DNA of 64,000 nucleotides from an uncultured Clostridia bacterium (GTDB lineage: Bacteria > Bacillota > Clostridia > Oscillospirales > CAG-272), in the NCBI GenBank assembly GCA_947624995.1, contig CANQMS010000008.1, forward strand, positions 1 through 64,000, given 5' to 3'. The translations under genes were made by a program, and so were the position numbers. Of the stretch, positions 1 to 64,000 are shown one piece after another (the stretch's first letter is position 1; each line of letters begins with the position of its first letter). The notes beneath the pieces are model-generated. The model worked only from the letters and a program-made list of their open reading frames with translations, searched no databases and had not been told where the DNA came from.

Positions 1-85
1 TCTTTCTCCTCTTTATGTTCTTTTATTATACTCCTCCTTAGTGGATTTGTCGACTCTACTTACAGTATATCACTCCAGTTTTTTT

Positions 86-150
86 CCGGGGGGAGGGACT
101 TTTGCAAAAGTCCCTCCCCCCGGTCCCCCCTCTTCAAAACCTTTTATACC
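86..150 (+). repeat. Dispersed hairpin + conserved tail repeat, copy A
   Basis: Perfect palindrome CCGGGGGGAGGGACTTTTG/CAAAAGTCCCTCCCCCCGG followed by TCCCCCCTCTTCAAAACCTTTTAT; related copies at about 15715, 22327, 38650 and 59090 (rc). Confidence 0.75.
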
Positions 151-198
151 TTATAAAATAAAATAGAAAAGGGGACAGAAAATTCAATATTATAACGG

Positions 199-240
199 AT
201 CGGGGGAGCGCCTTTTGAAAGGCACTCCCCCGATTTTTTC
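199..240 (+). terminator. Hairpin + T-run, arms related to the dispersed repeat
   Basis: ATCGGGGGAGCGCCTTT-TG-AAAGGCaCTCCCCCGAT followed by TTTTTT. Confidence 0.65.
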
Positions 241-256
241 CTTTTTGTACTTCGTT

Positions 257-1324
257 TTAGCCCGTGATACCGGAGCGCTCGATACCCTGAACAAGGCTCT
301 TCTGCGCGAAGCAGTAGATGAATACGAGCGGCGCAATTATCATGATGCCTGCCGTGTTGTTGATAGCGGCGGAATACAGGTTGCCGCCTGCATAGTCGAT
401 ATCAAGCGAACTCGGCTTCTTGATAATGTCGCGGAGCGTATACGGTGCCTTCAGCGGTGAGGTGAAGAAGACGCTCGTGTAATACTTGTCGGTCCACTGC
501 CATGAGAACGCGAACATGAAGACCGTTACGAGCATCGAGACGGACAGCGGCAGAATGATCTGCACGAACGTGCGCAGCGTGCCGGCGCCGTCGATGTATG
601 CGGACTCTTCGAGCTCATCCGGGACACCGCGGAAGAACTGACGGAACAGGAAGATGTAAAGTCCGTTCTTGAACGCAAGTCCCGTTATCGACAGGATGAT
701 AAACGGTGCGTAGCTGTTTGTCAGGTCGATATCCGTAAACGGCAGGACCTGAAGCGCCTCGAACACACCTCCGCCGAGGAAGTTGAACAGCCCCAATATG
801 TCAAAGTAACGGAACCTCATGTACATTGCGAGGTGCAGCGTCGAATGAGGAATAACCATCGTCACGATGACGAACAGGAAGAGCAGTCCGTTCCCGCGGA
901 ACCTGAACTTCGCAAATCCGTATCCGATCAGGCACGTGATGAACATCTGTATCAGCGCACAGGACCCGGAAAGGATCGCGGTGTTGAGCATTGCCTCGAA
1001 ATAATCATTGTCCGTTATGATCGCTCTGTATGTGTCAAGCGTCGGATTCTTCGAAATGAGCATGACCGTCACGTCGACGAAGTCCTCGCGGCACATTATC
1101 GAAGATGCAAGCTTCGATATAAACGGATATATGATAATGTAGGAGACACCTACGAGCAGAATGTATGTACACAGGCGCACTATTACATTCTTGAGGAAGT
1201 ACATTGAGAAGACCTTGAGCTTGAAACGCTCCCATGCGGAAAGCTGACCTTCAAACTCTACTTTGATCTTATCGTTGGAGCCCTTTTTGACCTTCGGTGC
1301 TTTTTTTGCAGCATCCATTCTCAA
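257..1324 (-). CDS. Carbohydrate ABC transporter permease (MalG-type)
   Basis: Multi-TM ORF with EESAYIDGAGTLRTFVQIILPL (EAA loop); adjacent to a second permease. Confidence 0.9.
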   Translation of the reverse strand: MRMDAAKKAPKVKKGSNDKIKVEFEGQLSAWERFKLKVFSMYFLKNVIVRLCTYILLVGVSYIIIYPFISKLASSIMCREDFVDVTVMLISKNPTLDTYRAIITDNDYFEAMLNTAILSGSCALIQMFITCLIGYGFAKFRFRGNGLLFLFVIVTMVIPHSTLHLAMYMRFRYFDILGLFNFLGGGVFEALQVLPFTDIDLTNSYAPFIILSITGLAFKNGLYIFLFRQFFRGVPDELEESAYIDGAGTLRTFVQIILPLSVSMLVTVFMFAFSWQWTDKYYTSVFFTSPLKAPYTLRDIIKKPSSLDIDYAGGNLYSAAINNTAGIMIIAPLVFIYCFAQKSLVQGIERSGITG

Positions 1325-1333
1325 ATACCTCCT

Positions 1334-2317
1334 TTAAGTATCACGTCTCTGGTAGAAGACGTATGCGGAAATTACCGCCGAGACAAGCGCAATCAACAGG
1401 AAGACGATCAGGAAGTAGATCCATGACATCGCCGCCGTCAGCGTCTGCCCGTCAGGCTGACTGTAAACGCCCTCGATATAAGTCATGACGGCGTTGTCGC
1501 TGCGCGTCAGCGCGTCTATGACAGAATAGATCGCGTTGACGAGAATCATCGGGCTTATCATCGGGAGGGTGATCTTCCAGAACGTTTCCCAGCCTGTCGC
1601 ACCGTCTATCTGGCACGATTCGTAGATCGCGGGGGAGATGGACTGAAGACCTGCAAGGAATATGAGCATCTGAACGCCCGAGCGGTTGACGATGTTGAAT
1701 ATGTCGTTGACAAGATCAACAACGTAATCGACAAGCTGCGCACCGACCTTCATATTCGCGAACAGCATCTCGATATCCATCGCGTTGACGATCTGCTGGA
1801 CGTTGTTCGTACCTGTACCTGTATCAATCGAAGATCCCGCATTCTGCATCAGTATGTTGCCCGCGTCTATATCGCTGATAAGACCGGTGCTTATGATGAC
1901 CGGGATAAAGAAGATCGCACGGAACAGTCCGCGTCCTGCAATATCCTGATTGAGCAGGATCGCCATGAACAGTGAGAAGATAACGATCGCGGGAACGTCG
2001 AATACGATGCGTCCGATACCGTTTCTCAGTGTTTCTGCGAAATCGGGGTTGACAAACAGCGCTTCCTGATAGTTGTCAAGTCCGACAGGAACAAGCTCTA
2101 TCCCGCCGCCGCCAGACGCGTATTCGATCTGGTGGAAGCTGTAGTTTATCGACTGGAATATCATCGGGAGGTATATGATCACAAGTCCGATGATGAAGGG
2201 GAGAACGAACAAATAACCGATTCTTGCCTTCTTCTTCTCCAGAGAAGCTATCTTTTTTTTCTTCTTGGGAGCAGAATCAAGCTTGATCTTTTTAGGGTTT
2301 TTAGCCTCTGCGTTCAT
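1334..2317 (-). CDS. Sugar ABC transporter permease (MalF-type)
   Basis: EAA-like loop YESCQIDGATGWETFWKITLPMISP; multi-TM; Lys-rich N-terminus. Confidence 0.9.
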   Translation of the reverse strand: MNAEAKNPKKIKLDSAPKKKKKIASLEKKKARIGYLFVLPFIIGLVIIYLPMIFQSINYSFHQIEYASGGGGIELVPVGLDNYQEALFVNPDFAETLRNGIGRIVFDVPAIVIFSLFMAILLNQDIAGRGLFRAIFFIPVIISTGLISDIDAGNILMQNAGSSIDTGTGTNNVQQIVNAMDIEMLFANMKVGAQLVDYVVDLVNDIFNIVNRSGVQMLIFLAGLQSISPAIYESCQIDGATGWETFWKITLPMISPMILVNAIYSVIDALTRSDNAVMTYIEGVYSQPDGQTLTAAMSWIYFLIVFLLIALVSAVISAYVFYQRRDT

Positions 2318-2334
2318 TTACATTCTCCTTCCCA

Positions 2335-5300
2335 TTACTTCGTTGTGACAAAATCGTACGCGCCGACAGTGTACTCTCTGCCGTCAACGACGACCTTGAC
2401 TGCGAATCCGTTATAGTTGAGGATGAAGCTGACTCCGTTTTCGTAGGAAACGAGAACGATCGAACCGTCCGTTACCGCGTACTTGGAGACTTCTTCAACG
2501 GGCTCAACGGGAGGCTCGGTGCCTTCACCGGTTCCGGGAGCCGTTCCCTCACCTGTTCCGGGCGCTGTGCCTTCGCCGGTGCCGGGAGCTGTCCCCTCAC
2601 CTGTTCCGGGCGCTGTGCCTTCGCCGGTGCCGGGAGCCGTACCTTCGCCCGTTGCGGGCTCTTCATCTGTCTCGACAGAGTAGGTCTTGAGCGTCGACTC
2701 AACGGCTGCCGCAACGGCATCCGCAATAGCCTTGACGCTGTCGTTCACGGAGATTATCGTTGCCGCGTTGGCTGCAACAGCAGCCGCGGTGTCCTCTTCA
2801 GCCGTGATCTCAACCTTGTGAGCCGCGCTTTCCGCAAGCTCTGCCGCATCTTCTGCCGCGGTCGCAACTGCCTGTGCAGCGCGCTCCGCCTTGCTGTACA
2901 CGGATGTGTACGACGTCTCTTTGATGACTGCGTCGTAAGCTTCCTGAGGTTCCTCAGCCGCTGTCTCCGCAGCGTCGAGAGCTTCCTCGGCGGCGTCAAC
3001 GGCAGCCTGTGCCTCTTCTACGGCAGCTTCAAGATCAGCCGTATCCTGTTCGTCGTTGTCCTCTGCCTCGTCGAGCGCATCCTCCGCGGCTTCAAGTGCC
3101 TCTTCGGCTGCTGCAAGCGCTTCCTCAGCGGCAGTTACTGCTGCAAGCGCCTCATCGAGCGGTCCCTTAACGGCGTCGACCTGCGGTTTGAGAGCCGCAA
3201 GCTCCGCGAGAGTCTCGTTGAACTCGTCTCTCTTCGTTGTCGCTGTTTCAAGCAGCTTGTTGATCTTTTCGATCATCGACGTTGTGTCCTTGACGGCGTC
3301 CGCGATCTCCTTTTCGAGAGCCTCGCGCTCCATGCGTTCCTTGAGCCTCTGTGCCGCGGCTTCCTGCTCCGCAAGACGCTCAGCGAGCTCCTTCTCGCGC
3401 TTTGCGGCATCGAGCGCGGCATCATTGTCCGCCTTTAACTCGTCCGCATCCGGGATGCGCTCACCCTCGAGGAACTCGTGATTCGTTATGATCGAGGTCT
3501 GGAGATCCTTGAGAATGTCGTTTACCGTGTTGTAGTATTCGACAAGATCGTCGAACCAGATATCATATCTGATCGAGTAGTACTTGTTGAGTAAGTAATC
3601 CTGCTTAAGCTCCTCAACATTCTGATATGCGAAGATGAAGTTCAGCGCCGATCCGCTCTCAATGCAGCGGAGCAGTGCAGACTCTACGTCGCCCTCCTCA
3701 TTGAGAGGCGTGCCGGCGATATTCACATATCCGTGGAGGACTATGCCGTTGAACGGGACGGAGTACGATGCGTTGAAGAAGCGGCTGCTCTCAAACTTCA
3801 TGTTGACGATGTGGTCAACATACTTGTATGTAAATGCGTTGCCGGCGTCTATCATGACGTCGTACTTATCCGCGATCTTTTCGAGAAGGTCTACCGTGAG
3901 CTTCTTCGCGTCTTCGCGGTTGTAAGGATCGTCCTCGTCAAAGTCGGAGTTCAGATCCGAACCGAGCGTCGAGACCGAAATGCCTGTCGCATCAAACTTT
4001 CCGTAGATCTCTGCGAAGTGATCGTAGAAATATTCGAATACGGACGGGGAAACCGCGATCTCAAAGTTTCTCGTGAAGTTCTGCGATGTCGCGTCGTAGT
4101 ATCTCTTGCTCGTATAGCGGTCGTCGATCGTCTTTACGGCGTGTTCCTTATACGAGAATCCGTCGAACCATTTGTCGCCCGGAGCGTACGCGAAGTCGAA
4201 GTCGGGATATACGCCGAATCCGTTGTCTTTTGCGTACTTGATCAGCGCACGGAAGCCGTCGTCGCCTCCGACCGCCTTTTCCCACTTGAGGTTGTACGGG
4301 ATCGTCGGATCAGACAGACCGCCGTTCGCAAACCCGGTGAGCTTGAAGTTGACGTTGTCGATCCCTGCCTCTTTGAGCTGGTCGTACATCGTCATTATGT
4401 TTTCAAACGTGGTGAGAGGAGTGTCGACCGTGACCGGTATCGACATGATCCTTTCGGACGTCTGCATCGTGCCGAGAGCCTCAATGTAGAGCGGCATATT
4501 CTCTTTGACGTCCTTTTCGGTCAGTCTCGTGATGATGCCGGTCTTTTCGAGGTAATCGCGGTACGCAGCCGCCATGCCGTAGTACGATGTCGGGTAGTAG
4601 TCCTTGAGACCCGCTCTCTCGGCGATCTCCTCGCCGTCGAGCATCACGTACTTGACGCGGTAGCTTTCAACATACTTTCTCGGAGAGACGACCGTCCACG
4701 TTGCGTTCGCGGCTTCGGCTCTGCTCTCACGGAGATTATACGTATCGAACGGTCTCGGCTCGAGCCTCGGGTAAACGTACGCATAATTGTGAACGCCGCC
4801 GCCGCTCGTGTACTGGATGGAGGCGAGTGACTCACCCTCAGTGATGTAAGAGACAAAGCCCTTTTCGTTCTTTATCTTCTCTTCTTCCGTAACCGCGGGA
4901 ACAACGACCTCTTCGCCCGTCTCGGGATCTGTCGTCGTCGTTTCGGGAGTGATGACGTTCTCTACCGTCATTTCACCGAGATCCGTGACCGCGCCCCATA
5001 CGGGGAATCTCGTGTCCTCCTGCGGATTCGTGACCGAATCCATGAGCTGCTGATATGCGAAGTTGTAGCCGTACATCGTGCAGGAACGGTTCCATCTCGT
5101 GCCCGCAAGCTTATCTGCCTCGATCAGAGCGCCCGAGCCGTCCGGAATGAACGTGTAGCCGGGGTTATCGCTGCTTATCGCGCCCATGTAAGGGAGCAGA
5201 TCAATGTACTGGAGGATGTACGCCGTATCGTCGTAGCGGATACCGTTCGCGGGGAGACGAACCTCGAGCCCGTCCTCGTCGATCGTGTATTCAAGCGCCA

Positions 5301-6144
5301 TACGGAAGAGCGGCGGAGCTACGTCCGCGGAGCCCTCGTACTCTGTGATGGCGTGGTCCTCGTCAAGTGTCTCGAGCGTGTAGTCGGGGCAGTACTTCTT
5401 GACGATGGCTTCCATTCTCTCCGCCTCTGCTCTGTTGTCGGCTTCGAACTGAGAAGTCTCGCAGACGTAAATCGCCATCTTGTTCGTTATCGGATATTTT
5501 GCCTGCATCTCCGCGATCTGACGTTCGCCGAGCGTCTCGTCGAACGGATCGTAGAGAGTGTATATCGTCGAAAGCTTGTTCTTATCGAACTCCGCCTGAC
5601 CAGGGTTGGTCGGGTCGACGATGTTGTTCATAATAAGCTCTTCGAAACGGTCCTTACGGATCATAGCGGGCAGGAGCAGTCTCGCTTCCTGACGACCGAT
5701 CGTGTATTCGACACGGATACCGTTTCTGATGTTTTCGACCTGGACCTGTGTTCCGTTTCCTTCAAGAACAGCGTCCTTGAAGCTGTTCATCGGGTCCTTT
5801 TCCTCGCCGGCAACCGTCTTATAATGGACGATAAGCTGGGAGAGGAGCTCGTACTTTGTTTCATCGCCGGCGCCTATGGAGCCGACATCGTACGGATTGG
5901 AGAACAGTACCTGACCGGTCTTGACCTTCTTTATCGCTACTTCGCCCGTGTACTCGTCGCAGTAGAGCTCGTAGTCCGCGGTCGAGAACTTAAGCGTCAT
6001 TGACTTGAGCTTAGCCTCTTCCGTAGCGAACGGCGTCGTCAGATAGTCCTCGACCGCGGGCTCCGCGGCGCCGACTATCACGACGGAAGATAAGAACATC
6101 AGGACGGTAAGAATCGCAGATATGAATCTTGTTGTTTTTTTCAT
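2335..6144 (-). CDS. Secreted DUF5696-type protein with TIM-barrel-like core, Ala/Glu-rich coiled-coil segment and GTGEGTAP repeats
   Basis: Signal peptide; MYDQLKEAGIDNVNFKLTGFANGG...GFGVYPDFDFAYA region; family recalled from operon context. Confidence 0.75.
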   Translation of the reverse strand: MKKTTRFISAILTVLMFLSSVVIVGAAEPAVEDYLTTPFATEEAKLKSMTLKFSTADYELYCDEYTGEVAIKKVKTGQVLFSNPYDVGSIGAGDETKYELLSQLIVHYKTVAGEEKDPMNSFKDAVLEGNGTQVQVENIRNGIRVEYTIGRQEARLLLPAMIRKDRFEELIMNNIVDPTNPGQAEFDKNKLSTIYTLYDPFDETLGERQIAEMQAKYPITNKMAIYVCETSQFEADNRAEAERMEAIVKKYCPDYTLETLDEDHAITEYEGSADVAPPLFRMALEYTIDEDGLEVRLPANGIRYDDTAYILQYIDLLPYMGAISSDNPGYTFIPDGSGALIEADKLAGTRWNRSCTMYGYNFAYQQLMDSVTNPQEDTRFPVWGAVTDLGEMTVENVITPETTTTDPETGEEVVVPAVTEEEKIKNEKGFVSYITEGESLASIQYTSGGGVHNYAYVYPRLEPRPFDTYNLRESRAEAANATWTVVSPRKYVESYRVKYVMLDGEEIAERAGLKDYYPTSYYGMAAAYRDYLEKTGIITRLTEKDVKENMPLYIEALGTMQTSERIMSIPVTVDTPLTTFENIMTMYDQLKEAGIDNVNFKLTGFANGGLSDPTIPYNLKWEKAVGGDDGFRALIKYAKDNGFGVYPDFDFAYAPGDKWFDGFSYKEHAVKTIDDRYTSKRYYDATSQNFTRNFEIAVSPSVFEYFYDHFAEIYGKFDATGISVSTLGSDLNSDFDEDDPYNREDAKKLTVDLLEKIADKYDVMIDAGNAFTYKYVDHIVNMKFESSRFFNASYSVPFNGIVLHGYVNIAGTPLNEEGDVESALLRCIESGSALNFIFAYQNVEELKQDYLLNKYYSIRYDIWFDDLVEYYNTVNDILKDLQTSIITNHEFLEGERIPDADELKADNDAALDAAKREKELAERLAEQEAAAQRLKERMEREALEKEIADAVKDTTSMIEKINKLLETATTKRDEFNETLAELAALKPQVDAVKGPLDEALAAVTAAEEALAAAEEALEAAEDALDEAEDNDEQDTADLEAAVEEAQAAVDAAEEALDAAETAAEEPQEAYDAVIKETSYTSVYSKAERAAQAVATAAEDAAELAESAAHKVEITAEEDTAAAVAANAATIISVNDSVKAIADAVAAAVESTLKTYSVETDEEPATGEGTAPGTGEGTAPGTGEGTAPGTGEGTAPGTGEGTAPGTGEGTEPPVEPVEEVSKYAVTDGSIVLVSYENGVSFILNYNGFAVKVVVDGREYTVGAYDFVTTK
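2521..2660 (-). repeat. In-gene tandem repeat encoding (GTGEGTAP)n, 24-bp unit with 48-bp higher-order periodicity
   Basis: Alternating ggttccgggagccgttccctcacc / tgttccgggcgctgtgccttcgcc units. Confidence 0.85.
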
Positions 6145-6169
6145 TTTGCTTCCTCCTATCCTTACCGGC

Positions 6170-8302
6170 TTAAATTCTGTACGTCAGCTCGACGACGATG
6201 CTCGATACGAAGCTGACCATTCTCGCCACAAGGCTCGAAAAGAGCACCGCAACGAATATGATGAACGCCATACCGACGATCGTTCCGACAGACGTTAAAA
6301 TGTTCTTGCCGAGCGAGTAATCATGCGTGACCATCATTCCGAAGAAGATCAGGAGCCCCGCCCATGCAAACGCGATACCGACGAGCAGCGTTATGAGCTG
6401 TCCTTCGTTTTCCGCGAGGATGTTGCTGAAGATGACCGACGGGAGCACGAGCATCGGAACGGGCAGCAGGCTGTACGTCGTGGCGATGAAGATGTCCTTG
6501 AGGCTTCCTTCGCCGTCGAACAGCGTTGTCAGACACCAGTTTGCGACGACCCACAGAATGAGCGGAACGCCGACAGAGAGGATCTGTCCGAAGATGCCGG
6601 AATAAGCTCCGGTCGGGTTGAAGATGTAGCCCGTACCGATATCCTGGTAGAAGAAGACGAGGATCGTCACTACCAAGTACACGATACCGGCGCGGACGCT
6701 TCCGCGCTGCTCGTGCTTCAGATCCCAGAATCCGTCAAACGGATGGAAGATCAGGTGGAAGCCGTAGAGCAGCTCCTCCTTGAAGCTCTTCTTTCCGACC
6801 TTGAGCTGGGTCTCTTTGTTGACCCTTGCCGCATACTTGAAGAACCTCGAAAGAAGGACACAGACGACTATGATCACGAGCGGGATCGTCCAGATCCACT
6901 TGGAGACCCATTCCTTACGGACTTCGCGGAACGCGTTCGAATAGTTCGAGACGTTGTACGCCGCCTCGTAATACTCCATTGCCTCCTCATAGTCCGCGTC
7001 GCGCGAGAGCGCGTCGCCTATGCCGATATACGCCGTGTCGAAGTTGCTGTTGCGCTGAAGAATGTTCATCCAGTCGTCAACGGCGATATCGTAGATACGC
7101 TGGTTCTGGTGGCGGAGTGCTTCGATGAGCAGGTCGCCGTAATCGGTGCGCTTGTAGACGACAAACGAAGAGTTGTTGCCGTCCAGCAGGATCATTTCAT
7201 CGTCTTTGTAAACGATGGCTCTGAGGCTCCCCGCGGGGATGTTGCCGAGCTTCTGACCGAAGTCACCGAATATAAAGAGAAGGTTGCCGTTTGAATCGTA
7301 TGTGTAGACTTTGCTTCGCTTATCGTCTATGATGGACCACGTCTGCTCGGGTCCGACTGCTACGTCAACGATCTCCGAAGGACCGACCGGCGTGTTTGCG
7401 AGCGAGACCTCGACGACGTCGACTTCACCTGCCGGCGGCCAGAAGCCGTTTCTCGCCATAACGTCGTTACCGGAAGAATTCAGCTTCTTGACGGGCGCAA
7501 AATCGCTTGTCATAACACGGTTTCTCATGTTGTTGAGAAGCGTCTGCTCGTCGATTGAAGACGTCGTGACGTAAATGAAGTTCTGATCGTCTATCGCGAT
7601 ATTGTTGAACTCCGTTGAAACGTTCTTATCGAGCTGTTCCTTCTGTTCATCCGTCATGAAGTTGCGCCAGAACAATTCGAGCGGGCTGACGACTGCCTTC
7701 TGCGCACCGATGAAGCCGGAGAAGTTTGCCTTGTCGTCCATGACGATAATGCCCTGATACGTCGTTGCGGACACGACGAACAGTCTCTTGTAGCTGTCGA
7801 CGGCGACGGCGATGGGTCTGTAAAGCGAGCCCTGACCGAAGTACGATGCCGTCGGCTTCGGGACAATCTTGACGTAATTGCCGTCCCGGTCGAACATTAC
7901 TATACGGTTGTTGTCCGTATCGCATACGTATATGTACTCGTCCGTGACGCAGACGCCCGAGGGCGCATCAAAGCTGTCCGGAACACCGTACTCGTTCGTG
8001 AAGACATCAATGATGAACTTCAGCTTGTAGTAGCGGTTCGTGACTATGACGCGGTTGCTGCCTCTGTCGACGATGTACATGTTGCCTTCGTCGTCCACCT
8101 CGAGGTCGCGTATATCGGTGACGCCCTCGACGCCGACATATGCCATGTCGACGACTCTTTCGGGGACGTACGCGTCAGGCGACTGAAGCGCGAATCCGTT
8201 GTACGAATAAGTGTATGTGGAATACGCGGCAGCGTTGACGGTCGTTGCGAGCATCAGCGCCGTCATGACAAGGACGAGAACACTGAAAATTCTTTTCTTC
8301 AT
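6170..8302 (-). CDS. NHL-type beta-propeller + TPR-like + C-terminal Yip1-like membrane protein
   Basis: DLEVDDEGNMYIVDRGSNRVIV and CDTDNNRIVMFDRDGNYVKIV propeller blades; YEEAMEYYEAAYNVSNYSNAFRE TPR-like; multi-TM C-terminal half. Confidence 0.75.
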   Translation of the reverse strand: MKKRIFSVLVLVMTALMLATTVNAAAYSTYTYSYNGFALQSPDAYVPERVVDMAYVGVEGVTDIRDLEVDDEGNMYIVDRGSNRVIVTNRYYKLKFIIDVFTNEYGVPDSFDAPSGVCVTDEYIYVCDTDNNRIVMFDRDGNYVKIVPKPTASYFGQGSLYRPIAVAVDSYKRLFVVSATTYQGIIVMDDKANFSGFIGAQKAVVSPLELFWRNFMTDEQKEQLDKNVSTEFNNIAIDDQNFIYVTTSSIDEQTLLNNMRNRVMTSDFAPVKKLNSSGNDVMARNGFWPPAGEVDVVEVSLANTPVGPSEIVDVAVGPEQTWSIIDDKRSKVYTYDSNGNLLFIFGDFGQKLGNIPAGSLRAIVYKDDEMILLDGNNSSFVVYKRTDYGDLLIEALRHQNQRIYDIAVDDWMNILQRNSNFDTAYIGIGDALSRDADYEEAMEYYEAAYNVSNYSNAFREVRKEWVSKWIWTIPLVIIVVCVLLSRFFKYAARVNKETQLKVGKKSFKEELLYGFHLIFHPFDGFWDLKHEQRGSVRAGIVYLVVTILVFFYQDIGTGYIFNPTGAYSGIFGQILSVGVPLILWVVANWCLTTLFDGEGSLKDIFIATTYSLLPVPMLVLPSVIFSNILAENEGQLITLLVGIAFAWAGLLIFFGMMVTHDYSLGKNILTSVGTIVGMAFIIFVAVLFSSLVARMVSFVSSIVVELTYRI

Positions 8303-8317
8303 ATAGTTTTCTCCTCC

Positions 8318-9193
8318 TTAATCCTTCATTCCGCTCGAGCCCATCGTTTCGATGATGTTGCTCTGCGAAATAACGAAGACGATTATCGGGACCGCCATCA
8401 TGACGACGGTCGCAGCGGCGGATGCACCGGCGCGGGCGATACCGCCTGCCGTGATCTGCGAGATCGCGTAGTTGAGGGTCTTGAGCTGCTCGGAGTAGAT
8501 GTAGATCGAGGAGCCCGCGTTCCAGAGTCCCTGGAACGAGTAGATTATAAGCGTCAGCCATGCGGGTTTGACCATCGGCATCGCTATGACCCAGAACGCG
8601 TAGAATTCGGATGCGCCGTCAAGACGTGCGCTCTCAAGCGTTTCGTCGGGAACGTTGGTCTCCATGAACTGCTTCATGAGGTAAAGACCGAGCGTGTATC
8701 CGAAAGCCGGAACGATAACGGCGAGGTACGTGTCGATCCAGTGCAGGAGCGACATCGTAATGAACGTTGCTATACCTGTAACGGTGGAGGTGAACATCAG
8801 GGACTTCACGACGAGATCGAACATGAAGTCACGACCCGGATACTTCAGCTTCGCGAGCGAGTATGCAGCCATCGAAGCGAAGAGCAGGTTGCCGAACGTA
8901 CCCACAACGGAGATGAACACTGTGTTGAATATGTAGCGGGAGAACGGGACCCACGAGTCGCCCATCAGAGAGAACAGGTCGCGGAAGTTCTTGAGTGTCG
9001 GGTTGATGACGTAGAAGCGGGGCGGGAACATCCAAAGCTCATCGAGCGGCTTCAGCGCCTGTATAACGACGTAAAGCAGCGGGAGGAACATGAAGACTCC
9101 CATGATCGTGAGGAAGAACGTAATTCCCGCGTCTCCTCCTGCCGAACGGTTAAGGACAACTTGATGTTTTCTGGTTCTTAACTTTTTTGACAT
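8318..9193 (-). CDS. Carbohydrate ABC transporter permease (MalG-type)
   Basis: EAA loop LESARLDGASEFYAFWVIAMPMVKP. Confidence 0.92.
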   Translation of the reverse strand: MSKKLRTRKHQVVLNRSAGGDAGITFFLTIMGVFMFLPLLYVVIQALKPLDELWMFPPRFYVINPTLKNFRDLFSLMGDSWVPFSRYIFNTVFISVVGTFGNLLFASMAAYSLAKLKYPGRDFMFDLVVKSLMFTSTVTGIATFITMSLLHWIDTYLAVIVPAFGYTLGLYLMKQFMETNVPDETLESARLDGASEFYAFWVIAMPMVKPAWLTLIIYSFQGLWNAGSSIYIYSEQLKTLNYAISQITAGGIARAGASAAATVVMMAVPIIVFVISQSNIIETMGSSGMKD

Positions 9194-9194
9194 A

Positions 9195-10154
9195 TCATTG
9201 TCCCACCTTTGATAAGAGTTTATGGACCAGCATGTTGGCTCCGAGCATCATCGCGAACAGGAGGACTGCGATCGCCGAAGCATATCCGACCTCCCAGCGC
9301 TGTCCGCCGTAGTCATCAAGGTGATGTGTTATCGTCCAGCAGCTGTATTCGACCGACGGGAACCCGGCAAGCGCCGTGACGACGCCGCCGAATCCGAACG
9401 AACCCGTGATAGCGAGGACCGCACCGAACATCAGCTGCGGCTTCATGACGGGAAGGGTGACGTACCAGAGCTCCTGCCAACGGTTCCTGATACCGTCGAC
9501 GGCGGCAGCTTCGTAGTAGCTCTTCGATATGCCCTGAAGTCCCGCGATGAACGAAAGGAACGCGGTACCGAGCGACAGCCACAGAGCGACGACTATGCAG
9601 AGCCCCATGACGTATTTCTTATCGAAGAACCAGAGGATAGGCTCGTTTATAATGCCCCAGTTCATCAGCCAGCCGTTTGCAAGACCGTACGAGTCGTTCG
9701 AGAAAACGTAGCTCCAGATGAGGTATACGTTACCGCCTATCGACGGCGCGTAGAAGACGAGCGTTACGAGAGCTCTTATCTTCGGCGACAGCTCGTTTAT
9801 GAACCATGCTATGAAGAGCGAGAGCATATACGATGTCGGTCCGGTGATAACCGCGAATATCAGCGTGTTCTTTATGGCGGTGATGAATATGTCATCGTCG
9901 AGGAACAGCCTTATGTAGTTATCAAGGAAAAGGAATTTCGGCCATTGCAGCATGTTGAACGATGTCAGGCTCAGAAAGATCGACATAACGACCGGAATGA
10001 CCGTGAAAACGAGGAAGATGAGCATGAACGGCGCGACCATGAGGTATGCCGTCTTGTTCGACTTCATCTCCTTCCACGTCCATTGGGCCCGCGTCAAATC
10101 TTTGCGCGAGACAGCGTGCTCTCCGGCTGCTGCCACTTCAGTTTTCTTTGACAT
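9195..10154 (-). CDS. Sugar ABC transporter permease (MalF-type)
   Basis: EAA loop YEAAAVDGIRNRWQELWYVTLPVMKP. Confidence 0.92.
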   Translation of the reverse strand: MSKKTEVAAAGEHAVSRKDLTRAQWTWKEMKSNKTAYLMVAPFMLIFLVFTVIPVVMSIFLSLTSFNMLQWPKFLFLDNYIRLFLDDDIFITAIKNTLIFAVITGPTSYMLSLFIAWFINELSPKIRALVTLVFYAPSIGGNVYLIWSYVFSNDSYGLANGWLMNWGIINEPILWFFDKKYVMGLCIVVALWLSLGTAFLSFIAGLQGISKSYYEAAAVDGIRNRWQELWYVTLPVMKPQLMFGAVLAITGSFGFGGVVTALAGFPSVEYSCWTITHHLDDYGGQRWEVGYASAIAVLLFAMMLGANMLVHKLLSKVGQ

Positions 10155-10196
10155 GAGCGTTTCTCCTTACACTATATTTTTTGAGCGAGCTGCCCT

Positions 10197-13100
10197 TTAT
10201 TCATAAGATCTGAGTGCCGCAACAGCATCCTCAAGATATTTCGCAGCCTTTCCGAAGACGCCGGAATCGGCAGATCTGAGTCCTGCTGCCGCCGCCGCAA
10301 GAGCATCAAAATCAGCCGCTCCCGCGTCGCCCGCGAGTGATGCGTTGATGAGCTCCCTGACGTGAGCTATCTCGTCCTTATATCTGTTCAGATTCTCCGT
10401 GCTCAATTCGTCAAACTCGCGCTCCGCCTGAGAAATGCGTTTCTCGGCGAGTGTCTGCCCGACTTCGAGCGTTTCGAGATTGAACTCCTCGCGCTTACGC
10501 GAGAATTCCTTATTTATAGTGTTGACATATCCGAGCAGCGAATTTGCCGGATCCTTCTTCTCGTTGTATGCAGCCTTGAAAGCGAAGTCCGTGTAACGGG
10601 CTATGATATAGCTTCCGGGGTAGTTCGGCAGCGCCGTGAGCGCCTGGAACTGAGTGTTCAGGCTGTTGTACTCGGAGGAGGTCCATGAAAGCTCGCCGAG
10701 CGCCTCGACGTTAGCCGTCGGGTTCATACCTGCGGCACCGAGGACCGCAACGAGTTCGTTGCTGTACGAAGCCTGGAAGTCCGCATCCGTGTACCAGTCT
10801 ATGAACTCCCATGCGTTTGCCTTGTTCTTGCTTCCCTTGAGCATTACGACGCCGGCGACGCCGGAAACAGCCGTATTGTTGATCGAGCCGTCCGCCTGCT
10901 TCATGCCGGGGATAACGGTGAATTCCCAGAGACCCGCGATCTCCGTCGCGAAGACGACGAGCTGGTTATACGAGGTGTACGGCGAGATCGCCACGGGCAT
11001 CTCGCCCGTTCTGAAGCGGTTCGCGAAGTCGTACGAATACGGCAGCGAGTACATCGTGAACATGTTGCACATCATCGTGAACGCTTCAAGCGAGAGGTTC
11101 GAATCAAGGTTGACTCTCATACCGTCATCGGCGTAGAGCTGTCCGCCCATCTGGTAGAGGTATGTGAGGTAGTCGGTCGTAAGTCCGACTTCCATGTTGT
11201 TGAACTGAAGCACCGGGATCATCGAAAGGACATCGTCCCATGTCTTCGGGACTTCGAGCTGGAGGTCCGCCAGGATGTCCTTGCGGTAGAAGAGCATCGG
11301 GAACGTCTGCGTCTCCGGGATCGCGAACGTCTCGCCGTAAAGCGTGAACGGTATCGTCGCGGATTCGGAGAAGCGCTCCGTCACCTCGTCAAACGTGTCG
11401 AAGAAGAGCTCCCAGTTGTCCTCGCCCTTCGCTCCGCACACCTCGCAGACGTAATCGCCGTCGTCGACGTACTGGAGCGTTTCGACGCCCTTTTCCTTGC
11501 ACGACTTGCAGAGCTTGTCGTTCATGCCCTGAAGCGCGCCTCTTATTGCGTAGTTGATAACGTCGCCGTCGCCCGTGAAGAGTGAAACGTCGGGACCGAC
11601 GCCTGCGAGAACGGAAGGCAGGAGCGTTCCGCCCGCGACAAGCTTCAGGTTGACCGAGACCTCATGGTTGGGCGTGAATCTGTTATCTATAAGGTTGCGG
11701 ATGATGTTCGCCTGGTCACGTCCGGTAACGACCCAGACGTTGACGGAGTTGGTCTCGTCGACCTCGACCGTGGAACCGAGCGAGTTGTAATCCGTATAGA
11801 AGCTTCCTATGAAGGAGCGGATCTCGAACCAGAGCGACTGGAAGAAGTTTGCCTCCGCCTTCGGGAGCGCCGCGGACGCCGGCTGAACCATGATGTAGTC
11901 AACTTCGAGCGGCTGAGCCGAAACGGTGTTGATCCACGTTCCGAGCGTACCGATGTAGCTCTTCAGGTTCGTAAGGTTTGCGGCGACCTCTTCTTCGTCT
12001 CCGCCCATCTTCGCGACAAGTCTCTGGACCGTGCCGAGCGTTGCCGTGTTCTCACCTGCGACGCCGTTCATCTCGTTGAGCGAGTCGATGACGTTGCCGA
12101 GGTTCCTTCCTTCTTTTATAAGGCTCCTCATCGTGCCGGGAATGACACGGTTGAAGCCGTAGTCCGTGTTCTGGTCGGGAGTCGTACCTGTGAGCTTGAG
12201 TATGTCAAGGTAAGCGTCGTTGATGACCTCGAGCGAATCGCCGACGTCGCGGACGATCGGACCGAGCTCGCCGAGCGTGACCTCGAGCATGATGGAATGC
12301 TTGCCCTTCGTCAGATAGAACTCATAGGGCTCATCGTCCTTGTCGTCCTGACCGAGGCGCTTCGACTGCCACGATGTCGCATACGGGAAGCGCAGATAGT
12401 TGCACTCCTCAAACGGGATCTCGCCGTCGATATAGAGGCGTCTCGAAACGTAAAGTCCCGAGAGCTCAGACTGCTTGAATCTGAGAGCGATCGTGTAAAG
12501 ACCGTCCTTCTCGACCTCGAAGTCATATTTTATCCAGTGACCGACCGTCTGCCATTTATCGGAGCCGATCGTGTTGAGCTTTATGAGGATCGGATCCTGC
12601 GGGTCGGTGATCGCCGACGTTCTGTCGTATATCGGGTATATCGTGTTGTGCGATGTCTCGGTCGTGAACTCCGCGTCGATCTTTATCGGCTCGGCGTCCG
12701 CTTCCTTATATCCGTTGGCGGCGTATTCCGCCTTGACATCTTCGTATTTGCGGAGCGGCTCGTACGGGAAGAACGTGATGTCCCTGATGACGACGGGCTC
12801 GCGCACGCCCTCGAGAGCGATCGTGTTCTCGCCCTCCTCGAAATAGAATTCAAACGGGTCGGCGTAGTATCCGTTGCTGTCAATGAAGGTGTATTCCTTC
12901 CACTGCGGCTTTTCGACGGATTCGGGACGGATATGGTTGCCGTTGACGTCGGAGACGAAGCAGACATCCCCGTTCTCATCGGTCTCGTAGTCGTTCGTCC
13001 ACGTCCTCGTCATCGCAAGGTATCTCGCCTCGGCGAAGGGGACCTTGTCGTTGATATAGAACATGCGCTCGATCGAGTTTGCCTTGTTGATCGGAGTGTA

Positions 13101-13493
13101 GTACGTGATCCTGACGGCATACATTCCGGTCTCGGGAATGTTCACATGCCATGTCACCTTGCCGACGTCGGGCATATAGAGAGAATCGCCCTCTTTGCCT
13201 TCGTAGTTGGTCTCGACCTTGACATCCGCGTCGGTCAGCTCCGCGTCGTAGTCGGCCGCGTCGATCGTGACGGTCTTGGTCGCGCGCTTTACGTCAGCGT
13301 ACTTCTCGTCGTATTCGAGATACGAAATAGCGTTGAGCGCATCGCTGATCTGCTGCAGAGTCGAGGACCCTTCCCCGCTGTTCCCGCCGGTCCCGTCCGC
13401 CGCGTACACAGGCAAGACTGCCGTGAACGTGCCTGCGATCATAAGGACCGTAAGGAAAAGAGAGGCGAGCCTCAATAGCTTTGTTCTCTTCAT
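10197..13493 (-). CDS. Extracellular solute-binding protein with two N-terminal CBM-like modules
   Basis: Signal peptide; two VNIPETGMYAVRITYYTP/FEVEKDGLYTIALRFKQ modules; C-terminal SBP fold with GPDVSLFTGDG, TWDDVLSMIPVL and GSKNKANAWEFIDWYTD. Confidence 0.87.
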   Translation of the reverse strand: MKRTKLLRLASLFLTVLMIAGTFTAVLPVYAADGTGGNSGEGSSTLQQISDALNAISYLEYDEKYADVKRATKTVTIDAADYDAELTDADVKVETNYEGKEGDSLYMPDVGKVTWHVNIPETGMYAVRITYYTPINKANSIERMFYINDKVPFAEARYLAMTRTWTNDYETDENGDVCFVSDVNGNHIRPESVEKPQWKEYTFIDSNGYYADPFEFYFEEGENTIALEGVREPVVIRDITFFPYEPLRKYEDVKAEYAANGYKEADAEPIKIDAEFTTETSHNTIYPIYDRTSAITDPQDPILIKLNTIGSDKWQTVGHWIKYDFEVEKDGLYTIALRFKQSELSGLYVSRRLYIDGEIPFEECNYLRFPYATSWQSKRLGQDDKDDEPYEFYLTKGKHSIMLEVTLGELGPIVRDVGDSLEVINDAYLDILKLTGTTPDQNTDYGFNRVIPGTMRSLIKEGRNLGNVIDSLNEMNGVAGENTATLGTVQRLVAKMGGDEEEVAANLTNLKSYIGTLGTWINTVSAQPLEVDYIMVQPASAALPKAEANFFQSLWFEIRSFIGSFYTDYNSLGSTVEVDETNSVNVWVVTGRDQANIIRNLIDNRFTPNHEVSVNLKLVAGGTLLPSVLAGVGPDVSLFTGDGDVINYAIRGALQGMNDKLCKSCKEKGVETLQYVDDGDYVCEVCGAKGEDNWELFFDTFDEVTERFSESATIPFTLYGETFAIPETQTFPMLFYRKDILADLQLEVPKTWDDVLSMIPVLQFNNMEVGLTTDYLTYLYQMGGQLYADDGMRVNLDSNLSLEAFTMMCNMFTMYSLPYSYDFANRFRTGEMPVAISPYTSYNQLVVFATEIAGLWEFTVIPGMKQADGSINNTAVSGVAGVVMLKGSKNKANAWEFIDWYTDADFQASYSNELVAVLGAAGMNPTANVEALGELSWTSSEYNSLNTQFQALTALPNYPGSYIIARYTDFAFKAAYNEKKDPANSLLGYVNTINKEFSRKREEFNLETLEVGQTLAEKRISQAEREFDELSTENLNRYKDEIAHVRELINASLAGDAGAADFDALAAAAAGLRSADSGVFGKAAKYLEDAVAALRSYE

Positions 13494-13677
13494 AGAACTT
13501 CCTCCTACCGTGTTTCAATGCCGCCCTCCGCACCGCCGCCTCAGCTCACGAAAGCGCCGCTGCGCAGGGACAGACAGAGTTTTGTTGTTTCGCCGTTTGT
13601 GCGGCGGCGAGCCGCTCGTTCCCCTCCGGCTCTCCCGCGAGGGGCACCGCCCGAGGGTACTAAATTTTCATAAAGAT

Positions 13678-13706
13678 ATGATATCATACGCGAAAAAATC
13701 TGTCAA
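13678..13706 (-). promoter_or_regulatory. SigA-type promoter for the sugar-uptake operon
   Basis: Minus strand TTGACA-N17-TATCAT; -10 overlaps the palindrome TATGATATCATA; about 170-nt leader to the ATG. Confidence 0.65.
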
Positions 13707-14238
13707 GTATTCATAAAAACATATGACGGAAAAATGAAAACTGTGTGACGGATTATTTTGGATATGAAGGAAGGGTGTTTTTATCGGGCGTTTTTTGACG
13801 TTTCGGCAGCGAGCAAAGCATAGGTAATTATAATTTACTCTTGCTTCCGTACGGCTGTACAATATAGCGTTTGCTTTCGTTTGGAGTCCACATTTTGTGG
13901 AATTTCCGCATCTGCCGAAGTGCGATGAGTAATTTATATTTACTCTAAAAGCAAGTGTTTTTTCGTTCTTCTTTCGGACTTTCCGTCGGTATTTTTCGGT
14001 GGATTATTTTACGCTTATGTGCATCCTGCACAAATTTTGCCGCAAAATTTCTACATCTGCGCGATTTGCACAATTTTTGATTTATCGTCCCAACTGTCGC
14101 ACTTGTTTATACATTTTATCCTTATTTTTACTATATCTGTAATTTTATTCCTTTCGCTGCCCGCCGCGGGCATAAAAGCCGCGCGGGTGTCATAGAGATG
14201 GTATCAAAACGATAAACCGATCAATGTGAGGTACCAGC

Positions 14239-15705
14239 ATGCAGAAAATAAAGCTCGAACGAGAACTGAAGATCTCGCACGACTGCGGCGGCGAATTCAC
14301 GCTGCCGGATTACGTGCCCGCCATCGGCAGGATACTGTCTGCCGAGTGCGACCCGGCGCCCGAGGGCGTCTATCTTAAGGAATCGGAGGGACACGGAGTC
14401 GAGGCGGAGCTCGGCGGTCTTTCCGTCTTCCGCATCCTATACATTCCCGAGGAGGGCGGCATAAACGGCGTTACAATTCCCTGCGACTACGACACGAACG
14501 TCGTGCTCGGCCCCGTCGGCGGCAGCGTCATATGCCGCGCCTCAACATCTCCCGAAAACGTCTTCTGCCGTGTGACGGCGCCGCGGAAGCTCCAACTCCG
14601 CTGCCGCCTCGGCAGCCGCATCTCGGTTCTCTCCGCCTCCGACGCCGAGGGCGGCGACACCTTTGCGGACGGAATGGAGGTGCGCCGCGGCACATCCCCC
14701 GCGATGGCGCTCTCTCACGGTGCGTCGCGCGACCTGCTCTGCGCATCGGATCTGTCCGGGCTGCCGGATGGCGCCGTTCCGATGATATGCCGCGCGTCCG
14801 TGTCCATCTCGGAATGCCGCCCCGTCTCCCCCGGAGAATACAGGTGCCGCGGCGATATACTTATAGAATGTGTATACGAAAAAGACGGCGACGCCGGGAC
14901 GCTCCGCGACCGCATAGGCTTTGACGAGACCGTTACCCTCGACGGCGACGCGCCGACCGAGGATGCGCCCGCGCGAGCGTTCGGCACCGTGAATTCGGTC
15001 GAGCTGCACACCGATGATTCGGGCAGCCGGGCGGAGGTGATCTACGAGCTCGAGGTCGAGGCGGCGCCGCCCGTAGGCGCGGACGTCGTCTACGACGCGT
15101 ACAGCTGCGTCTGCCCCGTCGACGCAGAATACGACGACACCGAATATCTGTCGCCCGCCGCCTCGACGTCCTGCAATTTCTCCGTGAACGAACGTATACC
15201 GAAAAACGTCACCGGGCGTGTCATCTCCGCATTCGGGCGTGCCGACATCGCCGGCGCCGCCGCCGAGCGCGGACGCGTCCGCGTCTCGGGGGAGCTGCAC
15301 GGATGCGTGCTTTTGTGCTCGGGCGGCGAATACGACGTTGTGCCGTGGAGCGTTCCGTGGAGCTGCGAGCTCCCGGGGAGCACGGACGCCGAGGACGGCG
15401 ACCTGACCGTCTGGGGCGGCGCCTCCGTTTCCGGTCTCACCGCCCGTGCGGACGGGGAGCTCGCCGTCGACGCGGAGGTGACCGTCTCAGTCACGGCGGC
15501 GCGGGTGTGCCGCGAGCACGTCCTCTCCTCGGTCAAGCCGGCGGGAGAACCGTTCCCCGCGCGCTGCGGCTTTACGGTCTATTACCCGACAAAGGACGAG
15601 TGCGTCTGGGATATCGCAAAACGGTTCCACGTCCCGACCTCCGCCGTCGCCGCCGAGGGGAATATCCGCGCCGACGGGACGCCGGCGGATGTGGTGATAA
15701 TATAA
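14239..15705 (+). CDS. SPOCS (DUF3794)/LysM protein, SipL-like spore morphogenesis protein
   Basis: N-terminal DUF3794-like repeats; C-terminal LysM-like CVWDIAKRFHVPTSAVAAEGN. Confidence 0.75.
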   Translation: MQKIKLERELKISHDCGGEFTLPDYVPAIGRILSAECDPAPEGVYLKESEGHGVEAELGGLSVFRILYIPEEGGINGVTIPCDYDTNVVLGPVGGSVICRASTSPENVFCRVTAPRKLQLRCRLGSRISVLSASDAEGGDTFADGMEVRRGTSPAMALSHGASRDLLCASDLSGLPDGAVPMICRASVSISECRPVSPGEYRCRGDILIECVYEKDGDAGTLRDRIGFDETVTLDGDAPTEDAPARAFGTVNSVELHTDDSGSRAEVIYELEVEAAPPVGADVVYDAYSCVCPVDAEYDDTEYLSPAASTSCNFSVNERIPKNVTGRVISAFGRADIAGAAAERGRVRVSGELHGCVLLCSGGEYDVVPWSVPWSCELPGSTDAEDGDLTVWGGASVSGLTARADGELAVDAEVTVSVTAARVCREHVLSSVKPAGEPFPARCGFTVYYPTKDECVWDIAKRFHVPTSAVAAEGNIRADGTPADVVII

Positions 15706-15714
15706 CATATAATA

Positions 15715-15785
15715 TGCCGGGGGAAGGAACTTTCGGGAAAGTTCCTTCCCCCGGCACCCCCATCTTCAAAGCTTTTTGAACTTGG
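15715..15785 (+). repeat. Dispersed hairpin + tail repeat, copy B (convergent operon end)
   Basis: TGCCGGGGGAAGGAACTTT-CGGG-AAAGTTCCTTCCCCCGGCA then CCCCCATCTTCAAAGCTTTTTGAA. Confidence 0.85.
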
Positions 15786-15807
15786 GGGGATATTATTTTT
15801 TACGGCT

Positions 15808-16770
15808 TTACAGCATCGCGGCGCCGATGGCGCCCGCGCCGCCGCCGAGCTCGGCACAGCAGATGCGCGTGTAACGCTCCGGAGACTGGCGCTTGTTGTA
15901 CATCTCGGCGTACACGCGCTCGCGCAGGGGCGCGAGCAAGCGCTCGCCTTCATTGCAGATCCCGCCGCCTATGGCGAGCACCTCCGGCTGGAATATGTTT
16001 ATGTAATTCGTCAGCGCACATGAAAGATACGCGATATAGCTGTCAAGGACTTCCTTCGCCGCCCCGTCCCCGGCGTCCGCGGCGCGAAACGCGGTTCGCG
16101 CGGACACCTTGCCCTCAGCCGCCGCAAGCTCCGGCATGACGGTCTTCTTGCCGCTCGCCTCACATTCCGCGATCTTTGCCTTCGTCATTCTCTCGAGCGC
16201 CTTTGCCGAGCAGTAGCGCTCGGCGCAGCCGCGCCGACCGCATCCGCATGCCTCGCCGTCATACACGATGACGGTGTGACCGAACTCGCCGCCCGCGCGG
16301 TTTTTCCCGGTCAATATCTTCCCGTCGCTTATGTAGCCGCCGCCGATCCCGGTCCCGATCGTTATCATCAGAAAATCGCGCGCACCGGCGCCCGCGCCCG
16401 CGCGGTACTCGCCGAGCGCCGCCGCGTCCGCGTCGTTCGCGGTCTTGATACGCGATATATCGACTCCCACAGCCTCCGACAGCATCCGCGCGACGTTTGT
16501 CCCGAGCAGCGGCAGATTAGCGGAATATTCTACGATCCCGCGCTCCCCGTCAACGGTGCCGGGGCACGCGACGCCGAGCGTCCCGATCTCCGAGGCGTCC
16601 GCCCCGGCCTCGTTCAAAAGCGAGCGAACCGCCGCCGCGAGCGAGCCGATGACGGACTCCTCCGAGCGCGTGTCCGTCTTTTCCTTATATTTATAAAGTA
16701 CCTCGCCGGACGCGGAGATGATGCCGGCTGCCGTATTCGTCCCGCCGAGGTCGATCCCGAGATTAAACAT
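15808..16770 (-). CDS. ROK family protein (glucokinase-like)
   Basis: GIDLGGTNTAAGI; CGCGRRGCAERYCSA zinc motif; start taken at MFNLGIDLGG. Confidence 0.92.
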   Translation of the reverse strand: MFNLGIDLGGTNTAAGIISASGEVLYKYKEKTDTRSEESVIGSLAAAVRSLLNEAGADASEIGTLGVACPGTVDGERGIVEYSANLPLLGTNVARMLSEAVGVDISRIKTANDADAAALGEYRAGAGAGARDFLMITIGTGIGGGYISDGKILTGKNRAGGEFGHTVIVYDGEACGCGRRGCAERYCSAKALERMTKAKIAECEASGKKTVMPELAAAEGKVSARTAFRAADAGDGAAKEVLDSYIAYLSCALTNYINIFQPEVLAIGGGICNEGERLLAPLRERVYAEMYNKRQSPERYTRICCAELGGGAGAIGAAML

Positions 16771-17194
16771 CGGTCTGCTCCCCGAGCGCGGACGGCAGGT
16801 GCTCGAGTCCCCACGCCTGCATCTCATTCAGTATCGGCAGCAGCGACAGCCCCGTTTCGGTCAGGGAATATTCGACCCTGACCGGCATTTCCGCGTACTG
16901 GCGGCGCAGGACGAGCCCGTCTCCCTCAAGCTCGCGCAGGGAATTTGCGAGCATCGTGTTCGTTATGAACGGGACGCGGCGCTTCAGTTCGTTATACCTT
17001 GTCGACTCCGAGCCCGACAGCGCGCAGAGTATCGGTATCTTCCATTTCCCGCCGATCACGTCGAGCACCGCCGTCAGCGGGCAGGGTGACAGCTCCGAGC
17101 AGGAGCAGGCGTTTTTTGCGCACGCCTCGCACGACACGCAGTCTCCGGCGCACGGAGCTGCGTTTTCTTCTTTCAGCGTCGTTTTTTCAGTCAT
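16763..17194 (-). CDS. HxlR family transcriptional regulator with Cys-rich N-terminal extension
   Basis: CPLTAVLDVIGGKWKIPIL...RYNELKRRVPFITNTMLANSLRELEGDGLV; N-terminal C-x3-C-x2-C-x2-C-x4-C-x-C. Confidence 0.92.
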   Translation of the reverse strand: MTEKTTLKEENAAPCAGDCVSCEACAKNACSCSELSPCPLTAVLDVIGGKWKIPILCALSGSESTRYNELKRRVPFITNTMLANSLRELEGDGLVLRRQYAEMPVRVEYSLTETGLSLLPILNEMQAWGLEHLPSALGEQTDV

Positions 17195-17227
17195 AAAAAT
17201 AATACCTTATCACAAAAAACTGCGTAC

Positions 17228-17266
17228 TTGATATTTTTTTCTTACGTGGTACAATAATGATACCAC
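17228..17266 (+). promoter_or_regulatory. Promoter of cysteine desulfurase gene with inverted-repeat operator over the -10
   Basis: TTGATA-N16-TACAAT; GTGGTA-N9-TACCAC at 17246-17266. Confidence 0.65.
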
Positions 17267-17341
17267 AGAAAACTGTAATATTCAACCGTATTTTTGAGAA
17301 ATAATTATCTTACGGAAAGACGGAAATAAACGGAGGGTATC

Positions 17342-18532
17342 TTGGAAGAGGTCACAAAGGAAAGATTCGTATACGCGGACAACGCGGCGACAACGCCCGT
17401 TGCGCCCGAGGTCGCGGAGGCGATGACGCCGTATTTCACCGCGGTATGGGGGAACCCGTCGAGCATGTACTCAAAGGGGCGCGAAGCGCGCAAGGCGCTC
17501 GACTCCGCACGCGAGCGCGCGTCAAAGGTCCTCGGCTGCGCACCGAACGAGCTCTACTTCACGTCGGGCGGCACCGAGGCAGACAACTGGGCGCTGAAGG
17601 GCGGCGCGCGCTTCATGCGCGAAAAGCAAGGCAGGACGCACGTCATCACCTCGACGATAGAACACCCGGCGGTCCTGCGCTCCTGTGAGGCGCTCGAGCG
17701 CGAGGGGTTCCGCGTCAGCCGCGTTAACGTCTGCAAAAACGGCATCCTCGACATGGACGAGCTGCGCCGCACTCTCGACGGGGACACGGCGATAGTCGCC
17801 GTCATGTACGCAAACAACGAGATCGGCACGATACAGCCGATAGAGGAGATATCAAAGCTCGCTCACGAGGCGGGTGCGCTGATGTTTACGGATGCCGTTC
17901 AGGCGGTCGGTTCGATCCCCGTCGACGTCAATGCTCTCGGCGTCGACATGCTCTCGCTGTCCGGGCACAAGCTCGGCGCCCCGAAGGGCATCGGCGCGCT
18001 CTATATGCGCCGCGGGCTCAAGATAAACAAATATATCGACGGCGGCGGTCAGGAGCGTGGGATGCGCTCCGGCACCGAAAATCTCCCCTATATCGCGGGA
18101 CTTGCCGAGGCGCTCGAACTTGCCGCCTCCCGTATGGACGACATGGAGCGCATACGCCGTATGCGCGACAGGCTCGCCGACTATATCCTCAAAAACATCC
18201 CGCACACGATATATAACGGCGACCCGAGCCGCCGCCTGCCGGGCAACCTCAACATCAGCTTTGAGTACATCGAGGGCGAGAGCCTGCTTTTGCTCCTCGA
18301 CATGGCGGGCATCTGTATCTCGACAGGCTCCGCCTGCTCGTCAAATTCGCTCGAACCGTCCCACGTGCTGCTCGCCCTCGGGCTCCCCGCCGAAAAGGCG
18401 CACGGCTCGATGAGAGTTTCCCTCTCCCACGGCAACACGGACGAGGACGTAGACTATATAATCGAAAAGCTGCCGGGCATCGTTTCAAGGCTCCGCTCGA
18501 TGAGCCCGATATACCCCGGCGACGATAAATAA
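17342..18532 (+). CDS. iscS: Cysteine desulfurase (NifS/IscS family)
   Basis: YADNAATTPVAPEV, SLSGHKLGAPKGIGALY, STGSACSSNSLEPSHV; TTG start with GGAGGG upstream. Confidence 0.93.
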   Translation: MEEVTKERFVYADNAATTPVAPEVAEAMTPYFTAVWGNPSSMYSKGREARKALDSARERASKVLGCAPNELYFTSGGTEADNWALKGGARFMREKQGRTHVITSTIEHPAVLRSCEALEREGFRVSRVNVCKNGILDMDELRRTLDGDTAIVAVMYANNEIGTIQPIEEISKLAHEAGALMFTDAVQAVGSIPVDVNALGVDMLSLSGHKLGAPKGIGALYMRRGLKINKYIDGGGQERGMRSGTENLPYIAGLAEALELAASRMDDMERIRRMRDRLADYILKNIPHTIYNGDPSRRLPGNLNISFEYIEGESLLLLLDMAGICISTGSACSSNSLEPSHVLLALGLPAEKAHGSMRVSLSHGNTDEDVDYIIEKLPGIVSRLRSMSPIYPGDDK

Positions 18533-18543
18533 GGAGGTTACGT

Positions 18544-18978
18544 ATGCAGTACAGCGAAAAAGTAATGGACCACTTCGCTCACCCGAGAAATGTCGGTGAG
18601 ATAGAGAACGCGGACGGCGTCGGCACCGTCGGCAACGCCACCTGCGGCGACATAATGCAGATGTTTTTAAAGATAGAGAACGACGTCATCGTCGACGTCA
18701 AGTTCAAGACGTTCGGCTGCGGCGCCGCTATCGCCACCTCGTCGATGGCGACGGAACTCATCAAGGGGCACACCGTAAAAGAGGCGCTCGAGCTGACGAA
18801 CAAGGCGGTCGTCGAGGCGCTCGACGGGCTCCCGCCGATAAAGATCCACTGCTCCGTGCTCGCGGAAGAGGCGGTCCGGGCGGCGCTCGCCGACTACTAC
18901 ACAAAGATCGGCAGAGAGATAGACTTCGAGGTCCCCGAAAAAGACGAGGAAGCCTGCCACATCATCCCCGAGGAATAA
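18544..18978 (+). CDS. iscU: Fe-S cluster scaffold protein IscU/NifU N-terminal type
   Basis: GNATCGDIMQMFLKIE...FKTFGCGAAIATSSMATELIKG...KIHCSVLAEEAVRAAL. Confidence 0.95.
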   Translation: MQYSEKVMDHFAHPRNVGEIENADGVGTVGNATCGDIMQMFLKIENDVIVDVKFKTFGCGAAIATSSMATELIKGHTVKEALELTNKAVVEALDGLPPIKIHCSVLAEEAVRAALADYYTKIGREIDFEVPEKDEEACHIIPEE

Positions 18979-18984
18979 AGCACA

Positions 18985-19018
18985 GTCGGCAGCCGATGTG
19001 GCTGCCGACATTTTTTGA
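18985..19018 (+). terminator. Rho-independent terminator after iscU
   Basis: GTCGGCAGCC-gatgt-GGCTGCCGAC ATTTTTT. Confidence 0.85.
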
Positions 19019-19101
19019 CCGCAAAGCGCGAGTAAGGCTTTTCGATCCGAAAGACCTTCCTCGCGCTTTTATATCAATATGGAGTTTAATATTTTTTCCG
19101 C

Positions 19102-19767
19102 TCACATGCGCCGCCAGCGATCCCATCTGTATTTGATGTTCATGCCGATTCTCTTGCATTCGGCGACCATATCGCGCCAGAAGAAGAGGATCACGTTTAT
19201 GAGCGAGAATATGATCGCGAGCCTGCCGCCCCAGCCGTCAAGCACGAAGGCGATGGCGAGGAAAACGAAGTCGAGCCACGCGAGCCACTTTATCTTTATC
19301 GGGATGAAAAAGAAGAGGTAGAGCTGAAAATTCGGATAGTACAGCGCGAACGCCAGAAACAGTGACATATTGAGATAGCTGTTCGTCGCGTACCCCGTGA
19401 TGAGCCCGGCTATGAGCGCGCCGATTATGCCGAAAAGATAAAACAGATTGAAGTGATACGCGCCCCACTCGTGCTCGAGCGCCGAGCCCATTATCCAGTA
19501 GAGATAAAGCGCAAAGATCACAAATATCAGATTCGTTTCCGGCGGCAGGAATATGAACGTGAACAGCCTCCACACCTGTCCTGCGAAAACGGCGTCGCGG
19601 TCGAACATCAGCCAGCCGTACAGCGACAAGTCCCTGCCCGACATGCTGACGGCGAAATTCGCGACAAAAACGATAGCCATGGCGCCGATCATTATCGTCA
19701 TCAGATTTTTTACCGCATACGGCGCGAGCTTATATTCGAGTCTTTTCAGTTTGCCTTTTATGCTCAT
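19102..19767 (-). CDS. Rhomboid-like membrane protein (apparently lacking GxSG)
   Basis: Multi-TM; VWRLFTFIFLPPE and LYLYWIMGSALEHEWGAYHFNLFYL rhomboid-like signatures. Confidence 0.65.
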   Translation of the reverse strand: MSIKGKLKRLEYKLAPYAVKNLMTIMIGAMAIVFVANFAVSMSGRDLSLYGWLMFDRDAVFAGQVWRLFTFIFLPPETNLIFVIFALYLYWIMGSALEHEWGAYHFNLFYLFGIIGALIAGLITGYATNSYLNMSLFLAFALYYPNFQLYLFFFIPIKIKWLAWLDFVFLAIAFVLDGWGGRLAIIFSLINVILFFWRDMVAECKRIGMNIKYRWDRWRRM

Positions 19768-19876
19768 ATGAATGTCTCCGAAATTTTCCTGCCGATATTA
19801 TTGATTGTATCACATTTTCGCCCGATATGCAAGAATGTATGCGCCGCATACGGCTCTTTAACGCGCCATAAAAAAT

Positions 19877-19959
19877 ATTTTGATAAATATCAAAATGCTT
19901 CTTGACAAGTCCGTGCATGCGGTGTATACTGTACACAGTCTGATTTGATGATCATCAAA
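19877..19959 (+). promoter_or_regulatory. Promoter flanked by two TTTGAT-N4-ATCAAA operators
   Basis: ATTTTGATA-AA-TATCAAAAT (19877-19896); TTGACA-N17-TATACT (19902-19930); TTTGATGATCATCAAA (19944-19959). Confidence 0.85.
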
Positions 19960-20020
19960 ATAGTTTTGCGAATCCGCAGCATCATCGGACCGATAATAAA
20001 CAGAGAAAAGGAGAGACAAA

Positions 20021-20620
20021 GTGGACAACAACAAAATAAACACATACGAGCTTTTGAGACAGATGCCGGACGCGGCGGAATACACAAAGACGATAGAGAC
20101 GTATCGCGCGCTTTCCGGGATCGCTGAGGCACGCGCGGAAGAATACGCCTCGGAGCTTGCGGCGCTGAAGCCCGAAAACGACCTCCGCCGCCGCACGCTC
20201 ATCATCGCCGAACGCATGGCGGGGCACTGTGCCTTCTTCGTCGGTATGACGTGGAATTCAAAAACTGTCGAAGAGCTCGTCTCGCGGCGCATGGAGATGA
20301 TCCGCCGTGAGCACGTCACGGACGGTCTTGAGGACGCGCTCGCGGAGCTTTCGCCTGACGATCTCGGCGTTTTCGCTTTCTTTGCCCACGGGACGTGGTT
20401 CCTGCACAACGCCATGCTCGACAAGCGCGAGGCGGAGATCTCCGCCGCATATGAGAGCGGACATCCCGAGCGCGCGTTCGAGGCGAACGTCATCGTCGAC
20501 GCCATATACGCCGTCTGCCGCGGCTGGCTCGCGTGGTACCGTGAAAACGGCGCTCTGCCGTTTGAAAAGTGGAGCTATGACGTGCATCCCGCGGAAAAAT
20601 ACGTAAAGGAGACGCTGTAA
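20021..20620 (+). CDS. Conserved hypothetical helical protein, operonic with an ArsR-type regulator
   Basis: GTG start, SD aaaggaga; last codons overlap the next ATG. Confidence 0.75.
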   Translation: MDNNKINTYELLRQMPDAAEYTKTIETYRALSGIAEARAEEYASELAALKPENDLRRRTLIIAERMAGHCAFFVGMTWNSKTVEELVSRRMEMIRREHVTDGLEDALAELSPDDLGVFAFFAHGTWFLHNAMLDKREAEISAAYESGHPERAFEANVIVDAIYAVCRGWLAWYRENGALPFEKWSYDVHPAEKYVKETL

Positions 20621-21177
20621 TGGACGAAACATCCGGCGCGCTCGCCGTTTTTAAAGCGCTCGGCGACAGCTCGCGCCTCCGCATCGTCGGTATGCTGATG
20701 AGGGGAGAGGCATATGTGGAGCTTATCGCAAGCCGCCTCGGGCTTACGAGCGCCACGGTCAGCCATCACTTGAAAAAGCTGGAGGAGGCGGGGCTTGTCG
20801 AGTGCCGCAGGACGCAGTTTTACATGATATATTCGCTCATCCCGGACGCGCTCTCCGCGACGCTCGCGGAGCTTGTCGCCGACGCCGCCCCGCCCGTCGA
20901 TAACGACGCCTCATACCGCGACGCGGTGATAAACGCCTTTATGCCGTTCGGCAAGTTAACGCATCTTCCGTCGCAGAACAAAAAGCGCGAGGTCGTCCTC
21001 CGCCACATGCTTTCGGAACTTGAAAAAAAGGATCCCTACACGGAAGAAGAAATAAACGAACACATAAAGAAATATTATGACGACTACTGCTGTGTCCGGC
21101 GCGAAATGATCTCGTTCGGCCTTTTGCGCCGCGAACATGAAAGCGGCGTCGAGCTCTATCACAGGACGGACGCGTGA
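20620..21177 (+). CDS. ArsR-type winged-helix regulator fused to DUF2087
   Basis: ALGDSSRLRIVGMLMRGEAYVELIASRLGLTSATVSHHLKKLEEAGLV; C-terminal KREVVLRHMLSELEKKDPYTEEEINEHIKKYYDDYCCVRREMISFGLLRRE. Confidence 0.9.
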   Translation: MDETSGALAVFKALGDSSRLRIVGMLMRGEAYVELIASRLGLTSATVSHHLKKLEEAGLVECRRTQFYMIYSLIPDALSATLAELVADAAPPVDNDASYRDAVINAFMPFGKLTHLPSQNKKREVVLRHMLSELEKKDPYTEEEINEHIKKYYDDYCCVRREMISFGLLRREHESGVELYHRTDA

Positions 21178-21274
21178 GTATCCGCTTTTTCCCCCGAATT
21201 TCACGCATATGCTTGAAAAAAGCGCGCGCGAGTGATATCATTGTTACAAACCGCAGAAAAAAGGCGACAATAAT

Positions 21275-21940
21275 ATGACACTGAAATATAAAGCCGCGAT
21301 ATTCGACCTTGACGGGACGCTCTGCGACACGCTCCCCGACATACACAAGTCCGTCAATCAAACGCTTTCCGAGCTCGGCTTTCCGCCGCGCGAATATTCT
21401 CACACCGCGCTCGGCATAAATCACGGCTCGCGCCGACTCATAGAGCACGCGCTGCCCGAGGGGACGGGGGACGAGACGGTCGACGAAACACTCGCGCTCT
21501 ATATGAAGATATATTCCGAGCACCTCTGCGACACGACCGCCCCATATCCGGGGATTTTCGAGCTGATCTCTCGCCTGCGCGCCTCCGGCGTTAAGCTCGC
21601 TGTCCTGTCAAACAAGCCGGACGCGCTCGTAAAGCGGCTCGCGGACACGCTTTTCCCCGGTCTCTTCGACATCGCCGTCGGTCAGGGGAAATACCCCGTC
21701 AAGCCCTCGCCTGAGGCGCCGCTCGCCGTTGCCGCCGCGCTCGGCGCCGAACCGAGCCGCGTCCTCTTCGTCGGCGACTCCGACGTTGACGTTTTGACCG
21801 CGCACAACGCGGGAATGACGTCCGCCGGCGTGCTCTGGGGCTACCGTTCGCGCGAAATTCTATCGGATGCGGGCGCCGACGTTCTCGTCAGCGCGCCAGA
21901 TGAAATATATGATATTATTGTAACGGAGGGCAGCAAATGA
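21275..21940 (+). CDS. HAD hydrolase, phosphoglycolate phosphatase-like
   Basis: AIFDLDGTLCDTLPDI, LSNKP, VGDSDVDVLTAHNAGM. Confidence 0.9.
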   Translation: MTLKYKAAIFDLDGTLCDTLPDIHKSVNQTLSELGFPPREYSHTALGINHGSRRLIEHALPEGTGDETVDETLALYMKIYSEHLCDTTAPYPGIFELISRLRASGVKLAVLSNKPDALVKRLADTLFPGLFDIAVGQGKYPVKPSPEAPLAVAAALGAEPSRVLFVGDSDVDVLTAHNAGMTSAGVLWGYRSREILSDAGADVLVSAPDEIYDIIVTEGSK

Positions 21941-22311
21941 AAACTTACGGCAAAAAGGCTTGGCTGATACCGGACGCGTTTTTGGGCTCCGAATCGGCGA
22001 ACGACCTCAAAACTCACGAGGCAGTCTGCGTCATAAACACGTCCGGGGCGGACGCCGAGATATCGCTGACGCTGCTGTTTGAGGACCGCGGCCCGATCCG
22101 CGGGTTCCGCGCCGTCTGCGGCGCGGAGCGCACGCATCACATAAGGCTCGACAAGCTCCGGGGCGAGGACGGTGCAGCGATACCGTATGACACGCCTTAC
22201 GCGATCCTTTTGGAGTCGAGCGAGCCCGTCGTCGTGCAGTATTCGCGCCTCGACGCGAGCCGCGCCGAGCTCGCGCTGATGACGACGATAGCATGGTCGC
22301 CGGAGGAGTGA
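21937..22311 (+). CDS. Sensory rhodopsin transducer (ASRT)-family protein
   Basis: GKKAWLIPDAFL...HEAVCVINTSGADAEISLTLLFEDRGP...LRGEDGAAIPYDTPYAILLESSEPVVVQYSRLDAS. Confidence 0.8.
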   Translation: MKTYGKKAWLIPDAFLGSESANDLKTHEAVCVINTSGADAEISLTLLFEDRGPIRGFRAVCGAERTHHIRLDKLRGEDGAAIPYDTPYAILLESSEPVVVQYSRLDASRAELALMTTIAWSPEE

Positions 22312-22326
22312 CAAATGGGTTTTTAC

Positions 22327-22392
22327 GCGGGGGAGGAAGTTTTTGAAAAAACATTCCTCCCCCGCACCCCCTCTTTTAAAACTTTTTTAATT
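22327..22392 (+). repeat. Dispersed hairpin + tail repeat, copy C
   Basis: GCGGGGGAGGAAgtttttgaaaaaacaTTCCTCCCCCGC then ACCCCCTCTTTTAAAACTTTTTTAATTC. Confidence 0.8.
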
Positions 22393-22428
22393 CAAGTATA
22401 AGGGCGGGTGCAAAATTTCCTTTTGCGC

Positions 22429-22457
22429 TTGACACGGAGGGGCGGATGTGCTACAAT
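22429..22457 (+). promoter_or_regulatory. Promoter of the thi operon
   Basis: TTGACA-N17-TACAAT directly upstream of the TPP aptamer. Confidence 0.85.
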
Positions 22458-22470
22458 ACAAGGCGGAAAA

Positions 22471-22562
22471 CAGGGGCGCTGCCGCAAGGCGGCTGAGACG
22501 GCGGATAATGCTCCGCCGGACCCGATCACCTGATTTGGGCAATGCCAACGTAGGGAGTTTTG
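22471..22562 (+). promoter_or_regulatory. TPP riboswitch (THI element)
   Basis: caggggcgct...GGCTGAGAcggcgg..ccgccgGACCCgatCACCTGATttgggcaATGCCAACGtagggag. Confidence 0.96.
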
Positions 22563-22581
22563 CTGTAAGCGATTTTCTTTT

Positions 22582-22613
22582 GCGGGCGCCCGGTCGGGCG
22601 CCCGCTGTTTTTC
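22582..22613 (+). terminator. Terminator downstream of TPP aptamer
   Basis: GCGGGCGCCC-ggtc-GGGCGCCCGC TGTTTTT. Confidence 0.9.
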
Positions 22614-22802
22614 GCATATCTCTTTTGAAAGGAGGGAAAACGGTGCAGGCGGAGGGGGAGCGCCCTTTGCCGAAGTAAACGCAGCGATGGGAAGCCGTGT
22701 TCCGGCGTGAGAGGAGGCCAGGGAGCCTCGACCGACTTTTTTCATCACGGGGAAAGTGACGCTGTGTGTGCCGTTTCCCTAAAACTCAAAGGAGACTATA
22801 AA

Positions 22803-23372
22803 ATGCAGTCAACAAATGCAGAAAACACAAAAAAAGAAAAAAAGACCCGCAAGGTAAACGTCAAAAAGCTCGCTGTCGCCGCGGTCCTCGCGGCGGTCGC
22901 CGTCGTCGGCAGCTACATCAATTTCCCGGTCTTCGGGAGCAAATGCTCTCCCGTCCAGCACATCGTGAACGTCTTCTGCGCCGTTCTGCTCGGGCCCGCT
23001 TACGGCGTCGGCGCGGCATTCGTCGCCTCGATACTGCGCAACATCATGGGGCTCGGGACGCTGCTCGCGTTCCCCGGCTCGATGATAGGCGCGCTTCTGG
23101 GAGGGCTTTTGTACCGCGTGACGAAAAAGCCGTGGCTTGCCATCGTGCTCGCCCTCATCGGAGAGGTGTTCGGCACGGGAGTGCTCGGCGGACTGTGCGC
23201 GTACCCCGTGGCGCTGCTCTTCATGAACGCGGACGCGGCGACAACGGCATTTTACGCGTACATCGTGCCGTTCCTCATCTCGACTGTCGCCGGCTCGATA
23301 ATATCCGGTGCCGTCGTCGCCGCGATGCAGCGCACGAAGGTGCTCGACACCGTTAAAAGATCGCTCGACTGA
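22803..23372 (+). CDS. thiW: ThiW, ECF-type thiamine-precursor (thiazole) transporter S component
   Basis: VAAVLAAVAVVGSYINFPVFGSKCSPVQHIVNVFCAVLLGPAYGVGAAFVASILRN; thi operon; SD aaaggaga. Confidence 0.9.
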   Translation: MQSTNAENTKKEKKTRKVNVKKLAVAAVLAAVAVVGSYINFPVFGSKCSPVQHIVNVFCAVLLGPAYGVGAAFVASILRNIMGLGTLLAFPGSMIGALLGGLLYRVTKKPWLAIVLALIGEVFGTGVLGGLCAYPVALLFMNADAATTAFYAYIVPFLISTVAGSIISGAVVAAMQRTKVLDTVKRSLD

Positions 23373-23398
23373 TTTGCCGATTGAAAGAGAAAGGATCG

Positions 23399-23448
23399 CG
23401 GGTCGGGAGTTCGCCGAAGGGCGGGCTCCCTCGACCCGTTTTTGTTTT
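23399..23448 (+). terminator. Intrinsic terminator-like hairpin abutting the thiM start codon
   Basis: CGGGTC-gGGAG...CTCC-ctc-GACCCG then TTTTTGTTTT-ATG. Confidence 0.75.
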
Positions 23449-24264
23449 ATGAACAGCGAACTTGTCACCCGCGTCCGAGCCGCGCGCCCGATAATACATT
23501 CGATCACCAATTACGTCACCGCAAACGACTGCGCCAACATCCTGCTCGCGTGCGGCGCCTCGCCCATCATGTCAGACGATCCCGCGGAGGCGGAGGACAT
23601 AGCGTCGCTTGCAGCCGCCGTCGTCCTGAACCTCGGCACGCTCTCGGACCGAAAACTCGACGCGATGCTCACCGCCGGTAAAACGGCGAATTCTCTCTGC
23701 CGCCCCGTCGTTTTAGACCCGGTCGGCGCAGGCGCCTCCCGCCGCAGGACAGAGGCGGCGAAGACCTTGCTCTCGCGCGTTAAATTTTCCGCCGTGCGCG
23801 GAAATGTCTCCGAGATACGCGCGCTTTCGGGAGAGCTCTCCCCCTCCGGCGGCGTCGACGCCGTGGAGGCGGACCTCCGCACCGGGGATCTTCCGCACGC
23901 CGCGCTCGCGAGGCGGTTTTCCGAAGCATACGGCACGGTAACGGTGCTGTCCGGGCAAACCGATATCGTCACGGACGGCAAAAGGACCGCGCTCCTTCAT
24001 AACGGCGATGTCATGATGAGCCGCGTCACCGGTACGGGCTGCGAGCTCACCTCGCTTGTCGCGGCATTCCTCGCTGCCGGCGACGACGCATTTGACGGCG
24101 CCCTGACCGCCGCCGCCGTTATGGGGCTGTCCGGCGAGATCGCCGCCCGGCGGCTCACGCCGGCGGACGGCAGCGGCACATACCGCGCATACATCATAGA
24201 CGCCGTATACAATATGACGCCCGAAACACTCGAAAACGGAGCAAGATATGAAATTATCACGTGA
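23449..24264 (+). CDS. thiM: Hydroxyethylthiazole kinase
   Basis: PIIHSITNYVTANDCANILLACGASPIM; VLDPVGAGAS; VTGTGCELTSLVAAFLA. Confidence 0.96.
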   Translation: MNSELVTRVRAARPIIHSITNYVTANDCANILLACGASPIMSDDPAEAEDIASLAAAVVLNLGTLSDRKLDAMLTAGKTANSLCRPVVLDPVGAGASRRRTEAAKTLLSRVKFSAVRGNVSEIRALSGELSPSGGVDAVEADLRTGDLPHAALARRFSEAYGTVTVLSGQTDIVTDGKRTALLHNGDVMMSRVTGTGCELTSLVAAFLAAGDDAFDGALTAAAVMGLSGEIAARRLTPADGSGTYRAYIIDAVYNMTPETLENGARYEIIT

Positions 24265-24895
24265 TACGATGAGGCTTTACGCCGTGACCGACCGCGCGTG
24301 GCTCGGCGGGCGCTCGCTTGAAAACGACGTTGAGGCGGCGCTGCGCGGCGGCGCCACGCTCTTGCAGCTCCGCGAAAAATCGCTCGGGGATGACGAATTT
24401 TTAGCGGAGGCAAAGGCGATCTTGCCGATCTGCCGAAGATACGGCGTGCCGCTCATCATAAACGACAACGTAAAGATTGCCATGCTCGCGCGCGCGGACG
24501 GCGTTCACCTCGGCCAGTCCGACGAAAACCCCGAAAGCGTCCGCCGCCTGATGGGTGACGGGTTCATCATCGGCGTCTCGGCGCGCACCGTTTTTGAGGC
24601 GAGGGCGGCGGAGGCAGCGGGCGCCGACTACATCGGCGTCGGCGCGATGTTCCCGACCTCGACCAAGTCCGACACGCGTCACATAACGCCCTCGGCGCTC
24701 GCCGATATAACCGCGTCCGTGTCGATACCCGCCGTCGCCATCGGCGGCATAAGCGAGTCGAACATGCGGGAGCTCTCCGGCACCGGGGTCGCCGGGGTCG
24801 CGGTCGTTTCGGCGATATTCGCAGCGGGCGGCGGCGCCGAGATCGAGTCTGCGGCGCGCAGGCTCCTCTCCCTGTCCCGGGAGATAGCGACGTGA
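24248..24895 (+). CDS. thiE: Thiamine-phosphate synthase
   Basis: LYAVTDRAWLGGRSLENDVEAALRGGATLLQLREKSL; DGVHLGQSDE; GADYIGVGAMFPTSTK. Confidence 0.96.
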   Translation: MKLSRDTMRLYAVTDRAWLGGRSLENDVEAALRGGATLLQLREKSLGDDEFLAEAKAILPICRRYGVPLIINDNVKIAMLARADGVHLGQSDENPESVRRLMGDGFIIGVSARTVFEARAAEAAGADYIGVGAMFPTSTKSDTRHITPSALADITASVSIPAVAIGGISESNMRELSGTGVAGVAVVSAIFAAGGGAEIESAARRLLSLSREIAT

Positions 24896-25545
24896 TAAGC
24901 GGCGTTATTTTCGACGTCGACGGAACGCTGCTCGACTCAATGGCGATCTGGCACGACGTTTCCGACAGATACCTTCTGCGGCGCGGGATAGAGGCGCCGC
25001 CCGGGCTCTCCGACCTCGTCTTCACGATGACGCTGCCGGAGGGGTGCAGATATATAAAAGACCTCTTCTCCCTCCCCGACCCGGCGGAACAAATGGAAGA
25101 GGACATCCTTTCCGAAATACGCGATTTTTACTATAATGAGGCAGAGCTCAAGCCCGGCGCGCGCGAGTTTCTCACTGCGCTCCGGGATTCCGGTATCCCC
25201 CTCGCGGTCGCGACGGCGGGCGTCCGGCAAACGCATGAGGCCGCGCTCGCCCGCCTCGGTATCCTCGACCTTTTCCGCGAGATTTTTGTCTGCTCCGAGC
25301 TTTCGACCTCAAAGCGCGAGCCGGAGATATACCTCCGCGCGGCGCGCTCACTCGGGGCTGCCCCCGAGCACATATGCATCTTTGAAGATGCGCTCTACGC
25401 CGTCCGGACGGCGAAGGCCGCGGGCTTTCGCGTCATCGGCGTCGCCGACGATGCGGAGGCGGGCGGCAGAGATGAAATAAAAAATACCGCCGACGCGTTC
25501 ATAAACGATTTTTACGGCGCGCATGATATAATAAAGAGGCTTTAG
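24892..25545 (+). CDS. HAD hydrolase embedded in thi operon (candidate TMP phosphatase)
   Basis: ISGVIFDVDGTLLDSMAIW; VATAGVRQTHEAAL; FEDALYAVRTAKAAGFRVIGV. Confidence 0.88.
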   Translation: MISGVIFDVDGTLLDSMAIWHDVSDRYLLRRGIEAPPGLSDLVFTMTLPEGCRYIKDLFSLPDPAEQMEEDILSEIRDFYYNEAELKPGAREFLTALRDSGIPLAVATAGVRQTHEAALARLGILDLFREIFVCSELSTSKREPEIYLRAARSLGAAPEHICIFEDALYAVRTAKAAGFRVIGVADDAEAGGRDEIKNTADAFINDFYGAHDIIKRL

Positions 25546-25548
25546 AAT

Positions 25549-26352
25549 ATGAAAACAGCGCTTACAATAGCGGGGAGCGACAGCTCCGGCGGCGCGGGGA
25601 TTGAGGCCGACATCAAGACGATGTCGGCGAACGGCGTCTTCGCGACGGTCGCCGTGACGGCGCTGACCGCGCAGAACACGACCGGGGTGCTCGGTATCTC
25701 CGAGGTGACGCCCGAATTTCTGCGTCTTCAGCTCGATGCGGTGTTCACCGACATCCGCCCGGACGCCGTCAAGATCGGGATGGTGTCCTCCGCCGGTCTT
25801 ATCGAGGTGATCGCGGATGCGCTCGAGCATTACGGCGCAGAAAACGTCGTCGTTGACCCGGTCATGGTCGCGACGAGCGGCTCCCGGCTCATAGACGAGG
25901 GCGCGGTCGGGACGCTTTGCCGCCGCCTTTTCCCGCTCGCCTCCGTCATCACGCCGAACATCCCCGAGGCGGAGATTCTCTCCGGCGTCCGTATCGCCTC
26001 AAAGGAGGACATGACCGCGGCGGCACGCGCGATATCAAAGGCTTACGGGGTCCCGGTGCTCTGCAAGGGCGGGCACACCGCCTCAGGCGCGGACGACCTG
26101 CTCTTTGAGAGCGGCGCTCCCGTCTGGTTCCGGAGAGAAAGGATAGAGAATCCGAACACGCACGGCACGGGCTGCACGCTTTCGAGCGCGATCGCGGCAA
26201 ACCTTGCAAAGGGATATGACCTGCAAGCCTCCGTTCGCCGCGCGAAGGAATACGTTTCCGGCGCGCTCTCCGCGATGCTCGACCTCGGGCGCGGGCGCGG
26301 ACCGCTCGATCACATGGCAGACCTTCACGGCAGATTCATAGATGCCGAATAA
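25549..26352 (+). CDS. thiD: Hydroxymethylpyrimidine/phosphomethylpyrimidine kinase
   Basis: [59 protein letters not shown]. Confidence 0.97.
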
Positions 26353-26371
26353 ATATTTGAGGTGCAGGAAA

Positions 26372-27676
26372 ATGAGAGACTACACGACACAGATGGACGC
26401 CGCGCGGCGCGGGATCATAACGCCCGAGATCGCCGCCGTGGCAAAAAAGGAATACAGGACGGAGGAGGAGATACGCGAGCTTGTCGCAAAGGGGCAGGTC
26501 GCCATCCCCGCGAACAAAAATCACAAATGCCTTGACCCGAACGGCGTCGGCTCGATGCTGCGGACAAAGATAAACGTGAACCTCGGCGTCTCACGCGACT
26601 CAAAGGACTACGATGTCGAGATGCAGAAGGTCATGGCAGCTGTCAACATGGGCGCGGAGGCAATAATGGACCTTTCGTCCCACGGCAACACCCAGCCATT
26701 CCGCCGCAAGCTGACGGGCGAGTGCCCGGCGATGATCGGGACGGTGCCGGTATACGACAGCGTCATCCACTATCAGCGCGACCTCTCGACGCTGACGGCT
26801 AAGGACTTCATCGACGTCGTGCGCCTGCACGCCGAGGACGGCGTCGACTTTGTGACGCTGCACTGCGGCATAACGCGCAAGACGATAGATCAAATCAAAA
26901 ATCACAAGCGGAAGATGAACATCGTCTCCCGCGGCGGCTCGCTCGTGTTCGCGTGGATGAGCATGACCGGTGAGGAGAACCCGTTCTACGAATACTTTGA
27001 CGAGATACTCGATATCTGCCGCGAATACGACGTCACGATCTCGCTCGGCGACGCCTGCCGCCCCGGCTGCCTCGCGGACGCGAGCGACGTCTGCCAGATC
27101 GAGGAGCTCGTCCGCCTCGGCGAGCTGACAAAGCGCGCGTGGGCGCGCGACGTTCAGGTCATGGTCGAGGGACCCGGGCACGTCCCGCTCGATCAGATAG
27201 AGGCGAACATGAAAATACAGTCGACGATATGCATGGGCGCTCCGTTCTACGTGCTCGGACCGCTCGTGACCGACATCGCCCCGGGATACGATCACATCAC
27301 CTCCGCCATCGGCGGCGCGATAGCCGCCGCGAGCGGCGCCGCGTTCCTCTGCTACGTGACGCCGGCGGAGCACCTCGCCCTGCCGAACGTCGAGCAGGTA
27401 AAGGAAGGCATCATCGCATCGCGCATCGCGGCGCACGCCGCCGACATCGCGAAGCACATCCCGCACGCGCGCGACATTGACGACAAAATGGCGGACGCGC
27501 GCCGCACCTTTGACTGGGACGCTCAATGGGAGTGCGCCATCGACCCCGAGACCGCAAAGCACATCCGCGAGGAGAGCCGCCCCGAGCTTGAGGAGAGCTG
27601 CTCCATGTGCGGGAAATTCTGCGCCGTCCGCAGCATGAACAAGGCGCTCGCGGGCGAATATATCGACATCCTGTGA
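26372..27676 (+). CDS. thiC: Phosphomethylpyrimidine synthase
   Basis: [38 protein letters not shown]-terminal [11 protein letters not shown]. Confidence 0.97.
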
Positions 27677-28314
27677 TGGAAACGAAAAATCGCCGCTGCG
27701 TCGTCATCGGCGGCGCCCCGATAGGCGAGGCGGTCGAGATCGCCGCGTTTATCGCCCCCGGCGACTTCATCGTCGCCTGTGACGGCGGGCTGTATAACGC
27801 CGAGGCGCTCGGCGTCCGCCCAGACCTCATCGTCGGCGACTTCGACTCCCACCCCGTCCCGGAGACGGAGATCGAAACGATACGCCTCCCCTGCGAAAAG
27901 GACGACACCGACACCGTTTTCGCCGTGCGCGAAGCGGTAAGGCGCGGGTTTTCGGATTTTCTGCTGCTCGGCGTCACCGGCGGCAGGCTCGATCACACGC
28001 TCGGGAACGTCTATATCCTTTATTGGCTCGCAGAGCGCGGTCTTAGAGGGATTATCGTTGACGACAAGTCCGAGCTGCTCGTCGTCGGCTCCGAACCGGC
28101 GGAAATTGAGGACCGGTACGCGTTCTTTTCGCTTTTGAACCTGACCGGCAGGGCGGAGGGCGTCACCGTCACCGGCGCGAAATATCCGCTCTCGGACGCG
28201 GTCATCGACAGCAATTACCAGTACGGGATCAGCAACGAACCCCTCCCGGGCAAAACCGCCGCCGTCACCGTCCGCGCCGGGCGGCTGCTGCTCATAAAAA
28301 TACGCCACGAATGA
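27676..28314 (+). CDS. thiN: Thiamine pyrophosphokinase
   Basis: IVACDGGLYNAEALGVRPDLIVGDFDSHP; DTDTVFAVREAVRRG; TGGRLDHTLGN; ATG overlaps thiC stop. Confidence 0.95.
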   Translation: METKNRRCVVIGGAPIGEAVEIAAFIAPGDFIVACDGGLYNAEALGVRPDLIVGDFDSHPVPETEIETIRLPCEKDDTDTVFAVREAVRRGFSDFLLLGVTGGRLDHTLGNVYILYWLAERGLRGIIVDDKSELLVVGSEPAEIEDRYAFFSLLNLTGRAEGVTVTGAKYPLSDAVIDSNYQYGISNEPLPGKTAAVTVRAGRLLLIKIRHE

Positions 28315-28319
28315 AAAAT

Positions 28320-28372
28320 TGCGGGGAAAGCTTTACTGCGCGTCTGCGGCGCGATAAAGTCTTTTCCCCGCA
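28320..28372 (+). repeat. Imperfect hairpin repeat with inner GCGCGTCTGCGGCGCG, convergent operon end (copy F)
   Basis: TGCGGGGAAAgcttta...GCGCGTCtgcGGCGCG...taaagtcTTTTCCCCGCA; inner core shared with 59090-59144. Confidence 0.7.
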
Positions 28373-28389
28373 CAAAATTTTCCCGCGTT

Positions 28390-28986
28390 CTACGAATCTC
28401 CGCGCCGCCCTCGCCTTCCGAGATAAAGCCCGCACGCGATGCCGCAGACGCCGCCGACGATGTGCGCGAGCTGCGAGACGCTGTCGCGGACGAAGATCCC
28501 CTCGTATATCGCCTGCCCGAGGTAAATGACGGCAACGAGGATGAACGAGAGCGAGAGCTTCCCGTCCCGGACACCGTCGACAGCGGAGAGGAATATGCAG
28601 AGGAACACTATCCCGCTCGCACCGAGCAGCGCCGTGTCCGCCGAGACGGCGACATGCAAAAGCCCGCTCGCAAGCGCAGTCAATGCCATGGAGATGAGAA
28701 GATTTCGGCTCCCGTACCTCCGCTCAACGGCGGGACCGACTATCAGAAAGAGCGTCATATTGCCGAAAAAATGTGAAAAGTCCGCGTGCCCGAGCACATG
28801 GCAGAAAAGGCGCACGTAAAAAAGCGGATCCGACAGCGGCGAGCGGTAAACGCTGAATAAATATATGTTTGCTGCACCGCCCGTAAATGTGTCGGCGATG
28901 AGCACGAAAAGCGAGCAAAACGCGAACGTCAGAACGACGGGCGAGTCATATTCTATTTTTATTCTTCCGTGTGTCCCTTTTCCCAT
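28390..28986 (-). CDS. Rhomboid family intramembrane serine protease
   Basis: HADFSHFFGNMTLFLIVGPAVERRYG; LLGASGIVFL (GxSG). Confidence 0.9.
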   Translation of the reverse strand: MGKGTHGRIKIEYDSPVVLTFAFCSLFVLIADTFTGGAANIYLFSVYRSPLSDPLFYVRLFCHVLGHADFSHFFGNMTLFLIVGPAVERRYGSRNLLISMALTALASGLLHVAVSADTALLGASGIVFLCIFLSAVDGVRDGKLSLSFILVAVIYLGQAIYEGIFVRDSVSQLAHIVGGVCGIACGLYLGRRGRRGDS

Positions 28987-29053
28987 ACCGCGCCCGATTT
29001 TGACCTTGATTTTATGTTTCTTCTTGAGTATAATATAAAAGCTCCACGCAAAT

Positions 29054-30463
29054 ATGTCAAGGAAAATTATGATACTTAAAAAATATTTCGGCGACCGCGC
29101 ATTTTACAGGAGACTGCTTTCCGTCATGGCGCCGATACTCGTGCAGAACGTCATCACGAATTTCGTGAGCCTGCTCGACAACGTCATGGTCGGTCAGGTC
29201 GGCACAGAGCCGATGTCCGGCGTCGCCATCGTCAACCAGCTTCTCTTCGTCTTCAATCTCTGCATCTTCGGCGGGCTCGCCGGGGCGGGGATATTCACGG
29301 CGCAGTTCTACGGCAAGCGCGAGAACGACGGCATACGCCACACGTTCCGCATCAAGCTCTATATCGCGCTTATCTCGCTTTCGGTGTTCTCGGCGATTTT
29401 CATCTTTTTCGGCGGAAACCTGATCTCGCTGTTCCTGCACGAGGGCAAGGAAGATCTTGACCTCGCCGCCACGCTCGGCTACGGCATCTCGTATCTGCAC
29501 GTGATGCTCTTCGGAACGGTGCCGTTCGCGGTGACGCAGGTATATTCGAGCACACTGCGCGAGACGGGGGAGACGGTTTTGCCGATGAAGGCGGGGATCG
29601 CCGCCGTCTTCGTTAACCTAGCCCTGAACTATGTCCTCATCTTCGGCGTCGCGCCGCTCGGCATCCCCGCCCTCGGCGTCGTCGGCGCGGCTGCCGCGAC
29701 CGTTGCCGCACGCGTGACCGAGTGCCTGATCGTCATAGTCTGGACGCACAAAAACAGGGACAGAAACCCGTACATCGTCGGCGTTTACCGCTCGCCCTTC
29801 GTTCCCGCGAACCTTCTGCGGCAGGTCGCCGTCATCGGCGCGCCGCTGCTCTGCAACGAGCTTTTGTGGGCGTCCGGCATGACGGTGCTCAATCAGTGCT
29901 ACTCCGTGCGCGGGCTCGAGGTCGTTTCCGCGCTCAATATATCAACGACCGTAGCGGATCTCTTTTTCTGCGCGTTCTTCGCGATGGGAACGACTGTCTC
30001 TATCATCGTGGGTCAGCTCCTCGGCGCCGGGGAGACGGAGCGCGCCGTCGACGAGAACAGAAAGCTCATCGTCTTTGCGGTGCTCCTGAGCGCCGCGGTC
30101 GGCGCCGTCATGGCGGCGCTCGCGCCGTTCATACCGAAGATATACAATACGACGGACACGGTGCGCGAGCTCGCGTCACGCCTCCTGACCGTCTCCGCTG
30201 TGATGATGCCGCTGAACGCATTTGTCAATTCGAGCTATTTCACGCTGCGCTCCGGCGGAAAAACGGTGATCACCTTTATCTTTGACAGCGGGTTCGTCTG
30301 GGCGCTGTGCGTCCCCGTCGCGTTTTTGCTATCACGCTTCACGGAGCTTTACGTCGTATACATGTTCATCTGCGTCGAGGGGCTGAACATCATCAAGGCG
30401 GCGCTCGGATTTTACCTTGTGAAGAGCCGCCGCTGGGTGAACAACCTCGTCGAAGAAAAATAA
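29054..30463 (+). CDS. MATE family efflux transporter
   Basis: 12-TM; SLLDNVMVGQVGTEPMSGVAIVNQL; GALGVVGAAAATVAARVTE-type repeats. Confidence 0.93.
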   Translation: MSRKIMILKKYFGDRAFYRRLLSVMAPILVQNVITNFVSLLDNVMVGQVGTEPMSGVAIVNQLLFVFNLCIFGGLAGAGIFTAQFYGKRENDGIRHTFRIKLYIALISLSVFSAIFIFFGGNLISLFLHEGKEDLDLAATLGYGISYLHVMLFGTVPFAVTQVYSSTLRETGETVLPMKAGIAAVFVNLALNYVLIFGVAPLGIPALGVVGAAAATVAARVTECLIVIVWTHKNRDRNPYIVGVYRSPFVPANLLRQVAVIGAPLLCNELLWASGMTVLNQCYSVRGLEVVSALNISTTVADLFFCAFFAMGTTVSIIVGQLLGAGETERAVDENRKLIVFAVLLSAAVGAVMAALAPFIPKIYNTTDTVRELASRLLTVSAVMMPLNAFVNSSYFTLRSGGKTVITFIFDSGFVWALCVPVAFLLSRFTELYVVYMFICVEGLNIIKAALGFYLVKSRRWVNNLVEEK

Positions 30464-30495
30464 AAAACAAAGAATGACCGGGAGGACAGATACAT

Positions 30496-31485
30496 ATGCC
30501 GCTTTTTATCGTCAGGAACGACATAACCAAAATGGCAGTCGACGCGATAGTCAACGCCGCGAACAATTCTCTTCTCGGCGGGGGCGGCGTTGACGGCGCG
30601 ATACACCGCGCCGCGGGACCCGGTCTGCTCCGGGAATGCCGCACGCTTGGCGGATGTGAGACGGGGATGGCAAAGATAACGGGCGCATATTCGCTGCCGT
30701 GCAAGTACGTGATACACACAGTCGGACCCGTCTATACGGACGGGATGCACGGCGAGCCGCAGCTGCTCGCCTCATGCTACCGCGAGTCCCTCCGCCTCGC
30801 GAAGGAGGCGGGGTGCGAGTCGGTCGCATTTCCCCTGATCTCCTCGGGCGCATACGGTTACCCTAAGGAGGATGCGCTGCGGACGGCGACGGACATGATA
30901 GATGAATTCCTTAAAACCTGCGACATGACGGTCTATATCGTCATCTTTGACCGCGAGTCATACAGGGCGGCGGGAAAACGGTTCGCCGATATCGAAAGAT
31001 ACATCGACGATGTATATGCTGACGCGCACGCCGACCTGAGAAGGGAGAGCATCGCTTTTCAGATGCCCGTTTACACGGGCGCCCCCGCCGCGCCCCTTCG
31101 CACCGCGAAAAAGCCGCGCTCGCTCGATGAGGCGGTCGCGCGCCTTGACGAGAGCTTTTCCGAGATGCTGCTGCGGAAGATAGACGAATCCGGCATGACG
31201 GACGCGGAGTGTTACAAAAAGGCGAACATCGACCGCAAGCTGTTCTCCAAGATCCGCAGCGACAGGCTCTATAAGCCGTCAAAGCCGACCGCCATCGCGT
31301 TCGCGGTCGCGCTCGAGATGCCGCTCCCGGAAACGCAGCGCCTCTTGAGGACGGCGGGCTTCACCCTCTCCCACAGCAGCAAATTCGACATCATAATCGA
31401 ATACTTCATCGAGCGCGGGAACTACAATATTTACGAGATAAACGAGGCGCTCTTCGCCTTTGACCAGAGTCTTCTCGGCGCGTGA
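30496..31485 (+). CDS. Macro domain protein with C-terminal HTH-like extension
   Basis: [48 protein letters not shown]-terminal [50 protein letters not shown]. Confidence 0.92.
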
Positions 31486-31593
31486 AAATGTCGCCCGGCG
31501 GGCGACCTATCACTTCCGAAAAAGAGTTATACTGTGACCGCAGGACAGAAAAAGACCTGCGGTCAATAATTTTTATTCGGGAGGAAAAAAGAA

Positions 31594-32250
31594 ATGAAAA
31601 AGGGTCTTACCGAGATCGTATTTATTCTTGACAGGAGCGGCTCAATGAGCGGGCTCGAGACCGACACGATAGGCGGCTTCAACTCGATGATAGAGAAACA
31701 GAAGCGGGAGCCGGGCGAGGCGCTCGTCTCGACCGTGCTCTTCGACGGGGAGACGGAGGTGCTGCACGACAGAGTCGACGTCCGCCGGGTCGAGCCGCTG
31801 ACGGACCGAGACTACACGGTGCGCGGCTGCACGGCGCTGCTCGACGCCGTAGGCGGCGCGATACACCACATCGGCAACGTCCACAAATACGCACGTGAGG
31901 AGGACGTCCCGGAGCACACGGTCTTCATCATCACGACGGACGGGATGGAGAACGCGAGCAGAAAATATACCCTCGGTCGCGTCCGCGAAATGATAGAGCG
32001 GCAGAAATCAAAGTACGGCTGGGAATTCCTCTTCCTCGGCGCGAACATTGACGCCGTCTCGACCGCAAGGAGCTTCGGCATCGGGAGGGACCGCGCGGCG
32101 CAGTATATTTCGGACAAGGAGGGCACGCGCCTGAACTACGAGGTCATGAGCGAAGCCATCGCGGCGGTCAGATGCAGCGCGCCGCTCACCGACTCGTGGA
32201 AATCGCGGATAGAGGACGACCGCAAAAAGCGCGGCGGGGACAGGCGCTGA
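31594..32250 (+). CDS. VWA domain-containing protein
   Basis: IVFILDRSGSMSGLETDTIGGFNSMI; MIDAS DxSxS; TTDGMENAS. Confidence 0.93.
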   Translation: MKKGLTEIVFILDRSGSMSGLETDTIGGFNSMIEKQKREPGEALVSTVLFDGETEVLHDRVDVRRVEPLTDRDYTVRGCTALLDAVGGAIHHIGNVHKYAREEDVPEHTVFIITTDGMENASRKYTLGRVREMIERQKSKYGWEFLFLGANIDAVSTARSFGIGRDRAAQYISDKEGTRLNYEVMSEAIAAVRCSAPLTDSWKSRIEDDRKKRGGDRR

Positions 32251-32287
32251 CACAAGCCCCCGTCTTGCGGGGGCGCAAAATTCGCAC

Positions 32288-32316
32288 TTGATATTTGACG
32301 GGCGCGGTGCTATAAT
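32288..32316 (+). promoter_or_regulatory. Promoter of a putatively leaderless mRNA
   Basis: TTGATA-N17-TATAAT, then only 6 nt (accgtt) before ATG 32323. Confidence 0.7.
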
Positions 32317-32322
32317 ACCGTT

Positions 32323-33063
32323 ATGAAAAAAACAGGGTATATCTATATCGCGCTCGGCGCGGTATTCGCCGCCTCCGCGTGCGCGTCGTCGCTCACGTCG
32401 AAGACGCATTCCGGCGTCATCGTTACATACGTGCTCGCCGCCGTCTTCATCCTTGCAGGCGCGTGCTCGGGTAGGCTTGCCCCGCATCTGCCCCGGTGGG
32501 CGCCGCGCGCGTTTGCCGCTGCCACCGTCATCGGTATATCGGCGCTCGCGGCGCTCGTCATTTACGGCAACATCGACACCGCGTCATATGATGAGGACGC
32601 CGTCATCGTCCTCGGCTGCGGTCTGCGCGGCGAGGACGTCGGCGCGCAGCTCAAACGCCGCCTTGACGCCGCCTTGCGGTACCACGCCGAAAACCCCGGC
32701 GCCGTCATCGTTCTCAGCGGCGGGCAGGGGGAGGACGAGGCGGTCGCCGAAAGCCGGGCGATGAAAAAATACCTGCTCTCAAAGGGCGTGCCCGAGGACA
32801 TAATGGTCGAAGAACCGTCCTCGACGAGCACGCGCGAAAACTGCACCTACTCAAAAGAGCTGCTCGACGACCGGCTCGGCGCCGGGTGGCGCGCAGCCAT
32901 CGTCACGAGCGATTATCACGTCGCGCGCGCCGAGCTGCACGCGCGCGCCGCGGGCATCGCCGCCGCTCATGTACACGGCACATCGCCGATTTATCTCTTG
33001 ATCCCGAACGCGGTTCGCGAATGCCTCGGCATCATACGGCAGTTCGTCTTCGGCTGGATCTGA
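32323..33063 (+). CDS. YdcF/SanA-like (DUF218) membrane protein
   Basis: DAVIVLGCGLRGEDVGAQLKRRLDAALRYHAENPGAVIVLSGGQGEDEAVAESRAMKKYLLSKGVPEDIMVEEPSSTSTRENC. Confidence 0.93.
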   Translation: MKKTGYIYIALGAVFAASACASSLTSKTHSGVIVTYVLAAVFILAGACSGRLAPHLPRWAPRAFAAATVIGISALAALVIYGNIDTASYDEDAVIVLGCGLRGEDVGAQLKRRLDAALRYHAENPGAVIVLSGGQGEDEAVAESRAMKKYLLSKGVPEDIMVEEPSSTSTRENCTYSKELLDDRLGAGWRAAIVTSDYHVARAELHARAAGIAAAHVHGTSPIYLLIPNAVRECLGIIRQFVFGWI

Positions 33064-33088
33064 CGCAGCTTTAATTTAATATTGTAAA

Positions 33089-33132
33089 TAAGATGTTTCT
33101 TGATAACCATCTTAAATAAAAAACAAGGAAGG
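33089..33132 (+). promoter_or_regulatory. preQ1-I type riboswitch
   Basis: P1 TAAGATG/CATCTTA; L1 TTT-CTTG-ATAAC; A-rich tail AATAAAAAA-CAAG; CTTG/CAAG pseudoknot; SD GGAAGG overlaps the P2 3' strand. Confidence 0.87.
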
Positions 33133-33141
33133 TACAAATCC

Positions 33142-33882
33142 ATGTCCCGAATCAAACGGGAGATGCGGGAGTTCGGGCTTCTTCTGCGCTCGACCCCGTC
33201 TCTTCTGACCTCGCTTTTCGTCATCTCTCTCATCGCGATGAATCTGCTCGCGAACAAGAGCGTCACCCTGCCATTTGACTGGCTCGCCCTCGACTGCGGC
33301 ATCATCGTTTCGTGGGTCGCGTTTCTGTCGATGGACATACTCACAAAGCACTTCGGTCCGAAGGCAGCGACGGAGATATCGCTGCTCGCCGCCGCCGTCA
33401 ACCTTGCGGTCGCGCTCTTTTTCTTCCTCGCGAGCCTGATCCCGGGCGTGTGGGGCGAATCGTATGTCGAGGGCTCGGAAGCCGTCATCAATACGGCGCT
33501 CGACCGCACCTTCGGCGGCACATGGTACGTGCTGCTCGGCAGCACGACGGCGTTCATCGTTTCCGCCGTCATCAACAACACTCTGAACTACGCGGTCGGA
33601 AAGCTCTTTCGCAAGGACGGCTTTCTCGCATATGCGTGCAGAACATATATCTCGACCGCCGTCGGTCAGTTCGCGGACAACATCGTCTTCGCGCTGATAG
33701 TCAGCCACGTCTTCTTCGGCTGGACGCTGACCCAGTGCGTGACGTGCGCCGCCACGGGCATGGTCGCCGAGCTTCTTTGTGAGGTCGCCTTCTCTCGCCT
33801 CGGGTACGTGACGTGCAAAAGATGGCGCGAGGCGGACGTCGGCAGAGAATACTTCGAATACATACGAAAGAGACAGGAATGA
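33142..33882 (+). CDS. VUT family protein (YhhQ-like queuosine precursor transporter)
   Basis: Multi-TM; SWVAFLSMDILTKHFGPKAATEISLLAA; NTLNYAVGKLF; RTYISTAVGQFADNIVFALI. Confidence 0.92.
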   Translation: MSRIKREMREFGLLLRSTPSLLTSLFVISLIAMNLLANKSVTLPFDWLALDCGIIVSWVAFLSMDILTKHFGPKAATEISLLAAAVNLAVALFFFLASLIPGVWGESYVEGSEAVINTALDRTFGGTWYVLLGSTTAFIVSAVINNTLNYAVGKLFRKDGFLAYACRTYISTAVGQFADNIVFALIVSHVFFGWTLTQCVTCAATGMVAELLCEVAFSRLGYVTCKRWREADVGREYFEYIRKRQE

Positions 33883-34526
33883 AGATTCTTATAACCGGCG
33901 CGAGCGGCGGGATCGGCGCCGCCATTGCGGAAAAATTTCTGAGCGAGGGGCACGCCGTCATCGGCATCGACGTTTGCGCAGGCACCGTTTCAAGTCCCGC
34001 ATACACGCACTACGCCGCCGATATTTATTCGGACGCCCTGCCCAACATCGACGGCGTCGACATCCTCATCAATAACGCCGGGGTGCAAAATTCCGGGCGC
34101 GACATCGACGTCAACCTGAAGGGGACGATCCGCGTCACGGAAAAATACGGCATACACGCCGGGATAAAGAGCATCCTCTTCATCGCGTCCGCGAGCGCCT
34201 CGACCGGCGCCGAGTTCCCCGAGTATGCGGCGAGCAAGGGCGGCGTTGTCGCCTATATGAAAAATACGGCGCTGCGTGTCGCCGAATACGGCGCGACGGC
34301 GAACAGCCTCTCCCCCGGCGGCGTCCGCACGAGCCTGAATGACCGCGTCATGCGTGACCCCGCGCTGTGGGAGCGCATCATGGCGGAAACGCTCCTGCCG
34401 AAGTGGGCGGAGCCGTGCGAGATAGCCGACTGGGCATATTTTCTCACCGTCACAAACAGATCCATGACGGCGCAGGACCTGCTCGTCGACAACGGCGAGG
34501 CGGCAAAATCGAATTTCGTGTGGTGA
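33879..34526 (+). CDS. SDR family oxidoreductase
   Basis: MKILITGASGGIGAAIAEKFL; INNAG; YAASKGGVVAYMKNTALRVAEYGATANSLSPG. Confidence 0.93.
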   Translation: MKILITGASGGIGAAIAEKFLSEGHAVIGIDVCAGTVSSPAYTHYAADIYSDALPNIDGVDILINNAGVQNSGRDIDVNLKGTIRVTEKYGIHAGIKSILFIASASASTGAEFPEYAASKGGVVAYMKNTALRVAEYGATANSLSPGGVRTSLNDRVMRDPALWERIMAETLLPKWAEPCEIADWAYFLTVTNRSMTAQDLLVDNGEAAKSNFVW

Positions 34527-34531
34527 CCGAT

Positions 34532-34819
34532 ATGATCGACATCGACCGCGTAAAGCGAAACGAAAACTATCTGAAAAGCGCCGCCTCCGCCGTAACCGCG
34601 CTCGAGACCGCGCTCGAAGGGTACAGGGCAGCGCTCCCGGAGATCGAGGCGCTGCGCGCGTATTACGAAACGGACTGGCACACCGACGCCGCAGACGACG
34701 CGGCGGGTCTTTTCCCGCCCGACCTTGAGCGCGGCGTCCTCTCCGAGGACTCCGTATTCGATCTTCTCGCCTCCGTCGCCGCCGTAAAAGAAACGGTTTC
34801 TGAGCTTTTTCACGACTGA
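34532..34819 (+). CDS. DUF4298-like protein
   Basis: IDRVKRNENYLKSAASAVTALETALEGYRAALPEIEALRAYYETDWHTDAADDAAGLFPPDLERGVLSEDSVFDLL. Confidence 0.8.
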   Translation: MIDIDRVKRNENYLKSAASAVTALETALEGYRAALPEIEALRAYYETDWHTDAADDAAGLFPPDLERGVLSEDSVFDLLASVAAVKETVSELFHD

Positions 34820-34823
34820 AAAG

Positions 34824-34852
34824 ACGCCCGCCTCCCCCGGCGGGCGTTTTTG
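34824..34852 (+). terminator. Rho-independent terminator
   Basis: ACGCCCGCC-tccccc-GGCGGGCGT TTTTGG. Confidence 0.9.
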
Positions 34853-34906
34853 GCGCTTAAAATAAAGAAAACAGAGGAAAAAAATCGCCGGGTGCGCAAA
34901 AACTTA

Positions 34907-34935
34907 TTGACAACGGGCGCGCCTTATGCCATAAT
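34907..34935 (+). promoter_or_regulatory. Promoter of ABC exporter pair
   Basis: TTGACA-N17-CATAAT. Confidence 0.75.
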
Positions 34936-34978
34936 GAAAGCTCGGCGTCCGTATTACGGGAAAGGCGGAAAACGATAA

Positions 34979-36760
34979 ATGATATTCGGTAAATACATAA
35001 ACAAATACTACATAAAATACGCCCCTTGGCTCATCCTCGGGCTGCTTTCGCTCGCGCTCGTGGACTATATGCAGATGGTAGTCCCTAACCTCTACCAGCT
35101 CGTCGTCAACGGCATCAATGACGGGGCGGTGACTGTCGACGGCGTCCGATACGTCTTCGACATGGATTTTCTGCTCGACCGCATCTGCATGCCGATGCTC
35201 GGTGTCATCATATCCATGGTGTTCGGGCGGTTTTTATGGCGTATCTGCTTTTTCGGCGCGGCGATCAAGGTCGAGGCGGATATCCGCAACAGGATGTTCG
35301 ACCACTGCCGCCGCCTCTCGCACGAGTTCTATCAGGTCAACAAGGTCGGCGATCTTATGAGCCTGTTCACAAACGATCTTGACACGGTCCAGGACTGCTA
35401 CGGCAACGGTCTTTTGATGCTGTTTGACGCGGTGATGCTCGGCGTCCTCGCCGTGTGGCACATGTGGGAGATGAGTCACCTCATGACCGTGCTCTCCCTC
35501 ATACCGATGGCGCTTCTGCTCGGCGCGTCCACCGTCGTCGGCAAATATATGGAGAAAAAGTGGGCGATACGTCAGGAGGCGTTCTCGAAGCTCTCCGACT
35601 TTTCGCAGGAGAGCTTTTCCGGCATTGCCGTGATAAAGGCGTTCGTCAAGGAGGCAAAGGAGCTTTGGGCGTTCCGCAGCCTCAACACCGAAAACGAACG
35701 CGCCAATGTCGACTTCACGCGCTCCTCCGTGCTGCTGCGCATACTTGTGACGCTGTTCGTCCAGTCCGTCATCTGCGTCATCCTCGGCTACGGCGGCTAT
35801 CTTGTCTACCTCGGCACGTTCAACGCAGGACAGCTCGTCGAATATATCGGCTATTTCAACGCGATAGTCTGGCCCATCATGGCGGTCTCCGAGCTCATCG
35901 ACATGACGAGCCGCGGCAAGGCGTCCCTCGACCGCATCAGCGGTCTGCTCGACGAGGTTCAGACCGTCGTCGACCGCCCCGGCGTCGGCGCGCTCCGCGA
36001 CGTCCGCGGCGATATCGAATTCCGCCACCTCACCTTCCGCTACCCGGACGGTGAATTTGACGTTCTATCCGACGTTTCGTTCCGCATAAACGCGGGTGAG
36101 AGCGTCGGTCTCGTCGGCAAGACGGGCTCCGGCAAGACAACGATCGTTGACCTCATCCTCCGCACCTACAACGTCCCGGACGGGACCGTCTTCATCGACG
36201 GGCACGACGTCAACGACGTCTCTATCAGCGACGTCCGCGCCGCCGCCGCATACGTTCCGCAGGACAATTTCCTCTTCTCGGACACGATAGCGCGCAACAT
36301 TTCATTCGCCGTCGACGGTGCCGACGAGGACGAGATCGAATATGCCGCCGTCCTCTCCGACGTCGACTCAAACATCCGCGAATTCTCCGAGGGGTACGGC
36401 ACCGTGCTCGGCGAGCGCGGCGTCACCGTTTCGGGCGGGCAGAAACAGCGCATCTCGATAGCGCGCGCGCTGATGAAGAACGCGCCCATCCTCATCCTTG
36501 ACGACTCCGTTTCCGCCGTCGACACAAAGACGGAGAAAACGATACTCGAAAACCTGAAAAAGACGCGCGCCGGGCGGACCACAATCCTCATCGCGCACCG
36601 AATTTCAACGATCGAGCACATGGACAAGATCATATACATCGACGACGGCAGGGTCGTCGACGTCGGCACGCACGAGGAGCTGTGCCGCCGCTGCCCGGAC
36701 TACAACCACACGGTCGAGCTGCAGCGGCTCGAGGAGGAAGGAGGCGAGCAAAATGCGTGA
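34979..36760 (+). CDS. ABC transporter ATP-binding protein/permease (heterodimeric exporter half)
   Basis: GLVGKTGSGKTTIVDLILRTYN; TVSGGQKQRISIARALMKNAPILILDDSVSAVD. Confidence 0.95.
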   Translation: MIFGKYINKYYIKYAPWLILGLLSLALVDYMQMVVPNLYQLVVNGINDGAVTVDGVRYVFDMDFLLDRICMPMLGVIISMVFGRFLWRICFFGAAIKVEADIRNRMFDHCRRLSHEFYQVNKVGDLMSLFTNDLDTVQDCYGNGLLMLFDAVMLGVLAVWHMWEMSHLMTVLSLIPMALLLGASTVVGKYMEKKWAIRQEAFSKLSDFSQESFSGIAVIKAFVKEAKELWAFRSLNTENERANVDFTRSSVLLRILVTLFVQSVICVILGYGGYLVYLGTFNAGQLVEYIGYFNAIVWPIMAVSELIDMTSRGKASLDRISGLLDEVQTVVDRPGVGALRDVRGDIEFRHLTFRYPDGEFDVLSDVSFRINAGESVGLVGKTGSGKTTIVDLILRTYNVPDGTVFIDGHDVNDVSISDVRAAAAYVPQDNFLFSDTIARNISFAVDGADEDEIEYAAVLSDVDSNIREFSEGYGTVLGERGVTVSGGQKQRISIARALMKNAPILILDDSVSAVDTKTEKTILENLKKTRAGRTTILIAHRISTIEHMDKIIYIDDGRVVDVGTHEELCRRCPDYNHTVELQRLEEEGGEQNA

Positions 36761-38627
36761 ATTTCTGCCGATCCTCATTGCCGGGGGCATAATCGGCGTT
36801 TTCGCCGTAATATTCGTCGCCGCCTATATCGTGCTCAAGCGCCGCGGGCAGGCTGTCACCTTCGACCGCAACATGCCGGACGGCGAGATCATGGCGCGCC
36901 TTTTGAAATACGCAAAGCCGCACTGGCGGAGCTTTCTGCTCGTGCTGCTCATCATGGCGGTCTCGATAGCGTATGACATCGTCTCCCCGCTCATCATCGG
37001 CGACATCGAGGAGATAATCGCGAAGGATTTCGGGCTCTCGGAGCTCTTTATCCGCGTCGCGTTTTACGGCTTCGTCCTCGTCGTCTCCATGGCGTGTACT
37101 TATTTCCAGTCCATAATCCTGCAAAAGACGGGGCAGAAGATACTCTCCGCGCTGCGCCTCGACCTGTTCACTCACATCGAGAGCCTTTCGCACAACCAGC
37201 TCAACAACATCCCCGTCGGCAAGCTCGTCACGCGCGTGACGAACGACACGAACGCGATCTCGATGATGTTCACGAACATCCTTGTCAACATGATAAGGAA
37301 CGTCTTCGTCATAATCGGCGTTCTCGTCGCGATGCTGATGCTGAACTATATGCTCACGCTGATGGTGCTCTGCTTTATCCCGTTCCTTGTGCTGTTCACC
37401 GTCATCTTCCGCAAATTCACGCGCCGCGTCTTCCGCACGGTGAAGGACAGGACGACGGACATCAACACGTTCCTATCCGAAAATCTCTCCGGAATGAAGA
37501 TCACGCAGATCTTCAACCGTGAGGACGCGAAGATGAACGAATTTCTCGAAAAGAGCAACGGTCTCAAGCGCGCGAAGAACAACCAGATCTTCGTCTTCGG
37601 CATTTTCCGCCCGATGGTGTATATGCTCTATATCACCTCGGTCATGTGCCTGCTCTATCTGTGCGGCAGGGGATATATAAAGGAGACCGTCTTCCTCGGG
37701 CAGACGATAACGATAAAGACGCTCGTCTCGTTCTATATGTATATCTCGACGTTCTTCAACCCGATACAGACGCTCGCCGAGCAGTTCAACGCGCTCCAGT
37801 CCGCGTTCGCGTCGGCGGAGAAAATATTCTCCGTCTTCGATATGCAGCCCGAGCTCGTCGACGAGCCGGACGCCGTCGAGCTTGAAGACATCCGCGGCGA
37901 GATCGAGTTCCGCGACGTGTGGTTCGCATACAATCCCGGCGAGTGGGTGCTGCGCGGCGTTTCGTTCCATGTCAGCCCGAAAGAGACCGTCGCCTTCGTC
38001 GGCTCGACGGGATCGGGCAAAACGACGATACTCTCCCTCATCTGCCGCAACTACGACATACAGAAGGGGCAGATCCTCATCGACGGCATAGACATAAAGC
38101 ATATTAAAATATCGTCGCTCCGCCGCCGCTTCGGTCAGATGCTGCAGGACGTCTTCCTCTTCTCCGGCACGATAAGATCGAATATCGTGCTCCGCGAGGA
38201 AAGCTTCACCGATGACGAGATACGCGAGGCGTGCCGCTACGTGAACGCCGACAAGTTCATCGACAAGCTCGAGGGCGGGCTTGACGAGGTCGTCCGCGAG
38301 CGCGGCAACAACTTCTCCGCCGGGCAGCGCCAGCTTCTGTCGTTCGCACGCACGATACTTCACCGCCCCTCCGTCATGATCCTCGACGAGGCGACCGCGA
38401 ATATCGACACCGAAACGGAGATACTGATTCAGGATTCGCTCGAAAAAATGAAGAACATCGGCACGATGCTCATCGTCGCGCACAGACTCTCAACGATACA
38501 GCACGCCGACAACATAATCCTGCTCTCCCACGGACAGATAGTCGAGGAGGGCACGCATCAGGAGCTCCTCCGCCGCCGCGGCAGATACTACCAGCTCTAT
38601 ACCCTCCAGTACAGCGCGGAGGCGTGA
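36753..38627 (+). CDS. ABC transporter ATP-binding protein/permease (partner half)
   Basis: AFVGSTGSGKTTILSLICRNYD; NFSAGQRQLLSFARTILHRPSVMILDEATANID. Confidence 0.95.
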   Translation: MREFLPILIAGGIIGVFAVIFVAAYIVLKRRGQAVTFDRNMPDGEIMARLLKYAKPHWRSFLLVLLIMAVSIAYDIVSPLIIGDIEEIIAKDFGLSELFIRVAFYGFVLVVSMACTYFQSIILQKTGQKILSALRLDLFTHIESLSHNQLNNIPVGKLVTRVTNDTNAISMMFTNILVNMIRNVFVIIGVLVAMLMLNYMLTLMVLCFIPFLVLFTVIFRKFTRRVFRTVKDRTTDINTFLSENLSGMKITQIFNREDAKMNEFLEKSNGLKRAKNNQIFVFGIFRPMVYMLYITSVMCLLYLCGRGYIKETVFLGQTITIKTLVSFYMYISTFFNPIQTLAEQFNALQSAFASAEKIFSVFDMQPELVDEPDAVELEDIRGEIEFRDVWFAYNPGEWVLRGVSFHVSPKETVAFVGSTGSGKTTILSLICRNYDIQKGQILIDGIDIKHIKISSLRRRFGQMLQDVFLFSGTIRSNIVLREESFTDDEIREACRYVNADKFIDKLEGGLDEVVRERGNNFSAGQRQLLSFARTILHRPSVMILDEATANIDTETEILIQDSLEKMKNIGTMLIVAHRLSTIQHADNIILLSHGQIVEEGTHQELLRRRGRYYQLYTLQYSAEA

Positions 38628-38649
38628 GTGGATAATAAAAAATAACAGT

Positions 38650-38715
38650 GCGGGGGAAGGAAGTTTCGGGAAATTTCCTTCCCCCGCGCCCCATCTTTAA
38701 AGCTTTTTATGACCT
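38650..38715 (+). repeat. Dispersed hairpin + tail repeat, copy D (convergent operon end)
   Basis: GCGGGGGAAGGAAgTTT-CGGG-AAAtTTCCTTCCCCCGC then GCCCCATCTTTAAAGCTTTTTATGACC. Confidence 0.85.
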
Positions 38716-38736
38716 TTTTATACGGGGGTTTAATTA

Positions 38737-39996
38737 TTAACGGGATTCGGTGCCGTCGGGGTCGAGGCTCGCTTTGTACTTCCTGCCGACGTTTATGTCG
38801 GTGCGGTAAGCGGAGCCGCGCACTATCGTGTCGGCGCCGAAGCTCTGCCGGATCGCGTCCGTGGCGCGGTCGAGCTTGCGCGCGCGCTCGCGCCCCTCGT
38901 CCTCCTCCGAAAACATCGAGAGCTGCTCCGCCCCGTCCCGCGTCAGGTCCGTGACGGACACGCCGAGCAGGCGCAGCGGCGTTCTTTTGTCCCACAGCTC
39001 CGAAAAAAGACGCTTTGACGTTTCGTATATCTCATCCGTGATGTCGGTCGGCAGCGTCAGCGCGCACTGATGCGAGCGGTCGCGAAAGTCGTTATACCTC
39101 ACCGTCACGGACACGCAGCGCGCCCGCACGCCGTCCGCCCTCATCCGCATCCCGACGCTGTCGGACAGCGCGAGCAGGACTCGGTGCGCCTCGCGCACAT
39201 CCTTTATGTCCCTCTCGAGCGTCGTTGAGTTGCCGTACCCCTTCGCCTCCTCCGGCTCGCCGCGCACGGGCGAGTCGTCGATGCCGTTCGCGAAGCGGTG
39301 TATCATCGCGCCCATTTTGTCACCGACAAGGCGGCGCACATACGCCTCGTCCGCCCTCGCGAGCTCCCCGACGGTCAAAATATACGCGCGCTCGAGCTTT
39401 TCCGCTGTCGCCGTCCCCACGGAGTAGAGCTCGCGCACGGGGAGCCGCCACAGCTTTTCTTCTATCTCGTCTGAGAACAGCGTGTGTACGCGGTCAGGTT
39501 TCAAAAAGTCGCTCGCCGTCTTCGCCAAGAGCTTATTCTCCCCTATGCCGACATTGACCGTGAAGCCGAGCGTGTCGCGTATCTCGTCCTTTATTTTTGT
39601 CGCGGTCGCGAACGGGTCGGGATATATCCTCTCCGTCCCCGTCATGTCGAGGAAGCACTCGTCTATCGAGAATTTTTCGACGACGGGCGCGTATTTCCGG
39701 CAAATATCCGTAAATGCCCGCGAGCACCTCGCGTAGAGCCCGAAGTCGGGCTTCGCGAGATACAGCTCCGGGCATTTTCTCATTGCGGATGCGACGGGCT
39801 CCCCCGTCTTTATCCCGTATTTCTTCGCCGGTATCGACTTCGCGAGGATGACGCCTGTCCGCTTTTCGACGTCGCCGCCGATCGCCGACGGAATGAGGCG
39901 CAGGTCCGCCTCGCCGTTTTTCACACGCCTTGCCGCCTCCCACGACAGAAACGCGGAATTCACATCGACGTGGAATATCAATCTCTTAACACTCAT
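38737..39996 (-). CDS. dinB: DNA polymerase IV (Y-family)
   Basis: MSVKRLIFHVDVNSAFLSWEAA; YSRAFTDICRKYAPVVEKFSIDECFLDMTG; GIGENKLLAKTASDFLKPD. Confidence 0.95.
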   Translation of the reverse strand: MSVKRLIFHVDVNSAFLSWEAARRVKNGEADLRLIPSAIGGDVEKRTGVILAKSIPAKKYGIKTGEPVASAMRKCPELYLAKPDFGLYARCSRAFTDICRKYAPVVEKFSIDECFLDMTGTERIYPDPFATATKIKDEIRDTLGFTVNVGIGENKLLAKTASDFLKPDRVHTLFSDEIEEKLWRLPVRELYSVGTATAEKLERAYILTVGELARADEAYVRRLVGDKMGAMIHRFANGIDDSPVRGEPEEAKGYGNSTTLERDIKDVREAHRVLLALSDSVGMRMRADGVRARCVSVTVRYNDFRDRSHQCALTLPTDITDEIYETSKRLFSELWDKRTPLRLLGVSVTDLTRDGAEQLSMFSEEDEGRERARKLDRATDAIRQSFGADTIVRGSAYRTDINVGRKYKASLDPDGTESR

Positions 39997-40724
39997 TTTT
40001 CGGGGACACTGAGCTTTCCGACGCGCGCCTTTATGCGGCAGAGATCGCGCAGCATCCGCGCCGTGTCGCGCACGGGCTTGATCTTTGAGGCGGAGTCTGT
40101 GTGGTTCATGACGCGAACCGGCGTCTCGGTTATGCGGAAGCCGAGCTTTTCCGCGATCAGCAGCGCCTCTATATCGAACGCCCAGCCGTCCGTCTCGCAG
40201 CGGCTGAAAACCGCCGTCGCGGCGTCCCGCCGCCACGCCTTGAAGCCGCACTGGGAATCCGAATGAGAGTAGCCCGCAATGATCTGCACGACCTTTATGT
40301 ACGTCTTCGACATCAGCTTTCGCAGCGCCGTGTATTCCTCGTACCCGTCGGAAGAAAGGTTTCGCGAGCCGATAACGGCGTCGACGTCCGGCGCGCTGTC
40401 GAATATCCCGACCGTGTGCCCGATGACGTCCGTCCCGTACGCACAGTCGCAGTCGGTGCAGACGATGATGTCCCCCCCCGATGCGAGCACGGCGGTGCGC
40501 ACGGCGGCGCCCTTGCCCCGATTGTGCTCATAACCGATGACGCGCACGCGCGGCAGCCCGAGCCCTCTTATAATGTCTCCGCACCCGTCCGTGCTCCCGT
40601 CGTCGCAGTATAGGAGCTCGTAGTCGTCGCCGAACATACGGTCAAGAGCGCCGGAAAAGCCGAGCGCGGACTCCTCCGCGATCGCGCTTTCGTTATACAT
40701 CGGGATGCATACAGACAGTTTCAA
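39993..40724 (-). CDS. Family 2 glycosyltransferase (DPM-like)
   Basis: KLSVCIPMYNESAIAEES; YCDDGSTDGCGD; GKGAAVRTAVLASGGDIIVCTDCDCAYG; SDSQCGFKAWRRD. Confidence 0.94.
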   Translation of the reverse strand: MKLSVCIPMYNESAIAEESALGFSGALDRMFGDDYELLYCDDGSTDGCGDIIRGLGLPRVRVIGYEHNRGKGAAVRTAVLASGGDIIVCTDCDCAYGTDVIGHTVGIFDSAPDVDAVIGSRNLSSDGYEEYTALRKLMSKTYIKVVQIIAGYSHSDSQCGFKAWRRDAATAVFSRCETDGWAFDIEALLIAEKLGFRITETPVRVMNHTDSASKIKPVRDTARMLRDLCRIKARVGKLSVPEK

Positions 40725-40761
40725 TTTATCTTTTCCTCTTTACGAATTTACAAAAGAGTTT

Positions 40762-41607
40762 TTATTTTTTCAGCTTCAGAACGGTCACGTCGACGTCGAC
40801 CGTGACCGTGAGCGCGTCGAGCGATAGCAGCCTCTCCGCGCCCTCGCGGCTCGTGCGCCAGCGGTACGGCGTCATTGAAAACAGCGCCGCGATATGCCCG
40901 CGCCCGGCGATTTCCGCCGTGAACGCGACGTTTTCGCGCGACATCACGGAATATCCGAACGGCTCCGCGAGCGCAGGGTGATCTATCGGGACGTTCAGGC
41001 GGACGTTTTCGCCGCCGTAGAGGATCTCCTTCATCTCGTATAGGTGCCTCTCTCCTGCCGAGCCGATGATGAGATATCCCCCGTCCTCCGTCACCCGCGC
41101 GAATTCACCGTAGCTGCACGGCGCGAACAGCGAGGCAACGGCGGATGCGGCTCCGTCCGCGACGGGGAGCTCCGAGGCGGATGCCGCAATATAACGCACG
41201 CGGTCGGAAACGCCCGCGCGCGCCGCCCCCTTTGACGCGGCGTCCGCCGCGTATTTCGAGACGTCGACGCCGAGGATCCCGATTCCCGGGACCTCACATG
41301 CGATCCCGTTCGTGTAATACCCCTCGCCGCACCCGGCGTCTATCAGAAGACCCGCCTGCATACGGCGCGATATTTCCCCGGCTATATATAGGAGCACCGG
41401 CTCGTAATAGCCCGCGGCGAGAAAGCGCTTTCGCGCCGAGACCATCTCCCTGTCGTCTCCCGAAACTCTGTTGCGCAGCTTCCCGGGGCGCAGCAGATTG
41501 CAGTACCCCGAGGCGGCGATATCATAGCTGTGCCCCTCTCCGCAGACGAGGGAGCGCCCGCGCTCGCCGAGAGGCGAGTCGCAAAGCGGGCAGAGAAGAC
41601 CCGTCAT
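40762..41607 (-). CDS. SAM-dependent methyltransferase (RlmA-like)
   Basis: LLCPLCDSPLGERGRSLVCGEGHSYDIAASGYCNLL zinc knuckle; LIDAGCGEGYYTNGIA. Confidence 0.92.
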   Translation of the reverse strand: MTGLLCPLCDSPLGERGRSLVCGEGHSYDIAASGYCNLLRPGKLRNRVSGDDREMVSARKRFLAAGYYEPVLLYIAGEISRRMQAGLLIDAGCGEGYYTNGIACEVPGIGILGVDVSKYAADAASKGAARAGVSDRVRYIAASASELPVADGAASAVASLFAPCSYGEFARVTEDGGYLIIGSAGERHLYEMKEILYGGENVRLNVPIDHPALAEPFGYSVMSRENVAFTAEIAGRGHIAALFSMTPYRWRTSREGAERLLSLDALTVTVDVDVTVLKLKK

Positions 41608-42623
41608 TCTATCACCCTCACGAGCTTTGCCTGCAAGCAGTACCGCTTCGTGCTGATGCCCGTCTTCGTGCAGGTCGAAAGCGTCAGCAGCCTGTCGTTC
41701 TTGTCAAACGTCATGTCCTTTTTGTAGAGCGCGTCTTTCGACATCTCTTCGACGAACGAAACGAAGTCCGCGCCGTCATAAAATCCCGTGCGGAAATAGT
41801 ACGTGTCGTAGTCGAACATGCTTATGCTGTAAGGCTCGAATTCGTAAAGCCCCGTCGGAGTATAAATATAGATATTGTGCGTGTCGAAAAATTCCTGATC
41901 GAGGACGAATTTCATCACGTCCGCGAACATGTTCCCTATAGGGCTGTTGTGCCCGTACAGGACGACGTTGTAATTGTCCATTATATAGTCCCTGAGCGTG
42001 CAGTCGGCGAATATCGAGCCGACCGACAGAGACTCGCCGGTGAACGCGTGGTCGAGATAATATTCGTTGTCGTCCCCGCGCACCACGGGATAGTCTATCA
42101 CCGTGTCCTTGACATATATCCAGCCGTATATGTCCGGGTACTGCTCCTTCAGGGACGCCATCTGCGCCTTCAGCTCCTCGACCTCGGCGTTGTGCTCCGT
42201 ATTGTCTATTTCTATGCCCGCCTCGGGCGGGGTGACACCCATTTCGTACGGGGAGGCGGGCGCCGCTCCCTGCATGACGACGACATCGTGCTTTGTCTTG
42301 TTCTTGTCCGACAAGAGGTGGCTCATCGAGAATTCGTCCGCTATGTGCGCGTAGTAGAGTTCGCCCGTGAACTGCTGCCACAGAGACGCGCAGAGCTCGA
42401 AAACGCAGACGACGAATACCGCGACGGCAAAGAAATAAACGGTCCTCTCGATAATATACGAGACGAGCTCGCCGCCCGTCCTCTTTCTCTTTTGCGGCTC
42501 ACCTCCGAGCTCCTCGGGAGTTATCTCGTCAAGGGAGCGAAGAAAAACATCGTCATCCGCGTCCGACGTCGGTACATGGACCGCGTGTCTGCGCTTTGAT
42601 CCCACGGTATTCACCTCCCGCAC
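41604..42623 (-). CDS. Class B sortase
   Basis: LKEQYPDIYGWIYVKDTVIDYPVVRGDDNEYYLDHAF; VVLYGHNS; LLTLSTCTKTGISTKRYCL. Confidence 0.93.
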   Translation of the reverse strand: MREVNTVGSKRRHAVHVPTSDADDDVFLRSLDEITPEELGGEPQKRKRTGGELVSYIIERTVYFFAVAVFVVCVFELCASLWQQFTGELYYAHIADEFSMSHLLSDKNKTKHDVVVMQGAAPASPYEMGVTPPEAGIEIDNTEHNAEVEELKAQMASLKEQYPDIYGWIYVKDTVIDYPVVRGDDNEYYLDHAFTGESLSVGSIFADCTLRDYIMDNYNVVLYGHNSPIGNMFADVMKFVLDQEFFDTHNIYIYTPTGLYEFEPYSISMFDYDTYYFRTGFYDGADFVSFVEEMSKDALYKKDMTFDKNDRLLTLSTCTKTGISTKRYCLQAKLVRVIE

Positions 42624-42652
42624 TTGACATTCAGCCTCCGCGATAGTATAAT
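42624..42652 (+). promoter_or_regulatory. Consensus SigA promoter
   Basis: TTGACA-N17-TATAAT, upstream of the RNA methyltransferase gene. Confidence 0.85.
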
Positions 42653-42770
42653 TTCGGTAACGGTCCCGTCGGCTTTCGTAAACATTCCTATTATATAATT
42701 TTTATGCGTCATTTACAATACCGGCGGCACAAAATTAACGGATTGTTCACAAAACCGACAGCGGGGTATC

Positions 42771-44030
42771 ATGATGGAAGAGCGTTTTCGCGCGGTCATC
42801 ACATCGACGACGAATCTCGGCGCCGGCGTCGCGCGCGCGCCGGACGGGCGCGTCGTTTTCGTCTCCGGAGCCGTCGCGGGCGACGTTGCCGACGTCACGG
42901 TCGGGAAAGCACGCGGCTCGTTTTATGAGGCAGCGGCGGACCGCATCGTCTCCCCGTCGGAAAACAGGATCCAGCCGGACTGCGTATCGTTTTCCGCCGG
43001 CTGCGGCGGCTGCACGTTCCGCCACGTCTCGTACAGTCACGAGCTTTCCGTCAAATCCGACTTCATCCGCTCCGCGATGAAAAAATGCGGTCTTGATATA
43101 ACACCGGGGCCGTTTCTCACCTCCGGTCCCGGCGCCGTGCGGTCAAAGGTCACGGTCCCCGTCGGAGACGGTGCGTCCGGGTATTACGCGCGCGCATCGA
43201 AAAAGATCGTCCCGTCCCGGCGCTGCCTTCTGCACGATGAGGAAACGGACGGGGTGCGCGCATTCGTCGCCGGGATGAACGTCCCGGGGCTCGCGCGGCT
43301 CACGGTCCGCCGCGCCTCGGAGGGCACGATGCTCATCCTCCGCGCCGATGCAGGCGCGCCCGAGGAAGCGCTCTTTTCGGCAGCCGCTGCCGCGGCGGAG
43401 AAATTCCCGTTTTTGACGAGCGTTTACGTCTCCGCCGGCGGGGAATATACGCGCGCCGCCGGGGAAGAGGCTATATTCGACACGCTCGCGGGCTGCCGCT
43501 TCCGCATCTCTCCCGATTCGTTTTATCAGGTGAACCGCGCGTGCGCGGAGCTTTTATACGAGCGCGTCATCGCGCTCTCGTCGCTCTCCCCCGGCGAGCG
43601 CCTCGCCGACCTCTACTGCGGGACGGGCACCATCGGCATTGCCGCCGCGAAGCGGACGCCCGTGTCCCTCACGGGGATCGAGATCAACTCATCCGCCGTC
43701 GCGGACGCGCGCAAAAACGCCGCAGAAAACAGCGTCGACGCGCGCTTCATCCTCGGGGACGCCTCCTCATACAGCGCCTCCGCCGACTGCGTCATCGTCG
43801 ACCCGCCGCGCGCCGGGTGTGACCGGCGGCTGATCTCGCACCTGTGCAAAATGAAGCCGGACCGCATCGTCTATGTCTCATGCAATCCCGCAACGCTCGC
43901 GCGCGACGCATCCGCCCTTGTCTTTGGCGGCTACCGGATAGTATCTCTCACCCCCGTCGACATGTTCCCGCGGACAAGCCATGTGGAGACGGTATGCTTA
44001 TTGTCCCGACCGGGTGTCGGGCAGCCGTAA
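42771..44030 (+). CDS. rlmD: 23S rRNA (uracil-5-)-methyltransferase, RlmD/RumA family
   Basis: SAGCGGCTFRHVSYSHELSVK; DLYCGTGTIGIAAAK; VDPPRAGCDRRLI; YVSCNPATLARD. Confidence 0.92.
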   Translation: MMEERFRAVITSTTNLGAGVARAPDGRVVFVSGAVAGDVADVTVGKARGSFYEAAADRIVSPSENRIQPDCVSFSAGCGGCTFRHVSYSHELSVKSDFIRSAMKKCGLDITPGPFLTSGPGAVRSKVTVPVGDGASGYYARASKKIVPSRRCLLHDEETDGVRAFVAGMNVPGLARLTVRRASEGTMLILRADAGAPEEALFSAAAAAAEKFPFLTSVYVSAGGEYTRAAGEEAIFDTLAGCRFRISPDSFYQVNRACAELLYERVIALSSLSPGERLADLYCGTGTIGIAAAKRTPVSLTGIEINSSAVADARKNAAENSVDARFILGDASSYSASADCVIVDPPRAGCDRRLISHLCKMKPDRIVYVSCNPATLARDASALVFGGYRIVSLTPVDMFPRTSHVETVCLLSRPGVGQP

Positions 44031-44068
44031 CGAAAATAAGAAAGACCGATGGGGAAGGCAGGTATATA

Positions 44069-45121
44069 ATGACTGTCGAGGAATTGAAGATCCGTCAATT
44101 GACCAATCAGCATCTTATAACGCCAAAAGATAAAATGACAGTGATCCATGATCTTTGCGGCGTTCAAGCGCAATTCATGGTAAATGCAATGCACTCGCTG
44201 AAGATAAGGTGCTCTGATTTTCGGGAGGACACGGTCAGGGACGGTCTTGTGAAGAACTGGACAGTCCGAGGAACAGTTCACGTATTTGCGGAAGATGATC
44301 TCCCCCTGTTTATTCACTGCAATAACGGGCAGGATTATCTTCGCAATGATTGGCACGGATATTCATTTTGGAACAGGCGTGATAAATGGGCGCTCACGCC
44401 GGAAAGACAGGCTTATTTTGTCGATGTGATCTTAGACGCTCTTAAATACTCCGAACTCACAAGAGAAGAATTAAAGGACATATGCAGACAAAAAGGCATG
44501 ACGGAACCGGAAGAGGGCAGTATGTTCGATCAATGGGGCGGCGGCATCCGCGAAATGTGCGAACGCGGTTTTATCAACTATGTTGTCGGGGAGAAGAAGG
44601 CTTTCTGTCTTTCCCCTTCGTTTAAGCCGATCCCGGAACGGGAAGCGGAGCTTGAAACGGCTCGCCGGTATTTTACGCACATGGGTCCCGCGACCGTTCA
44701 CGATGCCATGTACTATTTCCATGCGACAGCCGCACAGATCAAAGACCGGCTCTCCCGCCTGCCCGTATCAGCGGCGGAATGTGAAGGCAAAACATATTAC
44801 TATATCGACAATGATCGAGCCTACGATCAAGGAATTTCCAAATGCATATTCCTTGCGGGATTTGATCAGCTTCTCTTAGCTCACGAAAAAAAGGAAAGCC
44901 TGTTTTTGAGCCCGGAAAATAGTAGAGCGATATTTAATCTTGCAGGAATTGTAAGCCCCGCATTGATGATCGAGGGCGAAGTTGTCGGCAAATGGAAAAA
45001 GAAGAATGAAAAATTGTCGGTAACAATGTTCAGAACGGTAACCCGGAAGGAGAGAACGCTTGTTTCCGATTTTGCATGTTCGCTGTGGGAAAATATCGCG
45101 TCGATCAATTTTGAGGAATAA
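44069..45121 (+). CDS. Winged-helix DNA-binding protein, AlkZ-like DNA glycosylase family
   Basis: MTVEELKIRQLTNQHLI...VQAQFMVNAMHSLKIR...VRGTVHVFAEDDLPLF. Confidence 0.78.
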   Translation: MTVEELKIRQLTNQHLITPKDKMTVIHDLCGVQAQFMVNAMHSLKIRCSDFREDTVRDGLVKNWTVRGTVHVFAEDDLPLFIHCNNGQDYLRNDWHGYSFWNRRDKWALTPERQAYFVDVILDALKYSELTREELKDICRQKGMTEPEEGSMFDQWGGGIREMCERGFINYVVGEKKAFCLSPSFKPIPEREAELETARRYFTHMGPATVHDAMYYFHATAAQIKDRLSRLPVSAAECEGKTYYYIDNDRAYDQGISKCIFLAGFDQLLLAHEKKESLFLSPENSRAIFNLAGIVSPALMIEGEVVGKWKKKNEKLSVTMFRTVTRKERTLVSDFACSLWENIASINFEE

Positions 45122-45151
45122 GCATTGCTGCTGCTAATATAAAGGACAATT

Positions 45152-46150
45152 ATGAAAAAAATACTTCTCATAGGAACGGGCGGGACTATCGCCTCCGAGA
45201 TGACGGACAGCGGACTCTCGCCCGGGATCTCGACGGAGAGGCTGCTCTCCTTCACTCCGTCCGTCGGCAGAATATGCTCCGCCGACTGCATAGAGCTCTT
45301 CGCCCTCGACAGCACGAACATCACCCCCTGCCACTGGCAGATGATAGTCCGCGCGATAAGGGATAACTACGGCGCCTACGACGGCTTTGTCCTGACGCAC
45401 GGGACGGACACGATGGCGTACACGGCGGCGGCGCTCTCGTATATGATACAGGGCAGCCCGAAGCCGATAGTCCTGACCGGGGCGCAAAAGCCGATAGGAT
45501 TTGACACGACCGACTCGAAGGCGAACCTCACGGATGCTTTTCTGTGCGCGTCCTCCGATATGCCCGGCGTCTCCATCGTCTTTGACCACAAGATAATTCT
45601 CGGCACGCGCGCGAAAAAGACGCATTCTAAGAGCTTTGACGCGTTTTCGAGCATAAATTATCCCGAGCTCGGCGTCCTTCGGGACGGCGTGCTTTTACGG
45701 TACATACAGCGCCCGTGCGATGACGCGCCGACGTTTTACGAGGACCTTGACACGCACGTCGCCCTCGTAAAGCTGCTGCCCGGGATGGACCGCGGCGTCC
45801 TCGACTATCTCTTTTCCTGCAACGACGCCGTCATAATCGAGAGCTTCGGCGTCGGCGGCATTCCCGAGGCGGGCGGATTTTACGACTGCATCGAAACGTG
45901 GAAGACGCGCGGCAGGATCGCGGTCCTGACGACGCAGGTCGAAAACGAGGGCAGCGACCTCGGCGTGTACCACGTCGGTCACCGCCTCAAAAACGATCTC
46001 GGCGTACTCGAGGCTTACGACATGACGACCGAATCCGTGTTTGCGAAGCTGATGTGGATCCTCGCACAGACGCGCGACCCGGACGCGGTCGCCCGAATGT
46101 TTTATGCGCCGGTCGCCGGCGACATACTCTGGCCCGCGCCGCTCATTTAG
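45152..46150 (+). CDS. ansA: Type I asparaginase
   Basis: KKILLIGTGGTIASEMTDSGLSPG; VLTHGTDTMAYTAAALSYM. Confidence 0.93.
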   Translation: MKKILLIGTGGTIASEMTDSGLSPGISTERLLSFTPSVGRICSADCIELFALDSTNITPCHWQMIVRAIRDNYGAYDGFVLTHGTDTMAYTAAALSYMIQGSPKPIVLTGAQKPIGFDTTDSKANLTDAFLCASSDMPGVSIVFDHKIILGTRAKKTHSKSFDAFSSINYPELGVLRDGVLLRYIQRPCDDAPTFYEDLDTHVALVKLLPGMDRGVLDYLFSCNDAVIIESFGVGGIPEAGGFYDCIETWKTRGRIAVLTTQVENEGSDLGVYHVGHRLKNDLGVLEAYDMTTESVFAKLMWILAQTRDPDAVARMFYAPVAGDILWPAPLI

Positions 46151-46180
46151 CCCGGGCGGTGCGCACCCAAGGAAAAGCTT

Positions 46181-47518
46181 ATGACTAAAACGGTAAAAAT
46201 CAACAGAAAACTTTCCTCGTCCCAGATAATAATAATAAGCTTCGCCGTCGGCATCCTTCTCGGCGCATCCCTCCTCACGCTCCCGATCTCGTCGCAGAGC
46301 GGAGAGTGGACGAGCTTTCCCGACGCGCTCTTCACCGCGACCTCGGCGCTCTGCGTCACCGGTCTCGTCGTCCGGGACACGGCGACATACTGGTCCGTGT
46401 TCGGTCAGTCTGTGATCCTTATACTGATACAGGTCGGCGGGATGGGCATCGTCACGATGGCGGTCGCTTTTTCTGCGCTTTCGGGACGCCGCATAGGGCT
46501 GCGCCAGCGCAGCGTTATGCAGGATTCGATCTCGGCTGAGAAGGTCGGCGGCATCGTCGAGCTGACAAAGTTCATAATATTTATGACGCTGATATTCGAG
46601 CTTTCGGGCGCGGTTTTGATGGCGCCGACGTTTTGTTCCGAGTTCGGCATCCTGCGCGGGATCTGGTACTCGGTCTTTCACTCGATATCCGCGTTCTGCA
46701 ACGCCGGATTCGATCTCATGGGCGTGAACGGCAAGTTTTCGTCTCTCACCTCGTTTGTCGGCTCGCCCTTAATAAACATCGCCGTCGTCCTCCTGATCGT
46801 CATCGGCGGCATCGGCTTTTCCACATGGGACGACGTGAGAAAGAACAAATTCCGCATATCGCGCTACCGTATGCAGAGCAAGGTGATCCTCACCGTGACC
46901 TCCCTGCTCCTCCTTTTGCCCGCGCTCTATTTCTTTTTCTTCGAGCTCGGCTCGCTGCCGATCGGCGAGCGCGTGCTCGGCTCGATCTTTCAGTCGGCGA
47001 CGCTGCGCACCGCGGGGTTCAACACCGTCGACCTCACGCTCCTGAGCGAGGCAGGTATCGCGATCATGATCGCCGTGATGCTCGTCGGCGGCTCGCCCGG
47101 GTCCACGGCGGGCGGCATGAAGACGACGACGCTCGCCGTCCTCCTCTCAAACGCCGTCTCCGTCTTCCGCCGCCGCGACAACACGCACTTTTTCGGTCGC
47201 CGCATCCCGGAGGACGCCGTGCGGAGCGCCGCGACCGTCGTCACGATGTATCTTGTGCTCTTTATCGGCGGCGGCTGCCTCATAAGCCGCATCGAGGGGC
47301 TGCCGCTTCTGACCTGCCTCTTTGAAACGGCGTCCGCCGTCGCGACCGTCGGGCTGACGCTCGGGATAACGCCCTCGCTCGGCGCCGTTTCGCGCGCCAT
47401 ACTCATACTGCTTATGTACTGCGGAAGAGTCGGCGGGCTGACGCTCGTGTTCGCCGCCGTCTCCGGCTCAAGCCAGGGCGCGCAGCGCTTCCCGCAGGAA
47501 AAAATAACAATAGGATAA
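46181..47518 (+). CDS. trkH: TrkH family potassium uptake protein
   Basis: TSALCVTGLVVRDTATYWSVFGQ; SAFCNAGFDLMG; GGSPGSTAGGMKTTTLAVL. Confidence 0.96.
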   Translation: MTKTVKINRKLSSSQIIIISFAVGILLGASLLTLPISSQSGEWTSFPDALFTATSALCVTGLVVRDTATYWSVFGQSVILILIQVGGMGIVTMAVAFSALSGRRIGLRQRSVMQDSISAEKVGGIVELTKFIIFMTLIFELSGAVLMAPTFCSEFGILRGIWYSVFHSISAFCNAGFDLMGVNGKFSSLTSFVGSPLINIAVVLLIVIGGIGFSTWDDVRKNKFRISRYRMQSKVILTVTSLLLLLPALYFFFFELGSLPIGERVLGSIFQSATLRTAGFNTVDLTLLSEAGIAIMIAVMLVGGSPGSTAGGMKTTTLAVLLSNAVSVFRRRDNTHFFGRRIPEDAVRSAATVVTMYLVLFIGGGCLISRIEGLPLLTCLFETASAVATVGLTLGITPSLGAVSRAILILLMYCGRVGGLTLVFAAVSGSSQGAQRFPQEKITIG

Positions 47519-47540
47519 TTTTCGAAGGAGAGAATACAAA

Positions 47541-48188
47541 ATGAGATCCGTACTCATAATAGGTCTCGGCAGATTCGGCAGCCACATCGCAAGAAAGCTC
47601 TCGGAACTGAACCATCAGGTCATGGCGGTCGACGTCAACGAAGAGCGCGCGAACGCCGTTCTGCCGTTCGTCACGAACGTTCAGATCGGAGACAGCACGA
47701 GCGCGGCGTTCCTCGAAACGCTCGGCGTCCGCAACTTCGACGCATGCATCGTCGCGATCGGCGACAATTTTCAGAACTCGCTCGAAACGGCGTCTCTATT
47801 AAAGGAACTCGGCGCGAAAAAGGTCATCGCGCGCGCCTCGCGCGGCGTGCAGGAAAAATTTCTGCTGCGCTGCGGCGCGGACGAGGTCGTCTATCCAGAA
47901 AAACAGCTCGCCGCATGGACCGCGATCCGCTGCACCTCGGACAGCATCCTCGACTACATCGAACTCGACGGTGAGTACGCGATCTTCGAGGTGACGATCC
48001 CCCGCGAGTGGGACGGGAAAAACGTCATCGAACTCGATATCCGTAAGAAATACGGTATAAACATTCTCGCGTACCGCGACGACGGAAAGCTCAACATGAA
48101 TATAACGCCGGACCTCAGATTCGAAGCCGGGGATTCGATCTACGTTCTCGGGCATCCGAAATCAATACAGAAGTGCTTCAAAATCTAG
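47541..48188 (+). CDS. trkA: TrkA family potassium channel NAD-binding subunit (RCK)
   Basis: SVLIIGLGRFGSHIARKLSELNHQVMAVDVNEERAN; C-terminal RCK_C. Confidence 0.95.
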   Translation: MRSVLIIGLGRFGSHIARKLSELNHQVMAVDVNEERANAVLPFVTNVQIGDSTSAAFLETLGVRNFDACIVAIGDNFQNSLETASLLKELGAKKVIARASRGVQEKFLLRCGADEVVYPEKQLAAWTAIRCTSDSILDYIELDGEYAIFEVTIPREWDGKNVIELDIRKKYGINILAYRDDGKLNMNITPDLRFEAGDSIYVLGHPKSIQKCFKI

Positions 48189-48218
48189 CACGCGGCCGTA
48201 CTTGTCCGACAAGATCCG

Positions 48219-48271
48219 CCCTCTGCGCGCTTTTTTGCAGGATATTAAAATAAGTCCTGCGCGCTTTTTCC
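48219..48271 (+). terminator. Terminator after trkA
   Basis: TGCAGGA-tattaaaataag-TCCTGCGCGCTTTTTCC. Confidence 0.65.
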
Positions 48272-48387
48272 TATTGACACACACCGCGCGCCGGTGCTAT
48301 AATGGAAAAAACAGTCTTGGAAGTTATTTCAATTTTATATTTTGTCACCTTCCGCACTGAGAAGCTGTCTTTTTTGGGGGTGATGCG

Positions 48388-48714
48388 ATGGCAAGGTCGC
48401 TGTTCAAATTTTCATACGGCTGCGGATACTATGACGCGCGCGACATTATCCGCCGCACTCTTCGCGAGGAAGGCTTCAGGGAGAAGTTCCTCATGTCCGG
48501 CGAAAGCGTCTGGGAAAGTACCGGCGTCCCGTTCGGAGCGGTAAAATACGTAAAGGCGACATACACGGACACGGAGGCGAACATCTCCGCATGGGTATCG
48601 ACCGGCGGCTTTTTCCGCGGCATCGAAGAGGACATAACAGGCGACAGCAAAGCCAAACGGCAGCTCCGCGCCACGATCGAAAAGATAAAGGGTCTTCTTG
48701 ACGCTACAAAATGA
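48388..48714 (+). CDS. Conserved hypothetical small protein
   Basis: SD ggggtg; Lys/Arg-rich 108 aa; flanked by a promoter and a strong terminator. Confidence 0.75.
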   Translation: MARSLFKFSYGCGYYDARDIIRRTLREEGFREKFLMSGESVWESTGVPFGAVKYVKATYTDTEANISAWVSTGGFFRGIEEDITGDSKAKRQLRATIEKIKGLLDATK

Positions 48715-48717
48715 AAA

Positions 48718-48753
48718 GAGGCGCCGCCGTGCGGCGCCTCTCCGTTTTTTTGC
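48718..48753 (+). terminator. Rho-independent terminator
   Basis: GAGGCGCCGC-cgtgc-GGCGCCTC TCCGTTTTTTT. Confidence 0.88.
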
Positions 48754-48823
48754 CGCGTCCGCGGCATCCTTTTAAAAAATCACAGGAAATTTTATTCAGG
48801 ATTGGATCGGAGGAACAGCAAAG

Positions 48824-49516
48824 GTGGAAATATCAAAGCTCAACGCAAACACATGGAAGATAGAGGACGGCGGCGTCCGCTTTTTCCTGCTCTCTGGCGC
48901 GCGGCGCGCGCTGCTCATTGACTCGGGGATGACGGTCAACAACGCCGACGAGATCGCGAAAACGCTCACGGATCTGCCCGTCAGCCTCCTTACGACGCAC
49001 GCGGACCCCGACCACATCGGCTCCGCCGACAGATTTGACGGCTTTTATATGCACCCGTCGGAAGCGACGAACTATTATAAGTCCGCCCGCCGCCGCGGCA
49101 GCTTCACGCCCGTCTGGGACGGCAGCGTTATCGACCTCGGCGACCGTGAACTCGAGGTTATCCACATGCCGGGGCACACGCCGGGAAGCGTCACGGTGCT
49201 CGACCGCGCCGGGCGCGCCCTCTACGGCGGCGCCCCCGTTCAGGACGGGAACATATTCATGTTCGGTCCGCAGCGCGAGCTGCACGCATACGCCGCGAGC
49301 ATGGCGCGGCTCGAATCAATGTCCGACCGCTTCGACTTTATCTTCCCCTCTCACGGCACGTGCCCCGTCACGCCCGACATCATCCCGGCGCTGAAGATAG
49401 GCGCCGAGAGGATCATATCGGGCGAGCTCAACGGGAACACGGTCGAATTTCACGGGACAAAGATCCGCCGCATCAACGTCGGCGCGGCGACGTTTCTTTG
49501 CGACGCGGAGCCGTGA
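48824..49516 (+). CDS. Metallo-beta-lactamase fold hydrolase
   Basis: ALLIDSGMTVNN; LLTTHADPDHIGSADRF; HMPGHTPGSVTVLD. Confidence 0.93.
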   Translation: MEISKLNANTWKIEDGGVRFFLLSGARRALLIDSGMTVNNADEIAKTLTDLPVSLLTTHADPDHIGSADRFDGFYMHPSEATNYYKSARRRGSFTPVWDGSVIDLGDRELEVIHMPGHTPGSVTVLDRAGRALYGGAPVQDGNIFMFGPQRELHAYAASMARLESMSDRFDFIFPSHGTCPVTPDIIPALKIGAERIISGELNGNTVEFHGTKIRRINVGAATFLCDAEP

Positions 49517-49842
49517 ATACGGAACGCGGCTCCCGACTGCCGCGCCGCGTTAAGGTCACGGCGCTGCGGGCTGCAAGATACGGCGACCTTATCGAAAAAT
49601 ACGAAAATCCCCTCCCCGAAGAGTGCTGTGTCATGGTAGGCGACGTTTTCTATTCGGACGGCGGTCGCCCGGACGCGCTGTGCCCGGAGGCGTGGCGCGC
49701 GATGGAGCCGTTCGTCACGGAGCTGCTCGCGGGAGGCGGGGATTTCTTTGACGGCTGGATGCGCGACCCGCACGCAGCGCTCGTTTCGTGCAGCGACGGC
49801 TTTCGCCCTGTCAGCTTTCTCATCGAGGCGGAATATGACTGA
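49513..49842 (+). CDS. TIGR04076-like small protein
   Basis: VKVTALRAARYGDLIEKYENPLPEECCVMVGDVFYSDGGRPDALCPEAWRAMEPFVTELLAGG; overlaps both neighbours. Confidence 0.65.
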   Translation: MNTERGSRLPRRVKVTALRAARYGDLIEKYENPLPEECCVMVGDVFYSDGGRPDALCPEAWRAMEPFVTELLAGGGDFFDGWMRDPHAALVSCSDGFRPVSFLIEAEYD

Positions 49843-50746
49843 TCACGCACCGTTCGCATCTTACAAAAGCTGCAATCTCTGCCCGCGGCGCTGCGGCGCC
49901 GACAGGACAGTCTCGCGCGGCGCGTGCGGCATGGGGGACGCCGTTTTTGCCGCGCGCGCGGCGCTGCACATGTGGGAGGAGCCGTGCATCTCCGGCGAGC
50001 GCGGATCGGGCGCCGTCTTTTTCGTCGGCTGCTCGCTCGGCTGCGTCTTCTGCCAGAACCGTTCTATCTCGGGCGGAAGCGGCGGCAAGCCCCTCGGCGT
50101 CCGCGAACTCTCGGACGTTTTTCTGCGCCTTCAGGACGAATCGCACGCCGAAAACATCAACCTTGTCACCGCATCTCACTTCACCCCGACCGTCGCCTGC
50201 GCCCTCGCGGATGCGAAATCGCGCGGGCTCCGCGTTCCCGCCGTCTGGAATTCGGGCGGGTACGAGCTGCCGGAGACGCTTCGTATGCTCGACGGGCTCG
50301 TCGACGTCTACCTCCCCGACCTCAAATACGTCTCTTCCGAGCTCTCGGAAAAATATTCACACGCTCCCGACTATTTCGAGGTCGCGTGCCGCGCGCTCGA
50401 CGAGATGTTTTCGCAGGCAGGCGAGCCGGTGTTTGACGGTCGCGGGATGATGACGCGCGGGATGATAGTCCGCCACCTCGTCCTGCCGACGCACGCGGAC
50501 GACAGCCGCCGCGTCATACGTTACATACGGGACCGCTTCGGCGACGGCGTCTATATCAGCATCATGAACCAGTACACACCGACCGGCTCCCCGCCGTATC
50601 CGGAGCTTTGCCGCCCCGTGACGGAGGAGGAATACGACTCCGTCGTCGATTTTGCCGCCGATATCGGCGTCACGCGCGGCTTTATACAGGAGGGCGGCAC
50701 GGTCGCGGAGAGCTTCATCCCCGCCTTCGACTGCGAGGGCATCTGA
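49835..50746 (+). CDS. Radical SAM protein (PflA-like)
   Basis: CNLCPRRCGADR; VGCSLGCVFCQN (CX3CX2C). Confidence 0.92.
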   Translation: MTDHAPFASYKSCNLCPRRCGADRTVSRGACGMGDAVFAARAALHMWEEPCISGERGSGAVFFVGCSLGCVFCQNRSISGGSGGKPLGVRELSDVFLRLQDESHAENINLVTASHFTPTVACALADAKSRGLRVPAVWNSGGYELPETLRMLDGLVDVYLPDLKYVSSELSEKYSHAPDYFEVACRALDEMFSQAGEPVFDGRGMMTRGMIVRHLVLPTHADDSRRVIRYIRDRFGDGVYISIMNQYTPTGSPPYPELCRPVTEEEYDSVVDFAADIGVTRGFIQEGGTVAESFIPAFDCEGI

Positions 50747-50763
50747 AAGAATAATCTCGGGAG

Positions 50764-50820
50764 AGGAAAAGCCGCCGAGTGCAGGAAAAGCCGCCGAGCG
50801 CGGCTTTTCCCCCTTTTTAT
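50764..50820 (+). terminator. Terminator with tandemly duplicated 5' arm
   Basis: GGAAAAGCCGC at 50765-50775 and 50784-50794; single GCGGCTTTTCC at 50800-50810, then CCCTTTTT. Confidence 0.75.
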
Positions 50821-50922
50821 TTTTTACGCGCCGAAAATCCTTGCGTTCATATAAAATATGTGATATCATATTTGTATATATACCCACTTAACTCACATAA
50901 AACGGAGAGGGACCGATATACG

Positions 50923-52041
50923 ATGCTTAAAATAGTCCACACCGGCGACATACACCTCGACAGCCCGTTTTCCGGGCTCGACGAACGGCGCGCCGCGATC
51001 CGAAAAACGGAGCTGCGCGGCGTCTTCTCTTCGCTAATGACATACGTCCGCACCGAATCCGTCGATATACTGCTGATCACCGGCGACTTCTTCGACCGCG
51101 GATTCGTGACGCGCGAAACGCTCTCCATCATCCTGCGTGAATTCTCCCGCGCCGCCGAGTCCGGCTGCCGTGTCATAATAAGCCCCGGAAACCATGACCC
51201 GTACACGCCCGACAGCGTCTACGCGCACGTGAAGTTCCCGCCGAACGTATATATATTCAGAGAGTCGACGATGACGCGCTTTGAATTCCCCGAGATAAAC
51301 TGCGACGTCTACGGCTATGCCTTCACCGGCGAGACGCTCACCGACTCCCCCGTTTCGAAAACGGAGGACAACGGGCGCATCCGCCTGCTCTGCGCTCACG
51401 CCGACCTCGACGCGCCCGCATCGACATACGCGCCGGTCACCTCCGCGCAGATCGCCGCGGCGGGATTTGATTACGCCGCGCTCGGTCACGTCCACAACCC
51501 GCCCGAGCTCTCGGAGATGGGCGGCTGCGTCTTCGGCTACTGCGGCTGCCTTGAGGGGCGCGGCTTTGACGAGGTGGGCGTGAAGGGCGCGATCGCCGTC
51601 GAAATAGGCGACGACGGCAAGAAGACCGTCCGCCGCCTGCCGCTCGCAAAGCGGCGCTACGAGGCGGACTCCGTCTCGGTGACGGGCGCCGCCTCCCAGC
51701 TCGAGATACGCGAGCGCATCCGTGAGCGCATCCGCGAGCGCAAATATACCGAAAACACGCTTCTGCGCGTGACGCTGAAGGGGGAGCTCCCGCCGACGCT
51801 CACAGTCTCGCCGGACATCGTCGCGGACGGCATCGACGAGGTCTTCGCGCTCGAAGTGCGCGACGCGACGTCTCCGGCGCTCAACACGGAATATCTCGAC
51901 ACCGACCCGACGGTTCGCGGCGCGTTCTACCGCGAGCTGAAGCCGCGCCTTGCCGACCCGGACCCCGCCGTCCGCGCGACGGCGCTGCGCGCCCTGCGCT
52001 ACGGGCTCTCCGCTATGGCGGGCGAAAATATCTCGGACTGA
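50923..52041 (+). CDS. SbcD/YhaO-like metallophosphoesterase (DNA repair exonuclease)
   Basis: LKIVHTGDIHLDSPFSGL; LITGDFFDRG; ISPGNHDPY; LGHVHNP. Confidence 0.93.
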   Translation: MLKIVHTGDIHLDSPFSGLDERRAAIRKTELRGVFSSLMTYVRTESVDILLITGDFFDRGFVTRETLSIILREFSRAAESGCRVIISPGNHDPYTPDSVYAHVKFPPNVYIFRESTMTRFEFPEINCDVYGYAFTGETLTDSPVSKTEDNGRIRLLCAHADLDAPASTYAPVTSAQIAAAGFDYAALGHVHNPPELSEMGGCVFGYCGCLEGRGFDEVGVKGAIAVEIGDDGKKTVRRLPLAKRRYEADSVSVTGAASQLEIRERIRERIRERKYTENTLLRVTLKGELPPTLTVSPDIVADGIDEVFALEVRDATSPALNTEYLDTDPTVRGAFYRELKPRLADPDPAVRATALRALRYGLSAMAGENISD

Positions 52042-52063
52042 AAACGGAGGGCGGAGAAGACAG

Positions 52064-54337
52064 ATGTACATTGAGAAAATAACCATAAACAGCTTCGGGG
52101 CGCTCCGCGGGCGTGAGATCACGCTCGATCCGGGCATAAATATCATCGAGGGCGAAAACGAGTCCGGCAAAACGACCGTCGCCGCATTTATCGCCTTCGT
52201 GCTTTACGGGATGAAGTCCGGGCGCTCCCGCTATATCGGCTGGGGCGAGTCATCCGTTTCCGGCTCGCTCACGGTCGCGACGGGCGCCGGAAAAGTTCTG
52301 ATAGAGCGCGCCGCCGTTATCGCAGGCGCGAAGGACGCCGTCCGCGAGACTGTCCGCATGACGGACATCGAGACGGGGCTCGAGATCAACCGCGGCAAGT
52401 GCCCGGGCGAGGTGCTGTTCGGCGTCCCGGAGGACGTATTCATGAGCACCGCCTTCGTGCGCCAGTGGAGCGGCGCAAGGATAGACGGCGAAAAAATGAG
52501 CGCCGCGGCGGAAAATCTCCTTTTCTCCGCCGACGAGGCGGTAAACACCGAAAAGGCAGCCGAGAAGATAGACCTGATCCGCCGCCAGCTGCTGCACAAG
52601 AACGGCAAGGGCGGCGCAATATACGAAAAAGAACAAAAGATCGCCGCCCTCACCTCACGGCTCGAAACGGCGAAGCGCGCCTCCGGCGAGCTCATCAACG
52701 TCGAGGCGTCCGTCGCCGAGCTTACGGCGAGGCGCGAGATCGCCGTAAAGCGGCGCGAGGCGGCGAGACAGAAGTCGAAAAACTACGAAACGCTTGAAAA
52801 TCTTCGCCGATTCGACAAGCTCTCCGCCCTCAAGGACGAGGTCGCCGCGCTTTACGGCGAGAAGGATGCGCTTCTGACCGGGAACATGTCCGAGGGCGGG
52901 CAGTTCCCCACCGCAGAATACATAGCCGAGCTCCGCGCCGTTTCGGACGGGATGGCGGCGACGTCCGCCTCGATCACCTCCGTTTCAAGGCAGCTCGACA
53001 GCCTGCGCGACGAGGCGGCGGCATGTCCCGACCGCGAGCTCTACGACCGGCTCGTCGACGAAGAAGACGCCGGGGACCGTATGGTCATGAAGATCGAGAA
53101 GACCGCGTCGAAAAAGTCCGTCTGCACACTGATCTCCGTCCTCACGCTCATTTTCGCGCTCGTTTCGGCGGTGCTCGCGTTCTATCTGAAGGACAGCCAG
53201 CCGATATATATGATCGCCCTCTTCTCCGCCGCGGGCGTATTCAGCGTCGCCGCGCTGATAACGGCGGTGGTCGCGATAACGGCGTCCACAAAGCAGAGCC
53301 GCGACCTCGGTCGGTTCGGCGTCAAAAGCGTCGAGGAGCTGCGGTCGCACCTGTCCGACATAAAGGCGGAGGCAAATGAGTTCCGCCGCATCGGCGAAGA
53401 CATCGCCTCCGCGGAGGCGGAGCTCTACGTCCAGTATTCGGTCTACGACGACGAGGTTCGCGAGGCGCGCGAGCTCCTCGCGCAGCGAGGCGTCACCCCC
53501 GAGAGCGACGACACGATAAGCACCCATCTTTCCGAAACGCTCGACTCATGCGAAGCTGTATACGGCCGCGACTGCGAGATCACGGATATGATCGTTCAAA
53601 AGCGCGCCGAGATCGGCGAGCTCGAGCGCCAGCTCTCCGGCGTCAGCGAAGAAGAGGTCAGGAGAGACGCGGAATTCATCCGCGCGGACGGGAAGCAGGA
53701 GACGTCGGCGATCGACCTGCGCCGGGAGCTCGAATTTACCGAGAACAACGTGATCCGTCTGACCGAGTCGATACACGACCTCGAGATCCGCCGCGCACAG
53801 CTCGCGGCATCGTCCGAGGACCCCGCCGCGATCGCCGTCGCCGTCGACACGCTGAAAAAGGAGCTCTCGCTCGACCGCGCCCGTCTCGACGCGTGCGTGC
53901 TCGCGACAGAGGCGCTCGCCGCCGCGGGACGCGGCGTCCGCGAGAGCGTCGCGCCGAGGCTGCGCGAAACGGCGCGCACATACATGAGCCGCATATCCGG
54001 CGGCAAATATACGGAGCTCGGCGTCGACGCCGCGTTCGGTCTGTCCGTTTCCGCGGACGGCGCGTACCGCGACCTCGACTCCATGAGCGGAGGCACGGCG
54101 GACGCAGCGTATCTTTCGCTCCGTCTCTCACTCGTGCGGCTGCTGTTCCGCCGCGAGCTGCCGCCCCTCATCTTCGACGAATCCTTCTCGCAGATGGACG
54201 ACACGCGCGCGGGCGCGATGCTTTCGCTGCTGCGCGCCGAGGGCGAGCCGCAGTCATTGATACTGTCCTGCCAGAGGCGCGAATCGAAGCTCCTTTCGGA
54301 CGGCTGCCGCCGCATCACGATGCCGACCGACCGATAA
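52064..54337 (+). CDS. Rad50/SbcC/YhaN-like AAA ATPase with central TM pair
   Basis: INSFGALRGREITLDPGINIIEGENESGKTTVAAFI; LDSMSGGTADAAYLSLRLSLVRLLF; LIFDESFSQMDD; central hydrophobic stretch VCTLISVLTLIFALVSAVLAFYL/IALFSAAGVFSVAALITAVVAI. Confidence 0.9.
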   Translation: MYIEKITINSFGALRGREITLDPGINIIEGENESGKTTVAAFIAFVLYGMKSGRSRYIGWGESSVSGSLTVATGAGKVLIERAAVIAGAKDAVRETVRMTDIETGLEINRGKCPGEVLFGVPEDVFMSTAFVRQWSGARIDGEKMSAAAENLLFSADEAVNTEKAAEKIDLIRRQLLHKNGKGGAIYEKEQKIAALTSRLETAKRASGELINVEASVAELTARREIAVKRREAARQKSKNYETLENLRRFDKLSALKDEVAALYGEKDALLTGNMSEGGQFPTAEYIAELRAVSDGMAATSASITSVSRQLDSLRDEAAACPDRELYDRLVDEEDAGDRMVMKIEKTASKKSVCTLISVLTLIFALVSAVLAFYLKDSQPIYMIALFSAAGVFSVAALITAVVAITASTKQSRDLGRFGVKSVEELRSHLSDIKAEANEFRRIGEDIASAEAELYVQYSVYDDEVREARELLAQRGVTPESDDTISTHLSETLDSCEAVYGRDCEITDMIVQKRAEIGELERQLSGVSEEEVRRDAEFIRADGKQETSAIDLRRELEFTENNVIRLTESIHDLEIRRAQLAASSEDPAAIAVAVDTLKKELSLDRARLDACVLATEALAAAGRGVRESVAPRLRETARTYMSRISGGKYTELGVDAAFGLSVSADGAYRDLDSMSGGTADAAYLSLRLSLVRLLFRRELPPLIFDESFSQMDDTRAGAMLSLLRAEGEPQSLILSCQRRESKLLSDGCRRITMPTDR

Positions 54338-54407
54338 AACAAGGATAAAAGCAACATAACAGACTGAATAAACGGGGATCGCGCCGAAAAAAAGAGGTGA
54401 CACGGAT

Positions 54408-56651
54408 TTGGCTGAAGAGATTTTCCGATATCTTCACAAAACGCTCAAGATGTCCGCCAAGAACGTCTTCTCGAACATCGGGCAGTACGCGTGCTTTTTC
54501 GCCGCGGTCTTCATCATAGAGGTATTCTTCGCGACGCTGACCGTCATCGCCGGCAACAACGACAACACGGAATGGGACCGCGTCCGCGACGAATACGATT
54601 ACCACGTTGTCGTCTACGGGCTCTCCGAGACGCAGATGCTCGAGGTCGAAAACGAGTGGGAAAACTATACGGGGCAGAACGACGTATACGAAAACATCCG
54701 CTCATTCCGCCACTATAACGCTTACGACCTCACCTCGACATACGACATATACGTCACCCTCAAGGGCTCGACGCGCGAGCGCGCGAACGAGTCCTTCGAC
54801 AGGTTCTACAAGCATCTGAACGAGCTCGCCTCCAAAGGCTCGCTGCACTATGAAAAAACGCCGCTTCTGAACTTTGACAGAAACCTGCTCTCAAACAGGA
54901 TCATATATATCGTCTCGATGGCGGCGCTGACGGTCCTTTCCGTATTTCTGCTCGTCATACTCTACAACATCCGAATCAACCACTACAAATTCATTTACGG
55001 CATATACATGAGCTTCGGCGCCGACTTCAAAAAGCTGTTCGAGACGGCGTTCTGGGAGCTTTTCATCGTTGCCGCGATCACATTCCTGCCGGCGGCTGGC
55101 GTCTCGGTGCTCATCTCGTGGATCGTCATACACGCCCACGGTCTTTCGTTTTCCTGCTCGCTGTGGATGCTGCTCCCGACCGCGGTCTGCGTGCTCGCGG
55201 TCCTGCTCGCATCCGTGTGGTTCCCGATGAAGATCATGGCGATAAAGCCGCCTATGTCGCTCATCGTCGCGCAGGACAACTCGAACCTCGTCTCCTCTCC
55301 GAGGCGCTCGTTCAATATATTCGGCTCAAAGTTCCCGTTCACATACGAGCTTTTCTCGACGTGGCGCTTCCGCGGCTACAATCTGCGGCTGCTCCTGTCC
55401 GCGGTGATATTTACCTCGCTTTTCATCTGCGGGCTCTATGTCGCCGAGATCGCACGCGTCACCGTCGCCGAGGAGTCGCCGCAGTACCGGATCGACCTCT
55501 CCTCCACCGGCAGGCGGTATGACGTGGATATGCGCGAGGATCTGTATAAGCTGCCGTTCGTAAAGCGCGTCACAAAATCAAACTCCGTCGACGCCGTTTA
55601 CGTCGGCGGTCATCTCCGCGTCCGCTCCGAATACGCAAAGCCGTTTTCGAATCTTGTCGTGCCGCACGATGCGGACGGCTTCCGCGTCACAAACGATGTC
55701 CAGTACAGAACGATCGACGAGGATATCATCTCGGAACTGATGAAATACAGATATGACGGCGACCTCTCCGCCCCGCTGCGGGACAGCGGCACCGTCGTCA
55801 TCTCGGACTCGATCTCGAACATCAGCCGCTTCGACTTCAAGGTCGGCGACAAAATAGAGATCGGCGTCATCGCCGAGCGGCTCGGCGCCGTCGACAACAA
55901 TCTATGGGGAAAGGCGCTTTTGCGCGACCAGCTCGAAAATTACAGGTTCGAATACCGCGAATTCACGATCGGGGCTATACTGTACGACATCCCGTCGCTG
56001 AAGATGCCGATATATTTCTCGGAGCAATCATATGAGGCGGTCACGGGCAAAGAAGTGAAGTTCGACACGCTCGAAATTTACGTCGACGGCTCGCTCGACT
56101 CGGGGGACACCGTCGGGCTCGAAGCCGTGCTGCGCAACTGGGGCATGATATACGGCGGCGTCGGCGTGAAAAACACGCACGCGCTCCACATCGCGCAAGT
56201 CAATGAGGATCGGCAGTTCGACGCGATATTTACCATAGTTGCGGCGCTGCTTTTAACGATATCGCCCATGATATGGTTCTTCTCGCAGACGCTCTATTAT
56301 CTGAAGCGCGAAAACGAATTCACGATACTGCAGTCGATGGGCGCGCTCGCGTCGGATATCCGGCGGCTGTACATTTTCGGCGGTCTCTTCATGGGGATCC
56401 TGTCCTTCGTATTCTGCATCGGGCTCGGGTATTCGATGTCGTATCTTCTCTACCTGCTCGTCAACGTCGTGATCCCGAGTTGGACGCAGAATTACGTAAG
56501 ATACGCTTTCTATATGCCGTGGTACGCGATACTGCTCGCCGTCGTGATGTCGGTCTCTTGCGGGTTCCTCTCGGCGCTTTTGCCGTACCGCAGCTTTATG
56601 AAGCGCAAGTCTCAGACGCTCTCCGTCGAATACGGAGAGGTGTCGGATTAA
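54408..56651 (+). CDS. FtsX-like ABC transporter permease
   Basis: N- and C-terminal TM clusters; FTILQSMGALASDIRRLYIFGGLFMGILSFVFCI; TTG start with gaggtg SD. Confidence 0.88.
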   Translation: MAEEIFRYLHKTLKMSAKNVFSNIGQYACFFAAVFIIEVFFATLTVIAGNNDNTEWDRVRDEYDYHVVVYGLSETQMLEVENEWENYTGQNDVYENIRSFRHYNAYDLTSTYDIYVTLKGSTRERANESFDRFYKHLNELASKGSLHYEKTPLLNFDRNLLSNRIIYIVSMAALTVLSVFLLVILYNIRINHYKFIYGIYMSFGADFKKLFETAFWELFIVAAITFLPAAGVSVLISWIVIHAHGLSFSCSLWMLLPTAVCVLAVLLASVWFPMKIMAIKPPMSLIVAQDNSNLVSSPRRSFNIFGSKFPFTYELFSTWRFRGYNLRLLLSAVIFTSLFICGLYVAEIARVTVAEESPQYRIDLSSTGRRYDVDMREDLYKLPFVKRVTKSNSVDAVYVGGHLRVRSEYAKPFSNLVVPHDADGFRVTNDVQYRTIDEDIISELMKYRYDGDLSAPLRDSGTVVISDSISNISRFDFKVGDKIEIGVIAERLGAVDNNLWGKALLRDQLENYRFEYREFTIGAILYDIPSLKMPIYFSEQSYEAVTGKEVKFDTLEIYVDGSLDSGDTVGLEAVLRNWGMIYGGVGVKNTHALHIAQVNEDRQFDAIFTIVAALLLTISPMIWFFSQTLYYLKRENEFTILQSMGALASDIRRLYIFGGLFMGILSFVFCIGLGYSMSYLLYLLVNVVIPSWTQNYVRYAFYMPWYAILLAVVMSVSCGFLSALLPYRSFMKRKSQTLSVEYGEVSD

Positions 56652-56662
56652 AGGAGGCAAGC

Positions 56663-57409
56663 ATGGAAAGCGATTTTAAAGACGTAAAATCAAAATATAT
56701 TTTAGAGACGGAGAGCGTCATAAAGCAGTACAAGCAGTATGACGAGACGATCACCGCCGTCAACCGCGTCGATATCAAGATCGAGGAGGGCGAGTTCGTC
56801 GCCATAATCGGCGCCTCCGGCTCGGGCAAGAGCACGTTTCTGTCCTGCTGCGCCGGGCTCGACAAGGTCGATGCCGGTCACATCTATATCCGCGGGCAGG
56901 ACATAACGAAAATGTCGCACGACGAGCTCTCGCGCTTCCGCGGCGCGAACATGGGATTTGTCTTCCAGCGCCACAACCTGATCCCGCAGTTTACAGCGCT
57001 CGAGAACATCCTGATCCCGACGCTTATGGTAAACAAAAAGGACGGTTCATACGACGAGACGCTGCGCCGCCTCGTAAAGACGCTGAAAATAGAGGACCGC
57101 CTGCATCACCTGCCGAGCGAGCTCTCGGGCGGTCAGCAGCAGCGCGTCGCGATCGCGCGCGCGCTCATCAATATGCCGCAGATACTCTTCGCCGACGAGC
57201 CGACCGGCAACCTTGACCGCGCCAACGCGGACGAGGTCCTCGACCTGCTCATCAAGACGAAGGAATCCATCGGACAGACACTCGTCATGGTGACGCACGA
57301 CATGCAGATAGCGTCCCGCGCCGACCGCATCTTCCGCATGGACAACGGCGTCCTCACACTCGACCGCGACTACCTCAACGGCAAAAGAAAGACCGTAAAC
57401 AGGTATTGA
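56663..57409 (+). CDS. ABC transporter ATP-binding protein (LolD/MacB-like)
   Basis: IIGASGSGKSTFLSCCAGLDKVDAGHI; FVFQRHNLIPQFTALENI; LSGGQQQRVAIARALINMPQILFADEPTGNLD. Confidence 0.96.
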   Translation: MESDFKDVKSKYILETESVIKQYKQYDETITAVNRVDIKIEEGEFVAIIGASGSGKSTFLSCCAGLDKVDAGHIYIRGQDITKMSHDELSRFRGANMGFVFQRHNLIPQFTALENILIPTLMVNKKDGSYDETLRRLVKTLKIEDRLHHLPSELSGGQQQRVAIARALINMPQILFADEPTGNLDRANADEVLDLLIKTKESIGQTLVMVTHDMQIASRADRIFRMDNGVLTLDRDYLNGKRKTVNRY

Positions 57410-57417
57410 TATTAACA

Positions 57418-57447
57418 TGCGGAAGCTTTTCGTGAAAAGCTTCCGCA
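57418..57447. terminator. Perfect hairpin at convergent gene end
   Basis: TGCGGAAGCTTTTC-GT-GAAAAGCTTCCGCA then CCCTCGCTGAATAAAAAG. Confidence 0.65.
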
Positions 57448-57484
57448 CCCTCGCTGAATAAAAAGCTCCCGATATGAAAAGCGC

Positions 57485-57802
57485 TCACCCGTTGCGGGCG
57501 AGCGCTTCAACTATTTCGGATATGTTTTTCAGCTGACGTTCATCCAGCCGCTTAAGGTTCTCAACGAGCGACCTGAGCTCGCGCGGGTCCTCCGAGTCCG
57601 TATCGAAAAACTCGCTCGGCGATATCCCAAGGTATTCACAGATATAGAAAAACCCGGACATCGAGGGGAGCGCCTTCCCTGTTTCAATATTGTTTATATA
57701 TCCCGCGTTCTGCCCGATAGACAGACTCATGTCCCGCGCAGAAACGCCTTTTTTTATGCGCAGCTTCGAGAGCCTGACGGCAAATTCATCCTCAAACATC
57801 AT
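57485..57802 (-). CDS. XRE family transcriptional regulator
   Basis: FAVRLSKLRIKKGVSARDMSLSIGQNAGYINNIETGKALPSMSGFFYICEYLGI. Confidence 0.93.
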   Translation of the reverse strand: MMFEDEFAVRLSKLRIKKGVSARDMSLSIGQNAGYINNIETGKALPSMSGFFYICEYLGISPSEFFDTDSEDPRELRSLVENLKRLDERQLKNISEIVEALARNG

Positions 57803-57866
57803 ACCACCCCTTTTTTATTCTATCCCATAGCTTTGAAAAAATATATGATTATTTCCTCAATGATGC

Positions 57867-57895
57867 TTGACATATGTGATTGTATATGATATAAT
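57867..57895 (+). promoter_or_regulatory. Consensus promoter with overlapping inverted repeat
   Basis: TTGACA-N17-TATAAT; CATAT-N8-ATATG inside the spacer. Confidence 0.75.
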
Positions 57896-57944
57896 CCGTT
57901 TGATGCGTGATTATATGCAATAAAGCACAGGGAGGGAAACGGCT

Positions 57945-58625
57945 ATGTTCTGTTCAAGATGCGGGAAGGAGCTCCCGGAGGGCACGCGCTTTTGCACCGA
58001 CTGCGGCGCGCAGACCGGTGCTGCGCCGTTTTTCACCGAAAAGAAAAGACCCCGCAAGGAAACCGTGCTTAAGATAACGAGCACCGTGCTGTTGTTCTTC
58101 GGATTTCTGTATACCTTTTTCCCCGTGATCCACATCGCAGCAACAGTCTTCGGGATGTCGGTCAAGGTGAGCATGACAATGTTTCTCAGCGTGACGGGAA
58201 TATCCGGCACCAACAATGCGATCTCGCAAAATGTTGTCCTTGAGTTGACAAATGGCGCCTCCTCGGTATATTCGTCCGGAGCCCACATATTTTTCATCGT
58301 CATTTTTCTAACCGCGACCGCGCTTTCAATCATACCGCTCGTAAACGCAAATCTCAGCAGCACCGCCTTCTACATTACGGGCATCGTCGCCGAGATCCTG
58401 TATCTGATCTATTATTTTCTGTTCTCGCTGACGATGCTTTCGATAAATATATTCTCCGCATCGGACGCGATGTCCGTCGGGTTCGGACCTATGGGCTGGT
58501 TTTTCTTTACATATTCAATAGGCACGGTCGTCTTGCTTTTCGTAACGATATTCGCGCTGAAAAAGAGCGCTCGCATCCGCCTTCACGTGCCGCAGAATTT
58601 CCCGCCGCCCTTCCCCGGGCAGTAA
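57945..58625 (+). CDS. Zinc-ribbon domain membrane protein
   Basis: MFCSRCGKELPEGTRFCTDCGAQTG plus TM helices. Confidence 0.88.
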   Translation: MFCSRCGKELPEGTRFCTDCGAQTGAAPFFTEKKRPRKETVLKITSTVLLFFGFLYTFFPVIHIAATVFGMSVKVSMTMFLSVTGISGTNNAISQNVVLELTNGASSVYSSGAHIFFIVIFLTATALSIIPLVNANLSSTAFYITGIVAEILYLIYYFLFSLTMLSINIFSASDAMSVGFGPMGWFFFTYSIGTVVLLFVTIFALKKSARIRLHVPQNFPPPFPGQ

Positions 58626-58630
58626 AAAAG

Positions 58631-58760
58631 ATATTAAGGGATCGGACCATGTCCGGGTCGGGGTACGGCAAACGCCCCGATATTTCCTTAATATAAAACG
58701 GAACCGACCCGCGATCCGGCTCCGCGCGTCAGCCTTCGGGGCACACCCCGAAGGCTGACG
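58631..58760 (+). ncRNA. Candidate structured leader RNA (three-way junction plus alternative pairing plus 15-bp hairpin)
   Basis: ATATTAAGG/CCTTAATAT; CGGAC-cat-GTCCG; TCGGGG/CCCCGA; GGGTCGG/CCGACCC; CGTCAGCCTTCGGGG-CACA-CCCCGAAGGCTGACG. Confidence 0.45.
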
Positions 58761-58788
58761 AAATCTTAATGCAAAGGAGTGCTGAAAA

Positions 58789-59028
58789 ATGAGTCCCGCC
58801 GAAAAAAGGATCATCGGCTGTTTTCTTCTCATAATCGGTCTGCTCGGCACGCTTATTTGTGCCGTCACGATAATCATTGATCTGCTGCCCGAATCGCTCC
58901 TCGGCGCTGCACGCTGCGATTATGCTCTTCCGCTTGTCCGCCACGAGGTCTTCATGATAGCGATCACCCACGTTTTTATCATCGCCTCCGCCGTCGGCTT
59001 CATAATCTTCGACAGCGGCAGACCATAA
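58789..59028 (+). CDS. Small two-TM membrane protein
   Basis: AAAGGAG SD at 58773; two hydrophobic segments. Confidence 0.7.
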   Translation: MSPAEKRIIGCFLLIIGLLGTLICAVTIIIDLLPESLLGAARCDYALPLVRHEVFMIAITHVFIIASAVGFIIFDSGRP

Positions 59029-59063
59029 CGTCACCAAAACCGCTCTTTCTCCAAGTATATTTA

Positions 59064-59144
59064 TATTGAAAAGTTTTTGAAAAGAGGGCGCGGGAGGAAA
59101 ACTTTTTTGCGCGTCTGTGACGCGCGAAAGTTCTTTCCTCCCGC
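59064..59144 (-). repeat. Dispersed hairpin + tail repeat, inverted copy E with inner GCGCGTC/GACGCGC stem
   Basis: Reverse complement reads GCGGGAGGAAAGAACTTTCGCGCGTCACAGACGCGC...CCTCCCGC GCCCTCTTTTCAAAAACTTTTCAAT. Confidence 0.75.
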
Positions 59145-59158
59145 TTTGTTTACCCCTT

Positions 59159-60436
59159 TTAATACATTTCCCGATGCAGCTCCGCCTCGATCTCGATCAG
59201 GCGGTTATATTTTGACGTGCGCTCGGCGCGGCACGGCGCGCCGGTCTTAATAAATTCGGCTCCCACGCCGACGGCGAGGTCGGCGATAAACGCGTCCTCC
59301 GTCTCGCCGGAGCGGTGCGAGACGATGACGCGGTAACCGGCGCCGCGCGCCGTCGAGATCGCCTCGAGCGTTTCGGTCACGCTGCCCGCTTGATTCGGCT
59401 TGATGAGCACCGCGTTCGCCCTTCCGTTCTCGATCCCATCCGCGATGCGCTCCCTGTTTGTGACGAAAAGGTCATCGCCGACGAGCATCAGCCGCTCGCC
59501 GAGGGACGCGGTCAAGGAAGCCCAGCCGTCGCCATCGTCCTCGCCGAGTCCGTCCTCAATGGAGATTATCGGGTACTTGCGGATGAGCCCGTTATAATAG
59601 AGGATCAGCTCCTCCGTCGTGTAGACGCCGCCGCGCTTCGGCATTTTATAAAGCCCCTCGCTCTTTTCCTCCGCCCATTCGCTCGCGGCGACGTCGAGCG
59701 CGAGCGATGTTTTGTCCCGGTGACCGGCTTTATCAACCGCGCCGACGATCAGCTCGAGCGCCTCCTCGTCCGCGTCAAGTGACGGCGCGAAACCGCCCTC
59801 GTCGCCGACGCCGGTAGAGAGCCCGCGCTCCGAAAGCTCTCCTCCGAGCGCGCCGTACACCTCGGAGCCGATCCTGACCGCCTCCGCAACGGAGGATGCC
59901 CCCGTCGGAACGAGCATGAATTCCTGTATGTCGATGTTGTTTTTCGAATGCGCGCCGCCGTTCAGAATATTCATCATCGGGCACGGCATCCTCTCGCCGG
60001 ACGCGAAAATGCCGCCTATATACGCGTAAAGCGGGATATCGTAGTGCGCCGCACACGCGCGCGTGTACGCGATGGACACCGGGAGGATCGCATTCGCGCC
60101 GAGCCTGCCCTTTGACGCGGTACCGTCGAGCTCGCAGAGCAGCGAATCTATCGCGCGCTGCCCTCTCCGCTCCGTGCCGCGCAGCGTGTCCGCTATTATA
60201 GTGTTGACGGCGCCGACAGCCTCGCGCACGCCGCGCCCGCGGTACCTGCTCTCGTCCCCGTCGCGCCGCTCGTGCGCCTCGTATTTCCCCGTCGACGCGC
60301 CGGAAGGCGCGTCTCCGCTGCCGTGCGAGCCGTCCGCCAGCGTCACGTGTACCCTCACCGTCGGCGTCCCGCGCGAGTCTATTATTTCCGTCGCCGAGAC
60401 GGACTCGATCTTCGGCAGAGTTTTAAGTTCGTTCAT
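59159..60436 (-). CDS. eno: Enolase
   Basis: ATEIIDSRGTPTVRVHVTLADG; GDEGGFAPSL; SIEDGLGEDD; LIKPNQAGSVTETLEAI; VSHRSGETEDAFIADLAVG. Confidence 0.97.
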   Translation of the reverse strand: MNELKTLPKIESVSATEIIDSRGTPTVRVHVTLADGSHGSGDAPSGASTGKYEAHERRDGDESRYRGRGVREAVGAVNTIIADTLRGTERRGQRAIDSLLCELDGTASKGRLGANAILPVSIAYTRACAAHYDIPLYAYIGGIFASGERMPCPMMNILNGGAHSKNNIDIQEFMLVPTGASSVAEAVRIGSEVYGALGGELSERGLSTGVGDEGGFAPSLDADEEALELIVGAVDKAGHRDKTSLALDVAASEWAEEKSEGLYKMPKRGGVYTTEELILYYNGLIRKYPIISIEDGLGEDDGDGWASLTASLGERLMLVGDDLFVTNRERIADGIENGRANAVLIKPNQAGSVTETLEAISTARGAGYRVIVSHRSGETEDAFIADLAVGVGAEFIKTGAPCRAERTSKYNRLIEIEAELHREMY

Positions 60437-60576
60437 GTCTGTTGCCCCTTTTCCTTTTTGACCTTATTTTGCCTCCCCGGGCGCCGCGATATTCACGCGC
60501 GCCCGATTTTTGTGTCCCGCGCCGCGCGCGCGGCATAATATGAAAACAAATACGAAAAAGGCAAGGTGGCAGAATA

Positions 60577-61869
60577 ATGCAGATCTATACGGTCACCCCG
60601 GGCGACAGCGTTTATTCGATAGCGCGCACGTTCGGCGTCTCCCCGTCGCTCATCATCAGCGACAACGAGCTTTACGACCCGACAAAGCTCTCGATCGGAC
60701 AGTCGCTCCTCATACGGCAGCCGACCGAGACATACACCGTCGCCTCAGGCGACACGCTCGCCTCCATCGCCGAACGCTTCGGCACGACGGAGAGCGAGCT
60801 ATACCGACAGAATCCGACGCTTGGCGGAAGCTCCTCCATCTCCCCGGGCGAGGTCCTCGTCATACGGACGTCCCCGCCGGACTACGGCGAGCTGATCACG
60901 AGCGCATATGTATATCCCTTTATAGACAATGACACGCTCCGGCGGACGCTACCGTATCTCTCGTACATAACGATCTTCACATACGGCATCCGCCGGGACG
61001 GTTCCCTCATCCCGCCGGGCGACGACAGCGGTGAGGACGCGATCATCTCCGCCTCGAAGGAATACGGCACGCGCCCGCTGCTCATGCTCTCAACGCTCAC
61101 CGAGGACGGCACTTTTTCAAATGAGCTTGCAGACTACGTCCTCAACACTCCCGCCGTCCGGGAGTCCGTCATACGCGATCTTGTCGATACCGTCGTCTCC
61201 AAGGGCTACGCCGGCGTCGATCTTGATTTTGAATACCTCGGGGGAGACAACGCCGCCGCTTACGCGCAGTTCGTGCGTGACGTCAAGGCGGCGCTCTCCG
61301 CCCGCGGCGACTACGCCGTCTGGGTCGCGCTCGCGCCGAAGACGTCCGCGGACCAGCCCGGGCTGCTCTACGCCGGGCACGACTATGAGGCGCTCGCCGA
61401 CGCCGCCGACCGCGTCCTGCTCATGACCTACGAGTGGGGGTACGCGTTCGGTCCGCCGCTGCCGATAGCGCCGCTCGGCGAGGTGCGCGCCGTCGTCAAC
61501 TATGCGCTGACAGAGGCGCCCGCAGAAAAAATAATGCTCGGCATACCGAACTACGGCTACGACTGGACGCTGCCGTACGTTCGCGGCGAAAGCGAGGCGG
61601 AGCCGCTCTCGAACATCGAGGCGCCGCGCCGTGCATACGAGCGCCGCGCGCGCATCGAATTTGACGAGGCGGCGGCGTCCCCGTACTACAGCTACTACCT
61701 GAACGGCAAGGAGCACATCGTCTGGTTCGAGGACCCGAAGAGCATTTCGGCAAAGGCGGAGCTCATACGCGACACCGATCTCTCTGGCGCGGGCATCTGG
61801 AACGGGATGAAATTTTTCCCGGCGCTCTGGCTCATCTTAAACGAGCAGTTCGACATCGTAAAATTCTGA
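60577..61869 (+). CDS. LysM-LysM-GH18 protein (YaaH/SleL-like spore peptidoglycan hydrolase)
   Basis: IYTVTPGDSVYSIARTFGVSPSLIISDNEL; TYTVASGDTLASIAERFGTTESELYRQNP; YAGVDLDFEYLGGDN; LMTYEWG. Confidence 0.94.
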   Translation: MQIYTVTPGDSVYSIARTFGVSPSLIISDNELYDPTKLSIGQSLLIRQPTETYTVASGDTLASIAERFGTTESELYRQNPTLGGSSSISPGEVLVIRTSPPDYGELITSAYVYPFIDNDTLRRTLPYLSYITIFTYGIRRDGSLIPPGDDSGEDAIISASKEYGTRPLLMLSTLTEDGTFSNELADYVLNTPAVRESVIRDLVDTVVSKGYAGVDLDFEYLGGDNAAAYAQFVRDVKAALSARGDYAVWVALAPKTSADQPGLLYAGHDYEALADAADRVLLMTYEWGYAFGPPLPIAPLGEVRAVVNYALTEAPAEKIMLGIPNYGYDWTLPYVRGESEAEPLSNIEAPRRAYERRARIEFDEAAASPYYSYYLNGKEHIVWFEDPKSISAKAELIRDTDLSGAGIWNGMKFFPALWLILNEQFDIVKF

Positions 61870-61901
61870 CATCCTCCGCCCCCGGTTTCGGCGGGCGCGG
61901 C

Positions 61902-61948
61902 ATGCAAAAAAGCGGGTCTTTTTAAAAAGGTCCGCTTTTTTGCATTTT
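61902..61948 (+). terminator. Rho-independent terminator
   Basis: ATGCAAAAAAGCGGgtCTTTTTaaAAAGGtCCGCTTTTTTGCAT TTTT. Confidence 0.85.
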
Positions 61949-62011
61949 TCCCGTTGACTTTGTCTTGCGTTTATGTCATAATTCTTGTGGAAAAAAAGGG
62001 ACTACCATTAA

Positions 62012-64000
<1,989 letters not shown>

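Follow-up and report, generated by a model that had tools for sequence, protein, structure and literature searches.

How iscS and iscU are controlled in a Clostridia bacterium that keeps no IscR-type gene beside them is the question raised by this locus. Fe-S assembly is classically set by IscR, a protein of the Rrf2 family. In the stretch of DNA analysed here (the window, 64,000 nucleotides from an uncultured gut Clostridia bacterium), a cysteine-rich regulator of another family faces the two genes. We asked whether this regulator governs them, from which site, and what its cysteines may sense.

Organization of the locus

An earlier reading made from the sequence alone (the sequence-only reading) had described the regulator gene, hxlR, as divergent from cysteine desulfurase and IscU genes. 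This arrangement was borne out, with NifS-type and clostridial NifU/IscU-type matches both above their curated cut-offs. The features are as follows.

15808-16770, minus strand: ROK-family glucokinase-like gene (TIGR00744, 214 bits, below cut-off)
16763-17194, minus strand: hxlR, HxlR-family winged-helix regulator with a seven-cysteine N-terminus (PF01638; PDB fold matches)
17081-17152, minus strand: cysteine cluster, residues 15-38 (all seven cysteines invariant in seven genus orthologues)
17220-17232, minus strand: ATCAAGTACGCAG, putative operator for HxlR that overlaps the iscS -35 (conservation in relatives)
17228-17255, plus strand: iscS promoter, TTGATA-N16-TACAAT with extended -10 (consensus scan)
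17246-17266, no strand assigned: inverted repeat GTGGTA-N9-TACCAC, mostly two face-to-face extended -10 boxes (sequence, consensus scan, shuffles)
17257-17285, minus strand: hxlR promoter, TTGAAT-N17-TATCAT with extended -10 (consensus scan)
17342-18532, plus strand: iscS/nifS cysteine desulfurase (TIGR03402, 548 bits, cut-off 530.75)
18544-18978, plus strand: iscU/nifU scaffold, clostridial NifU/IscU type (TIGR03419, 212 bits, cut-off 187.9)
18985-19009, plus strand: terminator-like hairpin after iscU (11-pair stem with a T run)

The start of the ROK gene overlaps the hxlR stop by 8 bases (16763-16770), and the same gene order was found in relatives. Because of this overlap the two genes are probably co-transcribed as operon partners. 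The TTCAAC block of the hxlR promoter was conserved within the genus. Neither a riboswitch nor a T-box was found in the isc leader. Elsewhere in the window, a TPP riboswitch (RF00059, 64.5 bits, 22462-22573) precedes transporter-like and ThiM-like genes.

The HxlR protein and its cysteine tail

The product of hxlR has 143 amino acids and matched PF01638 with an E-value of 8.1e-29 (bit score 99.8, cut-off 20.8). HxlR was the sole Pfam domain found in the protein, the Rrf2 domain PF02082 being absent, and it has no homology to Rrf2/IscR. AlphaFold2 modelled the winged helix with confidence (pLDDT above 90), whereas tail residues 1-40, modelled without ligand, were of low confidence (pLDDT 44-66). 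The best PDB matches of the model included HxlR, HypR, YtcD, YodB, QsrR and a Clostridioides difficile HxlR protein; among them, HxlR, HypR, YodB and QsrR gave target-normalised TM scores of 0.77-0.91.

The tail (PCAGDCVSCEACAKNACSCSELSPCP) carries cysteines at positions 15, 19, 22, 25, 30, 32 and 38. C38, ahead of the domain, is the conserved N-terminal cysteine of the HxlR/DUF24 family, and the six others (C15-C32) precede it. The sequence-only reading had given these six extra cysteines, within 18 residues before the CP cysteine, as C-x3-C-x2-C-x2-C-x4-C-x-C, and the spacing proved exact.

An HxlR orthologue (82-100% identity) was found in 7 of the 11 genus genomes sampled, some of which are near-copies, so that about five distinct HxlR sequences are represented. 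Each orthologue is divergent from iscS; iscU followed at 90-100% identity in six of the seven genomes, while in the seventh the contig ends within iscS. The cysteine cluster and the isc linkage thus occurred together in all seven. Just eight of the first 32 residues are the same in every one of these orthologues, and they include each of the six extra cysteines (hypergeometric chance 3e-5), so that, judged by conservation, the cluster is more than a product of chance. A sample of 394 genomes from the order yielded no relative of comparable strength (1e-36) outside the genus, and the seven-cysteine form is known from one genus only.

A candidate operator between hxlR and iscS

The sequence-only reading had pointed to the intergenic inverted repeat as the site of regulation. 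The repeat is indeed present and overlaps the iscS -10. However, it is not the best operator in the spacer. When the 147-base AT-rich spacer was shuffled 1000 times, a perfect repeat with arms of 6 bases arose in 479 cases, so the repeat alone is not beyond chance, and its conservation is largely due to its being made of two promoters. Furthermore, two relatives that lack HxlR have this palindrome ahead of an unrelated gene. We therefore rejected it as the main evidence for an operator.

A second element, ATCAAGTACGCAG, was derived by comparing the spacers of distant HxlR relatives. It was identical in all seven genus loci, with a single exact copy in each of these genomes, and identical also in UBA1305, another Clostridia MAG and five more genomes from the class or phylum. 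The identical copies mostly lie 35-67 bases before the hxlR start. At a threshold of at least 11 of 13 bases, it was present in 27 of 49 multi-cysteine HxlR loci against 2 of 980 dinucleotide shuffles, and in 23 of 78 single-cysteine HxlR loci against 3 of 1560, counts that are somewhat favourable as they were made in the same loci that yielded the element. On the opposite strand of these loci there was no match at this threshold. Identity of all 13 bases in separate lineages goes far beyond what the shuffles gave. Being identical in seven relatives, recurrent in other lineages, unique per genome and placed on the iscS -35, ATCAAGTACGCAG appears a better operator candidate than the palindrome. 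YodB, a member of the HxlR family, prefers TACT-N7-AGTA (PMC8063818), and the AGTA of this site is also part of ATCAAGTACGCAG. A similar copy at 4230-4242, with one mismatch and within coding sequence, was put down to chance.

In the two relatives without HxlR, G010 (L066, 1501-1521) and G002 (L067, 1501-1521), the palindrome of the hxlR-iscS spacer recurs as GTGGTATGATTATRATACCAY ahead of a folate-transporter-like membrane gene. A different, perfect palindrome, GTGATATCATNATGATATCAC, has been kept in the interval that separates genes for a TrkH-like potassium transporter and an SPFH-type protein (L082, L083 and L085, near 1501-1521; G000 C3:12150, G001 and G004), and it is possibly the operator of another regulator.

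Two arrangements of the isc genes within the genus

Two genus members without hxlR, G002 and G010, carry rrf2-iscS-iscU, with mnmA next in the one read that far. This is the type of isc cluster described in Clostridium perfringens, in which an Rrf2 gene heads iscS, iscU and trmU (PMC2940859). The hxlR-iscSU form (seven genomes) and the rrf2-iscSU-mnmA form (two genomes) never overlapped within the genus, and no isc-linked rrf2 was found in the HxlR-bearing genomes. The second iscS of G002 and G010 and the iscS of G003 share the gene surroundings of the window locus (a solute-binding-type gene and, where read, the ROK gene), without hxlR and without iscU. The proposal that HxlR is a non-homologous analogue of IscR was supported in part, as to family and as to position, HxlR occurring at isc where two relatives have rrf2-iscS-iscU-mnmA.

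A search of the window genome for Rrf2/IscR copies, which the sequence-only reading had suggested, returned two three-cysteine Rrf2 proteins, but neither of them beside isc. Their genes adjoin cysK and an O-acetylhomoserine sulfhydrylase-like gene (sulfur assimilation). In G006, which is 95% complete and keeps hxlR-iscSU, there was no Rrf2 match at 1e-10. The rrf2 promoters of the genus have in common a box, CCTATYAAATAT, just upstream of the -10 (L001, L002, L191, L193, L194), which is a candidate Rrf2 operator. This box was not found in the iscS promoter of the window, where the best match was 8 of 12.

Proposed mechanism and alternatives

Taken together, the conserved linkage, the element and its position make control of iscSU and of hxlR itself by HxlR, from 17220-17232, the most economical reading, and we think it likely. 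An HxlR dimer would bind ATCAAGTACGCAG at this site. Since the site covers the iscS -35 and the early hxlR transcript, one bound dimer could shut both divergent promoters; the same placement, on the iscS -35 and the hxlR leader, argues for repression and not activation. The seven-cysteine tail would then be the sensor; as long as supply suffices it would most likely carry a labile Fe-S cluster, or else another metal bound by thiolates. If the cofactor were lost for lack of iron or sulfur, or through oxygen or nitrosative stress, the DNA would be released and iscSU turned on. That the cofactor is Fe-S and that the switch works in this sense is our inference; a cluster or metal is favoured by the seven invariant, close-set cysteines beside Fe-S assembly genes. 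The tail probably senses a cluster or a redox state. The whole model, a local autoregulated repressor of iscS-iscU with an Fe-S- or metal-binding tail as sensor, seems to us about evenly balanced.

How the regulator came to this place and what its tail holds allow several readings. In one, a member of a redox-sensing HxlR clade lengthened its cysteine tail, became an Fe-S sensor and replaced an Rrf2/IscR-type regulator at isc; we would give this reading somewhat less than an even chance. The window protein may work like IscR, though it is not an IscR. The same gene control could also be exerted through a cofactor-free thiol switch, in which disulfides, persulfides or adducts of the tail alter DNA binding when the cell is stressed by oxidants, electrophiles or sulfide, in the manner of HypR, YodB and QsrR. 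The known chemistry of the family is thiol-based, C38 is its usual reactive cysteine, and YodB uses Cys6 and Cys101 in this manner (PMC8063818); two-cysteine relatives beside trxA-trxB fit as well. However, seven invariant close-set cysteines (CxxC, CxxC, CxC) exceed the need of a two-cysteine switch, and the target here is Fe-S assembly and not detoxification, which leaves the thiol switch rather unlikely.

Motifs of the CxxC and CxC types are suited to binding Zn or Cu(I). The tail, which has both motifs and no defined structure in the ligand-free model, might bind structural Zn or Cu or sense such a metal, control of iscSU reflecting metal damage to Fe-S clusters. But no metal efflux or uptake gene was adjacent in the genus loci read, and we regard this as improbable. 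Slightly more improbable is that the genome's own Rrf2 proteins run iscSU in trans, with HxlR acting on nothing but its own gene and the ROK kinase gene after it. The two three-cysteine Rrf2 proteins, the overlap of hxlR with the ROK gene and the C. perfringens precedent would fit it. Against it stand G006, which retains hxlR-iscSU with no Rrf2 match at the threshold above, the conserved ATCAAGTACGCAG element on the iscS -35, and the missing CCTATYAAATAT box, on which ground control of iscS by these Rrf2 proteins was rejected.

If Fe-S-sensing replacement is true, this would be the first Fe-S sensor of the HxlR family, a non-homologous IscR, and a family whose known chemistry is that of thiols would gain Fe-S or metal sensing. 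A second, unrelated cysteine-sensor regulator of isc, with close relatives keeping the Rrf2 form, would also offer a natural experiment in regulator replacement.

Comparison with known regulators

The HxlR/DUF24 regulators HxlR, HypR, YodB, QsrR, YtcD and YdzF have the same domain, fold and N-terminal cysteine as the window protein and are likewise often divergent from their target gene. However, the members known so far sense through one or few cysteines and lack a cluster-bearing tail, and their targets are detoxification or formaldehyde genes, whereas the window gene adjoins iscSU. A search of the open-access literature returned no paper tying the HxlR family to isc or an Fe-S cofactor. IscR and the clostridial Rrf2 of the CPE1786 type are also cysteine-bearing regulators beside iscSU (PMC2940859; L046 in the genus). 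They differ in that they belong to PF02082 and head the operon, while the window protein belongs to PF01638 and is divergent, and in their cysteine pattern and DNA element.

Multi-cysteine HxlR proteins in other anaerobes

Wider HxlR proteins came from a scan of genome contigs and from genomes sampled across the class and the phylum. In 22 wider relatives C32 and C38 are invariant. Their tails have only two to five cysteines, yet the ATCAAGTACGCAG element is common to them, so that most of the cluster is dispensable for such a regulator. The multi-cysteine HxlR group of anaerobes appears to be undescribed in the open-access literature searched, and the shared DNA element makes its targets directly testable.

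In one set, the tail has the pattern C-x7/8-CGLKK and the gene adjoins thioredoxin and thioredoxin-reductase-like genes, a ferredoxin gene with C_GCAxxG protein genes, or a prismane/Hcp gene. A tree built from 119 domains placed the genus clade with this set, on weak support (90/69) and few columns. In G332, from another family of the class, an HxlR gene of this set heads hxlR-iscS-iscU-mnmA-rrf2, with trxA divergent (L259, 384-4569); a cluster with both regulator types is a possible intermediate in the exchange of regulators.

In the other set (C-x3-CPC-x3-CP), most of the genes diverge from one for a small PNPOx-like flavoprotein (Acetobacterium, Clostridium luticellarii, Synergistaceae), and other HxlR genes with CPC-x3-CP adjoin radical-SAM or RnfC genes. 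The multi-cysteine HxlR proteins of Acetobacterium, C. luticellarii, Eubacterium aggregans and Synergistaceae are about 50-60% identical to that of the window, share C30, C32 and C38 with it and, in most cases, have nearly the same 13-mer. They differ in usually having four or five cysteines and in mostly being divergent from the flavoprotein gene and not from iscSU. This flavoprotein, of about 102 amino acids, was repeatedly divergent from the multi-cysteine HxlR of acetogens and others (L092-L103, L145-L150, L203-L206), and the conserved pair is apparently undescribed. A DUF1638-like gene sometimes accompanies it.
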